From Chromatiales bacterium (GTDB lineage Bacteria; Pseudomonadota; Gammaproteobacteria; JAGRGH01), in assembly GCA_020445605.1 (NCBI GenBank), contig JAGRGH010000006.1, positions 1 to 64,000 on the forward strand: a DNA stretch of 64,000 nt. The letters are read 5' to 3'. A model generated the notes under the pieces. The model was not told where the DNA came from. It saw only the letters and a list, made by a program, of their open reading frames with translations, and did no database searches. Of the stretch, positions 1-64,000 are shown piece by piece. The translations under genes were made by a program, and so were the position numbers. Position 1 is the stretch's first letter; every line of letters begins with the position of its first letter.

Positions 1-23
1 ACGGCCCCGTCCCGCGGGGTTGC

Positions 24-112
24 GCCCCAAAATCCGTCATGCTGCGTTGCTCGTCGTTCATTTAGACACGCCAAACCTCTCTCCTCGCGCCTTGCCTGAC
101 GTATTTTGGGGC
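24..112. repeat. Inverted repeat at window start, likely end of a dispersed element
   Basis: Positions 24-39 and 97-112 are inverted copies that pair at 15 of 16 positions (GCCCCAAAAT plus CGTCA arms). They enclose about 57 bases without a convincing gene. The sequence continues to 150, where the CTAG at 147-150 holds the stop codon of the neighbouring gene. This looks like the end of a MITE or similar non-coding repeat. The rest of the element may lie outside the window, so its limits are uncertain. Confidence 0.4.
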
Positions 113-146
113 AGCAACGCTGCGCCAAGCGTAGTGTGAACAGGCC

Positions 147-443
147 CTAGTTCTTTCTGCCCTTCCCGTCCGGCAGGTCAAATGCCACGACCTGTCGCGT
201 CGACGGCTCGTCGACATAGCGCGGCCGCAACAGCTCCTCACCGCCGATTTCACGTTCTCGCGCCGCGATCAGGGCCAGACACTGGCGCACATCCTCCACG
301 GTCTGTGCCGAGAGCGGATGGCGCATGCCGGGCGCAGGCGTCACGTCCTTGATGATCGCCGCGAGCGTCAGGCGCATGGCGCGCAGAATTTCGCGTTCCT
401 TGCCGACATCGGCGACGGCATTCGGGTCGTTCATGTTGCTCAT
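147..443 (-). CDS. Small conserved protein of unknown function (98 aa)
   Basis: A soluble protein of 98 residues with no signal peptide or membrane segment. The ATG at 443 is preferred over a GTG at 539, because the upstream translation does not look like protein; a second ATG lies three codons further in. The middle (ILRAMRLTLAAIIKD, then PGMRHPLSAQTVEDVRQCLALI) resembles a short gammaproteobacterial family that databases sometimes label as segregation and condensation protein A. That link is from memory and weak. It lies downstream of ligA on the same strand but 580 bp away. The TAG stop lies in the end of the repeat described at 24-150. Confidence 0.6.
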   Translation of the reverse strand: MSNMNDPNAVADVGKEREILRAMRLTLAAIIKDVTPAPGMRHPLSAQTVEDVRQCLALIAAREREIGGEELLRPRYVDEPSTRQVVAFDLPDGKGRKN

Positions 444-806
444 TGCTCGCAATTCGATGCCAACCCCGGCTACTGCGCCAGTCGGCGCGTCAGGGGCCAG
501 CCAATGGATTCGGAGCGCGAATGGTACCCCACCGCACACCTGTCATCGCCGGTCGCTTGCGGTGGACATTTCGGGCCGCGGCGATCTTGGATTGCCCCAG
601 AGTTGTGCGGCCGGCCTGTTTTGTGCGAAATCAGAGCGAGATACTGGATTTTTCTCGAAAACTTCTTCAGACTTGCGCGCCCTTGAGATCCGCCCCGGGA
701 ACTCCGGGCAAGCATCTGAATCTACTGTCTTTTCTGGCTGGATTCGACGCCGGACCGAAGACCGTGTGAAGCAGTTCCGCGACCGGCCCCGGTGCTGGCG
801 CGAAAC

Positions 807-833
807 TTGAATGTAATGACCGGGGACTACAAT
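807..833 (+). promoter_or_regulatory. Candidate sigma-70 promoter for the small membrane protein gene
   Basis: TTGAAT at 807-812 and TACAAT at 828-833 with a 15-bp spacer; a CTTGAA reading of the -35 box gives 16. A GC-rich hairpin (GCCCCA/TGGGGC, about 846-861) follows. It faces the small open frame at 879. The rest of 444-878 shows no gene that I can support. Confidence 0.35.
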
Positions 834-878
834 TTCCCTGCCATCGCCCCAGGGTTTGGGGCATCGGGTATTGCCATC

Positions 879-4086
<3,208 letters not shown>

Positions 4087-4143
4087 AGCGGCATTCTAGC
4101 AGTCTGACGCGCGTGCCCCGGATGGGCTGGCGCGCGTGGTGAA

Positions 4144-7635
<3,492 letters not shown>

Positions 7636-7710
7636 GGGCGGCTACAATACCCGGCCCCGGCAAGTGGCGACAAGCGCGCCACGGCCGCCCCGTCAGCGCC
7701 CGGATTCGCC

Positions 7711-8100
7711 ATGCCAAGTCAGCCCTCCAAGTCCCTGGAAACTTTCGAAAATCCCGAGCCGGGGCGCGATTACACGATCCGCATCCGCGTGCCTGAATTC
7801 ACCTGCCTGTGCCCGAAGACCGGCCAGCCGGACTTCGCGACCCTGGACCTCGAATACGTCCCGGACGCGCGCTGCGTCGAGCTCAAGTCGCTGAAGCTGT
7901 ATGTGTGGTCGTTCCGCGATACCGGGGCCTTCCACGAGGCGGTGACCAATGCGATCGCCGACGATCTGGTCGCAGCACTTGCGCCGCGTTTTCTGCGCCT
8001 GCGCGCGGAGTTCAACGTACGCGGCGGCATCTACACGACCGTCGTCGCCGAACACCGGGCCGCCGACTGGCGGCCGCCCGAGCCGGTCACGCTGCCCTGA
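7711..8100 (+). CDS. queF: NADPH-dependent preQ0 reductase QueF (short form)
   Basis: Reduces 7-cyano-7-deazaguanine (preQ0) to preQ1 in queuosine biosynthesis. The catalytic cysteine is C34 in the [10 protein letters not shown] motif, with D41 as the usual acid. The NADPH-binding motif ELKSLKLY is at residues 57-64. At 129 residues it is the short, single-domain type. The ATG at 7711 starts a protein with the expected spacing to the catalytic motif. The stop overlaps the probable start of the kinase that follows, so the two genes may be translated together. Confidence 0.93.
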
Positions 8101-9362
8101 GTGACGTCTGGCTGGGCCTGGACCTCGGCACGTCCGGGGTCCGCGCCATCGCGATCGACTCCGTCGGAGACATCGCAGCGAGCGCCGAATCCGCCCTGCT
8201 CTCTGGCACCCGCCCTGCGGCGAACCGCCACGAGCAGGACCCGGGCGCGTGGTGGCAAGCCACGAGCAAAGTCATCGGCGCGATCGCACGGGACCCCGGC
8301 CTGCGCATCCGCGCAATCGCCGTCGACGGCACCTCCGCGAGCGTGCTGCCGATCGACGCCCAGGGCGAGCCGCTCGGCCCGGCCTGGATGTACGACGATG
8401 CGCGCTGCGTGGAAGCCGCAGCGAAGATCGCCGCAGTCGCACCAGCCGAGAGTGCCGCGCATGGCGCGGGATCGAGCCTTGCCAAATGTCTGACGCTTGC
8501 GCAACTGCATCCGCGCGGTACACGGTTCGTGCACCAGGCCGACTGGATCGCCGGGCGGCTGCTCGGGCGTTACGACGTCAGCGATGAAAACAACGCGCTG
8601 AAGATGGGCTATGACCCGGTCGAGCGGGCCTGGCCCGCGTGGTTGGAACGCCTGGGAATCCCGCTGGGCGAACTGCCGCGCGTGGTTGCGCCCGGCACCG
8701 GACTCGGCACCCTCGATTCCGCCGTCGCGCGATCACTCGATCTGGACCCGGACTGCGAAGTGGTGGCCGGCACGACGGACAGCACGGCCGCCGCCATCGC
8801 GGCCGGGCTGGATCGACCGGGCCGCGGCATCACGAGCCTCGGTTCAACGCTCGTCGTGAAGATCGTCAGCGACCGGCCGATCTTTGACGCCGCGCGTGGC
8901 GTCTACAGCCACCGCGTTGGCGACCTGTGGCTGGCCGGCGGTGCATCGAATTCCGGCGGCGCGGTAGTGCGGCAGTTTTTCGACGACGCGACCATTGCCG
9001 AACTCAGCCGCCACATCAACGCCAGCCAGCCCAGCGGGCTCGACTACTACCCGTTGCCTGCAACCGGCGAACGCTTTCCCGATCCCGATCCACAACGTAC
9101 GCCGCAACTCCAGCCGCGACCGACCGACGACGTTGTGTTCCTGCACGGACTGCTCGAGGGCATCGCAAAGATCGAGGCCCGCGCCTTTGATGTGCTGCAT
9201 GCGCTTGGCGCACCAGCGTTGCGGGAGATTGTCACGCTCGGCGGCGGTGCAAGAAACACCGTCTGGAGTGAAATACGTTCGCGGCTGACGGGTGTTCCGG
9301 TTCACGCGGCCGAACACACCGAAGCCGCCTACGGCGGCGCGCTTCTGGCACGCGACCACTGA
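8097..9362 (+). CDS. FGGY-family carbohydrate kinase, D-ribulokinase-like
   Basis: Phosphorylates a sugar, most likely D-ribulose. The sequence resembles the cyanobacterial and plant XK-1 ribulokinase group, with matches such as [12 protein letters not shown] at the start, [50 protein letters not shown] and [12 protein letters not shown]. The frame has no ATG, GTG or TTG near the family's N-terminus. The CTG at 8097 fits, and it overlaps the queF stop as CTGA. From there the protein has 421 residues, close to the family norm. The TGA stop falls at the start of a sequence that looks like an insertion-sequence end. The specificity is inferred from resemblance only. Confidence 0.85.
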
Positions 9363-9409
9363 ACCGCCCCGGGTATCGCGGAGGCTGTTGGGTTTAAGTT
9401 ACGCAGCGA
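9360..9409. repeat. Possible insertion-sequence terminal remnant
   Basis: The sequence beginning TGAACCGCCCCGGG and continuing with GGAGGCTGTTGG resembles terminal inverted repeats seen in IS3-like elements. No transposase is nearby, so at most one end survives. Its first three bases form the kinase stop codon. The assignment is from memory and uncertain. Confidence 0.3.
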
Positions 9410-9475
9410 CCGCCAACCGTCGGCCTGAACGATCTGCGATGCGAGGGTTGCGCCCCCGACCCGCTCCACACCGAC

Positions 9476-10432
9476 CTACGCCGCGCAGACCAGATGGTAA
9501 AGGGCGAAAAGCCCGTCTTCGTCCTGCCACTGGTTGATCAGATGCAGTCCGGCCTTGCGGGCCATTTGCGCGAATTCCCTGGTGCTGTACTTGTAGGACG
9601 ATTCGGTGTGGATTGCTTCACCCGCGTCGAACCGGTACTGATCCCCGTTGATGCGCACGGTTTGTGGTTCGCGGCTGACCAAATGCATTTCAATGCGTCC
9701 GACAACGTCATTGTAGTGCGCCCGATGTTCGAAACTCTCGGGATCGATGTCGGAATCGAGCTCGGTCCGAATGCGTCTGAGCAGATTCAAGTTGAACTCG
9801 GCGGTGATCCCGGCGTGATCGTTGTATGCGTCATGCAGGATTTGCGGGTCTTTCTTGGTATCCACGCCGATGATCAGGGCACCGTCTGGCGCTATGAACT
9901 GATGCACGTCTTCCAAAAACCGCAACGCATGGCCCGGTTCAAAATTGCCCAGACTGCTGCCGGGAAAGAACACGACCCGACGTCCACTGCTCAGCTGCTT
10001 CGGGATGGTCAGGCCCATGCTGAAATCCGCACACACGCCGTGCACGTCCAGCCATGGGAAGTCGCTGGCCAAGGTCAGAATCGCTCCCTGCAGATAATCT
10101 CCGGAGATGTCCACGGCAACGTAGGATTTGGGTCGCACCTGGCCCAGTATCAGACGAACCTTTTCAGCGCTGCCCGCGCCGGGTTCGACCAAGGTGACAT
10201 CATCGCCGACGGCTGCGGCGATCTCATCGGCATATTCACGCAGCAGCCTTCGCTCGGTTCGAGTGATGTAGTACTCCGGCAGTTCACAGATCTGGTCGAA
10301 CAGCTGCGAGCCGTTCTCATCGTAGAAAAACTTCGGCGGAATCTGTTTGGGACTCTTCGCGAAGCCTTCCCGCACGGCACGCGCGAGGCTGGCCGCTTTC
10401 GGGTGAAGGTCATGGAACTTGGGATCAGACAT
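9476..10432 (-). CDS. egtD: L-histidine N-alpha-methyltransferase EgtD
   Basis: Trimethylates histidine to hercynine with S-adenosylmethionine, the first step of ergothioneine biosynthesis. The SAM site is VEPGAGSAEKVRLIL, preceded by the family's KFFYDENGSQLFDQI and followed by FPGSSLGNFEP. It has 318 residues from the ATG at 10432; a TTG three codons upstream is possible but less likely. It overlaps the end of egtB by 8 bp, so the two enzymes of the oxygen-dependent pathway are co-expressed. No egtC or egtE is present here. Confidence 0.95.
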   Translation of the reverse strand: MSDPKFHDLHPKAASLARAVREGFAKSPKQIPPKFFYDENGSQLFDQICELPEYYITRTERRLLREYADEIAAAVGDDVTLVEPGAGSAEKVRLILGQVRPKSYVAVDISGDYLQGAILTLASDFPWLDVHGVCADFSMGLTIPKQLSSGRRVVFFPGSSLGNFEPGHALRFLEDVHQFIAPDGALIIGVDTKKDPQILHDAYNDHAGITAEFNLNLLRRIRTELDSDIDPESFEHRAHYNDVVGRIEMHLVSREPQTVRINGDQYRFDAGEAIHTESSYKYSTREFAQMARKAGLHLINQWQDEDGLFALYHLVCAA

Positions 10433-11681
10433 ACTGCGCAAGCCGTATTCCGGTCATGGGCCAGCGATCGCGGGGGTAGTAAAAGTTCCGATAACTGGCG
10501 CGCACGTGAGCCCTTGGTGTCAATGCACAACCGCCTTTCAGCACCATCTGGTTGCACATAAATTTACCGTTGTACTCCCCCATGGAACCTTCCAGCGGCC
10601 TGAATCCTGGGTAGGGTTGATATGCCGACTGGGTCCACTGCCAGGCATTTCCAAACCAGGTATTGCCTTCCGCGGATTCAACGGGGTGCAGCGTCAAGGA
10701 TTCGACAAAGTTGCCATCCAAAGACCGGCGTTGAAGCACATGCTCCAGTTCCGCTTCAGTGGGCAAGCGGAGGCCTTTCCAGTTTGCGAAGGCGTTGGCC
10801 TCATAGAAACTGACATGACATACGGGCTGTGAAAGATTCAGCTTCTGCATGCCGGACAGGGTGAATTCATGCCATTGCCCGTCACGGCGCTCCCAATACA
10901 GCGGGCAGCGAGCGCCCTGCTTCTGGTGGAGATGCCAGCCGTCTGCAAGCCACAGTTCTGGCCGCTCGTAACCGCCTGCCTCCATGAATGCCAGGAACTC
11001 CGCATTGGTGACCAGCTGGTTTGCGATACGGTATGGCCGCAGCATTGCCCGGTGACGCGGCGTTTCGTTATCGAAACTGAACCCATCGCCCCCATGTCCG
11101 ATTTCGGTGCTGTCCACGTCGACCGTCAGCCAGTCCAAGGGCGTCCGGTCCTTGGCCGCCGCGACGCCGTGATTCTGGTAGACCGGGCGCAGCGGGTTCA
11201 CCCAGAAGTTGTGCTTGATGTCCATGAGCAACAGCTCCTGGTGCTGTTGTTCATGGTGCAGTCCGAGGATGGTTCGAAACTCAATCTCCCGACGCTGTTC
11301 ACCGGTATCGGTATGCAGGAGCTCAAGCATCGCTGCATCGATGTGACGACGGTAGGCGTAAACCTCGTCCACAGTCGGACGGGACAGCAATCCCCGGTCC
11401 GGCCGCGGCTGCATCTGTCCCACCGTCTGGTAGTAGGAGTTGAACAGATAGGAAAATTTCTCGTGAAAGGGCCGATACCCCGGCATAAACTCGCCGAGGA
11501 CGAACGCCTCAAAAAACCAGCTGACGTGTGCGATGTGCCATTTCGGCGGTGAGGTTTCGAGGATGCTCTGGATCTGATAGTCATCCGGTGCAAGGGGCTG
11601 GCACAGACGTTCGGTCTGCGCACGAACGGCCTGATAGCGTTGTGCCAGGTCGTTGCGCTCGGCTGCGGGCATGGTTTCCAT
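10425..11681 (-). CDS. egtB: Ergothioneine biosynthesis protein EgtB (hercynine sulfoxide synthase)
   Basis: Iron enzyme that joins hercynine to a sulfur donor (cysteine or gamma-glutamylcysteine) with O2. The N-terminal DinB-like part carries the iron ligands: a histidine in WHIAH at about residue 52 and the pair in HHEQQHQE at about 143-147. The C-terminal formylglycine-generating-enzyme-like fold follows (FDNETPRHRAML, LRLPTEAELEHV, NAWQWTQSAY). The length of 418 is typical. The ATG at 11681 is used, with a GTG one codon upstream and another ATG at 11672. It is the first gene of the egtB-egtD pair. Confidence 0.95.
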   Translation of the reverse strand: METMPAAERNDLAQRYQAVRAQTERLCQPLAPDDYQIQSILETSPPKWHIAHVSWFFEAFVLGEFMPGYRPFHEKFSYLFNSYYQTVGQMQPRPDRGLLSRPTVDEVYAYRRHIDAAMLELLHTDTGEQRREIEFRTILGLHHEQQHQELLLMDIKHNFWVNPLRPVYQNHGVAAAKDRTPLDWLTVDVDSTEIGHGGDGFSFDNETPRHRAMLRPYRIANQLVTNAEFLAFMEAGGYERPELWLADGWHLHQKQGARCPLYWERRDGQWHEFTLSGMQKLNLSQPVCHVSFYEANAFANWKGLRLPTEAELEHVLQRRSLDGNFVESLTLHPVESAEGNTWFGNAWQWTQSAYQPYPGFRPLEGSMGEYNGKFMCNQMVLKGGCALTPRAHVRASYRNFYYPRDRWPMTGIRLAQYV

Positions 11682-11878
11682 CACGTCCGGCGTGGTCTGC
11701 GGTCAGGGAAGAATGTTGATGATAGCAAAGCCCGATGACGATCATCTCCAGCGTGGGGAGAGGAAGTCCCCGGTGCAATCACTGATCGAGGCGCCACACA
11801 AATGCATTTACGCCGTGGCAAACAGGGGCCCGCATCAACCATCGGGATGGGCGTTGCCCCGGCGCCAGGATTGACTAA

Positions 11879-11992
11879 GGAAGCTCTGATCAATCCGTCC
11901 CGGATTGCCAGAGCAGCGAAAACGAAAAAGTGTGATTTTTCGTTTTCTCTCATTCTCAACGGCTTACAGCCGTGGTTGTGGCGGCACGTCCA
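11879..11992 (+). repeat. Hairpin-chain repeat B, copy 1
   Basis: A run of palindromes: CTGATCAATCCGTCCCGGAT, then GAAAACGAAAA pairing with TTTTCGTTTTC, then CAACGGC pairing with GCCG. The same sequence, more than two-thirds alike by eye, lies in the opposite orientation at 21851-21967. A perfect 11-bp hairpin (12002-12027, GGAAACTCTGA/TCAGAGTTTCC) follows directly. It is non-coding and sits about 200 bp upstream of egtB. Confidence 0.6.
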
Positions 11993-12001
11993 TGTGCCGC
12001 G

Positions 12002-12027
12002 GGAAACTCTGACAATTCAGAGTTTCC
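12002..12027. repeat. Perfect hairpin, 11-bp stem
   Basis: GGAAACTCTGA, loop caat, TCAGAGTTTCC. It could be a terminator-like or recombination hairpin that belongs to the adjacent repeat. Apart from this, repeat B and the MITE, the gap 11682-12426 shows no gene that I can support. Confidence 0.55.
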
Positions 12028-12161
12028 GTAATCACGATACAAGCGCGGCACACAGGGTGAAGCACGGGGATATGTGTCTCGGCGGAATCCACCAGGCGCG
12101 AGGCACTATCACGGCGCCGAATCTTCCCGCGCAACGAATGGGGCCGACGGTAATCTGCCAG

Positions 12162-12430
12162 CTAGTGTCCTGCCCCGCAATTATCTGTCATTTCTGAGGG
12201 TTCCTACGGTTCGATGGCAAGGCGCGTCGTGAAGGCAATGGTCATTCCATTGGCAAGCGGCGCAACACAGCCCTCGAACCGTAGAAGACCTCCCTGCGGG
12301 CGCGGCTGAGCCGGGCTGACTCAGCGTTGGCGATCCTGACCATAGCCTGGCTATGGCTGCGCATCGCCGCCTTGATTCAGCCCTGCTCAGCTGCGCAGAA
12401 ACGATAGATAGTTGCGGGACAGGACACTAG
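12162..12430. mobile_element. MITE-like element with 35-bp terminal inverted repeats
   Basis: Ends 12162-12196 and 12396-12430 are inverted copies (CTAGTGTCCTGYCCCGCAAY...) that differ at 4 of 35 positions, all transitions. Inside are further palindromes: CTACGGTTCGA/TCGAACCGTAG, CAATGG-tcatt-CCATTG, and CCATAG/CTATGG. There is no open frame of note, so it would need a transposase in trans. The right terminal CTAG supplies the TAG stop of the HupE-like gene. Confidence 0.75.
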
Positions 12431-13593
12431 GCCGCGAGACGACTGACCGTCCAGGTCAGTCCGATCGACGAAATTATGACGGATACGGGAATCACCACTG
12501 CCCGGCGATACCACCAGCGCCGCGCGAACCAGCCGGCGAACAGCGCGAACGCGGACAGTACGATCGCGATCTGGCCCAGTTCCACGCCAATGTTGAAACT
12601 CACGAGCGCGGTCGCGTAATCGCCGGGTGGCATGCCGAAGTCTTTCAGCGCGCCGGCGAAACCGAGCCCGTGCAGCAGCCCAAAGCCGAACACAAGCAGA
12701 AGACGTCGCTTCTGCACCTTGCGGCTGTACAGGTTCTCGATACCGATGTAGGCGATGGACAGCGCCACCAGCGGCTCGACGATGCGCGCGGGCAGTTCAA
12801 CGACTCCATACACCGCCAGCGCCAGCGTGATCGAGTGCGCAATCGTAAACATCGTCACCTGGGCGAGCAGCGGGCGAAACCGCGCCGTCAGCAGAAAGAT
12901 GCCGACGACAAACAGGATGTGATCCATGCCGATCGGCACGATATGGTTGTAACCGAGTTTGATATAGCCCCAGACGACCTCGCCGAACGGCCGCTTCACG
13001 AAACCGTCTTCGATCGGGAATGGATCGGACGCGATGTCCTCGTTGATCCAGACCCAGTCCGACCAGCGCCATTGCTGTCGCACGTCGTCGACCTGTTTCA
13101 CACGCACGGCGTTGTCGCTGAACTCACGCGGAAAATACCAGGTCAGGGTCTTCACCCCGCGCGGCACCGTGCCGTGCAGGTACAGCACGCTCGGGCGTGG
13201 GACTTTCGTATAGCCGGGTTCCGGGATCTTCGTCTCGGTGATGTCGAGCGGAATGCGCTGACCGTCGAAACGAAGTTCGATGCCGTCGAGCAGCCGCGCC
13301 CTGAATGGCACGAACTCTGTGGCGAGTGCGTCAGGCTCCAGCACCCGCAACGCGTCGTAGGCGTCGGATTGCGGTGCATCCTTGGTGTTGCGCCAGCGGC
13401 CATTGATGCCGGTCAGCAGCGCCTCGATCGAGACGTGCAGTTCGACGAACACCTGCCCGTCGCTGTGCACGGCGATGTCGACCATCGTCGGCTTGACGAC
13501 ATCGGCACGCGCGACGTCCGCGAACAGCGCCGCCAGCGCAAGCATGAAAACGAAAAGGCCCCGTCGAAACGGGGCCTTGGGAAACGATCGCAC
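12427..13593 (-). CDS. HupE/UreJ-type membrane protein with periplasmic N-terminal domain
   Basis: The protein has a signal peptide (RSFPKAPFRRG, then a hydrophobic stretch ending ARA at about residue 30). A periplasmic domain to about 210 follows, then about six transmembrane helices with the HupE/UreJ motifs GMDHILFVVGIFLL, FTIAHSITLALA, GFGLLHGLGFA and FNIGVELGQ. The family is linked to metal transport, but the substrate is unknown. The GTG at 13593 is chosen because it gives a complete signal peptide, and it lies 5 bp after the soxB stop. A strong hairpin sits inside the signal-peptide codons. The TAG stop comes from the adjacent MITE, so the original C-terminus may have been altered slightly. 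Confidence 0.82.
   Translation of the reverse strand: MRSFPKAPFRRGLFVFMLALAALFADVARADVVKPTMVDIAVHSDGQVFVELHVSIEALLTGINGRWRNTKDAPQSDAYDALRVLEPDALATEFVPFRARLLDGIELRFDGQRIPLDITETKIPEPGYTKVPRPSVLYLHGTVPRGVKTLTWYFPREFSDNAVRVKQVDDVRQQWRWSDWVWINEDIASDPFPIEDGFVKRPFGEVVWGYIKLGYNHIVPIGMDHILFVVGIFLLTARFRPLLAQVTMFTIAHSITLALAVYGVVELPARIVEPLVALSIAYIGIENLYSRKVQKRRLLLVFGFGLLHGLGFAGALKDFGMPPGDYATALVSFNIGVELGQIAIVLSAFALFAGWFARRWWYRRAVVIPVSVIISSIGLTWTVSRLAA
13555..13578 (-). promoter_or_regulatory. Terminator-like UUCG hairpin inside the HupE-like gene
   Basis: On the minus strand, AAGGCCCCGT and ACGGGGCCTT pair perfectly (10 bp) around a TTCG tetraloop and run into TTTTCGTTTT. It has the shape of an intrinsic terminator located 20 bp after soxB, yet it lies within the codons for the next protein's signal peptide. 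It may limit how much transcription passes from soxB into the HupE-like gene. Confidence 0.6.
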
Positions 13594-13598
13594 CGTTA

Positions 13599-15497
13599 TC
13601 AGGCAGTCTCGCCGGCGTAATCAGCCAGACCCGGGTCGTCGTTGACACCGACAAGCTTCGGATGATTGACCTTCGGAAGCTTCAGCACCTTGGTCTTGGG
13701 GTCGCGATGCCTGAGGATGTACTCGCGCGTGAGGTCCCAGAGCAACGGGCCTTCCGGCGTGTTGTTGACCTGCGCCCAGCCGGCGACCGCATAGGTCTTG
13801 TCGGGATCGATCGCCGTGCCGTCGTCGAGGCGCGCATCCTTGATGCGTTCGCCAAGCGTATTGCGCGGATGAATCGAGTAATCGAGCCCGCCCACGCGCA
13901 CCATGTCGCCGCCGGATTGCAGGTACGGGTCCGGGTCGAACAGATTGTCCGCCACACCTTCGAGGATGTTCAGCAACTGCGCGCCGGTCATGTGCGAAAC
14001 GTAGGTTTCCGCATAGGTCATCGACGACTGGCTCATGACATCGTCCATGGTGATCCACATGTCCTTCGGCACGGTCACGCCCCAGCGCACGCCGGCCGAA
14101 AGCGCGACATCGGCCTTGTAGTGTTCGCGCAGCGCATTGCACAGCACCTGGTCCCAGGTGCCCATGAAGTTGCCGCGGCGGTACAGTGTCTGGCCGGCGA
14201 TCGCGAGCTTCTCGTCGAGGATCTGCGCAAAGGTCTTGCCCATGCGCTCCTTGTTGGTATAGAGCGCGGGCACGCGGCTTTCCTTGATCTCCTGGTCATA
14301 GACCTTGCCGCGCATGCGCTCGATGTATGCGGACATTTCGGGATCGGCCGGCAGCATGTTCGAGATCACGGGCACCATGCGGTAGTCCATGCCCTTGAGC
14401 TCGTTGCCGTCGATCTTCATGTCCATGATGCCGACGAATTTCGCATTCGAACCGGCGTTCGTGACCATGCATTCGCTGCCATCGTCGCGCTTGACCATGA
14501 TGGGCTTGGCCGCGCCATCGTGTGTGTGGCCACCGAACACCGCATTCAGGCCCGGCACACGCTCGGCCATCTTGATGTCGACATCCATGCCGTTGTGCGA
14601 AAGCAGAACGACGGCGGCCGGCTTCTCTTCGTCCCAGATCTTCTGCACCAGATCCTTGAGGTCGTCCTCGCGCAGACCGAAGCTGAGATCCGGGAAGAAT
14701 TCCTGCGGATTGGCATTGCCAAGCCGAGGGAACGCCTGACCGATCACGGCAATGCGCGCACCGCCGGCCTCGCGCACGGAATACGGCCGGAACGCATGGC
14801 CGGTGTCCTCGCTGAACAGTCCCAGTCCGTTGTACTTCTCGACCAGTTCCAGATAGTCGCCACCAAACAGCGAGGATTCCTTCACGCGCACGTTCTGGCC
14901 GACGAAATCGCCCTTGAACAGCGCCACGTTCTTCAGCAGCTGTTCCTGGCTGTAGGTGAATTCCCAGTGCCCGACCATCACGTCGACACCAAGGATGTTC
15001 GAGGTCTCGACCATGTCCGAGCCGCGGGTCCACAGCGAGGTGCCCGAACCCTGCCAGGAATCGCCGCCATCGAGCGTCAGCGTGTTGCCGCGACCGCCGG
15101 CCTGGGTGCGCAGGTGATCCAGCAGCGTCTTGAGCTGCGCGAAGCCACCGGTCGGGCCGTACTTCTTCGCATCCGCGTCGAAGTTCAGATAGGTATAGGC
15201 GTAGGACTCCGGCGTGCCCTCGGAAAGGCCGGCGGCCTTGAGGAAGCTGCGTCCGACGATGTGCGGCACGCGCCCGAAGGCGTCACCAACGCCGAGATTG
15301 ACGTTCGGCTCGCGAAAATATTTCGGGATGATCTGCCCATGCACATCGGTGAAATGCAGGATGCGGGCGTTGCCGCGCATCGGCGCGTCATAGAGCTTCG
15401 GCAGTTTCGCGGCCGCGGCACGCAGCTGACCGGGCAACAGGCCGGCAGCCGCGGCGGCACCGATCGCCTGGATGAATTCTCGACGTTTCATGGCCAT
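13599..15497 (-). CDS. soxB: Thiosulfohydrolase SoxB
   Basis: Periplasmic enzyme that hydrolyses sulfate from the thiosulfonate carried on SoxYZ during thiosulfate oxidation. It has a Tat signal (MKRREFIQAIG, Ala-rich core). The two-manganese metallophosphoesterase motifs are FTDVHGQ, DGGDSWQGSG, SHNGMDVD and GGHTHD. VMVGHWEFTY is the SoxB-type form of the motif that reads GNHEFD in 5'-nucleotidases. The length of 632 is slightly above the usual 560-600. A good Shine-Dalgarno (GGAGGA) precedes ATG 15497; a second ATG two codons in is possible. No soxAXYZ lies nearby. Confidence 0.92.
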   Translation of the reverse strand: MAMKRREFIQAIGAAAAAGLLPGQLRAAAAKLPKLYDAPMRGNARILHFTDVHGQIIPKYFREPNVNLGVGDAFGRVPHIVGRSFLKAAGLSEGTPESYAYTYLNFDADAKKYGPTGGFAQLKTLLDHLRTQAGGRGNTLTLDGGDSWQGSGTSLWTRGSDMVETSNILGVDVMVGHWEFTYSQEQLLKNVALFKGDFVGQNVRVKESSLFGGDYLELVEKYNGLGLFSEDTGHAFRPYSVREAGGARIAVIGQAFPRLGNANPQEFFPDLSFGLREDDLKDLVQKIWDEEKPAAVVLLSHNGMDVDIKMAERVPGLNAVFGGHTHDGAAKPIMVKRDDGSECMVTNAGSNAKFVGIMDMKIDGNELKGMDYRMVPVISNMLPADPEMSAYIERMRGKVYDQEIKESRVPALYTNKERMGKTFAQILDEKLAIAGQTLYRRGNFMGTWDQVLCNALREHYKADVALSAGVRWGVTVPKDMWITMDDVMSQSSMTYAETYVSHMTGAQLLNILEGVADNLFDPDPYLQSGGDMVRVGGLDYSIHPRNTLGERIKDARLDDGTAIDPDKTYAVAGWAQVNNTPEGPLLWDLTREYILRHRDPKTKVLKLPKVNHPKLVGVNDDPGLADYAGETA

Positions 15498-15688
15498 GGG
15501 ACCCGTCCTCCAATAAATCTAGTGTGGTTATGTTTGCGGTCGCCCGCGAGTGCGGCGTTCTGACACGTCGGGAACGCGAGCCCGGCGGCCGTCAGGGTAC
15601 CGCGATGGCGAGGTTGATGCGCCGCTGCCGCAAGCCTCGGCGCGACATTCACTCCGCAACTGTGCCGTATTACACCCGCATCGGCCGT

Positions 15689-15716
15689 GAAAAAAAAGGC
15701 CGCCCGGAGGCGGCCT
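15689..15716 (-). terminator. Intrinsic terminator after the DsrE-like gene
   Basis: Read on the minus strand, AGGCCGCC and GGCGGCCT form an 8-bp GC stem with a TCCG loop, followed by eight T residues. It lies about 50 bp beyond the DsrE-like stop and suggests that this gene is transcribed alone, while soxB has its own promoter in 15498-15688. Confidence 0.85.
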
Positions 15717-15767
15717 GGCCCAAATCGCAGGGGCCCTTGTCGAGCCCCATGGGAGTCGGATTGCCTT

Positions 15768-16238
15768 TCAGGGTTTGATGTATGCGAAGCCCTGCGACTG
15801 CAGGATTGCGAGTTCGGCGACACCACTGGGCACGATGTCGGCCTCCTCCATGCCGTAGAGATTGGCCTTGTCGATCTGCCGGCCCTTGATGGTGTTGTTG
15901 CACACCTTGAACGAAATGCCCTGGCCCTTCAGGGTATCGATCCGCGCCGCCATCTCGTCGGTGGCGTTGCCGGCCTTCATCTTCGAACCGGCCACGCCCT
16001 CGGGCACGAGGATCAGGCTGAGCCCGTCACCGTGCATGACCACACGCAGGTCCAGATTGTCCTTACCAATTGCGTTGATATGGTTCTGGATGTTGCCGAG
16101 GGCGGCCTTCTGCTGCTTGGGATCGTCACCGTTCACGTGGTAGACGACCTTCTGCTTCTCGCCCGCGTAAACATTGGTCGCGGCCGCCAGTCCGGCAGCC
16201 ATCGAAAGAGCCAAAACTACCGATGCCAGTTTCTTCAT
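15768..16238 (-). CDS. Periplasmic DsrE/DsrF-like protein
   Basis: A 156-residue protein with a clear Sec signal peptide (MKK, hydrophobic core, VYA cleavage near residue 25) and a DsrE/F-like fold: VVYHVNGDD, then LGNIQNHINAIG, DLRVVMHGDGLSLI and a single cysteine in FKVCNNTIKG. Family members bind or transfer sulfur through that cysteine, which suits the soxB neighbour; the exact substrate is unknown. A strong GGAGGAG precedes the ATG. A sigma-54 promoter-like site lies about 45 bp upstream and a terminator lies downstream, so it is probably an independently regulated single gene. Confidence 0.85.
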   Translation of the reverse strand: MKKLASVVLALSMAAGLAAATNVYAGEKQKVVYHVNGDDPKQQKAALGNIQNHINAIGKDNLDLRVVMHGDGLSLILVPEGVAGSKMKAGNATDEMAARIDTLKGQGISFKVCNNTIKGRQIDKANLYGMEEADIVPSGVAELAILQSQGFAYIKP

Positions 16239-16282
16239 CTAGGGTTTCTCCTCCAAAGGTGATTTATCTATATCAAGAAGCG

Positions 16283-16298
16283 GGCCAGAACGGTGCCA
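16283..16298 (-). promoter_or_regulatory. Candidate sigma-54 (-24/-12) promoter
   Basis: The minus strand reads TGGCACCGTTCTGGCC. The invariant GG and GC pairs are ten bases apart as required, and TGGCAC matches the -24 consensus; the -12 half matches less well (TGGC for TTGC). It lies about 45 bp before the DsrE-like ATG and downstream of the gene for a sigma-54 activator. Confidence 0.55.
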
Positions 16299-16406
16299 CG
16301 CCCGGATACGCCGGCGGAAGCCGGGTAAGCGCCCAAAAATCAGACGCTTAAGAGGTCATAGTCCGGTATACGAGCGGGACTGAAGCTGAACCGCCCAGCC
16401 AGAGGT

Positions 16407-16421
16407 GTTTCGTTCTGAAAC
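16407..16421. promoter_or_regulatory. Palindrome, possible activator (UAS) site
   Basis: GTTTC-gttct-GAAAC. It lies in the gap between the NtrC-type regulator and the DsrE-like gene, about 110 bp upstream of the sigma-54 site. That is the usual distance for enhancer binding by this regulator class. Confidence 0.45.
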
Positions 16422-16431
16422 GATCGCCGTT

Positions 16432-17796
16432 CTAGTTCGAAACGCCCGTGGACCTTTCGCGCTGCAACCAGCGCCACAGCGTGGTACGGCCGATTCCGAG
16501 GATGCGCGCCGCCTCACCGAGATTCCCGTCGGTCCGATCCAGCACGAAGCGCACGTAGCGCTGCGAGAGGTCATCGATGGTGTCGAGCGCGCCGAACCAC
16601 TGGGCGAGCGCCGGGGCAATGGCCGCATCGTCGCCCACGATGTCCAGCCGGGGGCCGTCCGACATGATCACGCAGCGCTCGACAAAGTTGCGCAGCTCGC
16701 GCACGTTTCCAGGCCACGGCCGCTGCGCCAGCGCAGCGATGGTCTCCGGCGCAAAGCGGCGCGGCGGACGACCATGACGCGCGGCGAAGCTCTGCGAGAA
16801 ATGTTCGATCAGCAGCGGCAGGTCGCCCTCGCGCTCGACCAGCCTCGGCATGCCGATCGCGACGACATTCAGGCGGTGATAGAGATCCTCGCGGAACGCC
16901 CCGGCGCGCACACGCTCGGCCAGATGGGCGTTGGTCGCCGCGATGAAGCGCGCCGCGACGGGGCGCGGGCGCGAATCGCCGACCGGCAGCACCGTGGCGT
17001 TCTCGATCACGCGCAGAAGCTTCGTCTGCATGGACTCGCTGATATTGCCGATCTCGTCGAGAAACACCGTGCCGCCCGCGGCCGACTCGAGCAGGCCGAC
17101 GCGATCGCGGTCGGCTCCCGTGAATGCACCCTTGCGGTGACCGAACAACTCGCTTTCGAGCAGGGTGTCCGCGATCGCGCCGCAGTCGACCACGACGAAC
17201 GGCGCGTTGCGCCGCACGCCGCGATCATGAATTGCGCGGGCGACGAGTTCCTTACCCACGCCGCTGTCGCCCTGCACGATCACGGGACAATCGACATCGG
17301 CGACCTTGTCGATCAGCCGATAGACGGCCCACATCGCCGGGCTGTCGCCGATCATGCCGTAGCCCGGCAGCGGCTCGGCGAGCTGGCGTTTCAGGTTCAG
17401 GTTCTCGCGGCGCAGGGCCGCATTCGACAGGTTGCGCCGCAGCGTCAGTTCCAGTTCCTGCAGGGAATAGGGCTTGCGCAGAAAATCCACGGCACCGGTG
17501 CGCATGGCCTTAACCGCGCGCTCAATCGTGGACTGCCCGGTCACGGCGACGATCGGCAGCAGCGGATGACGCCGCGCAAGCCGCTCGATCAGCATGAAGC
17601 CATCGGTGGCGGGCATGTTCAGATCGGTCAGAACGATATCCGGCGGCTGCTCGCCGATCACGCCGATGGCCGCTTCGGCGCTGTCAAAGACCCGGCAGCG
17701 GAAACCGAGCTCGATCGCGTAACGCTCGAACAGGCGGTTGGCGACCGGATCGTCGTCGACAAAGTCGACCCGCAGGTTCTCCGGAAGCCCCTTCAT
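16432..17796 (-). CDS. NtrC-family sigma-54-dependent response regulator
   Basis: Activates sigma-54 RNA polymerase after phosphorylation by its partner kinase. The receiver domain (residues 8-122) has acidic residues at 14-16, the phospho-acceptor D58 in TDLNMP, and K108. The AAA+ domain has Walker A GDSGVGKE (176-183), the sigma-54 contact loop GAFTGA (223-228) and Walker B TVFLDE (about 243-248). A Fis-type helix-turn-helix closes the protein (GEAARILGIGRTTLWRWLQ). Its start overlaps the sensor kinase stop by 4 bp. The nearest downstream genes on the strand are sulfur oxidation genes behind a sigma-54-like promoter, which suggests what it controls. Confidence 0.95.
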   Translation of the reverse strand: MKGLPENLRVDFVDDDPVANRLFERYAIELGFRCRVFDSAEAAIGVIGEQPPDIVLTDLNMPATDGFMLIERLARRHPLLPIVAVTGQSTIERAVKAMRTGAVDFLRKPYSLQELELTLRRNLSNAALRRENLNLKRQLAEPLPGYGMIGDSPAMWAVYRLIDKVADVDCPVIVQGDSGVGKELVARAIHDRGVRRNAPFVVVDCGAIADTLLESELFGHRKGAFTGADRDRVGLLESAAGGTVFLDEIGNISESMQTKLLRVIENATVLPVGDSRPRPVAARFIAATNAHLAERVRAGAFREDLYHRLNVVAIGMPRLVEREGDLPLLIEHFSQSFAARHGRPPRRFAPETIAALAQRPWPGNVRELRNFVERCVIMSDGPRLDIVGDDAAIAPALAQWFGALDTIDDLSQRYVRFVLDRTDGNLGEAARILGIGRTTLWRWLQRERSTGVSN

Positions 17797-19703
17797 GCCG
17801 TACCGGCGCCGGGCAGCCGGCTGCGATCCTCAACGGTGGCGGCCGGCACGTGGAACCAGACGCACAGTCCGCCGGCGGATTCCTGCCGGGCACCCATGCT
17901 GCCGCCGTGCTGACGCACGATCGCGTCACTGACCGACAGCCCCAGCCCCGTGCCACGCTCGCCCTTGGTGGTGAAGAACGGCTCGAACATGCGCGGCAGC
18001 AGGTTCGCATCGATTCCGGTCCCGGAGTCGACCACCCGGGCCTCCGCCCATTCACCGTCGGAACGGACGTTGACACTGACCGTGCCACCGCGCGGGCTGG
18101 CCTGCATGCCGTTGAGCACCAGATTGACGATGACCTGCTGCAGCTGGGCGCGATCGCCGTCGACCGCGCTGCCGTCTTCACCCTGCACCTCGAGCCGCAC
18201 GCCGAGTTGCTCGGCCTGCTTGTCCAGCAGGCGCACGCTCTCGCGCGCAAGCTCGGCGAGATCGAGCCGCTCGACGTGCGGCGCGCGCGGTCGTGCGTAG
18301 TCGAGCAGTCCCTGCACGATGCGCGCGACCCGCCGGCCTTCGCTGGCCAGCACGTCGAGATCCCCGCGCAGCGCCGCCGGCAGCGGCTGACGCTGCATCA
18401 GTTCGGTCAGCCCGAGCATGTTGTTCATCGGGTTGTTGATCTCATGCGCGACACCGGCGGCCAGCTCGCCGACCATCGCAAGCCGCGCCGCGCGCGCGGC
18501 GGCCGCCTCGGCCCGGCAGCGTACGTCCTGGGCCTGTTCGAGGCGGTCGGTCAGATAGTTGAACGTGCGACCGAGCGAACCGATCTCGTCCGCCCGCGCA
18601 TCCTCGTAGCGCACGCGCTCGCCATCGGCGTAGCGACGCATCAGCGCGACGAGATTCTCGACCGGCCGCGCAATGCTCTCCGACGACCAGCGCACCAGTG
18701 CAATCGAGACGACCGCCAGCACGCCGAGCAGCACCCAGATCGTCCGCCGCATGCCTTCGACCGGCGCCAGAACGGCCTCGCGCGAGCGCGAGGCCACCAG
18801 CACCCAGCGCAGATCGCTGCGTGCATCCGGCGCGAACGCCCGATAGAACCAGAAGCGATCGCCATGCTCGATCGTGCCGTCCGCAGACCCGGCCAGGATG
18901 GCCGCCCAGCCGGCCTCGCCAACGTCGGCCGCAAACCGGGCGGGGTTGCCCGTCTGGTTGCCGAAGCGTTGCCGGGTGTCCGGGTGGAACAGAAACACAC
19001 CGTCGCGCGACGGGTCCGCGGCGTTGCGCTCGACAATCGCAACATCGTTTCCGAACTCCGCCAGCGTGCCGTTCACCAGCTGGTCGATGCGCCGGCCCCA
19101 CATGTTGACGACCAGAAATCCGGCCTCGCCGAGCGGCGTCATGTAGCGCACCATGGCCGGACACCAGTCGTCCTTGAACTCGATCCAGCCCAGTTCGAAC
19201 TGCGACATGCCGACTTCGCCGGGCGCGAGCGCGAGTGCGCTGCGGAAGAACTCGCGACTGGCGAGGTTCGCAACGAACCGCCGCCCATCGGGCATCGCGT
19301 GCTCCGCCTCGATGCGCTGCTTCTCGCGCACCTTCACCAGGGTGTTGCCGTCGCGGTCGATGACCCGCATCGCCTGAATGCTGGGCACCACACTCTGATA
19401 GTCCAGAAAGAACTTCGTGATCTCTTCTGCGGCTCGCTCGTAGCCCGACCCGGTCGGACCGCTCGCAAGCCGCGCGAACTGGTCAACCGACGGCACGACC
19501 ACCAGCCCGCGCACGAGCGCGGCCTGGGCATCCAGCAGGGTTTGCAGTTCGCCCTCCAGACGCTCGAGTACGCTGTGGACCTCCTGCTCGGTGCTTTCGG
19601 TCAGCGCGCGCGCGTTACGCTCGACGACGCCGTACTGCAACAGCAGCAACGGACCCAGCGTCAGCGAGCTGAACAGCCAGAAGAGTTTGCGTTGAAGTGG
19701 CAT
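17793..19703 (-). CDS. Membrane sensor histidine kinase
   Basis: Partner of the NtrC-type regulator. Transmembrane helix 1 is at about residues 8-25, followed by a large periplasmic sensing domain of the double-Cache type to about 310. Helix 2 is at about 321-337, then HAMP, and a HisKA domain with the phosphorylated histidine H420 in GVAHEINNP. The HATPase domain has the N box (IVNLVLNGMQ) and G boxes (DSGTGID, GTGLGLSVSD). The length is 636. The ligand is unknown; by position a reduced sulfur compound is plausible. Confidence 0.93.
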   Translation of the reverse strand: MPLQRKLFWLFSSLTLGPLLLLQYGVVERNARALTESTEQEVHSVLERLEGELQTLLDAQAALVRGLVVVPSVDQFARLASGPTGSGYERAAEEITKFFLDYQSVVPSIQAMRVIDRDGNTLVKVREKQRIEAEHAMPDGRRFVANLASREFFRSALALAPGEVGMSQFELGWIEFKDDWCPAMVRYMTPLGEAGFLVVNMWGRRIDQLVNGTLAEFGNDVAIVERNAADPSRDGVFLFHPDTRQRFGNQTGNPARFAADVGEAGWAAILAGSADGTIEHGDRFWFYRAFAPDARSDLRWVLVASRSREAVLAPVEGMRRTIWVLLGVLAVVSIALVRWSSESIARPVENLVALMRRYADGERVRYEDARADEIGSLGRTFNYLTDRLEQAQDVRCRAEAAAARAARLAMVGELAAGVAHEINNPMNNMLGLTELMQRQPLPAALRGDLDVLASEGRRVARIVQGLLDYARPRAPHVERLDLAELARESVRLLDKQAEQLGVRLEVQGEDGSAVDGDRAQLQQVIVNLVLNGMQASPRGGTVSVNVRSDGEWAEARVVDSGTGIDANLLPRMFEPFFTTKGERGTGLGLSVSDAIVRQHGGSMGARQESAGGLCVWFHVPAATVEDRSRLPGAGTA

Positions 19704-19750
19704 GGCGGGTGATCTCCACGCGATTCTAGTCCGAACGGCGGGAGATTTAG

Positions 19751-19913
19751 CAGGCTGTTGAAATTCTCATTTCAACAGCCTGATAACGCGAGACAGGGAC
19801 GTCTCGCCCGAAAATCGAACACCCAAGTGTTTGATTTTCGTGAGCAACCGAAAACCGCGCTTTTCGGTTGCGACATTGAAAAGGCCATGGACGGGCCTTT
19901 TTCAACAACCTGT
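19751..19913 (+). repeat. Hairpin-chain repeat A, copy 1
   Basis: Five consecutive hairpins in about 160 bp. The first is CAGGCTGTTGAAAT paired with ATTTCAACAGCCTG. The second is GAGAC/GTCTC. The third is CGAAAATC/GATTTTCG around AACACccaaGTGTT. The fourth is GCAACCGAAAA/TTTTCGGTTGC. The fifth is GAAAAGGCC/GGCCTTTTTC. A nearly identical inverted copy lies at 21684-21846 on the far side of msrPQ, and a diverged direct copy at 63550-63711. The gap 19704-19962 holds nothing else. Confidence 0.85.
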
Positions 19914-19962
19914 CCGGCGTCACCGCGCCGGCAACCGTCTCCCGGGCGGGTCGATCAGCGCA

Positions 19963-20616
19963 TCAGGAGGCCGCCGCCGGATTGCGGGCCGGCGCGGCTG
20001 GCCGTGACGGCCGCCGGCCAAACCGCAAACGATCACGCACGGCGGGAATTCGCATTCCCAGCAGGCTGACGGCAATCGCGCCGTAGATCGCCGGCTCCAG
20101 CCAGTCGGCCTTCACCAGCCAGAGAAAATGCAGCACGCCGAGCGGCGCTATGAGATAGATGGCGCGATGCAGGCGCAGCCAGTTTCCGCCCATGCGGCGC
20201 ATCGCGGCCGTGGTCGAGGTCGCGGCCAGCGCAGTCAGCAGAACAAAACCCGCGAAACCGACCGTGATGAACGGCCGTTCCACGATGTCCTCGACGATCA
20301 TCGGCCAATCGAAGAACTGGTCCAGCACCAGCCAGGTTGCAAAGTGCACCAGCGCATAGAAGAACGTGAACAGCCCGAGCAGGCGACGTACACGCACGAT
20401 GCGCCGCCAGCCCGTGAGGTTCTTGAGCGGCGTGATGGCAAGCGTGACCAGCAACAGCCGCAGGGCCCAGTCGCCGGTGGTGTGTGTGATGGCCTCGATC
20501 GGGTTGGCGCCCAGATCGTCACTGAACGCGCGCCATGCCAGCCACGCAAACGGCGCGAGCGCGGCAATCCAGATCGCCGGCTTGAGCAGCCAGCGGATGC
20601 GCTGATCGACGTTCAC
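19963..20616 (-). CDS. msrQ: MsrPQ methionine sulfoxide reductase, heme membrane subunit MsrQ
   Basis: Inner-membrane b-type heme protein that passes electrons from the respiratory chain to MsrP, which repairs oxidised methionines in periplasmic proteins. It has five to six hydrophobic helices (for example LLLVTLAITPLKNLTGW, LLGLFTFFYALVHF, LHRAIYLIAPLGVLHFLWL) with the expected heme histidines. The GTG at 20616 lies 13 bp after the msrP stop and gives the family's usual N-terminus; upstream codons look non-coding. It has 217 residues with a Pro/Ala/Arg-rich tail. Confidence 0.93.
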   Translation of the reverse strand: MNVDQRIRWLLKPAIWIAALAPFAWLAWRAFSDDLGANPIEAITHTTGDWALRLLLVTLAITPLKNLTGWRRIVRVRRLLGLFTFFYALVHFATWLVLDQFFDWPMIVEDIVERPFITVGFAGFVLLTALAATSTTAAMRRMGGNWLRLHRAIYLIAPLGVLHFLWLVKADWLEPAIYGAIAVSLLGMRIPAVRDRLRFGRRPSRPAAPARNPAAAS

Positions 20617-20629
20617 GCGGGCCTTCCGT

Positions 20630-21586
20630 TCAGTAGAACTTCCGAAGATCCATGCCGGAATACAGGCCCGCGACCTGATCCGCATAGCCGTTGAACATCA
20701 GGGTCTCGCGGCGCGCGGAAAAGAACGAATCCCCGATGCGGCGTTCCTTCTTCTGCGACCAGCGCGGATGCGAGACCTCCGGGTTCACATTCGAATAGAA
20801 CCCGTACTCGCCTGGCGCGGCCATGTTCCAGCTCGTCGGCGGCTGTTCCTTCGTGAAACTGATCCGCACGATGGACTTGATGCTCTTGAAGCCGTATTTC
20901 CACGGCACCACCAGACGCAGCGGCGCACCGTTCTGGTTCGGCAGAATGCGCCCGTACAGCCCGACTGCGAGGATCGTCAACGGGTGCATGGCCTCATCCA
21001 TGCGCAGCCCTTCGCGATAGGGCCATTCCAGCACGCTGCGGCGCTGGCCGGGCATCTGCTGCGGATCGAGCAGGGTCTCGAACGCAACGTACTTCGCATC
21101 CGCCGACGGCTCGAAGCGCCTGAGCAGGGCACCGAGCTCTAGCCCGACCCATGGGATCACCATCGACCAGGCCTCGACGCAACGCAGACGATAGATGCGT
21201 TCCTCCAGCGGAAACCCGGAAAGAATGTCCTCGATCCCGATCCGTCCCGGCTTTGCGCAGGCACCATCGACGACGACCTCCCACGGCCGCGTGCGCAGAG
21301 TTCCGGCATAGGCCTGGGGGTCGTCCTTGTCGGTGCCGAACTCGTAGAAATTGTTATAGGTCGTAATGTCCTTCCACTCGTTTGGCGCCTCGTCGGTCGA
21401 CAACGGGCTCTTTCCGGCTGACTTGAAAACGGCATCGCCCGGTGGCTCGCTCTTCGCGACACTCAGGCCCGGCACACCCATCGCACCGGCGGCCAGCGCG
21501 GCCTTGAGCCACTGGCGCCGGTCCAGATACAGCGACTCGGGCGTGATCTCCGATGGCGCGATGTCGGTCGGTTTACGAATCAGCAT
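20630..21586 (-). CDS. msrP: MsrPQ methionine sulfoxide reductase, catalytic molybdenum subunit MsrP
   Basis: Periplasmic molybdopterin enzyme that reduces protein-bound methionine sulfoxide. The Tat signal has [11 protein letters not shown] at about residues 21-31. The molybdenum ligand is C136 in [15 protein letters not shown], and the [16 protein letters not shown] segment is typical of the family. The ATG at 21586 with a GGAG site gives 318 residues. It forms an operon with msrQ. The pair is bracketed by inverted copies of repeat A. Confidence 0.95.
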
Positions 21587-21683
21587 GGTGGATCTCCTCG
21601 GCGCGCGGTCTGCACGAACGTTCGTGGTGGCTGGCATTCAGCAAGGGCAACCCCGATTCAGGTCAGCGTTGCCCGCGGCACTA

Positions 21684-21846
21684 ACAGGTTGTCGAAAAAG
21701 GCCCGTCCATGGCCTTTTCAACATCGCAACCGAAAAGCGCGGTTTTCGGTAGCTCACGAAAATCAAACACTTGGGTGTTCGATTTTCGGGCGAGACGTCC
21801 CTGTCTCGCGATATCAGGCTGTTGAAGTGAGAATTTCAACAGCCTG
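21684..21846 (-). repeat. Hairpin-chain repeat A, copy 2 (inverted)
   Basis: Inverse of copy 1 at 19751-19913, alike at nearly every position. The two copies face each other across msrQ-msrP with about 1.77 kb between them. All five hairpins are kept. Confidence 0.85.
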
Positions 21847-21850
21847 CTAA

Positions 21851-21967
21851 GGACGGGCCGCCATTTTCAACGGCGGCAGGCCGTTGGAAATGGGAGAAAA
21901 CGAAACACCGCGCCTTTTCGTTTTCGTGACTCTGGCAAGCCAGGATGGCCTGATCAGCGCTTCCCAA
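21851..21967 (-). repeat. Hairpin-chain repeat B, copy 2
   Basis: Lies directly beside repeat A copy 2. It contains ATTTTCAACGGC/GCCGTTGGAAAT and GAAAACGAAA/TTTTCGTTTTC hairpins and ends in TGATCAGCGCTTCC. The reverse complement matches 11879-11992. Nothing else is visible in 21587-22005. Confidence 0.6.
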
Positions 21968-22005
21968 GAATAGACCGACCCGCGCGCCCAGAAATTGCAG
22001 GCGAG

Positions 22006-23367
22006 TCAGCCCATCGCGTCGATTGCAGCCGTCAACGACGTCACGCCGGTGACCGACATGCCGCCGACCGGGCGCCGCGGCACGTTCGCCTGCGGCACGA
22101 TTGCGGCGGTAAAGCCGTGCTTGGCCGCCTCGCGAATGCGTTCCTCGCCATTGGGAACCGGCCGCACCTCGCCGGTCAGTCCGATCTCGCCGAACGCCAC
22201 CAGGCCGCGCGGCAGCGCCCGCCCGCGCAGGCTTGACAGGGCGGAAAGAACCAGCGGCAGATCGGCCGCGGTTTCCGTGATGCGTACGCCGCCGACGGCA
22301 TTGACGAACACGTCCTGGTCGGCCAGCGTGATGCCGGCGTGACGGTGCACGACCGCGAGCAGCATCGCCAGCCGGTTGTGTTCCAGGCCCACGGCCACAC
22401 GGCGCGGATTGCCGAGCGGGCTGGTATCGACCAGCGCCTGGAGTTCCACGAGCAGCGGCCGGGTACCCTCGCGCGTAACCATGACAAGACTGCCCGGCAC
22501 CTCGTGCTCGTGCCGCGCGAGAAAGATCGCCGACGGGTTCGACACCGGTTTGAGCCCGGCACCGGTCATCGCGAAGATGCCGAGTTCGTTCGCGGCACCG
22601 AAGCGGTTTTTCACCGCGCGCAGCACACGGTAGCGCTCGCCGGGGTCGCCGTCGAAATACAGCACACAGTCGACCATGTGCTCGAGCACTCGCGGCCCGG
22701 CCAGCGCACCCTCTTTGGTGACATGGCCGATCAGCAGGGTCGCACAGCCGCCGCGTTTGGCGTGCTCAACCAGCATTCCCGCGCACTCACGCACCTGCGC
22801 GACGGAACCCGGCGCGGACTGCAGACGCTCGGTCACGGCGGTCTGAATGGAATCGACGATGAGGACGGCCGCGCGCTCGGCCTCGGACGCCGCCAGCACC
22901 GCCTCGACGCTGGTCTCGGCCAGAATCCCGACGCGGGCCGCGTCCAGTCCGAGGCGCTCGCCGCGCAGGGCGATCTGCGCCGGCGATTCCTCGCCGCTCG
23001 CGTACAGCACCGGCCGACCGCCGGACAGCGCCGCGGCGGTCTGCAGCAACAGAGTGGACTTGCCGATCCCGGGGTCGCCGCCGATCAGCACGACCGATCC
23101 GGCGACCAGCCCGCCGCCCAGGGCTCGGTCGAACTCGTCCGAACCGGTCGCGAGCCGCGCGGCCTCGCCCCGCTCCACCTCGCCCAGGCGCTGGACCCTG
23201 GCGCTCTGCACGCCCGCGTAGCCGCCGCGCCGCCGCGCACCGCCGGCCGGCGAACTCAGCGCGACCTCGTGCAGGGAATTCCACGCGCCGCAATCCGGGC
23301 ACTGACCGGCCCACTTCGGCTGCTGGCCACCGCAGGCATCGCAGCGATAGACGGATTTGGCGCTCAA
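22006..23367 (-). CDS. radA: DNA repair protein RadA
   Basis: RecA-like ATPase that promotes branch migration during recombinational repair. The N-terminal zinc finger has the form CxxC...CxxC (YRCDACGGQQPKW, CPDCGAW). Walker A is GGDPGIGKSTLL, the RadA-specific KNRFGA motif follows, and the C-terminus is a Lon-protease-like domain. A TTG at 23367 overlaps the alr stop (TTGA) and starts exactly before the zinc finger, giving 453 residues, the family norm. It lies in the dnaB-alr-radA order. Confidence 0.95.
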   Translation of the reverse strand: MSAKSVYRCDACGGQQPKWAGQCPDCGAWNSLHEVALSSPAGGARRRGGYAGVQSARVQRLGEVERGEAARLATGSDEFDRALGGGLVAGSVVLIGGDPGIGKSTLLLQTAAALSGGRPVLYASGEESPAQIALRGERLGLDAARVGILAETSVEAVLAASEAERAAVLIVDSIQTAVTERLQSAPGSVAQVRECAGMLVEHAKRGGCATLLIGHVTKEGALAGPRVLEHMVDCVLYFDGDPGERYRVLRAVKNRFGAANELGIFAMTGAGLKPVSNPSAIFLARHEHEVPGSLVMVTREGTRPLLVELQALVDTSPLGNPRRVAVGLEHNRLAMLLAVVHRHAGITLADQDVFVNAVGGVRITETAADLPLVLSALSSLRGRALPRGLVAFGEIGLTGEVRPVPNGEERIREAAKHGFTAAIVPQANVPRRPVGGMSVTGVTSLTAAIDAMG

Positions 23368-24452
23368 GCGTCCGGACCCGCCGACCCGCGGTAGACATGC
23401 TCGACGCGCGCGGTGATCCCGCAGAACAGTTCGTAGGCGATGGTGTTGGCGCGCTCGGCGATGGCGTCCGCCGGCAGGCCCGCGCCCCACAGCGTCACCG
23501 AGTCCCCGACGCGCGCCTGTTCATGCCCGCGCAGGTCCACACACATCGTGTCCATCGAAACCGTGCCGATCAGCGGCACCGGCCGGTTGCCGAGCAGCAC
23601 CGGCGTGCCCGAGGGCGCGTGGCGCGGATAACCGTCCCCGTAGCCGGCACCGACGACCCCGACCGGCATGTCCTCGGGGCAGACCCAGGCGCCGCCGTAG
23701 CCGATCGCATCGCCCGCGATGTGCTGGTTGATCGCGATCAGCCGGGCGGAGAACGTCATCACCGGCTTCAGGCCGAGTTCCGCCGCCGTGCGGTCGGCAA
23801 CCGGCGCTCCGCCATAGAGCGCAATCCCCGGGCGAATCCAGTCACCGGCGGCCTCCGGCCAGCTGAACACACCGGCCGAATTGAGCAGGCTCGTTTCGCG
23901 GCCGAGTGCAGAGGTCACGTCGGCAAAACGCCGCAGCTGTGTCTCGTTCTCGGGGCGTGCGGGACGATCGGCGTTGGCGAGATGGCTCATGACGCGCACG
24001 GTTCGCACGGATTCGAGCCCGTTCAGCCGACTTATCAGCGCTGCGACCTCGGCCGGCTCGACCCCCAGACGGTGCATGCCGGTATCGATCTTCAGCCAGA
24101 CGTCGACCGATGGCGGGCCAGCGGCCGCGAGCAGGTCGACCTGTTCGCTGCGGTGCACGACCAGGCCCAGCCCAAGTGCCGCCGCGCGTACCAGCTCGGC
24201 CCGGTCCGCGGCGCCGGCCAGCAGCAGTACGCGAGATTCGATCCCCGCTGCGCGCAGGGCCTCGCCCTCGTCGAGCCGGGCCACCGCGAGACCGTCGACC
24301 AGCGGCGCCAGCATGCGCGCGACCGGCACCAGTCCGTGTCCATAGGCATCGGCCTTGACCACGGCCAGCACCCGCGCATCCGGGGCCTGCGCACGCACAC
24401 GGGCTAGGTTCGCGACGAGTGCCGCAAGATCGATCTCGACGCGCGGCCTAAT
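23364..24452 (-). CDS. alr: Alanine racemase, apparently starting at ATT
   Basis: PLP enzyme that makes D-alanine for peptidoglycan. The PLP lysine is K33 in VVKADAYGHG, and the catalytic tyrosine lies in AGYGDGYPR. From the ATT at 24452 the protein begins MRPRVEIDLAALVANLARVR and has 362 residues, both standard for the family. No ATG, GTG or TTG exists in this frame between the upstream stop within dnaB and a GTG at 24398. Starting at that GTG would remove the conserved first strand and helix. The ATT overlaps the dnaB TAG stop, which would suit coupled translation. A sequencing error is the alternative. Confidence 0.9.
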   Translation of the reverse strand: MRPRVEIDLAALVANLARVRAQAPDARVLAVVKADAYGHGLVPVARMLAPLVDGLAVARLDEGEALRAAGIESRVLLLAGAADRAELVRAAALGLGLVVHRSEQVDLLAAAGPPSVDVWLKIDTGMHRLGVEPAEVAALISRLNGLESVRTVRVMSHLANADRPARPENETQLRRFADVTSALGRETSLLNSAGVFSWPEAAGDWIRPGIALYGGAPVADRTAAELGLKPVMTFSARLIAINQHIAGDAIGYGGAWVCPEDMPVGVVGAGYGDGYPRHAPSGTPVLLGNRPVPLIGTVSMDTMCVDLRGHEQARVGDSVTLWGAGLPADAIAERANTIAYELFCGITARVEHVYRGSAGPDA

Positions 24453-25851
24453 CGACGTCTCCGTAACCTTCGCGATACGGAACGTAATCTTCGAATCTTG
24501 TGAGATGTGAAATAAATGTCATCTTGACCGTGCCGATCGGCCCGTTTCGTTGCTTGCCGATTACGATCTCAGCGACGCCCTTGTCCTGCGAGTTCTCGTT
24601 GTAGACCTCGTCGCGATAGATGAAAAAAATTACGTCCGCATCCTGCTCAATCGAACCTGAGTCGCGCAGGTCCGACATCACCGGGCGCTTGTTCGGCCGC
24701 GATTCCAGATTTCGGTTCAACTGCGAAAGCGCGATGACCGGCACGCTGAGTTCCTTCGCCAGCGCCTTGAGCGAGCGGGAGATCTCCGAAATCTCCGCGA
24801 CGCGGTTGTCGGCATGACTCGGCGACTGCATGAGCTGCAGGTAGTCGATCACGACGAGCCCGAGGTCCCCATGTTCGCGCTTCAGTCGACGCGCGCGGGC
24901 GCGCAGCTCCACGGGCGACAGCGCGGCGCTGTCATCGATGAACATCGGCTGGTTGTCGAGCAGACTCACCGCTGAAATTACGCGCGGCCAGTCGGCTTGG
25001 TCGAGACGACCGGTTCTAAGCTTTTGTTGATCAATCCGTCCCAATGATGCCAGCATTCGCATCGCGAGCTGTTCGGCCGGCATTTCCATGCTGAAGATAG
25101 CCACCGGCTTGCCAACCTTGATCGCGACGTTTTCCGCGATGTTCATAGAAAAACTGGTTTTCCCCATCGACGGCCTGCCGGCAATGATCACCAGATCGCC
25201 GGGCTGTAAACCAGAAGTACGTTCATCAAGGTCGTGGAACCCAGTAGGTATGCCGGTGATTGAATCGCCGCGAGTCCTCAGCACCTCGAGACGATCCACG
25301 CATAGCCCTAGCAACGGACTAATTGCGCGGAATCCCGCCCCGTCAGGCTGGCGTGAGTCGGCGATCTGGAAAACCTTGCCCTCGGCCGCATCGAGCAACG
25401 CGGGTGGAGCCTGGCGTGGAGTGGCGTAGACCGATGCTGCAATCGCGTTCGCAGCTGCCAGCAACTCGCGACGAATAGCATGCTCGCGGACCAAGCGGGC
25501 ATAAGCCTCGATGTTCGCCGCGCTGGCGGTGTCGATCGCGAGCTGGGCGAGGTAGTCGGAGCCGCCGGCCTCGGCGAGCTGCCCGGTGTCTCGCAGAGAC
25601 TCGGTAACGGTAATGACGTCGAAGGGATCGTCGCGCTCAGCGAGCCTTGAGATGGCGGCGAACAACACGCGATGTTCGCGGCGGTAGAAGTCCTCCGCCG
25701 TCACCGCATCGCCGATGCGCTCCCAGGCGGAGTTGTCCAGCAGCAGCCCGCCGACGACGGCCTGCTCGGATTCGATCGAATGGGGCGGCAGCCGCAGTTG
25801 CTGAGCCCGCCCGTCCAGTTCGATCGCGGTTTCGGCGGCACGATCCGGCAC
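24448..25851 (-). CDS. dnaB: Replicative DNA helicase DnaB
   Basis: Hexameric helicase that unwinds DNA at the replication fork. The N-terminal DnaB domain (SIESEQAVVGGLLLDNSAW) is followed by a linker and the RecA-like core. Walker A is GRPSMGKTSFSMN, Walker B VVIDYLQLM, and the C-terminal motif is SDLRDSGSIEQDADVIFFIYR. The length of 467 is normal, and no intein is present. It sits downstream of rplI behind two hairpins and overlaps alr. Confidence 0.97.
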   Translation of the reverse strand: MPDRAAETAIELDGRAQQLRLPPHSIESEQAVVGGLLLDNSAWERIGDAVTAEDFYRREHRVLFAAISRLAERDDPFDVITVTESLRDTGQLAEAGGSDYLAQLAIDTASAANIEAYARLVREHAIRRELLAAANAIAASVYATPRQAPPALLDAAEGKVFQIADSRQPDGAGFRAISPLLGLCVDRLEVLRTRGDSITGIPTGFHDLDERTSGLQPGDLVIIAGRPSMGKTSFSMNIAENVAIKVGKPVAIFSMEMPAEQLAMRMLASLGRIDQQKLRTGRLDQADWPRVISAVSLLDNQPMFIDDSAALSPVELRARARRLKREHGDLGLVVIDYLQLMQSPSHADNRVAEISEISRSLKALAKELSVPVIALSQLNRNLESRPNKRPVMSDLRDSGSIEQDADVIFFIYRDEVYNENSQDKGVAEIVIGKQRNGPIGTVKMTFISHLTRFEDYVPYREGYGDVD

Positions 25852-25870
25852 GGCAATCCGCCTCGGCGTT

Positions 25871-25918
25871 GGGCTGTTTATCTTGTCAAACAGCCCGGGC
25901 CGCCGACAAGCGGCCCGG
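25871..25918 (-). promoter_or_regulatory. Two consecutive hairpins between rplI and dnaB
   Basis: GGGCTGTTT/AAACAGCCC (25871-25896) abuts GGGCCGC/GCGGCCC (25897-25916). Neither has a clean T tract on the minus strand. They could attenuate or process the ribosomal transcript before dnaB. Confidence 0.5.
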
Positions 25919-25925
25919 CGGGCGC

Positions 25926-26375
25926 CTATTCCTCGGCGACGAGGACGACGTTCAGCGTCGCGTTGACGTCGGCGTGCAGGTGGACCACCACCTCATGCTC
26001 GCCAAGGTGGCGCAGCGGGCCGTCGCCCATGCGCACTTCGGAGCGCTCGATCTCGACGCCGGCGGTTTCCAGCGCATCGACGATGTCGGTCACGCCGACC
26101 GAGCCGAACAGGCGACCCTCGTCGCCGACCCGGCAGGCGATCGTCACGGTCTGCGCCTCGATCGTGGTCTTGCGCGCCTCGGCCGCGGAGCGCGCCTCGG
26201 CCTCGGCCTGTTCGAGCTCGGCACGACGCGACTCGAAGGCCGCCACGTTGTCGGCCGTCGCCGGCACGGCATGACCGCCCGGGATCAGGAAATTGCGCGC
26301 GTAACCGCTCTTGACCTTCACGGTGTCGCCCAGCTTGCCGAGCCGGCCGACCTTTTCAAGCAGAATCACATCCAT
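25926..26375 (-). CDS. rplI: 50S ribosomal protein L9
   Basis: Binds 23S rRNA near the L1 stalk base and helps maintain reading frame. The N-terminal domain is [34 protein letters not shown] in type; a charged connecting helix and C-terminal domain follow ([16 protein letters not shown]). The length of 149 is normal. Confidence 0.97.
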
Positions 26376-26445
26376 CGGTATTACCTCGGTTCGAAACCTG
26401 CCCCGCCGTGCGCGTATCCGCGCCCTGCGGTCGGAGCGTTGTCAA

Positions 26446-27345
26446 TCAGGTCCGTCGCGCGCGTCTGCGCAAATCGACGAACGAATCCGCGATGCCGAGC
26501 ACCGCAAGCACCGCGACCGACTGCGGCAGTGTCAGCGCCATCGCGATATACATCAGCACCAGCCACACACGCCCGGCGCCGCGCAGCGCCACCATGTCGT
26601 GGGCGACCGCCAGCGCCTGGATTGCACAGACGATCGCCAGCGGCGCCACCACGTCGCGCGCCCACAGTCCCACAGGCGCCGGTACAAACATCGCCAGCGC
26701 CAGCGCCGCGGCGGTCGCGATCGCGAATGCCTGTCCGAGCCGCAGTGCACGGAACTCGTCGGCGAATCCGCCCGGGTTGTACAGCGCCGCCTGCCAGGCC
26801 CGCGCCAGCAGAAGCGAAGCCGCGAACGTCGCCGTGGCCATCGCGCCGACGGCCGCCGGCATCAGCGCCGCGGCATCGCGCAGGATCGGTTCGGCCTGGC
26901 TCGGGTCGAACCCGGGCTGCGATTCAAGCATCGCGCGCAGGGTGCGATCCAGCACGCCGAACCACACTTCCTCCGGCACCGTGATCCTCAGGATCACGAT
27001 CAGCACCAGGCCGATCCCCGCGGCAGCCGCCAGGCCGAGCGCCAGCGCGCGCGTGTTGCGCAGCACCGATCCGACCAGCACCATCGGCAGCCACAGCCCC
27101 AGCACATAGCCGAAGGCCGGCATCGGCGTGCCCAGCAGCAGCGCCACGATCACGGCCGCGGCCAGCGCCGAGACCAGCATGACCACGGCGCCGTCGGTCT
27201 CGCCCTTGCGCAGGGTGGCCAGCGCCACCGTGCCCCCGCTTACGACCGCCAGCGGCAGAAACACCAGCGAGCCGATCGCGCTCGTCGTCGCGACCATCGC
27301 GGCCTGCGACCGGCCACGCATCGCAAAAGCCGCCAGTGCGCGCAT
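26446..27345 (-). CDS. DUF2232-type multi-pass membrane protein
   Basis: Integral membrane protein of 299 residues with about eight hydrophobic helices separated by short loops. The sequence and its place between rpsR and rplI fit the DUF2232 family found at this locus in many Gammaproteobacteria. Its function is unknown; the position implies co-expression with ribosomal genes. The C-terminus is basic (DLRRRARRT). The start lies 44 bp after the rpsR stop. Confidence 0.8.
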   Translation of the reverse strand: MRALAAFAMRGRSQAAMVATTSAIGSLVFLPLAVVSGGTVALATLRKGETDGAVVMLVSALAAAVIVALLLGTPMPAFGYVLGLWLPMVLVGSVLRNTRALALGLAAAAGIGLVLIVILRITVPEEVWFGVLDRTLRAMLESQPGFDPSQAEPILRDAAALMPAAVGAMATATFAASLLLARAWQAALYNPGGFADEFRALRLGQAFAIATAAALALAMFVPAPVGLWARDVVAPLAIVCAIQALAVAHDMVALRGAGRVWLVLMYIAMALTLPQSVAVLAVLGIADSFVDLRRRARRT

Positions 27346-27389
27346 GACCTCGCCCTAACACACGACCGGGCTTACCCCGGTCGGATTCG

Positions 27390-27614
27390 TTACCGGTGCG
27401 CGTCCGAATACGGCAGCAGGGCCAGGAAGCGCGCGCGCTTGATCGCCTCGGCAAGCATGCGCTGGTAGCGCGCCCGCGTGCCGGTGATGCGGCTCGGGAC
27501 GATCTTGCCGGTCTCGCCAACGTACTGGCGCAGCAGGTTCAGATCCTTGTAATCGATGTCGGTGACGCCGTCGGCCGTGAAGCGGCAAAAGCGTCTGCGC
27601 GCGGATCGTGCCAT
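27390..27614 (-). CDS. rpsR: 30S ribosomal protein S18
   Basis: Small-subunit platform protein that pairs with S6. The 74 residues carry the family sequence: [37 protein letters not shown], and [20 protein letters not shown]. It lies between rpsF and the DUF2232 gene. Confidence 0.97.
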
Positions 27615-27668
27615 GTTCGATAACCCTTAAAAATACTGGAATTTCGTGTGAATCGGACGTCCGGCCAC

Positions 27669-28109
27669 TCAGGCGGCGTCGCGCGAATCGTCGTCGTCGT
27701 TGTCGTCGTCGGACGAATCGTCATCGCTGGAGCGGCGTCCGCGTGAACGCGGGCGGTCGCCACCATCATCCTCGCGTTCGCGCTCGCGCTCCTTGTCCTT
27801 GAGCATCGGCGAGGCTTCGGTGACTGCCGCGTCGCGGCGCAGGGTCATGTGGCGCAGGATCGCGTCGTTGAAGCGGAAAATTTCCTCGAGTTCCGCAAGC
27901 GCCTCGGCACCGCACTCGACATTCATCAGAATGTAGTGGGCCTTGTGGACCTTGTTGATCGCGAAGGTCAGCTGGCGGCGACCCCAGTCCTCGAAGCGGT
28001 GAACGCTGCCACCGTCCTTCTCGATGATGCCGCGATAGCGCTCGGCCATCGCCGGCACCTGGTCGCTCTGGTCCGGATGGACCAGGAACACGATTTCGTA
28101 ATGTCGCAT
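27669..28109 (-). CDS. rpsF: 30S ribosomal protein S6 with long charged C-terminal tail
   Basis: Binds S18 and 16S rRNA. The core ([18 protein letters not shown] to about residue 100) is standard. The remaining 46 or so residues form a Lys/Glu/Arg stretch followed by an Asp/Ser-rich run ([18 protein letters not shown]). Many S6 proteins are extended by glutamates through RimK; here much of the acidic tail is encoded. The ATG at 28109 has a good GGGGAG site. It is the first gene of the rpsF-rpsR-rplI-dnaB-alr-radA run. Confidence 0.96.
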
Positions 28110-28177
28110 GGCTGTCTCCCCGTGGGTGATGGCCCCCCGTTGCGAGCGGTGGAGCAAGGAGCGAAAAAAGACGCGCG

Positions 28178-28206
28178 ATGATACGCGAGCCGGCCGGCGC
28201 TGTCCA
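28178..28206 (-). promoter_or_regulatory. Sigma-70 promoter of the rpsF operon
   Basis: On the minus strand, TGGACA and TATCAT are separated by exactly 17 bp. A GC-rich discriminator (CGCGCG) follows, as in growth-rate-regulated ribosomal promoters. It lies about 70 bp before the rpsF start. Confidence 0.7.
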
Positions 28207-28231
28207 CGGCCCCGCCCGCGACCTCAAACCC

Positions 28232-28498
28232 AGTGTAGTGCGGCGCGCTTGGAGGTACTTTCAGTGAGTCACAGTGCGTCCAGCTGCAAGGCCCGCCTGC
28301 GCAGGAATGGCCGTTCCCTTTCAAGCAGGCGCAACGCCGCAGATAGGCGCACTGTGGCGCACCCGAAGGGAGCCCCCCAAAAGCGCCAGCTCCGCGTTGC
28401 GGCGCTTGCCAAGGGGGGAGCCATTCGCTGCGCACCGCGCCTTGATCTGACACTTTTGGCGGGCTCTGAATGTGCCTCCAAGCGCGTCGCACTACACT
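28232..28498. mobile_element. Second MITE-like element with about 32-bp terminal inverted repeats
   Basis: The ends (AGTGTAGTGCGRCGCGCTTG, then GAGGYACWTTCAG) are inverted copies with about three differences. The inside holds a long imperfect hairpin (GGGAGCCCCCC.../...GGGGGGAGCC with AGCGCC/GGCGCT) and no gene. The right end overlaps the TAG stop of the FN3-like gene. It fills the gap 28207-28496. Confidence 0.7.
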
Positions 28499-29438
28499 AA
28501 GGCACGAAGGCCGGGGTTTGTGCGAAGGTCGCAAAGTTTGAAGCGTTCGCCTGGTCTTCGAAGCTGAAGGCCCGGACCTCGTAGACGTATTCGCCCGGGC
28601 TCAGCGCCACGGTCGCTGCCTCCTGATCGCTGAACGTGGTCACATCCCCGTCCACGATTGCGATTCGCTCCCACTCGCCGATTCCTGACATGGGATGGTC
28701 ATAGCGACGATGAATATAGAAGCCGTCCTCATTCGAGGAATTGTCGTCCCAATCGAGCCGGATCGCGCCTGCGTCCTCAACGGCCGTCAGATTGGACGCG
28801 GCATTGACCGCGGGCGGCTGTCCGCCGGAAAATCCCAGGTTGTCGACTCGCCGTATGTCGAAGTTCTGCAGCCGCTGATTCCAGTGCACGTACAGGTCAA
28901 ACGCCGTGTAACCGGAACCTATCGAGGCATTGACCAGCGCCGAGGACACCACGAATTCATCGAGCGACAGGCGCTGGGCGCCCATCGGCGCGGGGGCATC
29001 GCGCTCGAATACATAGCCCTGAAGCACCAGCGGCGCGCTGTGAAAGCCAACTTCCTTGCTGGCCTTGTGGCCCATCAGGTCGGTCACCTCGATCTTCATC
29101 ACGTGATCGCCGGCCGCGTAGTTCGAAAAATTGATCACGGCGGCATAGCCCGGATTGTCCGAATCCGGGAAGCCCGGATGCGCGGCTGTTACGTCGGTCC
29201 GCACCCCGCCGTAACCTAGACGCCCGACGATGAGCCCGTCGATGGTGAGCGTCACGGTATCAACGCCGTCGCTCGACAGCGCCCAGCCGCGTACGACGTT
29301 GATTCCGGTCAGGCTCGCGCCTTCGTTCGGGAACTCATGCTGCAACAGCGGCGTGTCAGCGGCCGCCGGAACGGCAGCCGAAAACACGCACGCGGCCACG
29401 ACCACCCGCAGCAATCCTGCTCTTTGAACGCTCTTCAT
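28497..29438 (-). CDS. Secreted protein with fibronectin-III-like C-terminal domain
   Basis: A 313-residue exported protein. The signal peptide is MKSVQRAGLLRVVVAACVFS with cleavage near AAADTP. Residues 30-130 form a beta-rich domain seen in several proteobacterial secreted proteins (VVRGWALSSDGVDTVTLTIDG, HPGFPDSDNPGYAAVINFSNY). The last 100 residues resemble a fibronectin type III domain (IRLDWDDNSSNEDGFYIHRR, YVYEVRAFSFEDQANASN). The function is unknown, probably surface or extracellular binding. The TAG stop overlaps the end of the adjacent MITE-like element. Confidence 0.75.
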   Translation of the reverse strand: MKSVQRAGLLRVVVAACVFSAAVPAAADTPLLQHEFPNEGASLTGINVVRGWALSSDGVDTVTLTIDGLIVGRLGYGGVRTDVTAAHPGFPDSDNPGYAAVINFSNYAAGDHVMKIEVTDLMGHKASKEVGFHSAPLVLQGYVFERDAPAPMGAQRLSLDEFVVSSALVNASIGSGYTAFDLYVHWNQRLQNFDIRRVDNLGFSGGQPPAVNAASNLTAVEDAGAIRLDWDDNSSNEDGFYIHRRYDHPMSGIGEWERIAIVDGDVTTFSDQEAATVALSPGEYVYEVRAFSFEDQANASNFATFAQTPAFVP

Positions 29439-29653
29439 TTTGCAAGGCTCCTCATTCCGTGCACGGATATTGCATTGACCTTCCCGGCAACAGTGCAATA
29501 CTTTAGGGGCAAGCTGGAATTCTCGGGCCGTGTTGCAGGAAATTGCAACAGAATACGCAACGAGAGCGTTGCGCAACGCGATTTGGATGTCTTGCCCTGA
29601 ATCAGACCAAGGCAAGGACGGCGCAACCACCCGTCAACCTGAGCACGAACGAT

Positions 29654-30160
29654 ATGTATTCCGACATTCCGCCAAGCACTCTCCCGAGCCGAATCGGCAG
29701 GTTTTCGCTGATTGCGATCGTACTGATCGCGATGCTGATCGCCGCCGCCGGCATGGGCATGTTCATGTACAACATGGGTCGTGACATGAGCAATATGACG
29801 GTGTCCGTCGTGCAGATGGGCAAGGACGTGCACTCCATGGCCACGGACATGCAGGGCATGGGCCGGCGCATGGAAACCATGGCCAAGAGCATGGTCGAGG
29901 GTCAGGCCGGCATGGGCGCGGATTTCCGCATCGTGCGCGAGGGCATGGTCATGATGAGTGGCGACATGCGCAAGATGGGCAATGACATGCACCAACTCAA
30001 CCAGAGCATTGCGACCATGACGGGCCAGATCAACGCGATGACCGGCAATATCGCGCAGATGAATATCGCGATGGGTCAGATGAACTCATCCATGGGTCAC
30101 ATGGGCAACGACATCAACAAGTTTTCGAATCCCATTCGGATGATGCCCTTCGCACGCTAG
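29654..30160 (+). CDS. Methionine-rich membrane-anchored coiled-coil protein
   Basis: 168 residues. The N-terminal transmembrane helix (about 15-37, FSLIAIVLIAMLIAAAGMGM) is followed by a long helical region in heptad-like repeats built around methionine (DMSNM, MATDMQGMGRRMETM, MSGDMRKMGNDM, MNIAMGQMNSSMGHM). There are 31 methionines, about 18%. I recognise no family. Metal binding, oxidant scavenging or a methionine-zipper coiled coil are possible. The ATG at 29654 precedes the helix; upstream codons are doubtful. Its TAG stop shares a CTAG with the rlmB stop on the other strand. Confidence 0.75.
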   Translation: MYSDIPPSTLPSRIGRFSLIAIVLIAMLIAAAGMGMFMYNMGRDMSNMTVSVVQMGKDVHSMATDMQGMGRRMETMAKSMVEGQAGMGADFRIVREGMVMMSGDMRKMGNDMHQLNQSIATMTGQINAMTGNIAQMNIAMGQMNSSMGHMGNDINKFSNPIRMMPFAR

Positions 30161-30918
30161 CGGGCGGGGGGAGCAGCGCGCTGGCGCACCGCCTCGAACA
30201 GACAGACGCCGGCCGCGACGGAAACATTCAGACTCTCGACCGCGCCCGCCATCGGGATCCGGGCGAGGAAATCACACTGCTCGGCGGTCAGACGGCGCAG
30301 CCCCGCGCCCTCCGCGCCCAGCACCAGCGCGACGGGGCCGCTGAGGTCGGTCGCGTACAGGGACTGCGTCGCACCGTCCGCCATGCCGACCAGCCACAGA
30401 CCGAGGCCCTGAAGCTCGCGCAGCGTCCGCGCGAGATTGGTCACCTGAACGAACGGGATGCGCCCGGCGGCCCCGGCCGCGACCTTCGCAACCGTCGGCG
30501 TGAGTCCAACCGCGCGATCCCGGGGCGCGACCACGGCGAGCGCGCCCGCGGCCTCGGCACTGCGCAGACAGGCGCCGAGGTTGTGCGGATCGGTCACCCC
30601 GTCGAGCACCAGCAGGAGCGCCGGCCGGTCAGCGTTCTCGATCAGGGCTCGCAATGAATGTTCGTCGTGCGTCTCGGGCAACCGAACCTCGGCGGCAATG
30701 CCCTGATGTCGAACGCCGGCGAGCATGCGATCGAGTTCACGCGGGTCGACCCGATGGACGGACACACCCAGTGAAGCTGCGGCTTCCACAAGCTCGGTTA
30801 TGCGCCGATCGTTGCGCCCCTGGGTGACCCAGATCGCCCGGACCGGCGCATCCGCGTGCGCATCCAGTGCCGCACGCACCGCGTGCAGACCGCCGATGCG
30901 CGCCGGCTTTTCACTCAC
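30157..30918 (-). CDS. rlmB: 23S rRNA (guanosine-2'-O)-methyltransferase RlmB
   Basis: SpoU-family enzyme that methylates G2251 in the ribosomal P loop. The N-terminal substrate-binding domain (GLHAVRAALDAHADAPVRAI) is followed by the knotted SAM domain with LLVLDGVTDPHNLGACLRSA, LVLGAEGAGLR and ESLNVSVAAGVCLFEA. The length of 253 is normal. It overlaps rnr by 4 bp in the usual rnr-rlmB pair. Confidence 0.95.
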   Translation of the reverse strand: MSEKPARIGGLHAVRAALDAHADAPVRAIWVTQGRNDRRITELVEAAASLGVSVHRVDPRELDRMLAGVRHQGIAAEVRLPETHDEHSLRALIENADRPALLLVLDGVTDPHNLGACLRSAEAAGALAVVAPRDRAVGLTPTVAKVAAGAAGRIPFVQVTNLARTLRELQGLGLWLVGMADGATQSLYATDLSGPVALVLGAEGAGLRRLTAEQCDFLARIPMAGAVESLNVSVAAGVCLFEAVRQRAAPPAR

Positions 30919-33206
30919 CGGCGCTTGCGCTTGTCGCGCTTGCCGCGCCTGGCGGGTTTCTCGCGCGCGGGCTTGTCCTTGCGGGCAGGCTTTGCGCCGC
31001 CACGCGAACTGCCATGTTCGAGCAGTTCAAAGTCGATCTTGCGCTCCTCCAGATCGACCCGCGCAACCTTCACGCGCACGCGATCGGCCAGGCGGAACAC
31101 CTCACCGGATCGCTCGCCTTCCAGCCGATGGCCAACCGGATCGAAGTGGTAGTAATCATTGCGCAGGTTCGTGATGTGCACGAGTCCTTCGACATAGACA
31201 CCGTCGAGCTCAACGAACAGCCCGAACGACGTCACGGCACTGATCGTGCCTGCATACTCCTCGCCGACATGCGCGAGCATGTATTCGCATTTGAGCCAGT
31301 TCACCGCATCGCGCGTGGCTTCGTCGGCGCGCCGCTCGGTCATCGAGCAGTGCTCTCCGGTCTCGAGCAGGCGATCGTGGTTGTACCCGAACGATCCGGG
31401 TTTGCCGCCGCGCAGCAGATGCCGGATCGCACGATGCACCAGCAGGTCCGGATAGCGGCGGATCGGCGAAGTGAAGTGCAGATACTCTTCGTAGGCGAGA
31501 CCGAAATGCCCGACATTGTCCGGCGAATACACCGCCTGCATCATGGATCGCAGCAGCACGGTTTCGACCATTCGCACATCGGGGCGTTCCTGGATGCGCG
31601 CGATCAGCCGCGCGTAGTCACCGGGCGTGGGCAACTCGCCACCCGGCAGGCGCAGCCCAAGCTCACCGAGAAACCGCCGCGTGTCAGCGACGCGATCTGC
31701 ATCGGGCTGTTCGTGGATGCGGAACAGCGTGCCCATCTTTCGACGCAGGAGAAACCGCGCGGCCGAAACGTTCGCGACCAGCATGCACTCCTCGATCAGC
31801 CGGTGCGCTTCGAGGCGTTCGCGCTGTTCGATGCGATCAATCTTGCGCTCGGCATCGAACACGATGCGCGTTTCGCTTGACGAGAAGTCAATCGCACCGC
31901 GTTTTTCGCGTCCCGTGCGCAGCACCTGATACAGGGCGTTCAGATCGTCGAGCTGCGCGACGACGCCGGAATATTTCCTGCGCAGTCCATGATCGCCACG
32001 CACGAGCATGGCCTCGACCTCGCTGTAGGTCAGGCGCGCGTGCGAACGCATGACGCCCTCGAAGAACCGCGTGCGGGTGATCGAGCCATCGCCATCGATG
32101 CGCGCCTCGCAACACAGGCACAGCCGGTCGACCTTCGGGTTCAGTGAACACAGCCCGTTGGACAGCACCTCGGGCAGCATCGGAATGACGCGGTCCGGGA
32201 AATAGACCGAGTTGCCGCGACTGTAGGCCTCGCGATCCAGCGCCGTGCCGGGCTCGACGTAGCTGCTCACGTCCGCAATCGCGACGATCAGGCGAAAGCC
32301 CGAGCGCGTGCGGGTGGCCCACACGGCGTCGTCGAAATCGCGCGCGTCTTCGCCGTCGATCGTCACCAGCGGCAGCTCGCGCAGGTCCTCGCGTCCGGCC
32401 TTGGCGGCCTCGGGCACCTCGGTTCCGAACGCCTTCATCTCGTCGACCACCGCATCCGGCCATTCGTGCGGCAGGGCGTGGGCGCGAATCGCGATCTCGA
32501 TTTCCATGCCCGGCGCCATGTGATCGCCGAGCAGTTCGACCACCCGCCCGACCGGCGGACCATGGCGCGACGGCGCCTCGACGAGTTCGGCCACCACAAT
32601 CTGCCCGGCGCGCGCGCCACCGGTGTCGTTCGGGCCGATCAGGATGTCGTGGTGGATGCGCGGATTGTCCGGCACCAGAAAACAGGCGCCGCGCTCGTTG
32701 TGCAGACGACCCACCACGCGCGTGACGGATCGTTCGATGACCTCGACGACCGCCGCCTCGCGCCGGCCGCGGCGATCCACGCCGGCCACGCGCGCAACGA
32801 TGCGGTCGCCATGCAGCAGTGCGCGCATCTCGCGCGCCGACAGCGACAGGTCTTCGCCGCCTTCGTCCGGCTTGAGGAAACCGAACCCGTCGGGATGGGC
32901 GATGACCCGCCCGCGCACCAGGTCGCGGTCGTTGACCCGACACCAGGCCCCGCGACGGTTGAGGATCAGCTGCCCGGCGCGCCCCATGGCCTCGAGCCGG
33001 CGATCCAGCGCCTGACGGTCCGCACCGGAGCTCAGTCCGAACGCCTCTGCGAACTCCTCGGGCTTCGCCGGCGCGCCGTGTTCACGCAGCCAAGCGAGCA
33101 GGTACTCGCGGCTCGGGATGGGGTTTTCGTAGTGGCGCGCTTCGCGCGCCCGATGCGGATCGCCCGAGAGCGACTGCTCCCGGCGCGGCTTCTTCGGTGG
33201 GCTCAT
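30915..33206 (-). CDS. rnr: Ribonuclease R
   Basis: Processive 3'-5' exoribonuclease that degrades structured RNA. Order: winged-helix N-terminus, two cold-shock domains (HPDGFGFLKPD at about residue 95), and the RNB catalytic domain with the metal aspartates in IDGEDARDFDDAVWA. Then come the S1 domain (EYAGTISAVTSFGLFVELDG) and a Lys/Arg-rich tail. The length of 763 is normal. It is divergent from the tRNA-Leu gene. Confidence 0.96.
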   Translation of the reverse strand: MSPPKKPRREQSLSGDPHRAREARHYENPIPSREYLLAWLREHGAPAKPEEFAEAFGLSSGADRQALDRRLEAMGRAGQLILNRRGAWCRVNDRDLVRGRVIAHPDGFGFLKPDEGGEDLSLSAREMRALLHGDRIVARVAGVDRRGRREAAVVEVIERSVTRVVGRLHNERGACFLVPDNPRIHHDILIGPNDTGGARAGQIVVAELVEAPSRHGPPVGRVVELLGDHMAPGMEIEIAIRAHALPHEWPDAVVDEMKAFGTEVPEAAKAGREDLRELPLVTIDGEDARDFDDAVWATRTRSGFRLIVAIADVSSYVEPGTALDREAYSRGNSVYFPDRVIPMLPEVLSNGLCSLNPKVDRLCLCCEARIDGDGSITRTRFFEGVMRSHARLTYSEVEAMLVRGDHGLRRKYSGVVAQLDDLNALYQVLRTGREKRGAIDFSSSETRIVFDAERKIDRIEQRERLEAHRLIEECMLVANVSAARFLLRRKMGTLFRIHEQPDADRVADTRRFLGELGLRLPGGELPTPGDYARLIARIQERPDVRMVETVLLRSMMQAVYSPDNVGHFGLAYEEYLHFTSPIRRYPDLLVHRAIRHLLRGGKPGSFGYNHDRLLETGEHCSMTERRADEATRDAVNWLKCEYMLAHVGEEYAGTISAVTSFGLFVELDGVYVEGLVHITNLRNDYYHFDPVGHRLEGERSGEVFRLADRVRVKVARVDLEERKIDFELLEHGSSRGGAKPARKDKPAREKPARRGKRDKRKRR

Positions 33207-33280
33207 GACGCCGCGATCATCCCCGCTCCGCGGACGTTTGACAAGCCGTCACGGCACCAGTAGATTGCGCGGTCCCACCT

Positions 33281-33367
33281 GCCGAGGTGGCGGAATTGGT
33301 AGACGCGCATGGTTCAGGTCCATGTCGGGGTAACCCGGTGGAGGTTCAAGTCCTCTCCTCGGCACCA
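33281..33367 (+). tRNA. tRNA-Leu (anticodon CAG)
   Basis: 87 bases including an encoded CCA. The acceptor stem GCCGAGG pairs with CCTCGGC, the anticodon stem CATGG/CCATG encloses the loop TTCAGGT with anticodon CAG, and a long variable arm typical of class II tRNAs (GTCGGGGTAACCCGGT region) precedes the T arm GGTTCAAGTCC. The sequence directly downstream is gene debris. Confidence 0.95.
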
Positions 33368-33940
33368 CATCCTTATCCAGAACACACTGCGGGCGGGCGA
33401 TCGTGCCTCGGTCGCTCCGGCGGCTCTGAACTGACCGCCACTCTCTGGCCGGACTGATCCGTCCCGCGCGAAGCTGTCCTTCAGGAACGCGAGCAACCGG
33501 GCCCACGAACGCCGGTCGGCCCTCTCGTTGTAAGCGAGTCCGTCCATGCCATAGCCGCCCGTATAAGGATTGGCAAAGCCATGCTTGGCGCCCCCATAGA
33601 TATCCATTTCCCAGTCCACCCTGGCGTCATTCAGATCGCTGGAGAACTGCTCGATTCGGTCTTTGGGCACCGATTCGTCGGAGGCACCGTGGGCGACGAG
33701 AATGCGCGGCTTTATCGCTGCAGCCTGCTCGGGAGTCGGCGGCGACAGCGGTCCGTAAACACTTACAGCCGCCGTGAGCGATGCGCCAGCGTAAGTCAAT
33801 TGCATGGCCGTCGCTCCGCCAAAGCCATACCCAACGACGGCAATCTTTTCCGGATCCACCTGCGAACTCGCCCTGAACTGCTCCACGCCTAGGAGGGCGC
33901 GCTTCTGCCAAGCTTCAGTATTTGTTGTGATCTGCATCAT
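33368..33940 (-). pseudogene. Truncated dienelactone hydrolase-family gene
   Basis: Matches the second half of dienelactone hydrolases: VDPEKIAVVGYGFGGATAMQL, HGASDESVP, YGGAKHGFANP and ADRRSWARLLAFLKD. The first half is missing. The nucleophile elbow, normally GYCFGG or GYSFGG, reads GYGFGG, so the catalytic residue is lost although the Asp and His motifs remain. The frame has no proper stop and runs on into the antisense of the tRNA. The loss of the 5' end meets the truncated OmpA fragment at about 33950. It is very probably inactive. Confidence 0.75.
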
Positions 33941-33960
33941 CCAGCCTTTGGTGTCCGGCG

Positions 33961-34287
33961 GTGGAAGGGATTTTGTTTGACACGGACAAGACTGATCTCA
34001 AGCCGGAATCAAAGCCCGCGCTCGACGAAGTCGCAAAGCTCCTGAACGATCGTGCTGACCTGAAACTTTATGTAGTCGGGCATACCGATATGCAGGGTAG
34101 TCTGGCCCACAGCATGAGTTTGTCGGAAGGTCTCGCCAAGCCGGTCGTCAAAGCGCTGACGGCAGATTACGGGATTGATGGCGCACGGCTGGAAGGCAGG
34201 GGCGTCGGACCGCTTGTGCCGGTGGCGACTAATGCGTCCGAAGGCGGTCGCGCAAGCAATCGTCGGGTGGCGCTGGTGCAACGCTGA
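33961..34287 (+). pseudogene. OmpA-like C-terminal domain fragment
   Basis: An open frame of 108 residues from a GTG. It matches the peptidoglycan-binding OmpA domain: GILFDTDKTDLKPESKPALDEVAKLL, VVGHTDMQGS, and NASEGGRASNRRVALVQ. There is no signal peptide and no N-terminal domain; the fragment starts where the OmpA domain starts. Without export it cannot do its normal job, so it is probably the leftover of a rearranged gene. It faces away from the truncated hydrolase. The gap 34288-34407 shows nothing. Confidence 0.65.
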
Positions 34288-34407
34288 AAAACATCGGCTG
34301 TTGCGGGAAGAACATCATTGCCCAAGCCAAACGGCAACGAAAAGCGGGGAGTCAACCGATCAAGCCGAGTTGCGGATAATCCGGACGCCAACGATTCGCG
34401 CGCAAAT

Positions 34408-36423
34408 TCAGCTCGCGGCCTTGACGGACCACCCCAGATCGGCCGCCTTGGCGCGGGCCTGCGCCGGGACGTCCGTTGCAACGAACTGACGGTGCAGGGC
34501 TTGTACGCCGATCATGTGGTTGAATACTGCATCCAGATTGTTACGGGTTGCGGCCGTCGTATCATCGCGGTCGTGTAATGCAAACAGCGCATCTACGCCG
34601 TCGGCATCCAGCAGGCCCGCGGCCTCAATGCTGCCACCGTCGAGATATTTTCGCGCAAGCCCCTGCATCGCCTGCCATTTCTTCGGGTCCGTATGCGCCG
34701 GCGGAGCCATGAAGGCGAATTTCTCGCGCTTGTAAAGCACCTCCGGCAACAGACCCTTCATCGCTTCGCGCAACACCCATTTCTCGGTCTTGCCGCGAAT
34801 GCGAACGCTGGGCGACAGGGTCGCGGCAAACTCCGCCAGATGATGATCGAGAAACGCGGGCCGGGCCTCCATGGAGTTGGCCATGTCCACGCGATCGCCG
34901 CCCCAGGTCAGGATCTGTCCTTCCAGCATGGTCTTGATCCAGACGTACTGTGCGCGATCCAGCGGATGACGGCCCTCGAGGGAATCTGCGTCCAGCGCTG
35001 CGGCGATCGCTGCCCCCGGATCGTAGCCAGACAAAACGTCGGCAATCTCGCGGTTCAGAATCCCCGGAACATAGTTTGATGAAGCAAGCCACGGCTGCAG
35101 ACACGCTGGCGTGAAGCCGACACGCTCGGTCAAGGCGGCATTCTCCACGGCGTTCTCGGCGAGCATCGCGCCCTTGAACAGCGCGTTCTGTTCGTGCAGC
35201 AGACGTTTCCATTCCGCGCGTTCTGCCTCGGCCATGTGATCGAGACCGTGCAGGAACAAATCATTGCGAAACGCTGGATAACCCGCGAACAGTTCGTCCG
35301 AGCCTTCGCCCGTGACGACCACCTTGTAGCGTGCGTCACGTACATGCCGGCTCATCAGGAACTTCGCAACCGCAAGCGTGTTGTAGACGGTGCGTTCGGT
35401 ATGCCAGATGGTTTCTTCGAAATAGTCATAGAGATGGTCGGCGGACAGCCGCATCACGTCCTGATTGGCGCCGACCGATTGCGCCATCTCCCGGGCAATC
35501 GGGGTCTCGTCATATTGGTCGGAATCAAATCCGATCGTGAAGGCCTTGACCGGCGACTGCTGCACGGCGGATGCAAGCCCGAGAATGGAGCACGAGTCGA
35601 TTCCACCCGACAGATAACACCCGACCGGCACGTCGGCTTCGAGCCGCAGGTGCACGGCTTCCAGCAGTTTCGCACGCACGCCCTCGATCGCTTCCTCGTC
35701 GCTCAGCATGGCATGCACACCATCAGCGGGGAACGGCATGTCCCAATAGCGGCGATCGCTGATCTGCAGTCGACCATCGCGGCGGCGGATCGTCACCACG
35801 TGGCCAGGCCTGACCTGATGGATGCCGGCAAAGGCCGTGCTTCCGGGGACAATGGCCTGCATCAGCTGGTGATAAAGACCCTGCGGGTCGAACCGGCGCG
35901 GAACATCGGGATGCGCGAACAGCACCTTGAGTTCCGAACCAAAGATGACGTTGCCACCGACTTCCGTCCAGTAGAGCGGTTTAATTCCGAACCGGTCCCT
36001 GACCAGATGCACGGTGTCGGCTTCGTGGTCGTAGAGTGCGAACGCAAACTCGCCGCGCAGATGCGGCAGGGTTCCCTCCAGCCCAAAACGAGGATACAGA
36101 TGCAGGATGATCTCGGAATCCGACTTGGTCTGGAATCTTGCGCCGTCCGCCGTCAATTCCGCGCGGATTCGCTTGTAGTCGTAGAGTTCGCCGTTCTTGG
36201 TCAGCAGCAGTTTGCCGTCTGTCGTCACAAACGGCTGGCGCCCACGGTTTTCATCCAGATCAATGATGGACAGGCGCGCATGGCTGAATCCGATCCCGTC
36301 CATGACCTGCCAGCCGAAGCCGTCCGGCCCCCGGTGATGTTGGATTGCCGCCATGGCGACCAGCGTTTCGGGATCGACCGGACGAGACCGATCGGCATGA
36401 AAAACCCCCGCTATGCCGCACAT
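34408..36423 (-). CDS. asnB: Glutamine-hydrolysing asparagine synthetase-like amidotransferase
   Basis: 671 residues. The N-terminal glutaminase domain begins MCGIAGVF (nucleophile C2), with HHRGPDGFG and the KNGELYDYKRIR segment. The synthetase domain has the ATP pyrophosphatase loop YLSGGIDSCSILG and TGEGSDELFAGYP. Such enzymes amidate aspartate or, in specialised pathways, other carboxylates. Here it ends a run of genes for a carbamoyltransferase, symporter and two amidohydrolases, so a role outside asparagine supply is possible. It starts 115 bp after the carbamoyltransferase stop. Amidation of a pathway substrate is inference. Confidence 0.9.
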   Translation of the reverse strand: MCGIAGVFHADRSRPVDPETLVAMAAIQHHRGPDGFGWQVMDGIGFSHARLSIIDLDENRGRQPFVTTDGKLLLTKNGELYDYKRIRAELTADGARFQTKSDSEIILHLYPRFGLEGTLPHLRGEFAFALYDHEADTVHLVRDRFGIKPLYWTEVGGNVIFGSELKVLFAHPDVPRRFDPQGLYHQLMQAIVPGSTAFAGIHQVRPGHVVTIRRRDGRLQISDRRYWDMPFPADGVHAMLSDEEAIEGVRAKLLEAVHLRLEADVPVGCYLSGGIDSCSILGLASAVQQSPVKAFTIGFDSDQYDETPIAREMAQSVGANQDVMRLSADHLYDYFEETIWHTERTVYNTLAVAKFLMSRHVRDARYKVVVTGEGSDELFAGYPAFRNDLFLHGLDHMAEAERAEWKRLLHEQNALFKGAMLAENAVENAALTERVGFTPACLQPWLASSNYVPGILNREIADVLSGYDPGAAIAAALDADSLEGRHPLDRAQYVWIKTMLEGQILTWGGDRVDMANSMEARPAFLDHHLAEFAATLSPSVRIRGKTEKWVLREAMKGLLPEVLYKREKFAFMAPPAHTDPKKWQAMQGLARKYLDGGSIEAAGLLDADGVDALFALHDRDDTTAATRNNLDAVFNHMIGVQALHRQFVATDVPAQARAKAADLGWSVKAAS

Positions 36424-36538
36424 GGTGTTACTCCAATGGGCCTGTACGCCGCGTAATTGTGAATACAGATGGACTTGGCGCAGGACAGCGTCGCTCTGCC
36501 CGCCCGTCGAGCAAATGGATGCATATGGGTAATAAAAG

Positions 36539-37591
36539 TCAGGAAAACGTTTTAAGAATCGCCGACAGCAGCGCCATGCGAACGAACACCGCGCCGCGTG
36601 CCTGCGCGAAGTACCAGTTGTGCGACGTATCGTCGAGACTCGAATCCAGCTCGGCGCCGCGTGCCAACGGGTGCATGACAATCGCATCGGACTTCAGCGG
36701 CGAGTTCGCATCCAGCCGGTATCGAACGCCAAGCTCTTCGTAACCGTCACCGGTCCACGCGATGGAATTGATATAGACCACATCGAGTTCCGGCAGCACA
36801 GCGTCGAGATCCGACGTGATCCCAACCTTCAGACCGGCACGGCGAAGCTCCTCAAGTTGACCGTCCGCAAATGGTACCTTCTCGTCCGATATCACCGTGA
36901 CCGCTTCGATTCCCCGGGCAAGCTGCGCCAGCATGAGCAACAGGCTGCGAACTGTGCGCATGCGCGCAGGCACACCAATGATGCCAATCCGCACATTGCA
37001 TTTGGGGTGCTCGCGTGCGAGCTCCGGACACGATTTAAGGATTGCGTAGATATCGGCCATTGCCTGGGTTGGATGCTCGTCCAGGCCGTTTCCGGCGTTG
37101 ACGATCGGTATGCGCAGAGCCTCCATCATTTCGTACACGGCACGATCGTTACTGTCACGCAGCACCACCAGATCGCCGTATGCATTGAGCATCTCGCCCA
37201 CGTCGTGGAGCGATTCGCCCTTCGCGATGCCGGTGGATGCCGGGTCCGTGATGGACATGATGTCGCCGCCGAGACGATGCCAGGCACTCTCGAATGAAAG
37301 CCGCGTTCGCGTGCTGGGTTCGTAGAACGCACTGACCAGGATGCGCCCGGTCAACGGACGACTCACGGTCTGGCGCTTGGTTTCATATCGCGCGGCGACA
37401 CGACACAGCTGCACAAGTTGCGATCGATCGAACTGGCGTGCCGACACAACCGGCCGGTTGACAAGGTCAAGCAAGGGCGTCAGATCCTCGCCGACGACGT
37501 CCATCAGCGCGCGTGGACGCTCGAACCCGGTTCGGTCGAGCGCGGGCTCCTCGAGTGGTTCGAGCAGTCGCTGGGATAGATTGCGTTTCAC
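36539..37591 (-). CDS. Aspartate/ornithine carbamoyltransferase-family protein of unknown specificity
   Basis: 350 residues. The carbamoyl-phosphate site is intact: YEPSTRTRLSFESA, GIAKGESLHD, and HPTQAMADIYAI. The second half has HPLARG and NWYFAQARGAVFVRMALL, as in aspartate carbamoyltransferase. However, the segment that is TRVQKER in E. coli PyrB, which binds the aspartate carboxylate (R229 and Q231), reads NSIAWTG here. The N-terminus is about 50 residues longer than usual. The GTG at 37591 overlaps the preceding small gene's stop and has AAGGAG 7 bp upstream. It probably makes or cleaves a carbamoyl compound other than carbamoyl-aspartate. Confidence 0.85.
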   Translation of the reverse strand: MKRNLSQRLLEPLEEPALDRTGFERPRALMDVVGEDLTPLLDLVNRPVVSARQFDRSQLVQLCRVAARYETKRQTVSRPLTGRILVSAFYEPSTRTRLSFESAWHRLGGDIMSITDPASTGIAKGESLHDVGEMLNAYGDLVVLRDSNDRAVYEMMEALRIPIVNAGNGLDEHPTQAMADIYAILKSCPELAREHPKCNVRIGIIGVPARMRTVRSLLLMLAQLARGIEAVTVISDEKVPFADGQLEELRRAGLKVGITSDLDAVLPELDVVYINSIAWTGDGYEELGVRYRLDANSPLKSDAIVMHPLARGAELDSSLDDTSHNWYFAQARGAVFVRMALLSAILKTFS

Positions 37592-37710
37592 CACAGTTCT
37601 CCTTTGCGGCGGTCGCGTAACCACAAAACGACCAACAGGATTGGCGACACGGCTGTGACCAGCGTGGCCACGATGACGAGAACCCCGAGTACGGATGCAG
37701 ACGCAGTCAT
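37588..37710 (-). CDS. 40-residue single-pass membrane protein, probable symporter partner
   Basis: Encodes MTASASVLGVLVIVATLVTA, then a short continuation of the helix ending VLWLRDRRKGELW. There is one transmembrane helix and a basic tail. The ATG overlaps the symporter stop (ATGA), and its TGA overlaps the carbamoyltransferase GTG (GTGA). This precise fit on both sides is strong evidence that it is translated. Short accessory proteins are known beside some sodium/solute symporters; I infer the same role. Confidence 0.7.
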   Translation of the reverse strand: MTASASVLGVLVIVATLVTAVSPILLVVLWLRDRRKGELW

Positions 37711-39143
37711 GACACGCCCTCACGGGGATTCAGCCGCGCCCAGTCGAACGCCGCGGGTCGCAGCCAGGTGCTCACGATCACGGCCAGCATGGACACGGCA
37801 GCCGAAACCAGCGCCGCGACATAGAACCCGATCGAGAAATACGCGATCAGCCCGGTGACAGTACCGAGTACCATGCCCGACACCGCGCCCGTTGAGTTCG
37901 CGTTGCGCCAGAAAAGCCCCGCAGCCACGGGCCAGATCGTGCTGGCGACAAACGCGCCGGTGAAATACAGGAGTTCCGCAAGCGTCGCCAGACGTGGCAA
38001 GCACAGCAGCCAGGTCATCAGCCCCAGCCCGAGTACGACCCAACGCGCGACGCTCGCCAGGTGTTCGGGGCTCGCATCCGGACGCACGTGCCCCTTGTAC
38101 AGATCGGTCAGCACCAGATCGGATGTCGCGGCCAACAGCGAATCCAGACTCGAAGCCAGCGCCGCAAACACGACGATGAAAACCAGCACGGCACCAACAC
38201 TTCCCAGCAACTGCGCGGCCACCATCGGGCCCACCATGTCACCCGCGGGTACATTCAGCCCCAGCGCCGGCACCCCGAGCGCGATGAATCCCGCAACGAT
38301 CGGCACGGGCGCCCACATCAGGCCGGCCAGCAGGTAGGCCTTGAAGCCGACGTTTTCACGGAACGCGAATGCGCGGCTCCACCAGACGTTGGAGTGAAAG
38401 ATCTCGCCGATGCCGAACAACAGATTGTTGAACAGGAACATGATCGCCGCCGGCATCAGCAGATTCAGCAGTTCCGGACGCTCTTCGACCACGGCGGCGT
38501 GCATGGTGTCGATCCCGATCCGGTCGATCGCAAGCCAGCCGAGCACGACGATGCCGACCAGAATGATCAGCGTCTGAATAAAGTCGGTACCAATGACCGC
38601 ACGCAGACCGCCAAGCAGCGTGTAGGCAACGCAGATCCAGACAATCACGGTCATGCCGATGCGGTAGTCAATACCGGTCAGCGCGTGGATCAGCACGCCG
38701 CCGGCCATGCCCATGGAGATCAGCCAACCCAGCGCATAGAAGAAGGAAATCAGCAGGAACACCCGCCATGCCGTATTGCCGTAACGAAGCCGGATGAAGT
38801 CACCACTGGTGAATGCGCCGGGCATCAGTGCGCGGATGCGGCGCGCCAGCGGCGCGAACAGCAGCAACCCGATCGAGCCCAGCGAATAGCCGATCATGCC
38901 CCAGAGCCCAAGCTGCAGGGCGAGCTGCGGCGCGGCCATGGTGGTGTTCGAGGTGACCCAGGTCGCCATCGCCGTGGCCGTACCCAGCGCGAGCCCAACC
39001 TTGCGCCCGGCGAGCATGTAACCCTCCAGATCACGATTGCGACGCCCGAACGACCAGCCGAGCACGACCCACAACGCGCTGAACAACGCAAGGATCAACC
39101 AGCCCGTACTGCTGTCGAGCACGGCGGAGTTGACGACGTTCAC
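37707..39143 (-). CDS. Sodium:solute symporter family protein
   Basis: 478 residues with about 13 transmembrane helices. Family signs are the GYMLAGRKVGLALGTATAMATW segment near the first helices, TSGDFIRLRYG, and LLGGLRAVIGTDFIQTLIILVG. Members import sugars, urea, amino acids, nucleobases or allantoin-like compounds with sodium. The GTG at 39143 overlaps the cysteine hydrolase stop by 4 bp. The substrate is probably what the neighbouring amidohydrolases act on. Confidence 0.9.
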   Translation of the reverse strand: MNVVNSAVLDSSTGWLILALFSALWVVLGWSFGRRNRDLEGYMLAGRKVGLALGTATAMATWVTSNTTMAAPQLALQLGLWGMIGYSLGSIGLLLFAPLARRIRALMPGAFTSGDFIRLRYGNTAWRVFLLISFFYALGWLISMGMAGGVLIHALTGIDYRIGMTVIVWICVAYTLLGGLRAVIGTDFIQTLIILVGIVVLGWLAIDRIGIDTMHAAVVEERPELLNLLMPAAIMFLFNNLLFGIGEIFHSNVWWSRAFAFRENVGFKAYLLAGLMWAPVPIVAGFIALGVPALGLNVPAGDMVGPMVAAQLLGSVGAVLVFIVVFAALASSLDSLLAATSDLVLTDLYKGHVRPDASPEHLASVARWVVLGLGLMTWLLCLPRLATLAELLYFTGAFVASTIWPVAAGLFWRNANSTGAVSGMVLGTVTGLIAYFSIGFYVAALVSAAVSMLAVIVSTWLRPAAFDWARLNPREGVS

Positions 39144-39877
39144 GCGGCCACAACCAGCTCCGCTAATTCGGCGATGAATTCGTCTGTGGACATCACGCGC
39201 GCATAGCGGTCGGTCATGGTCGTGATGGTTGCATGCTGCAGTTCCGGTGTTACGGTCGCGCAACCATCGGAGATCAGCGTGACGTGGAACCCGAGGTCAC
39301 AGGCATCGCGAATGGCCGTTGACACGCACTCGTTTGAATACACACCAACGACCACAAGCCCGGTGATGTTCAGATTGCGCAGAATGTATTCAATATTCGT
39401 CGAGGTGAACACGCCCGACGCCGTCTTGTTGATGACGATCTCGTCGCCCACCGGTGCCACTTGTTCGAGAAACTGCGCTTCCCGCGAGCCGGGCGGCGCG
39501 TGCAGGCCGAGTCGTTTGTGCCCCGGACCTCGATCGCGGCCGTCCTGTGTCAACGACTGTATGCGCGTGTGAATGACCTCCAGCCCGCGCGCGCGAAACG
39601 CGTCCTGCAGACGGCGAACATTCGGCAGCACCAGTGCATCGAGCCGCTCGAAGTAGTAGGTCTGTGCCTGCTCGGGAACGCCGGATCGCTTTGCATCCGC
39701 GAACACTCCACAACCACGCGCGGCGTCGAGATATTGAAGATCAATGCACAGCAGTGCGGTATCCGCATGGCGGATCGACGTACGGACCGCCGGCGTTTCC
39801 GTGATCGCATGTCGATACGATTCGCGCAGCGGGTCAACGTTCAGAAAGGCATCGGCCGATTGCGTGGATTTACTCAT
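39140..39877 (-). CDS. Isochorismatase-like cysteine hydrolase
   Basis: 245 residues. The catalytic triad of the family is visible: Asp in LLCIDLQYLD, Lys in VINKTASGVF, and Cys in VYSNECVSTAIRDA. Relatives include N-carbamoylsarcosine amidase, ureidoacrylate amidohydrolase and biuret hydrolase, all of which cleave carbamoyl or amide bonds, which suits the operon. The residues before the ATG at 39877 are not conserved-looking. It lies 14 bp after the M20 hydrolase and overlaps the symporter start. Confidence 0.88.
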   Translation of the reverse strand: MSKSTQSADAFLNVDPLRESYRHAITETPAVRTSIRHADTALLCIDLQYLDAARGCGVFADAKRSGVPEQAQTYYFERLDALVLPNVRRLQDAFRARGLEVIHTRIQSLTQDGRDRGPGHKRLGLHAPPGSREAQFLEQVAPVGDEIVINKTASGVFTSTNIEYILRNLNITGLVVVGVYSNECVSTAIRDACDLGFHVTLISDGCATVTPELQHATITTMTDRYARVMSTDEFIAELAELVVAA

Positions 39878-39891
39878 GAATACATTCCGAA

Positions 39892-41139
39892 TCAGGCGGC
39901 GAGTCGAAGCAGTGTGCCAATCAGCACGTTCGTGCCGGTTTCGATATCGCGCAATGAAGTCCACTCCGCCGGCGAATGGCTACGGCCATCACGGCTGGGG
40001 ACGAAGATCATTCCGGCCGGCGCGATGGAGGCCATGATCTGCGTGTCATGGGCGGCCCCGCTGGGCAGCCGCATGGCATTGACCTCGCGCTCGGCCGCGG
40101 CGGCCTCGATGGCGGAGACCACGCTGTCGTGACAACGTACCGGCGCGATCTCGCTGAGCACCTCGAACTCGAACATCAGCCCGCGGCGTCGCGCGATCGC
40201 TTCCAGCGTGCGCCGGAATGCACTTGCAAGATCGGCGAGTACAGCCGGATTGGTATCGCGAACATCCAGCGAAAACTCAGCGATTCCCGGCACCACGTTC
40301 GCCGCTCCCGGATGCAACTGCACGCGACCGACTGTTGCGCGGCTGCGCGGACTGCCGTATTCCTCGAGCACGCGCGTCATCTGCTGTGCAAATTCCGCCA
40401 TGCCCTGGAACGCATCGCGACGCAGGTCCATCGGCGTGGTACCCGCATGGTCGGCGGCACCCGTGTAACGCACATTCCATTTGAACAGCCCGGTGATCGC
40501 CTCGACGACTCCGAGTGGAACCTGCTGGCGGTCGAGCACCGGACCCTGCTCGATATGCAGTTCAACGAAGGCAAGGATGCTTCCGGGCGCGCGGTGTGCC
40601 GCAAGCGCTTCGCGGGCGTCCATCCCGTGCTCGGCCATCGCTTCAGTCAACTTGACGCCGTCGAGGTCTTCCGCGGCCGCGAGATCCTCCGGCGTCAGTT
40701 GCCCGCACAGCGCCTGCGATCCGAACAGGCCGCCGAAACGGCCCTCTTCGTCGCTGAAACCAACGAGTTCGACGCGGTGGCGCAGGCCCAAATCTGACTC
40801 CGCCAGCACACGCAGGGCCTCAAGGCCACAGATCACGCCGAGCGCGCCATCGAGATGACCCGCGCCGGGCACGGAATCCAGGTGCGAGCCTGTCATGACG
40901 GTGGTGGCGGTCGCATCACCCAGCCAGCCGCTGACGTTGCCGGCGCCGTCCATCGCATGGGGCAATCCCGCGGCTTCCAGCCGCTCACGCAGCCAAGCGC
41001 GCGCCTGCATATCGGCGGCGCTGAACGCGGTGCGGTGGATGCCGTGGTCGCTGGCCCGACCGATCCCCGACAACTCATCGAGGTCCGCTCGTAGACGCTC
41101 GAGGTTGCATGCGAGCATCGGTGAACGGACTCGACTCAT
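39892..41139 (-). CDS. M20-family Zn-dependent N-carbamoyl amino acid hydrolase / allantoate amidohydrolase
   Basis: 415 residues. Metal-site segments are TGSHLDSVPGAGHLDGALGV, VGFSDEEGRFGGLFGS and VELHIEQGPVLD, with AADHAGTTPMDLRRDAF and the late MRLPSGAAHDTQIMA typical of the HyuC/AllC group. These enzymes hydrolyse N-carbamoyl amino acids, ureidopropionate or allantoate. The ATG at 41139 overlaps the preceding gene's stop as ATGA. Which substrate it uses cannot be told from sequence. Confidence 0.92.
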   Translation of the reverse strand: MSRVRSPMLACNLERLRADLDELSGIGRASDHGIHRTAFSAADMQARAWLRERLEAAGLPHAMDGAGNVSGWLGDATATTVMTGSHLDSVPGAGHLDGALGVICGLEALRVLAESDLGLRHRVELVGFSDEEGRFGGLFGSQALCGQLTPEDLAAAEDLDGVKLTEAMAEHGMDAREALAAHRAPGSILAFVELHIEQGPVLDRQQVPLGVVEAITGLFKWNVRYTGAADHAGTTPMDLRRDAFQGMAEFAQQMTRVLEEYGSPRSRATVGRVQLHPGAANVVPGIAEFSLDVRDTNPAVLADLASAFRRTLEAIARRRGLMFEFEVLSEIAPVRCHDSVVSAIEAAAAEREVNAMRLPSGAAHDTQIMASIAPAGMIFVPSRDGRSHSPAEWTSLRDIETGTNVLIGTLLRLAA

Positions 41140-41555
41140 GTGCGTCGTGCGCCGACGACGATCATCGCGGTAGTCGCGACGAATACCAGCGCACCCACGG
41201 CAAAGAAGCCGAGCGCGCGCGACAGGGGATGATGGTTCACGGATACAGTGACGGGCTCGCTCCATGTGACCTCACCCATCGGACGTACCTCGTAGCGATA
41301 GACCCCGTCCGGCTTGCCGGAGACCAGGCGTGCGGTGTCGGGCCCGTGATAGGCGATGCGTGACGAGCCTGACCGTTCGGTCTCACGCAACTCGAAGACC
41401 GACGGCCCAACACCGTCCCAACTCAGGGTGAAGTAGCCGGCGCTGGCGACCTCGGTGTCGCTGCGCAATTGGAGGGGGCCGGCGGTGGCGATGGTGCTGG
41501 CCATGCAGAACACTGCAAGCAGCACCGCGCCGGAACTGGCCGCAAAGCAGTTCAT
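41136..41555 (-). CDS. Small exported, membrane-anchored FN3-like protein
   Basis: 139 residues. The signal peptide (MNCFAASSGAVLLAVFCMAS, cleavage near ATA) is followed by one beta-sandwich domain of fibronectin type III character (YFTLSWDGVGPSVFELRE, GVYRYEVRPMGEVTWSEP). A C-terminal transmembrane helix (LGFFAVGALVFVATTAMIVVG) and basic end follow. It is the first gene of the carbamoyl operon and overlaps the M20 hydrolase. It might bind substrate or the symporter on the periplasmic side; this is inference. Confidence 0.75.
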   Translation of the reverse strand: MNCFAASSGAVLLAVFCMASTIATAGPLQLRSDTEVASAGYFTLSWDGVGPSVFELRETERSGSSRIAYHGPDTARLVSGKPDGVYRYEVRPMGEVTWSEPVTVSVNHHPLSRALGFFAVGALVFVATTAMIVVGARRT

Positions 41556-41589
41556 GGCGTAGCCGTCCAGACGGGAAACGGCGAAATTG

Positions 41590-41603
41590 TTTAGTAGGCT
41601 AAA
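41590..41603. promoter_or_regulatory. Palindrome, candidate MarR operator
   Basis: TTTAG-tagg-CTAAA, 35 bp before the first operon gene in the divergent region that also holds the marR promoter. MarR proteins bind short AT-rich palindromes near the promoters they repress. Confidence 0.4.
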
Positions 41604-41741
41604 GATTTTGCCGGGCCGAAGCAACCGCAGCCCAGCGATGATCGAGGTCTATGGTCGCTGCCTCCCGTGCCGAACACCCTCTCCCGCTGCCCAGTCGGCC
41701 CGCTTGCGTCGCCATCAACCATACAGACATGAAAGACCAGT

Positions 41742-41769
41742 TTGGAATAAGCCAGCCCTCAGCTAACAT
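41742..41769 (+). promoter_or_regulatory. Candidate promoter of the MarR gene
   Basis: TTGGAA and TAACAT with a 16-bp spacer, about 65 bp before the MarR start codon. Confidence 0.4.
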
Positions 41770-41834
41770 GGATCAGGCGCGCATACGCCGCGGCGCAGAC
41801 GGCTCGAACTACCCATCCTTGCGGATCCCGCTCC

Positions 41835-42368
41835 ATGCCCAGAAACGATTTGTCTGCAAATCATCCGCACCGGGCCAACGGCTCGCCAGGCGACCAGTCA
41901 GAGCAGATGCTCGTCGCCCTGCGTCGCGTGATGCGGGCCGTGGACATGCACTCACGCAGCCTGTATCAGCGCTACGGTCTGACCGGACCGCAGGCGATCC
42001 TGCTGAACGCAATCGTGCGCGCCGGCAGCCTGACCGCAGGCGAACTTGCCCGCCGCGTCAGCCTGAGTCAGGCGACCCTGACCGGCATTTTCAAACGGCT
42101 TGAGGAGCGCGGCCTGTTGGAGCGCCGTCGTGACCAGGCCGATCGGCGCTGCGTGGTGCTTCGCGCGACCGAGGCCGGCTACAACGTGGTCGCGGGGTCG
42201 CCGCCCCTGCTGCAGGAGACCTTCGTTCAGCGGTTCGGGCAGCTCACCGCATGGGAACAGAACCTGCTGTTGTCGAGCGTACAGCGGGTCGCCGAGCTGA
42301 TGGATGCCGAAACCCTGGAAGCCGCACCGTTGTTGTCGAGCCAGTCCACGCTCGATCAAACGGATTAG
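41835..42368 (+). CDS. MarR-family transcriptional regulator
   Basis: 177 residues with the winged helix of the MarR family: LTAGELARRVSLSQATLTGIFKRLEERGLLERRRDQADRR in type, including the DRR wing. The N-terminal 25 residues are polar. It is divergent from the seven-gene carbamoyl operon and is therefore its likely regulator, probably responding to a pathway compound. It converges on the next gene with 10 bp between. Confidence 0.92.
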   Translation: MPRNDLSANHPHRANGSPGDQSEQMLVALRRVMRAVDMHSRSLYQRYGLTGPQAILLNAIVRAGSLTAGELARRVSLSQATLTGIFKRLEERGLLERRRDQADRRCVVLRATEAGYNVVAGSPPLLQETFVQRFGQLTAWEQNLLLSSVQRVAELMDAETLEAAPLLSSQSTLDQTD

Positions 42369-42378
42369 CGTCTACCGG

Positions 42379-43527
42379 TCAGGATGACGTCAACTCGAAG
42401 GGATGCGTGAGGCTTACGCAACGCCCGGCAACTTCGTCGCAAACTTTCGCTTCCAGCTTGTAGGAGCCCAACGGTGTGCCCGCACCGAACGGAACCACGA
42501 GGTTGTTCAGACCCAGTTGCAGATGATCGGCGGGCGGTGACGGCGTCCGCCAGATCTCGACCTGGTGATTTTCAAACACCGGGGTGCCGTTCGGATAGAG
42601 CAGACGAAATGTTGCATTCACGGCCCCGCTCCCATCGTCACCGCTCGTGGCGCCCTGAAAGTGAATGAATCCATTCAGATTCTGGCCGGTATACACGCGA
42701 TCGTCCGAGACCAGCAACGGCGACGGCGCCCCGTGGCGTCGGTTCCACGTCTTCACATAGCGGGCGACATAGAACTGCGTCAGCACCGGATATACCGAGA
42801 AGTGCCGCAGAACCAGGCTCGCACGAAAGCCATCGTTTTCAGCGCTTGCAGTGACCGGCGGTGCATGACGTTTCACCGCGGCCTTGGCCACCTCGATGAA
42901 TCGCTCGCTTTCCAGCCAGTGGAGCTGTGCCTTGACCATACCGTTCACTTCTTCGTAGAAGCGGTCGAGGTCTTCCGGCGGACGCTGGTATTCGCGGTGC
43001 AATGAAACCGCGTCGGCCACGGGATCGTAGGCAAAATCCGTACCGGCACGCTCATCCTCACGTGAAGTCGCCTCATTGAGCGCCGCCGCGAGTTCAACAC
43101 CCGTCAGGCCGTAGTATCCGATCCGCCCGCGTTTCTTGACGAACCGCTCCCAGACGGTCATCGTCCGGCGATTTTCGTTGTAGGTCAGCGAAAGCGGGTT
43201 GTGCTTTCCGAACGGATAGACCACGCCGCGCTCATTGGCCTTCGGCGGATTTGCCCTGATCTTGTCGATCTCCTCCTGCCGTGTGGGCTCGTCCGTCGCG
43301 ATCATGAAGATCTTCATCGCCAGCGGAATGTGCAATCTCCGCGTGGACTCGGTCGCGAAATACAGGGCCAGGTTCTCAACCACCTCCAAGCTGAAACCAC
43401 CACCTGACTTGCCGTCAGCGGCAGTCGAGACCGTGGACAACACGGTGGTCATCCAAAACAACAAAGGCGCACAGATCAATCGTACTAAACTCACGGTTCC
43501 ATGCCGGTTCTCATTCGATAGCAGCAT
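42379..43527 (-). CDS. Exported protein of unknown function
   Basis: 382 residues from the ATG at 43527; an upstream GTG/ATG start at 43572 would overlap the DUF389 gene. Signal peptide: LVRLICAPLLFWMTTVLSTV with cleavage near STAADG. The mature protein is mixed alpha/beta, with a helical middle (VNGMVKAQLHWLESERFIEVAKAAVKRH) and a final beta-sandwich-like domain (FIHFQGATSGDDGSG, NATFRLLYPNGTPVFENHQ, GSYKLEAKVCDEVAGRC). I recognise no family. It may be co-transcribed with the DUF389 gene that lies just upstream. Confidence 0.7.
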   Translation of the reverse strand: MLLSNENRHGTVSLVRLICAPLLFWMTTVLSTVSTAADGKSGGGFSLEVVENLALYFATESTRRLHIPLAMKIFMIATDEPTRQEEIDKIRANPPKANERGVVYPFGKHNPLSLTYNENRRTMTVWERFVKKRGRIGYYGLTGVELAAALNEATSREDERAGTDFAYDPVADAVSLHREYQRPPEDLDRFYEEVNGMVKAQLHWLESERFIEVAKAAVKRHAPPVTASAENDGFRASLVLRHFSVYPVLTQFYVARYVKTWNRRHGAPSPLLVSDDRVYTGQNLNGFIHFQGATSGDDGSGAVNATFRLLYPNGTPVFENHQVEIWRTPSPPADHLQLGLNNLVVPFGAGTPLGSYKLEAKVCDEVAGRCVSLTHPFELTSS

Positions 43528-43540
43528 AGCACCCGCACGC

Positions 43541-44638
43541 TCAGCGACGCGGTACGGGATTGTCGGCGCCATACAGGGGCAAATCGCCAGTTGCAGGCTT
43601 GAACGGATAAATCGTCATTTCATCCGTGCGGATGAACTGAAGTTTCAAATTGACGGGTTTGTCGAGATCAGCCGACACTCGCTCATACAGCGTGCGCAAC
43701 TGAAGCGCGGAAAAGGCGTTATCCGGCGCCTCCAGTTCAACGAACACGAACACATGGTCCGCGAATAACACGGCATCCACACGACGCAGATCGTCCGGAT
43801 GCACCGTCTGGTTGACGGGATAGAGTTCATGCAGAAAATGCTCAACCGTATCCTGTGCCACGTCGTCGACATGCAAGCGCTTCATCGACGCGAACAGGGA
43901 CGGTGCCAACACCGCCAGCAATACGGAGATGCCGAGCATGCCGGGAACGGCGCGCGTCGATTTTCCGTACCCATCGATCAGAAACACGATGCCAGCGCAG
44001 AACATGATTGCGGCGAGGTTTACGGCAAACAGAATGAATGCGCCGGAGGCGACGGACCATTGCTGCGTCGACAGACCAATGCCCGACACACAAAGCGGTG
44101 GGACCAGCGCAACGGCTACCGCGACGCCTGGCAAGGTTTCCGCAACGTCGGGGCGCGTGGCCGCCAGTGTGGCGGCGATCGCCGCGGCGACCGCAACGCC
44201 CAGATCAATCAGCGACGGCTGGGTTCTCGCAAGAATCTCGGAGGTCAGCCCGCGCAGGTCAAACGCAGCTTCGGTGCCGGCAGCGACCAGCAGGGTGATC
44301 GCTATTCCCACAGCGACCGTGATGAACGCCCGCAGCATGAGGCGCGAATTGCCGGTCACCGCGCCATAGGCAAACGCTACGATCGGCTTCATCAGCGGAG
44401 CGATCAACATCGCGCCAATGACCGTGACCGGACTGTCGGCCATCAGACCGAGGGTGGCGATCATGCAGGCGAGCGACAGCACGAGGGCAAAGCGCAAAGA
44501 CAGCGCGGAATTCGCGACCTGCCGCTGCTGCAGGACGGCCTCGGCCTCCAACGCGACCCTCGGCGCCTGACCGTGAGCGATCAGAAAACCCATAAACCCA
44601 CGCAAACCACCGGATGGCGGCGGCGACTCGGCACTCAT
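43541..44638 (-). CDS. DUF389 family membrane protein
   Basis: 365 residues. About eight transmembrane helices include the DUF389 core (SPVTVIGAMLIAPLMKPIVAFAYGAVTGN, VALVPPLCVSGIGLS). A soluble C-terminal domain of about 110 residues follows (HPDDLRRVDAVLFADHVFVFVELEAPD). The function of the family is unsettled. The ATG at 44638 is preferred over an upstream start. The gap 44639-44900 contains no recognisable gene. Confidence 0.85.
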   Translation of the reverse strand: MSAESPPPSGGLRGFMGFLIAHGQAPRVALEAEAVLQQRQVANSALSLRFALVLSLACMIATLGLMADSPVTVIGAMLIAPLMKPIVAFAYGAVTGNSRLMLRAFITVAVGIAITLLVAAGTEAAFDLRGLTSEILARTQPSLIDLGVAVAAAIAATLAATRPDVAETLPGVAVAVALVPPLCVSGIGLSTQQWSVASGAFILFAVNLAAIMFCAGIVFLIDGYGKSTRAVPGMLGISVLLAVLAPSLFASMKRLHVDDVAQDTVEHFLHELYPVNQTVHPDDLRRVDAVLFADHVFVFVELEAPDNAFSALQLRTLYERVSADLDKPVNLKLQFIRTDEMTIYPFKPATGDLPLYGADNPVPRR

Positions 44639-44900
44639 GAGACCCTCCCCCAGCTGGAACCACCCCACCGTCTACCCGAGATCCCTGGCGTCGGCACTCT
44701 GGCCGAGCATCGCGGAATCAGGCGTCGTTATTCGCACCATCTGATAGCCCCAAACCCGCGCAAAAGCAAGGGCCTGGCGGAATCTGCCGACCGAACGAGG
44801 CAGTCAGACTCGGGGCGGGCGGACGGGGGGGCATTCAGCCAGGGTTCAGCCACCCGCGCGTAGCCTGAGGACCATGATTCATGAATACGAGGGCATCGCC

Positions 44901-45482
44901 ATGAAACGCCTGACCGCGATCGCCGCATTGGGCCTGGCCGCCACACTCGGCGGTTGTGCCCACTATTACGACTACGGATATGCGGGCTACGCCTACGACG
45001 ACGGCTACGACCGCGAGTACCTCTACGATGACTATGGGTACGGCTACGGTTATCCGGCCTGGTCCGTCGGCGTCTGGTCCGTCCACACGCCGCACTACGG
45101 GTCAACCATCTACCACGACGACCACCATCGCGACGGAAAAAAGAATCGCCATGACGGCCACCACTCAGACCGTCGCCGGCGCGACCACGACCGTGGCAAA
45201 AAGGATGACCGGCGTTCGGGTCACCGAAGTGATTTTCGTGGCGAGCGCGAACATAAGGGCCGAGACCCCAGCCGGAACGTCTACACCGAGGGCGACTGGG
45301 CGCCCGATCGCCGCCATGTGAAGAAACCTGACGACAACGACAGCGGCAAAAGAATATTCAACCAGATTCACGGTCTGGATGAGCGATCGAAGTCCGCGAA
45401 CGATAGGGGCGGCTCGCGGGATTGGTCGAACCGTTCCTCATCGCGCGATGACGATTACGGCAGACAACGCCGCCGAGACTAG
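44901..45482 (+). CDS. Tyr/Gly-rich, highly charged lipoprotein
   Basis: 193 residues. A lipoprotein signal (MKRLTAIAALGLAATLGGC) places the acylated cysteine at residue 19. Next comes a low-complexity Tyr/Gly/Asp stretch (YYDYGYAGYAYDDGYD), then His/Asp/Arg/Lys-rich sequence to the end, with the more ordered motif YTEGDWAPDRRHVKKPDDND. I know no function; an extracytoplasmic adhesive or metal-binding role is possible. A decayed paralog lies at about 47490-47740 on the same strand. Confidence 0.75.
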   Translation: MKRLTAIAALGLAATLGGCAHYYDYGYAGYAYDDGYDREYLYDDYGYGYGYPAWSVGVWSVHTPHYGSTIYHDDHHRDGKKNRHDGHHSDRRRRDHDRGKKDDRRSGHRSDFRGEREHKGRDPSRNVYTEGDWAPDRRHVKKPDDNDSGKRIFNQIHGLDERSKSANDRGGSRDWSNRSSSRDDDYGRQRRRD

Positions 45483-45524
45483 AACCGACCGTACAGACTT
45501 GCAGTCCCGACGGGCATCCGGCTG

Positions 45525-46361
45525 TCAGGCTGTCGTCTGATTCGAGACGCCGCCGCTGGTTCTGCGCTGGAACGGATCGCGCAGCACGGCCAGCAGCCCG
45601 ATGGCCTCGCCCACGGGCACGTCTTTCACGCCAATGCCCATGCGCGCATGTCCCAACGCCGGCGCAGCCCGGTAGGTGCCAAATAGGCGATCCCATATCG
45701 GTGTGATAGCGGCGAAGTTTGAGTTGGCCTCTTCCATGTCGATCGAATGATGCGTGCGATGTACATCGGGCGTGACGAACACCATCCGCACCAGCGCATC
45801 AACACCTGCTGGGATGTTTACGTTCGCATGCGCAAAAAACGTCATCACCACCGAGAACAGGCCGTATACAGCGACAAGCAGCGGCGGCGCTCCAAGCAGT
45901 ACAACGATCGATAGATCGACGGCGGTGGAAACCACAGCTTCGAGCGGGTGAAACCGCAGCCCCGTGGAAAAGTCGTAGTCCGGGTCGGAGTGATGGATTC
46001 GGTGCAGCCGCCAGAGCACCGGTACCGAATGCAGTAACCGGTGCATCCAGTAGCGGCTGACATCCATCACCACGAGCGAACCCACAACGGCAACAGTCGT
46101 CGGCGCAGCGACATGGTTGAACAGTCCCCAGCCGTTTTCGCGCGCCCAGAGTGCGGCGCCGACCGCAAGAACGGGGAACGCAAGACGGACGATCGCGATG
46201 TCCACAATGGTGACGAGAATGTTCGTGCGCCAGCGCCCCAGCATAGGCGCATTCAACGCTCGTCGCGGCGCAAGGGATTCCAGTATCGCCACGATGCAAA
46301 TCATCGCGAAGTAGAGCAGGAGATAGATCTCCGGCTCGCGCTCGATCAACCAGGTCTCCAT
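45525..46361 (-). CDS. Fatty acid hydroxylase / sterol desaturase-family protein
   Basis: Membrane di-iron enzyme of 278 residues with several transmembrane helices. The histidine motifs are WMHRLLH, HRIHHSD and DVHRTHHS, plus HANVN in the loop between. These ligate the iron pair in hydroxylases acting on lipids. The lipid substrate is unknown. It lies next to the array of tiny PEP-CTERM-like genes on the same strand, 29 bp after the last one. Confidence 0.88.
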   Translation of the reverse strand: METWLIEREPEIYLLLYFAMICIVAILESLAPRRALNAPMLGRWRTNILVTIVDIAIVRLAFPVLAVGAALWARENGWGLFNHVAAPTTVAVVGSLVVMDVSRYWMHRLLHSVPVLWRLHRIHHSDPDYDFSTGLRFHPLEAVVSTAVDLSIVVLLGAPPLLVAVYGLFSVVMTFFAHANVNIPAGVDALVRMVFVTPDVHRTHHSIDMEEANSNFAAITPIWDRLFGTYRAAPALGHARMGIGVKDVPVGEAIGLLAVLRDPFQRRTSGGVSNQTTA

Positions 46362-46390
46362 CCGCTTCGGGCCAGCGCGACCCGCTCAGT

Positions 46391-46552
46391 CTAGCGACGA
46401 CGTTTGATCCGCCAGGCGAGCACGGCAGCCACCGCACCCGCGCCGGCGAGCACGACGACATTGGGTTCGGAAACCGGAATTACCACGCAACTGGCGTAGG
46501 CACTCGCACTGAGACCGAGCGCACCCAACGCCGCGAGAAAACGTACCAACAT
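46391..46552 (-). CDS. Minimal PEP-CTERM-like protein, copy 1 (53 aa)
   Basis: The signal peptide (MLVRFLAALGALGLSASAYA) is followed by seven residues (SCVVIPV), the SEPN motif at 28-31, a hydrophobic Gly/Ala helix, and an RIKRRR tail. Length and motif position are identical to copies 2 and 3. A GGGGGG Shine-Dalgarno precedes the ATG. The tail has the layout of an exosortase sorting signal. This copy alone has a cysteine in the short mature region. Confidence 0.75.
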   Translation of the reverse strand: MLVRFLAALGALGLSASAYASCVVIPVSEPNVVVLAGAGAVAAVLAWRIKRRR

Positions 46553-46611
46553 GGTCTACCCCCCAACCCGCAGGTGATGGGCGCCCGATAACGGAACCGA
46601 GCGCCCGGGAC

Positions 46612-46773
46612 TCAGCGGCGATGCCTGATTCGCCAGGCAAGCACTGCCGCGAGCGCGCCGGCGCCCGCCAGACCGAGGATGTTCGGCTCGGAAACCGGAG
46701 CGCCCCCGTTACCGGCCAAAGTGCTGACGCTGACAACCAGCAGGCCCAGCGCAGAAATGATGCGAATTTTCAT
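46612..46773 (-). CDS. Minimal PEP-CTERM-like protein, copy 2 (53 aa)
   Basis: The signal peptide (MKIRIISALGLLVVSVSTLA) is followed by GNGGAPV, SEPN at residues 28-31, a hydrophobic helix (ILGLAGAGALAAVLAW) and RIRHRR. It lies 59 bp upstream of copy 1 and has a GGGGGA Shine-Dalgarno. Almost nothing would remain between signal-peptidase cleavage and the sorting motif. Confidence 0.78.
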   Translation of the reverse strand: MKIRIISALGLLVVSVSTLAGNGGAPVSEPNILGLAGAGALAAVLAWRIRHRR

Positions 46774-46830
46774 TGCGTTTCCCCCGTGGTGGACGTTCGG
46801 CTTCGGGATACCGTTCAAGACCGATGAGAC

Positions 46831-46992
46831 TTACCGTCGACGCCGGATTCGCCACGCGAGGGCGCCAGCAAGGGCACCCGCGCCGACCAGCCCAAGGATG
46901 CCCGGTTCGGACACCGGAGTAATAACGACGCCCGCGAGGACGCTGCCGCTGGAAAGCAACATGCCCAGCGCCGTGAGAACGCGAATCTTCAT
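46831..46992 (-). CDS. Minimal PEP-CTERM-like protein, copy 3 (53 aa)
   Basis: The signal peptide (MKIRVLTALGMLLSSGSVLA) is followed by GVVITPV, SEPG at residues 28-31, the helix ILGLVGAGALAGALAW and RIRRRR. It is very close to copy 2 and 57 bp upstream of it, with a GGAGGGG Shine-Dalgarno. The spacing and identical length show tandem duplication. Confidence 0.78.
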   Translation of the reverse strand: MKIRVLTALGMLLSSGSVLAGVVITPVSEPGILGLVGAGALAGALAWRIRRRR

Positions 46993-47049
46993 AGCCCCTC
47001 CCGCTCCGCCGCCCGGCAGGCGTCGAAGTTTGTTCGACAATTCAGTTGG

Positions 47050-47199
47050 TTAGCGACGGCGCGAAATACGCCAGATCAGAACGGCCGCGACCGCCCCGAT
47101 CCCGCCCAGCGCCAGTATGTTCGGTTCGGGCACCGCGGCCGAAGTGGCGTGCGCCATCGGTGCAAATACAGCACTCGCTAAAGTCAGTGCCCTTTTCAT
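47050..47199 (-). CDS. Minimal PEP-CTERM-like protein, copy 4 (49 aa)
   Basis: The signal peptide (MKRALTLASAVFAPMAHA) is followed by TSAA, VPEPN, the helix ILALGGIGAVAAVLIW and RISRRR. This copy carries the classic VPEP form of the sorting motif and is the most diverged. It is the first of the array, 57 bp upstream of copy 3. The stretch 47200-47489 beyond it shows no gene, only a GGTGGCT triplet repeat near 47380. Confidence 0.75.
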   Translation of the reverse strand: MKRALTLASAVFAPMAHATSAAVPEPNILALGGIGAVAAVLIWRISRRR

Positions 47200-47489
47200 G
47201 ATGACCCCCCAATGCGGAAATGCTTGCCTGAGGAATCTTAGTCCTGACTCCGGGCCAATTCCAGCCACGGCGAAAGCACCCAGCGGCGAGCGTTATCGCG
47301 TCTGCCCCTTCCCGAGCAGAGCCGGTCCAAAAGCGGGAACCCCGGCAATACGGGCCGCCCTACTCAGCGCACACGGCCGGTGGCTGGTGGCTGGTGGCCG
47401 AGCGCCCGACTCGGCCTGACGTCCTCCTCGCACCCTCGCCGCTGCTCAATTGTTGAACCGGCGTCGCTGACACCGGCAGAGCAGTGGAG

Positions 47490-47740
47490 ACCGATACCGT
47501 CGCAGCCACGGCTACGACCATAGCGGAAGGGGCGTCCGGCGCTAGGACCAGTGCAAAGATATTCGTGGCAAGCGCGAGCAAAAGAGCCCAGACCCAACCC
47601 GAAACTTCTACACCGAGGGCGACTGGGTGCCCGATCGCCGTTATGTTAAGAAACCTGACGACAACGACCACGGCCGCAAAGGATTCAACCAGATTCACGG
47701 GCGCGACGAGCGCGATCTTCAGGACCAAAAAGCGTCAAGC
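47490..47740 (+). pseudogene. Decayed paralog of the Tyr/Gly-rich lipoprotein
   Basis: One frame reads RGKREQKSPDPTRNFYTEGD and continues WVPDRRYVKKPDDNDHG...FNQIHGRDER, clearly matching the end of the gene at 44901-45482. The 5' part with the lipoprotein signal is missing, and a TAG interrupts the frame before RGKRE. The two copies bracket the fatty acid hydroxylase and PEP-CTERM-like array. Confidence 0.7.
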
Positions 47741-47913
47741 AATGGCCGCCCTCGATCACGACCGCCCCGGATTTCGCCCCAACCGGTCATCGAACCCCTG
47801 ATCGCCGAGGCAGCCAACGACGGAGCCGCTAGAAGGAATCCGACTGTAGCCGGCTATCCTCGCTGTCCAGGCGAGCGCTACCATTCTTATCGGCGCGGCC
47901 CGCTAGACGAAAA

Positions 47914-49056
47914 TCAAATCGCCCCCAGTTCGTCCTTTGACTTTTCGTTTGGAACATGTGCAATACCCCACCCATCTTGCTCTCCCCTAATCGGAAACCG
48001 CATTTTGTTATCCTGAATGACGTCGCCGTCATTCAGATTCTCAATTCCTTCCCGAAGCCGCATCCCACGCTCTTGTAGTTCGAGTTCTCGTTCCTCGTTG
48101 CGCAGTCTGTCGCGGACGTTTGCATTCTGGATATAGGCTATACATGCCTCGCCCAAGGCCGTTTTTTCGCTATCCCCCCAATTGAGATATGCCCAGCATA
48201 ACTGACCCGTATCGTCGGTCTCGATGATTGCTGTTACGATTCTTTCAACCGTATCCGAAACCGCTTGAATATGCGCGTCGCTTCTCGAGGAGGCCGTTCC
48301 TATTTCACTGATGGACGAGGTCGTCTCACCAGACGCCGCCATTCCACGCGCATTTTCTATTGCCTTTTCAATTGCCTTTTTATCACTTTCCAAATCAGCA
48401 ATATCCGTTTTTGCTGCTGCCGCTGCGGCCATTTGATCGGTTTTGGCATCCCCCGGACTGCCCGCTGATGCCACCCCCTGAATTGATGATATCTTCCGGT
48501 TTACCAGTTCAAGCTGTGAACGGAGACTCGAAATGGACTTCGCCGCCTCCGCCGACCCTTTGGAATCAAAAGAAATTGTTGGGGTTTTGACTGTGCCTGT
48601 CAGCTGCTCTATTGCCAGAAGAGCTACCATGTACTTCTGATACCGGCGCATCAAGATATCGTACTTTCCGGTATCGAGTGCACCGCTCATGTATCCCTCG
48701 CACAAACGATATAGCGAGTCACGGAGCAACTGAATACTCTGGGTACGAAGACCCACGAATGCGCTGCCTTCCTGCAGGGCGGCAGTGAGCTGAGCCGCGA
48801 CGTTGTTTGGCAGATTTGCCTCGGCCGCAAACTCCGCCGCATAGGCCGAAAGAGAGTCTGGACTTGGTTCCGCACAAACCAGCGTGCGAGCGCTTCCGTC
48901 GGAGTGGACCTGACGGGATGCGAATATCGCACGTTGCTTGATATCGATTAGCGCGCCTTTACCCTCGTCGACATTCAGATCCCGGTGCACGCTGCTTAGG
49001 TTTGCGCACCCCGTAGCTACAAGAAGTATCGACGGCCACAGAACAGTCAGCCTCAT
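47914..49056 (-). CDS. Helical lipoprotein of unknown function
   Basis: 380 residues. The lipoprotein signal is MRLTVLWPSILLVATGC with acylation at C17. The mature protein is mostly helical, with a probable coiled coil in the middle (ISSLRSQLELVNRKISS, DIADLESDKKAIEKAIENA). The end is charged (NEERELELQERGMRLREGIENL). I recognise no family. Several stretches (for example 48340-48420) are clearly more AT-rich than the rest of the window, which suggests recent transfer. The ATG at 49056 directly precedes the lipoprotein signal. Confidence 0.75.
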   Translation of the reverse strand: MRLTVLWPSILLVATGCANLSSVHRDLNVDEGKGALIDIKQRAIFASRQVHSDGSARTLVCAEPSPDSLSAYAAEFAAEANLPNNVAAQLTAALQEGSAFVGLRTQSIQLLRDSLYRLCEGYMSGALDTGKYDILMRRYQKYMVALLAIEQLTGTVKTPTISFDSKGSAEAAKSISSLRSQLELVNRKISSIQGVASAGSPGDAKTDQMAAAAAAKTDIADLESDKKAIEKAIENARGMAASGETTSSISEIGTASSRSDAHIQAVSDTVERIVTAIIETDDTGQLCWAYLNWGDSEKTALGEACIAYIQNANVRDRLRNEERELELQERGMRLREGIENLNDGDVIQDNKMRFPIRGEQDGWGIAHVPNEKSKDELGAI

Positions 49057-49530
49057 TTTTATCCTCTCGATCGCAACAGTGGCGTAGCGCGCGAAACGCC
49101 GACGGAGTTCGCGCAAAGACGGCTGCTTCCTGGTCGGGTTAATCCGCGCACGACGACACTCACGCGACTCGTCACGGATCGAACGACCAAATCGACAGGA
49201 ATACACAATTTCCAACAACGCTGCATGGCGCAGCGCCCCACACGGTTGACATGCATCGTCAGCCCTCCAAGTTCCCAAAACGACCGACGGACTGGTCCCT
49301 GCCGGTCGCACCCATTGCGCCCCCACGCCCCGGGTTATCGCCCGTTTTCCGGGCGACGCTTTTATTGATAGCCCACCGTGTACGGTATGGCAAGAACAAA
49401 TTCTGCCCAGTCACAAATTTGCCTTGCCCAGATATGGGCGGCTGAAGGTGGCTCGGGCATCAGCAGCAGGCGGTCGGCCCGCTGTAAGATTGTGGGTTGT
49501 CCGACCCGCTGGCTTTGAGCCACAACGCGC
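49057..49530. other. Gap without recognisable genes
   Basis: I find no convincing coding sequence, RNA gene or repeat here. The stretch lies between the lipoprotein gene and the uvrA fragment. Confidence 0.5.
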
Positions 49531-49650
49531 ATGCCCACCGGCAAGATCACGCTCCGTAACGTCCGCCAGAACAACCTGAAGGGTCTCGATCTGGAGTTCC
49601 CGCTCGGGCAGTGCGTTGTCGTGTAGACCCGCCCGGGTTCAGGCAATCCG
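49531..49650 (+). pseudogene. Duplicated 5' fragment of uvrA
   Basis: The first 85 bases match the start of the intact uvrA at 50497 with only four or five differences (start MPTGKITLRNVRQNNLKGLD). Similarity then fades, with GTGTAG giving a stop and only scraps of the Walker A region left (GGTTCAGGCAA). It is a leftover of the uvrA 5' end, separated from the real gene by the toxin-antitoxin pair. Confidence 0.8.
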
Positions 49651-49706
49651 CAAGAGGTCACAAGCCTCCGTCAACAGTCTGTTGCCGACGGAATGTCAAC
49701 TGGCCG

Positions 49707-50132
49707 TTATGGGCGGTCCGCAAGCTGAGACAGGTAGTCTGCCGGAGCGAGAGTCTGCACGGTTCCGAATGGGTGCAACACCAGCAGATCGTTGTCGCCC
49801 GAGATGATCGCGGTTGTGTTGCCGCTCAACCCAAGCTCGAGAAATTTGTCATCACGAGGGTCACGGCAGGCCTGTACACGCGTAGTGATGGGTACCACTT
49901 CCACGATACGGCCGAACTTGCGCAGAAATTCCATGCGGTCCTCCAGCGCAATGTAGTGATCGAACCTGGGGCGCGCCAGCACATCCGCCAGCTCCGCCAA
50001 GGTGTCTTCCGAGGCAAGAAGCTGTCCCCGCCGGACAGCCACACCGACCGCCTGAGCCGGAACGCTTTTGGGAAGCAACAGGTGGCTGATGAGGCAGTTG
50101 GTGTCAAATACGAGCCGTGGCCGATCGCTCAT
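49707..50132 (-). CDS. PIN-domain toxin
   Basis: 141 residues of the PIN ribonuclease fold. Acidic metal ligands: D10 in LVFDTNCLISHLL, an acid in LAELADVLARPRF, DPRDDKFLELGL, and SGDNDLLVL near the end. It belongs to the group annotated as putative toxin component of toxin-antitoxin systems. It probably cleaves RNA when free of its antitoxin. Its ATG overlaps the antitoxin stop by 4 bp. Confidence 0.88.
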   Translation of the reverse strand: MSDRPRLVFDTNCLISHLLLPKSVPAQAVGVAVRRGQLLASEDTLAELADVLARPRFDHYIALEDRMEFLRKFGRIVEVVPITTRVQACRDPRDDKFLELGLSGNTTAIISGDNDLLVLHPFGTVQTLAPADYLSQLADRP

Positions 50133-50374
50133 TCAGCCAGCATCTGGGCCAACTTCTCCTCGGTGAGGCCCCGGTTCAGGGCCTGCTCGCCCATTCGCTC
50201 ACAAAAGCGCTCGAAATCCTCGACGCTCAAGCCCCGCAAACGCTGGTATTCCTTCGGTGAGACGAGCACCGCTACTTCGCGATTCTGCCGCCGAATGGTC
50301 ACGGGCTCGGCTTGCGCGGCATCGAGCACTGCGGCCAGCCGCTGTTTCGCTTCTGTTGCGGATACGTAGCGCAT
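50129..50374 (-). CDS. Phd/YefM-family antitoxin
   Basis: 81 residues. The N-terminal DNA-binding part (MRYVSATEAKQRLAAVLDAA, PVTIRRQNREVAVLVSPKEY) is typical of Phd/YefM. The C-terminal helix (EDFERFCERMGEQALNRGL) would bind and block the PIN toxin. It is the first gene of the pair, behind TAGAC-type operator repeats. Confidence 0.88.
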   Translation of the reverse strand: MRYVSATEAKQRLAAVLDAAQAEPVTIRRQNREVAVLVSPKEYQRLRGLSVEDFERFCERMGEQALNRGLTEEKLAQMLAE

Positions 50375-50393
50375 AGTTGGGGCACCCGGAAAC

Positions 50394-50416
50394 TAGACGA
50401 TTTGTCTATTTTAGAC
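50394..50416. promoter_or_regulatory. TAGAC repeats, probable toxin-antitoxin operator
   Basis: TAGAC-gattt-GTCTA at 50394-50408 is a palindrome, and a third TAGAC follows at 50412-50416. They lie 20-42 bp before the antitoxin start, where Phd-type proteins repress their own promoter. Confidence 0.55.
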
Positions 50417-50496
50417 ATTCCAAGCCAGATTTCAAAGACAGGCCTGCGCGATAGACTGATAGGTCGGCTCGGCCGTCAACTTTTCTACCCAACCCC

Positions 50497-55992
<5,496 letters not shown>

Positions 55993-55997
55993 GGCAG

Positions 55998-56771
55998 TCA
56001 GTAGCCGCCGGGCACCGGGATCGGATATTCCATGCCATTGATGTCCATCATGCCGTCGGCAAACTGCGCGTCGATCCGATAACCATCGGCATTGGATACC
56101 AGCACGCGCTGCACCAGCAGGAGCTGAGTCTGGATGCGCAGGCTGCGCCGCATGTCCGTCAGTGAGCCGACGCGGTCACGTGATGTCGGCCCGAGCAGCA
56201 TCTCGGCGACGGTCGCATGTGTCAGCTGCGCGTTGAGCCTGCCGCGCAGCGCGCGCGCGGCCGCCGGCAGATCGTCAAACCGGTCGGCGGGAACCTGAAG
56301 ATCGAAATCCAGCGTAGAGTCGCCATCGAGCGCATCCATGCAGCCGCGACGCGACTGCATCGCGAGCATGGCGTCGAGTTCGAGCCGCCAGTCCAGATCG
56401 ACGTATCCGGTTGCCGGACACACGCGATCTCCCGTTTGCGCGAGCGGATTCAGTTCAATGGCCGCGCGCCCGTCGGCCAGCCGGGTCAACACCCCGAATG
56501 GCGCGAGTTTCGCATCCAGTGCGACGCGCGCCTCTTGCAGCACCGCATCGCGCCCACGCAGCACGGCTGCCGCCTGCGCCGTTGCGATCGCGCGATCGAA
56601 ACGCAGTTCGATGATCTCCAGACCGAATGAATCCGCCACGCCGCGCACGGCTCCAGCAAACGCGGCCTCCACCCGCGCGCCGATCCACCAGCTGACCAGC
56701 GCCGTGGAGAGCATCACCAGCGCCACGCTCCAGAGCGCGACATTTCGCAATCGGCGCGCCCCGTCAGTCAC
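55998..56771 (-). CDS. Membrane-anchored periplasmic protein of unknown function
   Basis: 257 residues from a GTG that overlaps the rfbD stop by 8 bp. A single N-terminal transmembrane helix (about 10-30, LWSVALVMLSTALVSWWIG) is followed by a periplasmic domain with two cysteines (in RVCPATG and RRGCMD). The architecture recalls DUF945/YdgA-type proteins, but the resemblance is slight. The gene order makes it the last gene of the rfbC-rfbD group. Confidence 0.65.
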   Translation of the reverse strand: MTDGARRLRNVALWSVALVMLSTALVSWWIGARVEAAFAGAVRGVADSFGLEIIELRFDRAIATAQAAAVLRGRDAVLQEARVALDAKLAPFGVLTRLADGRAAIELNPLAQTGDRVCPATGYVDLDWRLELDAMLAMQSRRGCMDALDGDSTLDFDLQVPADRFDDLPAAARALRGRLNAQLTHATVAEMLLGPTSRDRVGSLTDMRRSLRIQTQLLLVQRVLVSNADGYRIDAQFADGMMDINGMEYPIPVPGGY

Positions 56772-57660
56772 CTTCTTGCAGACAACGCCGCAATGCGACG
56801 CGCCAGTCGGGCAACTCGACATTGAAACGCCGCTCGAACCGTGCGCAGTCGAGTCGCGAATTCAGCGGGCGGCACGCCGGTGTCGGCCAGTCCGTCGAAG
56901 CGATCGGATCGATCGCGCAGTCGAGCCCGAGTTCGTCGCGAATGGCCAGAGCGAATCCATGCCAGGAGGTCTCACCGCGCGCCGTGACATGGTAGATGCC
57001 GCTGGCGGACGCGATGTCCGCAATACCATCCGCATGGATTGAATCCAGTGCGCCGATCAGGGCCTCGGCCACGGTGACCGACCAGGTCGGTGCGCCGATC
57101 TGATCGGCCACGACGCGCACGTTTGCGCGTTCGGCAAGGAGCCTGCGCATGGTCAGCAGAAAATTCGCGCCGCGCAGGGAATACACCCAGCTCGTGCGCA
57201 GGATCAGATGCGGAACGCCCGAATCGACGATCGCCTGATCGCCGGCGAGCTTCGTCCGGCCGTAGACATTCAGCGGGCCGGTGTCGGCGCCTTCATCCCG
57301 CGGCTCGTCGCCCTGCCCGTCATAGACATAGTCGGTGGAAAAATGCACGAGCGCGGCACCGCAACGGCGTGCTTCCGCCGCGAACACCGCGGGCGCATGC
57401 GCGTTGATGCGCGAGGCGAGTTCCGGTTCAGACTCCGCACGATCAACCGCCGTATAGGCCGCCGGGTTGACGATCAGGGTGGGCTTGAGCGCACGCACGC
57501 TGTCGCGTATGGAATCGGGACTGGCCAGATCCAGCACGCGACCGACGCTGCCGTCGCGGCTGGTCGCGACCACCGTGCCAAAGCGCCCGAGCCGTTCGCG
57601 CAGCGCATGGCCGATCTGGCCGTTCGCGCCGGTCAGCAGAATCGTCGACTCGCGACTCAT
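56764..57660 (-). CDS. rfbD: dTDP-4-dehydrorhamnose reductase
   Basis: Last step of dTDP-L-rhamnose synthesis for surface polysaccharide. The NAD(P)-binding motif is LLTGANGQIGHAL, the catalytic motif YGRTKLAGDQ (YxxxK), and HFSTDYVYDG carries the Thr/Asp pair. The length of 298 is normal. It overlaps rfbC by 4 bp. Confidence 0.95.
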   Translation of the reverse strand: MSRESTILLTGANGQIGHALRERLGRFGTVVATSRDGSVGRVLDLASPDSIRDSVRALKPTLIVNPAAYTAVDRAESEPELASRINAHAPAVFAAEARRCGAALVHFSTDYVYDGQGDEPRDEGADTGPLNVYGRTKLAGDQAIVDSGVPHLILRTSWVYSLRGANFLLTMRRLLAERANVRVVADQIGAPTWSVTVAEALIGALDSIHADGIADIASASGIYHVTARGETSWHGFALAIRDELGLDCAIDPIASTDWPTPACRPLNSRLDCARFERRFNVELPDWRVALRRCLQEGD

Positions 57661-58226
57661 CCCCGCTCGCCTGCATACACCGGCAACCGATCCGGCGAGA
57701 TTCCGGCGAGCCGCGGCGCGGCTGCATCCTTCGCCGAGAGTTGCGGTTGCACGTCCAGCGGCCAGTCGATGCCGATCTCGGGATCGTCATAGCGAATCGA
57801 GAATTCGCACTCCGCGCAATACGACGCCGTGCATTTGTACTGGAACAGCGCCGTGTCGCTCAGCACCAGAAAGCCGTGGGCAAAACCCGCGGGGATCCAC
57901 AGCTGATTGTGTTCGGAGGCACGCAGATGGACGCCGGCCCAGCGACCGAAACTCGGCGAACCGCGGCGCACATCGACGGCAACATCGAAGACCGCGCCGT
58001 CGAGCACCTGCACGAGCTTGCCCTGGGCCTGCGGATTCTGCACATGCAGTCCGCGCAGTACGCCACGCGCGGATCGCGACACGTTGTCCTGAACGAACTC
58101 GGTCGGCATGCCCAGTTTGGCATAGCGTTCGCGCTGCCAGCTCTCGAAGAAAAACCCGCGCGCATCGCCAAACACGCGTGGGCGCAGCTCGAGCACGCCG
58201 GGCAGTGCGGTCTCAATACACTGCAT
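57657..58226 (-). CDS. rfbC: dTDP-4-dehydrorhamnose 3,5-epimerase
   Basis: Cupin-fold epimerase acting just before rfbD. Motifs: FVQDNVSRSARGVLRGLHVQ (catalytic histidine in RGLH), FDVAVDVRRGSPSFGRW, and IPAGFAHGFLVLSD. The length of 189 is normal. rfbA and rfbB are not in the window. Confidence 0.95.
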   Translation of the reverse strand: MQCIETALPGVLELRPRVFGDARGFFFESWQRERYAKLGMPTEFVQDNVSRSARGVLRGLHVQNPQAQGKLVQVLDGAVFDVAVDVRRGSPSFGRWAGVHLRASEHNQLWIPAGFAHGFLVLSDTALFQYKCTASYCAECEFSIRYDDPEIGIDWPLDVQPQLSAKDAAAPRLAGISPDRLPVYAGERG

Positions 58227-58268
58227 GTTCCAGCCCTGCCGGCTGACGTGAAGACCGGGGCGTACGGC

Positions 58269-60236
58269 TCATGGGGTGTTGATCTCGATGTTGTTTTCAA
58301 GCGCCGGTTCGACACCCCGCGCACGCACCAGCCGGCCCTCCGGACCCTGCCCGTTCACCAGGATGTTGTCCGTGACGGTGAAGCGGTTGTGGGTGTACTT
58401 GATCCCTTCCGCGCCGTAACTGATCAGATTGCGATTGTCGCTGCCGGGCCCCTGCTGCACGTAGTTGCGACGGATCGTCACATCACCACCGTTCGGGGTG
58501 TCGATCGCGTAGCTGGATGTACCGTCCTGCGCATCGTAGATCAGGTTGTCTTCGATCAGCGTTCGCGCGGCACGGCTCTTTACGTTGTGCCCGACGCGGG
58601 CGTGGTGCACACGCGAATAACGCAGCTCCAGCGAACGCGCCGCGCCGATGTAGATGTTGTGCGTGCGACCATCGCCAGCGCCGTTGCGGGCAAATTCGCT
58701 GTGCTCGATCACCACGTCGTTTTCCGGGCTGCGTCCGCCAAGGATGCCGTTTTCGTTGTCATGAAAATAGCAGTCACGAACGGTCAGGCCATCGCCCTCG
58801 TGACGGATTCCGGCACCGTTGCGATCGGGCACGCGCGCGCCGGAAAACTCGATGCCTTCAATGGTCACCCGATCGCCCTGGATCACCCAGATCGCCTTGC
58901 CCTGCTCGGTGACGCCAAACGATTGCAGATGCGCGCGACCGCCGCCAACCGCGCGAATCGTCAGATCGTTCTGCTTCCAGACCGCCGCATCGCGCGGATA
59001 GGTTCCGGTCAGGATCTCGATCACATCGCCGTCGACTGCATCGCGCGCGGCCTGGCTCGGCAGTTCGTAGTGCTTGCCGGTGCGTTCGATGGTCACGCCC
59101 GTGGTCGGTTTGGGTTTCGGTTTTTCGACCGTCCCGGCGTCCGGATCGAACCTGTACAGGTGCACATTTCGATCAACACCATTGACCAGTACAAAAACGT
59201 CATGCTCGGGCGAATACGCGAACCGCCCATAGGTGCCACGCGTTGCCGGTGCGCCGGGGTTCGCGCTGCCATCGATCGCCGGATGGCGATACCAGGTGTT
59301 CTTGTCGAGATCGAGCGAGTACACGGCGTCACCCGACGACCACGCGACCAGCCGGCCACTCGGCGGGTGGTAAGCAAAGCCCGGGCTGCGCGCACCGATG
59401 ATCTCCGCCGCGCCCTGTGGCTTCACAAGCGTCTCGCTGACCGAACCGCCGATGTTCAGCACGATCATTTCGCCGGTGCCGATCGCGACGAACTTGCGTC
59501 GCTTCGGGTCGATCGCGACCGAGCGGTCTTCCCAGAAATTGCGGCCGCGAAATTCGAGCTTCCAGCGATCGGTCTTTGGATCGTAGCTGTAGAACTCCTT
59601 GCGCGGATGCAGATAGACCAGGCCGGTTTGCGGGTCGAACGCCGCGTAGTTGTTGAACCCGCTGGACGGCACATCGGCGAGCTGCTTCCAGGCGTGCCTG
59701 CCGAACTCGAACATCCAGGTGTTGCGATCGCCATGCCCCTCGACCCAGTTCGCGCCGCCCTGCGACCACAACGCATCGAACGGTGGCGGCAGGTACACCA
59801 TGTTGCCGTAGGTGTGGCGCGAAACCGGGCTGCCGTCGCCCAGCACGCCGGTGTTCTTCTGTGTGTCATAGCCAGCGACCGAACCCGGATCCGTCAGTCG
59901 CGACCAGGCAAGATCATCGAGGTCGAACGCATACAGCTCATTGCCGGCGTAGGCCTTGTGTCCGCCGCCCCAGACGACCAGGCGGTTGCGACGGGTGTCG
60001 AACACGGCGCCGCTCCAGGCATCCATGACGGCGCTGACGCCGGCGGTGCCATACAGCGGTTCCTTCCGATCAACGGGCGCGGCAACGCGATCCATGCGCG
60101 TGTTCGGCAGTTCCACCCACTGCCCGGGTTTCAGTGTCTTGGCGGGGTGCGCGGCAAATGCCGACGCAGAAAGCAATGCGACGAACAGCGTCAGAACACG
60201 CAAGACCGCGGGAAAAAAATGTCGTGCCGGGAACAT
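58269..60236 (-). CDS. Exported beta-propeller / right-handed beta-helix protein
   Basis: 655 residues from the ATG at 60236. The signal peptide (MFPARHFFPAVLRVLTLFVA, cleavage near AFA) is followed by a kelch-like repeat region to about 390 (RRNRLVVWGGGHKAYAGNEL, VYLHPRKEFYSYDP). A parallel beta-helix follows from about 410 to the end (GDGLTVRDCYFHDNENGILG, VIEHSEFARNG, TLIEDNLIYDAQ). Beta-helix proteins often bind or cleave polysaccharide, which fits the region. No catalytic site is identified. Confidence 0.8.
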   Translation of the reverse strand: MFPARHFFPAVLRVLTLFVALLSASAFAAHPAKTLKPGQWVELPNTRMDRVAAPVDRKEPLYGTAGVSAVMDAWSGAVFDTRRNRLVVWGGGHKAYAGNELYAFDLDDLAWSRLTDPGSVAGYDTQKNTGVLGDGSPVSRHTYGNMVYLPPPFDALWSQGGANWVEGHGDRNTWMFEFGRHAWKQLADVPSSGFNNYAAFDPQTGLVYLHPRKEFYSYDPKTDRWKLEFRGRNFWEDRSVAIDPKRRKFVAIGTGEMIVLNIGGSVSETLVKPQGAAEIIGARSPGFAYHPPSGRLVAWSSGDAVYSLDLDKNTWYRHPAIDGSANPGAPATRGTYGRFAYSPEHDVFVLVNGVDRNVHLYRFDPDAGTVEKPKPKPTTGVTIERTGKHYELPSQAARDAVDGDVIEILTGTYPRDAAVWKQNDLTIRAVGGGRAHLQSFGVTEQGKAIWVIQGDRVTIEGIEFSGARVPDRNGAGIRHEGDGLTVRDCYFHDNENGILGGRSPENDVVIEHSEFARNGAGDGRTHNIYIGAARSLELRYSRVHHARVGHNVKSRAARTLIEDNLIYDAQDGTSSYAIDTPNGGDVTIRRNYVQQGPGSDNRNLISYGAEGIKYTHNRFTVTDNILVNGQGPEGRLVRARGVEPALENNIEINTP

Positions 60237-60373
60237 GGACTCGTTTGCAGACACCGCCGTGCGCCATCGACTGGACGCGGACGTGATGTGGAATTGCGGC
60301 GCGAAACCATAGCGAATCCACCTGCGCACCGCCACCCACCGCGGCCGATTGCCCACAACCTCGATACCGGCGC

Positions 60374-61612
60374 TCATCGCGAACGCGCCTCTCTCACCAG
60401 CGAATCCAGCAGTCGCGCGAACTCGCGGGTGCGCGCCTCGCGCGAGTGAACGGCAATTTCCTGCGCGGCGCAATGGTCGGAACCCGCGCAGGCCAACATC
60501 GCGCGCAGCGCGGCGGCGATCGCGTCACGCCCATCGAGCGGCGCAACGCGTGCGATCGGAAACTCCGCAAGTCGCCAGGCCGTATCACCGGCCGGGTCCG
60601 TCAGCGCAAGAATCGGCCGGTTCGCGCGCAGGTACTCGTAGAGTTTCGCGGGAATCTGTGCATTGCAGTTCGAGGCCTGCAGGAGCAACAGTGCATCGGC
60701 GGAACACATTTCCGCGAGTGCATCCCGATACGGCAGTGGTCCGGCAAGTTCCACGATTCTCTCGAGACCACGCTCGCGCAGCATTGGTTTCAGCACAGCA
60801 TCGTTCTGCGTGGCCCGCAGCACGACGCGCAGGGACCGCTCGGTGGCGTCACCCGCCTCCCGCAACGCGGCCAGGGCGTCGAAGAACACCCGCGGATCGC
60901 GCTCGTTCGGATACAGCGTGCCGCTGTGCAGCAGCGTGAATGGCGCATCGTGCGCGCGAGCGGAAACGGCGGGAAGACCCGCGAAATCGGATTCGTCGAA
61001 CGCGTTTTCGATGATCGCGACCGGCTGCCCGCCGCGCCGCGCGGCGAACGCCCGCGCCGCGCCAGGGGTCGTCACGGTCACGATGTTCGCCCGCGCGAGC
61101 ACGGCATCCTCGATCGCGCGCATGCGCCGGTAGCGCTCCGGTTCCGGCGGAAACCCGTCGTCCGTCATGGGATCGCGAAAATCGGCGATCCATGGCAGGC
61201 CGCTGCGCCGCGCGACCTCCATGCCGATTCGCATGGTCGTCGCAATCGGATAGGTCGACCAGATCGCGGCCGGCCGATGTCTGCGAATCAGGCGCAAGGC
61301 CGCGCGCACGGCCGACCACCGCCAGGTCGCCCAGCGATCGGGGTCCGCCGCGCGGTGCGGATAGCGCCCGGCGACGGACAGATGCCGCGCCGCATCCAGC
61401 ACGAAACTGCGCTCGACGATGACGCCGGGCGGCACGAGCGCATCGGCATCGCCAGGCGCGACGCGCGCATAGGCCCGCGGGTGCGGCGCCAGCACGATCG
61501 GCTGCCAGCCGAACGCGGGTAGATGGCGACTGAAACCGAGCGTGCGCTGCAGGCCGCTGCCGGTCGCAAGCGGCGGGTAATGAAACGCAATGAGCAGCAC
61601 CGAGCGGTTCAT
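60374..61612 (-). CDS. Glycosyltransferase, family 4 type
   Basis: 412 residues with a GT-B layout. The N-terminal domain starts MNRSVLLIAFHYPPLATGSG. The acceptor/donor cleft has PFTLLHSGTLYPNERDP and the late donor-binding motif IPAKLYEYLRANRPILAL. Such enzymes add sugars to lipid-linked polysaccharide precursors in the cytoplasm. The stop of the hydrolase-1 gene lies 4 bp inside its start region, so translation is probably coupled. Confidence 0.88.
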   Translation of the reverse strand: MNRSVLLIAFHYPPLATGSGLQRTLGFSRHLPAFGWQPIVLAPHPRAYARVAPGDADALVPPGVIVERSFVLDAARHLSVAGRYPHRAADPDRWATWRWSAVRAALRLIRRHRPAAIWSTYPIATTMRIGMEVARRSGLPWIADFRDPMTDDGFPPEPERYRRMRAIEDAVLARANIVTVTTPGAARAFAARRGGQPVAIIENAFDESDFAGLPAVSARAHDAPFTLLHSGTLYPNERDPRVFFDALAALREAGDATERSLRVVLRATQNDAVLKPMLRERGLERIVELAGPLPYRDALAEMCSADALLLLQASNCNAQIPAKLYEYLRANRPILALTDPAGDTAWRLAEFPIARVAPLDGRDAIAAALRAMLACAGSDHCAAQEIAVHSREARTREFARLLDSLVREARSR

Positions 61613-62445
61613 GCCGGTTCCACGCGGTCGTGCAGCCAGTCGATTGTCGCCGTGGCAACGCGCTGTCGCCAGGCCGCGCTGGAAAAGGTGTGGTCGGCGT
61701 CCGGCAAGTCGATGCGCGTGACGTCGGGACGCGACAGGCGTTCGGCCCAGCGTGGCTCGCGCGCGCACAGTTCGACAAACTCCTTTGCCGTCAGATCCTG
61801 TCCGCTGATCACGAGCAGGGTTTCCCCGCCAAATCGTTGCCAGCCGTCGAGCATGCGATTGACGAACCCCGGGGCCGGCGCGTCCGAGCGCGCGGCGGTC
61901 ACGCTGCCGCCGAGTTCCGCCGCGGCGTTTCCGACCCGCACCCGCCCGCGCAGCAGCTTTGCCCAGAACGACGGACTCGCCAGGCGACGCAGGTAATACC
62001 CGCGCAGCCGCGCGCGAGCCGCTCCGGCGGCGGAACGCACCCAGGGATTCGCGGTCACGATGCCGCGCACGCGGGGATCGGTCGCCGCGTAGAGCATCGC
62101 CGCCGAGGCGGCGTCACACAGACCCCAGATCACGACCGAGCGACAACCGGCGCGCGAACTGAGCGTGTCGATCGCGTCGCGCAGCACGGCGTCCAGCGCA
62201 TCGAACGGCCGCGGCGCGCCGGAGCTGTCGCCCATGCCCGGCAGATCGAAGCGCAGCACCGGGAACCCGGCTTCGGCAATCGCACGCGCGAACATCACGA
62301 AGCTGCGGTGCGCGCCGACGCGATACTGCGGTCCGCCGACGACGATCAGCACACCGACCGACCGGCCCGCAGGATGCAGCAGCGCAAGCAGATCATCCCC
62401 GCCACTGGTGAACCAGAACGGTTCAATGACGGCTGCGGCGTTCAT
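61609..62445 (-). CDS. Exosortase-A-system-associated hydrolase 1
   Basis: Alpha/beta hydrolase of 278 residues. The segments LIVVGGPQYRVGAHRSFVMFAR and LRFDLPGMGDSSG and the elbow-like VIWGLCDAASAAMLYA match the hydrolase found in exosortase A (PEP-CTERM) polysaccharide clusters. The substrate is unknown. The ATG overlaps the hydrolase-2 stop (ATGA). The family recognition is from memory but the segments are characteristic. Confidence 0.85.
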   Translation of the reverse strand: MNAAAVIEPFWFTSGGDDLLALLHPAGRSVGVLIVVGGPQYRVGAHRSFVMFARAIAEAGFPVLRFDLPGMGDSSGAPRPFDALDAVLRDAIDTLSSRAGCRSVVIWGLCDAASAAMLYAATDPRVRGIVTANPWVRSAAGAARARLRGYYLRRLASPSFWAKLLRGRVRVGNAAAELGGSVTAARSDAPAPGFVNRMLDGWQRFGGETLLVISGQDLTAKEFVELCAREPRWAERLSRPDVTRIDLPDADHTFSSAAWRQRVATATIDWLHDRVEPA

Positions 62446-63233
62446 GGCCACAGTGCCGCCGTGGCATCGATCAGGGCCGGCAGGGTCACGATCTCGCCGG
62501 ACTGCCAGAACGGGACGCCAACGCAGGTATGCAGGTTCGCGCCGGCCGCTGCGGCCCAAGACTGCGCGGCCGGCGTCGCGGGCGTTTCGGCCTGCGCGAC
62601 GAGCTCGAACTGGTCGATGCGTTCGGCGCCGGCCAGTGCAGCGGGTTCCAGCCGCGCGGATTCCAGCCCTGTCACCAGCGCCGGAGACAGCGCATAGCCC
62701 GCGACCTCGATGGTGTCGCCGGCAGCAAGACGCTCGCGCAGGCGCTGCGGCGACACATCGGCGTCGCGCTTGCCGGTCAGACCCGCCGCCAGCGCAAGCC
62801 GCAGGAACTGTGCGAGATAGCGACGACCGTCGACCACCGGTTGCCAAAGGCAAACGCGCCCCGGATTGGCGATGGCGTCACACAGCAATGCACCGGTGCG
62901 CAGGGCCAGCACATCCACGCTTCCCGGCAGCCGTTCGCCGATCCACGCGGACATTGCCGCAACTTCTTCCCGCCAGCGCGCCATCGAGGCATCGGAATGA
63001 TCACCGGCGCTGTCACCGGTACCGCCAAGGTCGGGTAGCAGCACGGCAACGCCGTGCGACTGCAACGCCCGCGCGGCAAGGCTCAGCATGCGCCGGGACT
63101 TGTTCATTTCCTCGGCGAACGGCGGCAACACCACGGCGGCACGCCGCGGCGCGGGGACGGGATACCAGAGGCAAAAGCAGGCGCCGTGCGGACCGTCCAG
63201 AAAGAACGGCTCGGGGGACGCGGGGGACGTCAC
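62442..63233 (-). CDS. Exosortase-A-system-associated hydrolase 2
   Basis: 263 residues. VVLPPFAEEMNKSRRMLSLA and VLLPDLGGTGDSAGDHSDA are hallmarks of the second hydrolase of exosortase A clusters, always next to hydrolase 1. The GTG at 63233 overlaps the acyl carrier protein stop (GTGA). Together with the acyl carrier protein it implies a modified, possibly acylated, exopolysaccharide precursor. Confidence 0.85.
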   Translation of the reverse strand: MTSPASPEPFFLDGPHGACFCLWYPVPAPRRAAVVLPPFAEEMNKSRRMLSLAARALQSHGVAVLLPDLGGTGDSAGDHSDASMARWREEVAAMSAWIGERLPGSVDVLALRTGALLCDAIANPGRVCLWQPVVDGRRYLAQFLRLALAAGLTGKRDADVSPQRLRERLAAGDTIEVAGYALSPALVTGLESARLEPAALAGAERIDQFELVAQAETPATPAAQSWAAAAGANLHTCVGVPFWQSGEIVTLPALIDATAALWP

Positions 63234-63490
63234 GTGACGGTCTTGAGCTGCCCTTCGACGAAGCTGCACAGGCTGCCGACCGAGGCGAAGTCATCGGCGC
63301 TGATGGCGTCGTCCTCGACGGCGAACCCGAAGGTGTCCTCGATTGCGGTCAGCACCGCGACCACGGCCATCGAATCGAACTCCGGCAGCGCGCCGAGCAG
63401 CGCGAAATCCGGCTCCGGCGGCACCGGAACCTGGAGCGTGTCGGTGAGGATGCGCACAACGGTTTCGGAGCAATTCATCGGCCGGTTCAT
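63230..63490 (-). CDS. Acyl carrier protein of the exosortase cluster
   Basis: 86 residues. The phosphopantetheine serine is S40 in PEFDSMAVVAVLTAIEDTFG, and the acidic helices are typical. It carries an acyl group for the adjacent pathway rather than general fatty acid synthesis, judging by its neighbours. The ATG at 63490 is used; a second ATG lies at residue 5. Confidence 0.9.
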   Translation of the reverse strand: MNRPMNCSETVVRILTDTLQVPVPPEPDFALLGALPEFDSMAVVAVLTAIEDTFGFAVEDDAISADDFASVGSLCSFVEGQLKTVT

Positions 63491-63549
63491 GTTGCAGTGC
63501 AGAAAAGGCGATTATAGCAGCGGGTCCGCCGCCCACTTCCAGCCCCTGA

Positions 63550-63711
63550 CAGGCTGCTGAAATTCAGATCCCGGCCGCCGGCCCATGCCGGACAGGGTTG
63601 TCTTGCGCGCTGATCAAACACCCAAGAGATCGATCTTCGAAAGCAGCCGAAAACCGCGCGTTACGGTTGCGACTTTGAAAGGGCCCGGTGCGGGCCTTTT
63701 CAACAACCTGT
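63550..63711 (+). repeat. Hairpin-chain repeat A, copy 3 (diverged)
   Basis: Begins CAGGCTGCTGAAATTCAG and ends GGGCCTTTTCAACAACCTGT. It keeps the GCAGCCGAAAACCGCGC.../...CGGTTGC and GGGCCCGG/GGGCC hairpins. It is in the same orientation as copy 1 but much more altered. It abuts the proB stop codon and fills the gap 63491-63710. Confidence 0.7.
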
Positions 63712-64000
63712 CAGGACACGATCAGATTGTCGCGGTGGACGAGTTCGGCGCCATCCTGAAAGCCGAGAATCGCCTCGATCCTCGCACTCGGCTGGCCCAT
63801 GATCCGGCGCGCATCCGCGGATGCATAGTTCACCAGTCCGCGGGCGATTTCACGGCCCAGTGCATCGACGCAGACGACCGGGGCGCCGCGTTCGAACTCG
63901 CCTTCAACCGAAATCACGCCGACCGCCAGCAGGCTGCGACCCGATTGCTTCAGCACGCTGCTCGCGCCGTCGTCGAGAATCAGCCGACCCTGCGGCTTCA
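63711..64000 (-). CDS. proB: Glutamate 5-kinase, C-terminal PUA domain (partial)
   Basis: First enzyme of proline synthesis, phosphorylating glutamate. Only the C-terminal PUA domain is inside the window: [40 protein letters not shown], and [15 protein letters not shown]. The kinase domain lies beyond the right edge. Confidence 0.9.

Follow-up and report, generated by a model that had tools for sequence, protein, structure and literature searches.

A tandem array of cargo-less PEP-CTERM-like miniproteins upstream of a fatty acid hydroxylase gene in a Chromatiales bacterium

The Miniprotein Array and Its Surroundings

Four very small genes follow one another on the minus strand between positions 46391 and 47199 of the window, that is, the whole stretch of 64,000 nucleotides from a Chromatiales bacterium that was analyzed. 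With the stop codon counted in, they occupy 47050..47199 (miniprotein 1, 49 residues, VPEP tail, MKRALTLASAVFAPMAHA followed by TSAAVPEPNILALGGIGAVAAVLIWRISRRR), 46831..46992 (miniprotein 2, 53 residues, VSEP tail, MKIRVLTALGMLLSSGSVLA followed by GVVITPVSEPGILGLVGAGALAGALAWRIRRRR), 46612..46773 (miniprotein 3, 53 residues, VSEP tail), and 46391..46552 (miniprotein 4, 53 residues, VSEP tail). The spacers between them measure 57, 57, and 59 bp. Each gene has an ATG start preceded by a G-rich ribosome site (for example, GGGGGG or GGAGGGG).

The four products share one layout. A basic N-terminus and a short hydrophobic core lead to an A-x-A type site; a linker of 5–7 residues then connects this site to an (S/P)EP motif, behind which come a helix and an arginine tail. 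SEP is found at residues 28–30 in all three 53-residue copies, and PEP at residues 24–26 in the 49-residue copy. In the four-row alignment, E29, P30, the helix, and R52-R53 are invariant; so is W47-R48-I49, the helix ending in WRI. With the first three of these features as the rule, a signal peptide was recognized in four of four copies. The signal peptidase (SPase) I-type sites AHA, VLA, TLA, and AYA lie 5, 7, 7, and 7 residues ahead of the motif, respectively. An earlier note on this DNA had described four minus-strand genes of 53, 53, 53, and 49 residues, 57–59 bp apart, with SEP at residues 28–30 of the longer copies and 4–7 residues ahead of the motif; the open reading frames (ORFs) and the alignment bear this out, and the residue counts come close. 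Miniprotein 4 is the sole copy with a cysteine (C22), two residues past its predicted SPase I site (AYA/SC); this weak resemblance to a lipobox is absent from the other three.

A rule-based detector for this architecture picked out exactly the four array genes in the window. Applied to Markov-simulated 64-kb sequences (n = 60), the same detector gave a mean of 0.05 and a maximum of 1. The array is thus not a chance occurrence. Pairwise differences among the copies fall mostly at third codon positions. Over the full length, dS is about 1–3 and dN 0.24–0.67; within the tail, the values are 0.9–1.6 and 0.11–0.34. Mean pairwise identity reaches 72% in the tail, 43% in the signal peptide, and 17% in the linker. 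Hence, these are real genes under selection at the protein level, with the tail as the most important part.

Next to the array, on the same strand, lies a gene for a 278-residue protein of the fatty acid hydroxylase superfamily (45525..46361; PF04116, 111.7 bits for a cut-off of 31), with the histidine boxes HRLLH, HRIHH, and HRTHH. Its first codon is 32 bp from the start of the miniprotein 4 stop codon. As the two lie in different reading frames, the idea that the array reads through into the hydroxylase or is fused to it was rejected. The array and this gene, coding for a predicted membrane di-iron lipid hydroxylase, would form one unit, probably one operon. The extent given in the earlier note, 46391–47199, holds for the array and stops just short of the hydroxylase gene, which would belong to the unit.

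PEP-CTERM genes typically have a sigma-54 site; none was found upstream of the array (69 matches in the window vs. 80 expected, none near 47.2–47.9 kb), and a search for sigma-70 promoters and terminators gave nothing above chance. Two paralogous fragments, separated by about 2.3 kb, flank the hydroxylase-miniprotein unit. They form a 217-bp direct repeat, 78% identical, on the plus strand (45169–45385 and 47496–47712), one copy being inside an intact 202-residue lipoprotein-like gene (44874–45482) and the other degenerate. Farther away, the plus strand carries an ORF of 1831 residues with a UvrA-like beginning (50497–55992), about twice the usual length of UvrA.

Sorting Tails and the Exosortase A System

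The Pfam PEP-CTERM profile (PF07589, gathering cut-off 20.7) gives 24.5, 24.9, 22.7, and 20.6 bits for miniproteins 1 to 4, so that three of the four copies pass and the fourth is short by 0.1 bit. One of the four, miniprotein 2, also exceeds the cut-off of TIGR02595 (19.3 bits for 16). The whole-genome PF07589 search did not list the four window copies. Besides the profile score, the array shows the other sequence features of PEP-CTERM proteins: a C-terminal xEP motif with a helix and a basic end, a signal peptide as defined by rule, and an exosortase in the genome. Judged from these sequence features, the tails are PEP-CTERM-like sorting tails, which an exosortase would presumably cleave. 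Cargo is no part of the PEP-CTERM profile. Across 274 genomes of the class, PEP-CTERM matches lie mostly in open frames of about 180–400 codons.

Other small sorting families were also considered. The array scores 12.3 bits with TIGR04200 (PExPT-CTERM, cut-off 40), and the window copies match neither NF033207 (midcut-by-XrtH) at E ≤ 1 nor IPTL-CTERM (PF18203/TIGR04174). Elsewhere in the genome, miniproteins reach at most 27.7 of the 45 bits needed for NF033207, over positions 10–64 only (best E 2.4e-6), and 19.1 of 20.8 bits for IPTL-CTERM, this best score being that of a miniprotein of contig C50. By their profile scores, the array proteins are thus placed outside the PExPT-CTERM, IPTL-CTERM, and midcut-by-XrtH families.

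The genome (3.36 Mb, 63 contigs, listed as 100% complete) encodes exosortase A. The sole exosortase match of a whole-genome PF09721 search (C59:28708-29460) is XrtA by NCBIfam (331.6 bits, cut-off 208). It lies in a typical XrtA locus, with FemAB, glycosyltransferase, and amidotransferase genes of the XrtA/PEP-CTERM system as neighbors. The window itself carries, on the minus strand, two hydrolases associated with the exosortase A system. Hydrolase 1 (61609..62853) scores 303.3 bits with TIGR03100 (cut-off 168.45); the match begins at residue 145 and the ORF exceeds the length of the gene. Hydrolase 2 (62442..63269) scores 232.7 bits with TIGR03101 (cut-off 202.75). An 86-residue ORF with a DSM serine motif in the same cluster (63230..63490, minus strand) probably encodes an acyl carrier protein. 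The earlier note had named these two hydrolases and an acyl carrier protein at 61.6–63.5 kb and had expected the genome to hold an exosortase system. Both hydrolases and XrtA are found, and the small ORF is acyl-carrier-like. The description of the array as sorting-signal-only PEP-CTERM-like proteins in an XrtA genome also stands, with tails matching PF07589 and dN well below dS.

Full-size proteins of the genome carry the same types of tail, PEP-/SEP-like and IPTL-like (for example, VPEPGILALFGLGLAGMGLTR, ISEPSAIALFGLGLLGLGAARIRRAKA, and VPTLSAWGVVALGALLGLAGFSTRRRG). The IPTL-like tails prompted a search for a second exosortase, XrtH; the whole-genome PF09721 search gave XrtA only, and a motif and phmmer scan of additional stretches of the genome found no further exosortase. 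A second, undetected exosortase is possible. Eight proteins of this genome exceed the midcut-by-XrtH cut-off, five of them in tandem (C40:129296-132304, loci L267 and L268) and the others on C31, on C32, and at C40:161 kb. It is the only one of 369 genomes of the class with such proteins above the cut-off, though no XrtH was found there.

Repeated Linkage of Miniproteins and Hydroxylases

The genome holds nine hydroxylase paralogues, and the HX3H, HX2HH, and HX2HH boxes are intact in all nine. Immediately upstream of seven of the nine genes, and on the same strand, stand one to four miniproteins (12 in total), with gaps of 30–187 bp. These loci are the window (four miniproteins), C63:110.8 kb and C32:27.7 kb (two each), and C57:45.0 kb, C51:120.1 kb, C63:23.0 kb, and C49:179.4 kb (one each). 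The sorting-signal-only reading of the earlier note stands; what it missed was the downstream hydroxylase and the six further pairings.

At the six other linked loci, the tails have VP-x-(L/D)-x-x-x-x-L in place of SEP, with V, P, and one L invariant, the V-P pair standing just ahead of the helix. Tails are thus specific to each cluster: SEP...WRIRRRR in the window, VPxDNP/SP or VPALDSWG elsewhere. In a profile-profile comparison with hhalign, the VPxxD miniproteins align with the SEP array (probability 94.5, E 8e-8).

Three more clusters are not directly followed by a hydroxylase gene. Two of them are single miniproteins, on C40 and on C59; the third is a tandem trio on C50, on the strand opposite to the C50 hydroxylase and roughly 1 kb away from it. 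Genome-wide profile searches gave no clear small-frame members beyond these three clusters. There were also none in 247 kb of other regions of the genome, where the detector gave just two hits, both apparently internal to longer frames. A hypergeometric estimate for seven of ten clusters falling on nine of about 3000 genes gives a rough P of 1e-17, and P is 1.6e-9 for seven of nine hydroxylases linked if 100 clusters are assumed; both values serve as a guide, because inspection of hydroxylase loci was what brought most linked clusters to light.

In a tree of the hydroxylases, the paralogue at C32:142 kb, a conserved orthologue that has no miniproteins, has a short branch and falls among the hydroxylases that are common in the class. 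The miniprotein-linked hydroxylases are divergent, many deep forks being poorly resolved; all divergent paralogues except that of C50 have miniproteins. The best NCBIfam match of the window hydroxylase is the ornithine lipid hydroxylase OlsE (NF052566), at 102 bits for a cut-off of 475. A search by sequence among solved structures returned none resembling it.

Cargo-Less Tails in Other Genomes

The comparison genomes all come from other orders. At the hydroxylase loci inspected there (the best matches in the class, and then loci in paralogue-rich genomes such as G111 and G228), no upstream miniprotein was seen. A contig scan with the array profile gave 595 pattern stretches, none of which was confirmed, and one with the hydroxylase gave one distant relative.

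The earlier note had treated the architecture as unique. However, at least 12 other genomes, spread over about 10 families, carry cargo-less PEP/IPTL-like tails (G065, G301, G313 with two, G258, G146, G153, G334, G326, G070, G127, G322, and G327 with two in tandem). The tandem miniproteins of G327 (L233, 5394-5567 and 5618-5806) have APALDEWG tails and lie about 19 bp upstream of an operon for a gluconate-2-dehydrogenase subunit 3 and a GMC oxidoreductase, which suggests that miniproteins pair with other oxidoreductases too. A GMC oxidoreductase gene beside the miniprotein of G146 was set aside, being convergent and not shared by the congener G258. In G127 (L281) and G322 (L280), a cargo-less PEP-like miniprotein stands ahead of a very large SdrD_B protein on the same strand. 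This protein has no recognizable signal peptide at its start, and in G127 its gene is followed by type I secretion-like genes (ABC transporter, membrane-fusion, and outer-membrane proteins).

Possible Functions of the Miniproteins

We tentatively favor the possibility that the miniproteins are minimal exosortase-type substrates working with a cognate lipid hydroxylase, probably as units for anchoring a peptide to a lipid, a chemistry that we infer. According to sequence rules, Sec export and cleavage by signal peptidase I would leave a miniprotein of about 31–33 residues in the inner membrane: a single helix, preceded by 5–7 residues in the periplasm and the (S/P)EP motif and followed by an arginine tail in the cytoplasm. 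The tail is homologous to those recognized by exosortase A, and XrtA would then cut at the motif. By analogy with the pairing of archaeosortase and lipid enzymes, the hydroxylase would modify a lipid acting as anchor or nucleophile, and the peptide stub would end up on this hydroxylated lipid. In favor of this reading are the PF07589 scores, the low dN of the tails, XrtA in its typical locus, the full-size proteins with the same types of tail, the linkage at seven of nine hydroxylases with its absence from the conserved orthologue, the profile link between the SEP and VPxxD miniproteins, the intact histidine boxes, and the archaeal precedent. Several observations count against such anchoring. 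No exosortase gene was seen beside the hydroxylase loci examined. Tails are cluster-specific despite the single exosortase found, a pattern that recognition by the cognate hydroxylase would explain equally well or better. The stub to be attached is unconserved, and no hydroxylase directly follows three of the clusters or the dehydrogenase-linked pair of G327. Further points are the missing upstream sigma-54 site and the low OlsE score of the hydroxylase.

The strongest rival explanation is compatible with anchoring, the two not being exclusive. It holds that the miniproteins, derived from sorting tails, sit in the membrane as partners of their cognate hydroxylase (small subunits, assembly factors, or regulators), which would recognize the tail helix, with no processing by exosortase. 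We regard this as possible, if somewhat doubtful. The linkage to seven of nine hydroxylases speaks for it, as does the conservation of the helix and tail and not of the peptide to be released; features such as W47-R48-I49, specific to their cluster while one exosortase was found, suggest cluster-specific partners. However, the invariant V-P/EP and the A-x-A sites are processing signals that a helix partner does not need, full-size secreted proteins end in the same tails, some clusters have no hydroxylase, and one pair stands ahead of a dehydrogenase operon. The varied contexts of cargo-less tails in other genomes, with no adjacent hydroxylase, would agree with ordinary minimal substrates of exosortase, that is, surface peptides or filler encoded in one operon with the hydroxylase and having no joint function with it. 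This is unlikely, as seven of the ten clusters known immediately precede one of only nine hydroxylase genes.

The remaining explanations fare less well. The earlier note had proposed decoys for exosortase: several copies of a complete recognition signal devoid of cargo could titrate exosortase A, so that full-size PEP-CTERM proteins are sorted more slowly. This idea is weakened to the point of being improbable, since it leaves the repeated pairing with hydroxylases unexplained and no regulatory feature was found upstream of the array. Secreted micro-peptides, another proposal of that note, would be signaling or antimicrobial peptides released by SPase and exosortase cleavage. Mature peptides of 5–7 residues in tandem variant copies recall such products, but they are very improbable here because the residues to be released are the least conserved part of the proteins, and no dedicated receptor or exporter gene was recognized next to the array. 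Hardly credible, finally, is that the genes are decaying remnants of larger PEP-CTERM genes of which signal and tail alone are left, even with the degenerate 217-bp repeat in the flanks: dN is well below dS, the frames are intact with strong ribosome sites, three copies are equal in length, and the same architecture recurs at nine other loci of the genome.

To our knowledge, the acceptor for bacterial exosortase substrates has not been identified so far, and the fact that minimal exosortase-type substrates are repeatedly encoded next to a lipid-modifying enzyme suggests a lipid. A bolder version of the anchoring reading, which we consider quite unlikely, is a ribosomal lipopeptide system in which exosortase would join short peptides to a hydroxylase-modified lipid, about seven diversified peptide-hydroxylase pairs yielding different surface lipopeptides. 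A substrate of about 50 residues is small enough for mass spectrometry of the whole molecule, and cargo-less tails of about 50 codons are easily left unannotated.

Comparison With Known Systems

A literature search returned no paper on cargo-less PEP-CTERM proteins or their linkage to hydroxylases, and the tandem array and its pairing with a hydroxylase appear to be undescribed in searchable papers. With the PEP-CTERM/exosortase A system (PF07589/TIGR02595 with TIGR03109), the array shares the signal peptide, the EP motif, the hydrophobic helix, the arginine tail, and the presence of XrtA in the genome. It differs by having no cargo domain, by its four tandem copies, by its link to a hydroxylase, and by S for the first P in three copies. 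PExPT-CTERM, the target of XrtJ (TIGR04200, 57 positions), is a full-length family of comparable small size. Since such very small exosortase-target models exist, small size alone is not new; however, the array scores below the cut-off, XrtA is the sole exosortase found here, and PExPT-CTERM is not an array. We know of no pairing of that family with a hydroxylase. The VPxx miniproteins located by the other hydroxylases match positions 10–64 of midcut-by-XrtH (NF033207, 175 positions), but they do not have its C-terminal 110 residues, remain below its cut-off, and occur where no XrtH was detected. As for the hydroxylase, it shares with OlsE the PF04116 superfamily match and the histidine boxes; it scores far below the OlsE cut-off and is preceded by miniproteins.

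Finally, the archaeosortase ArtA offers a parallel in which a sorting system is tied to lipid-synthesis genes. In Methanosarcina, the artA gene adjoins the lipid-synthesis genes pssA and pssD, and the Haloferax homologues of the latter are required for lipid anchoring of ArtA substrates (PMC7157517). In that system, in contrast to ours, the neighbor of the lipid genes is the sortase gene itself, the known substrates include the large S-layer glycoprotein, and PssA and PssD make a lipid head group and carry out no hydroxylation.
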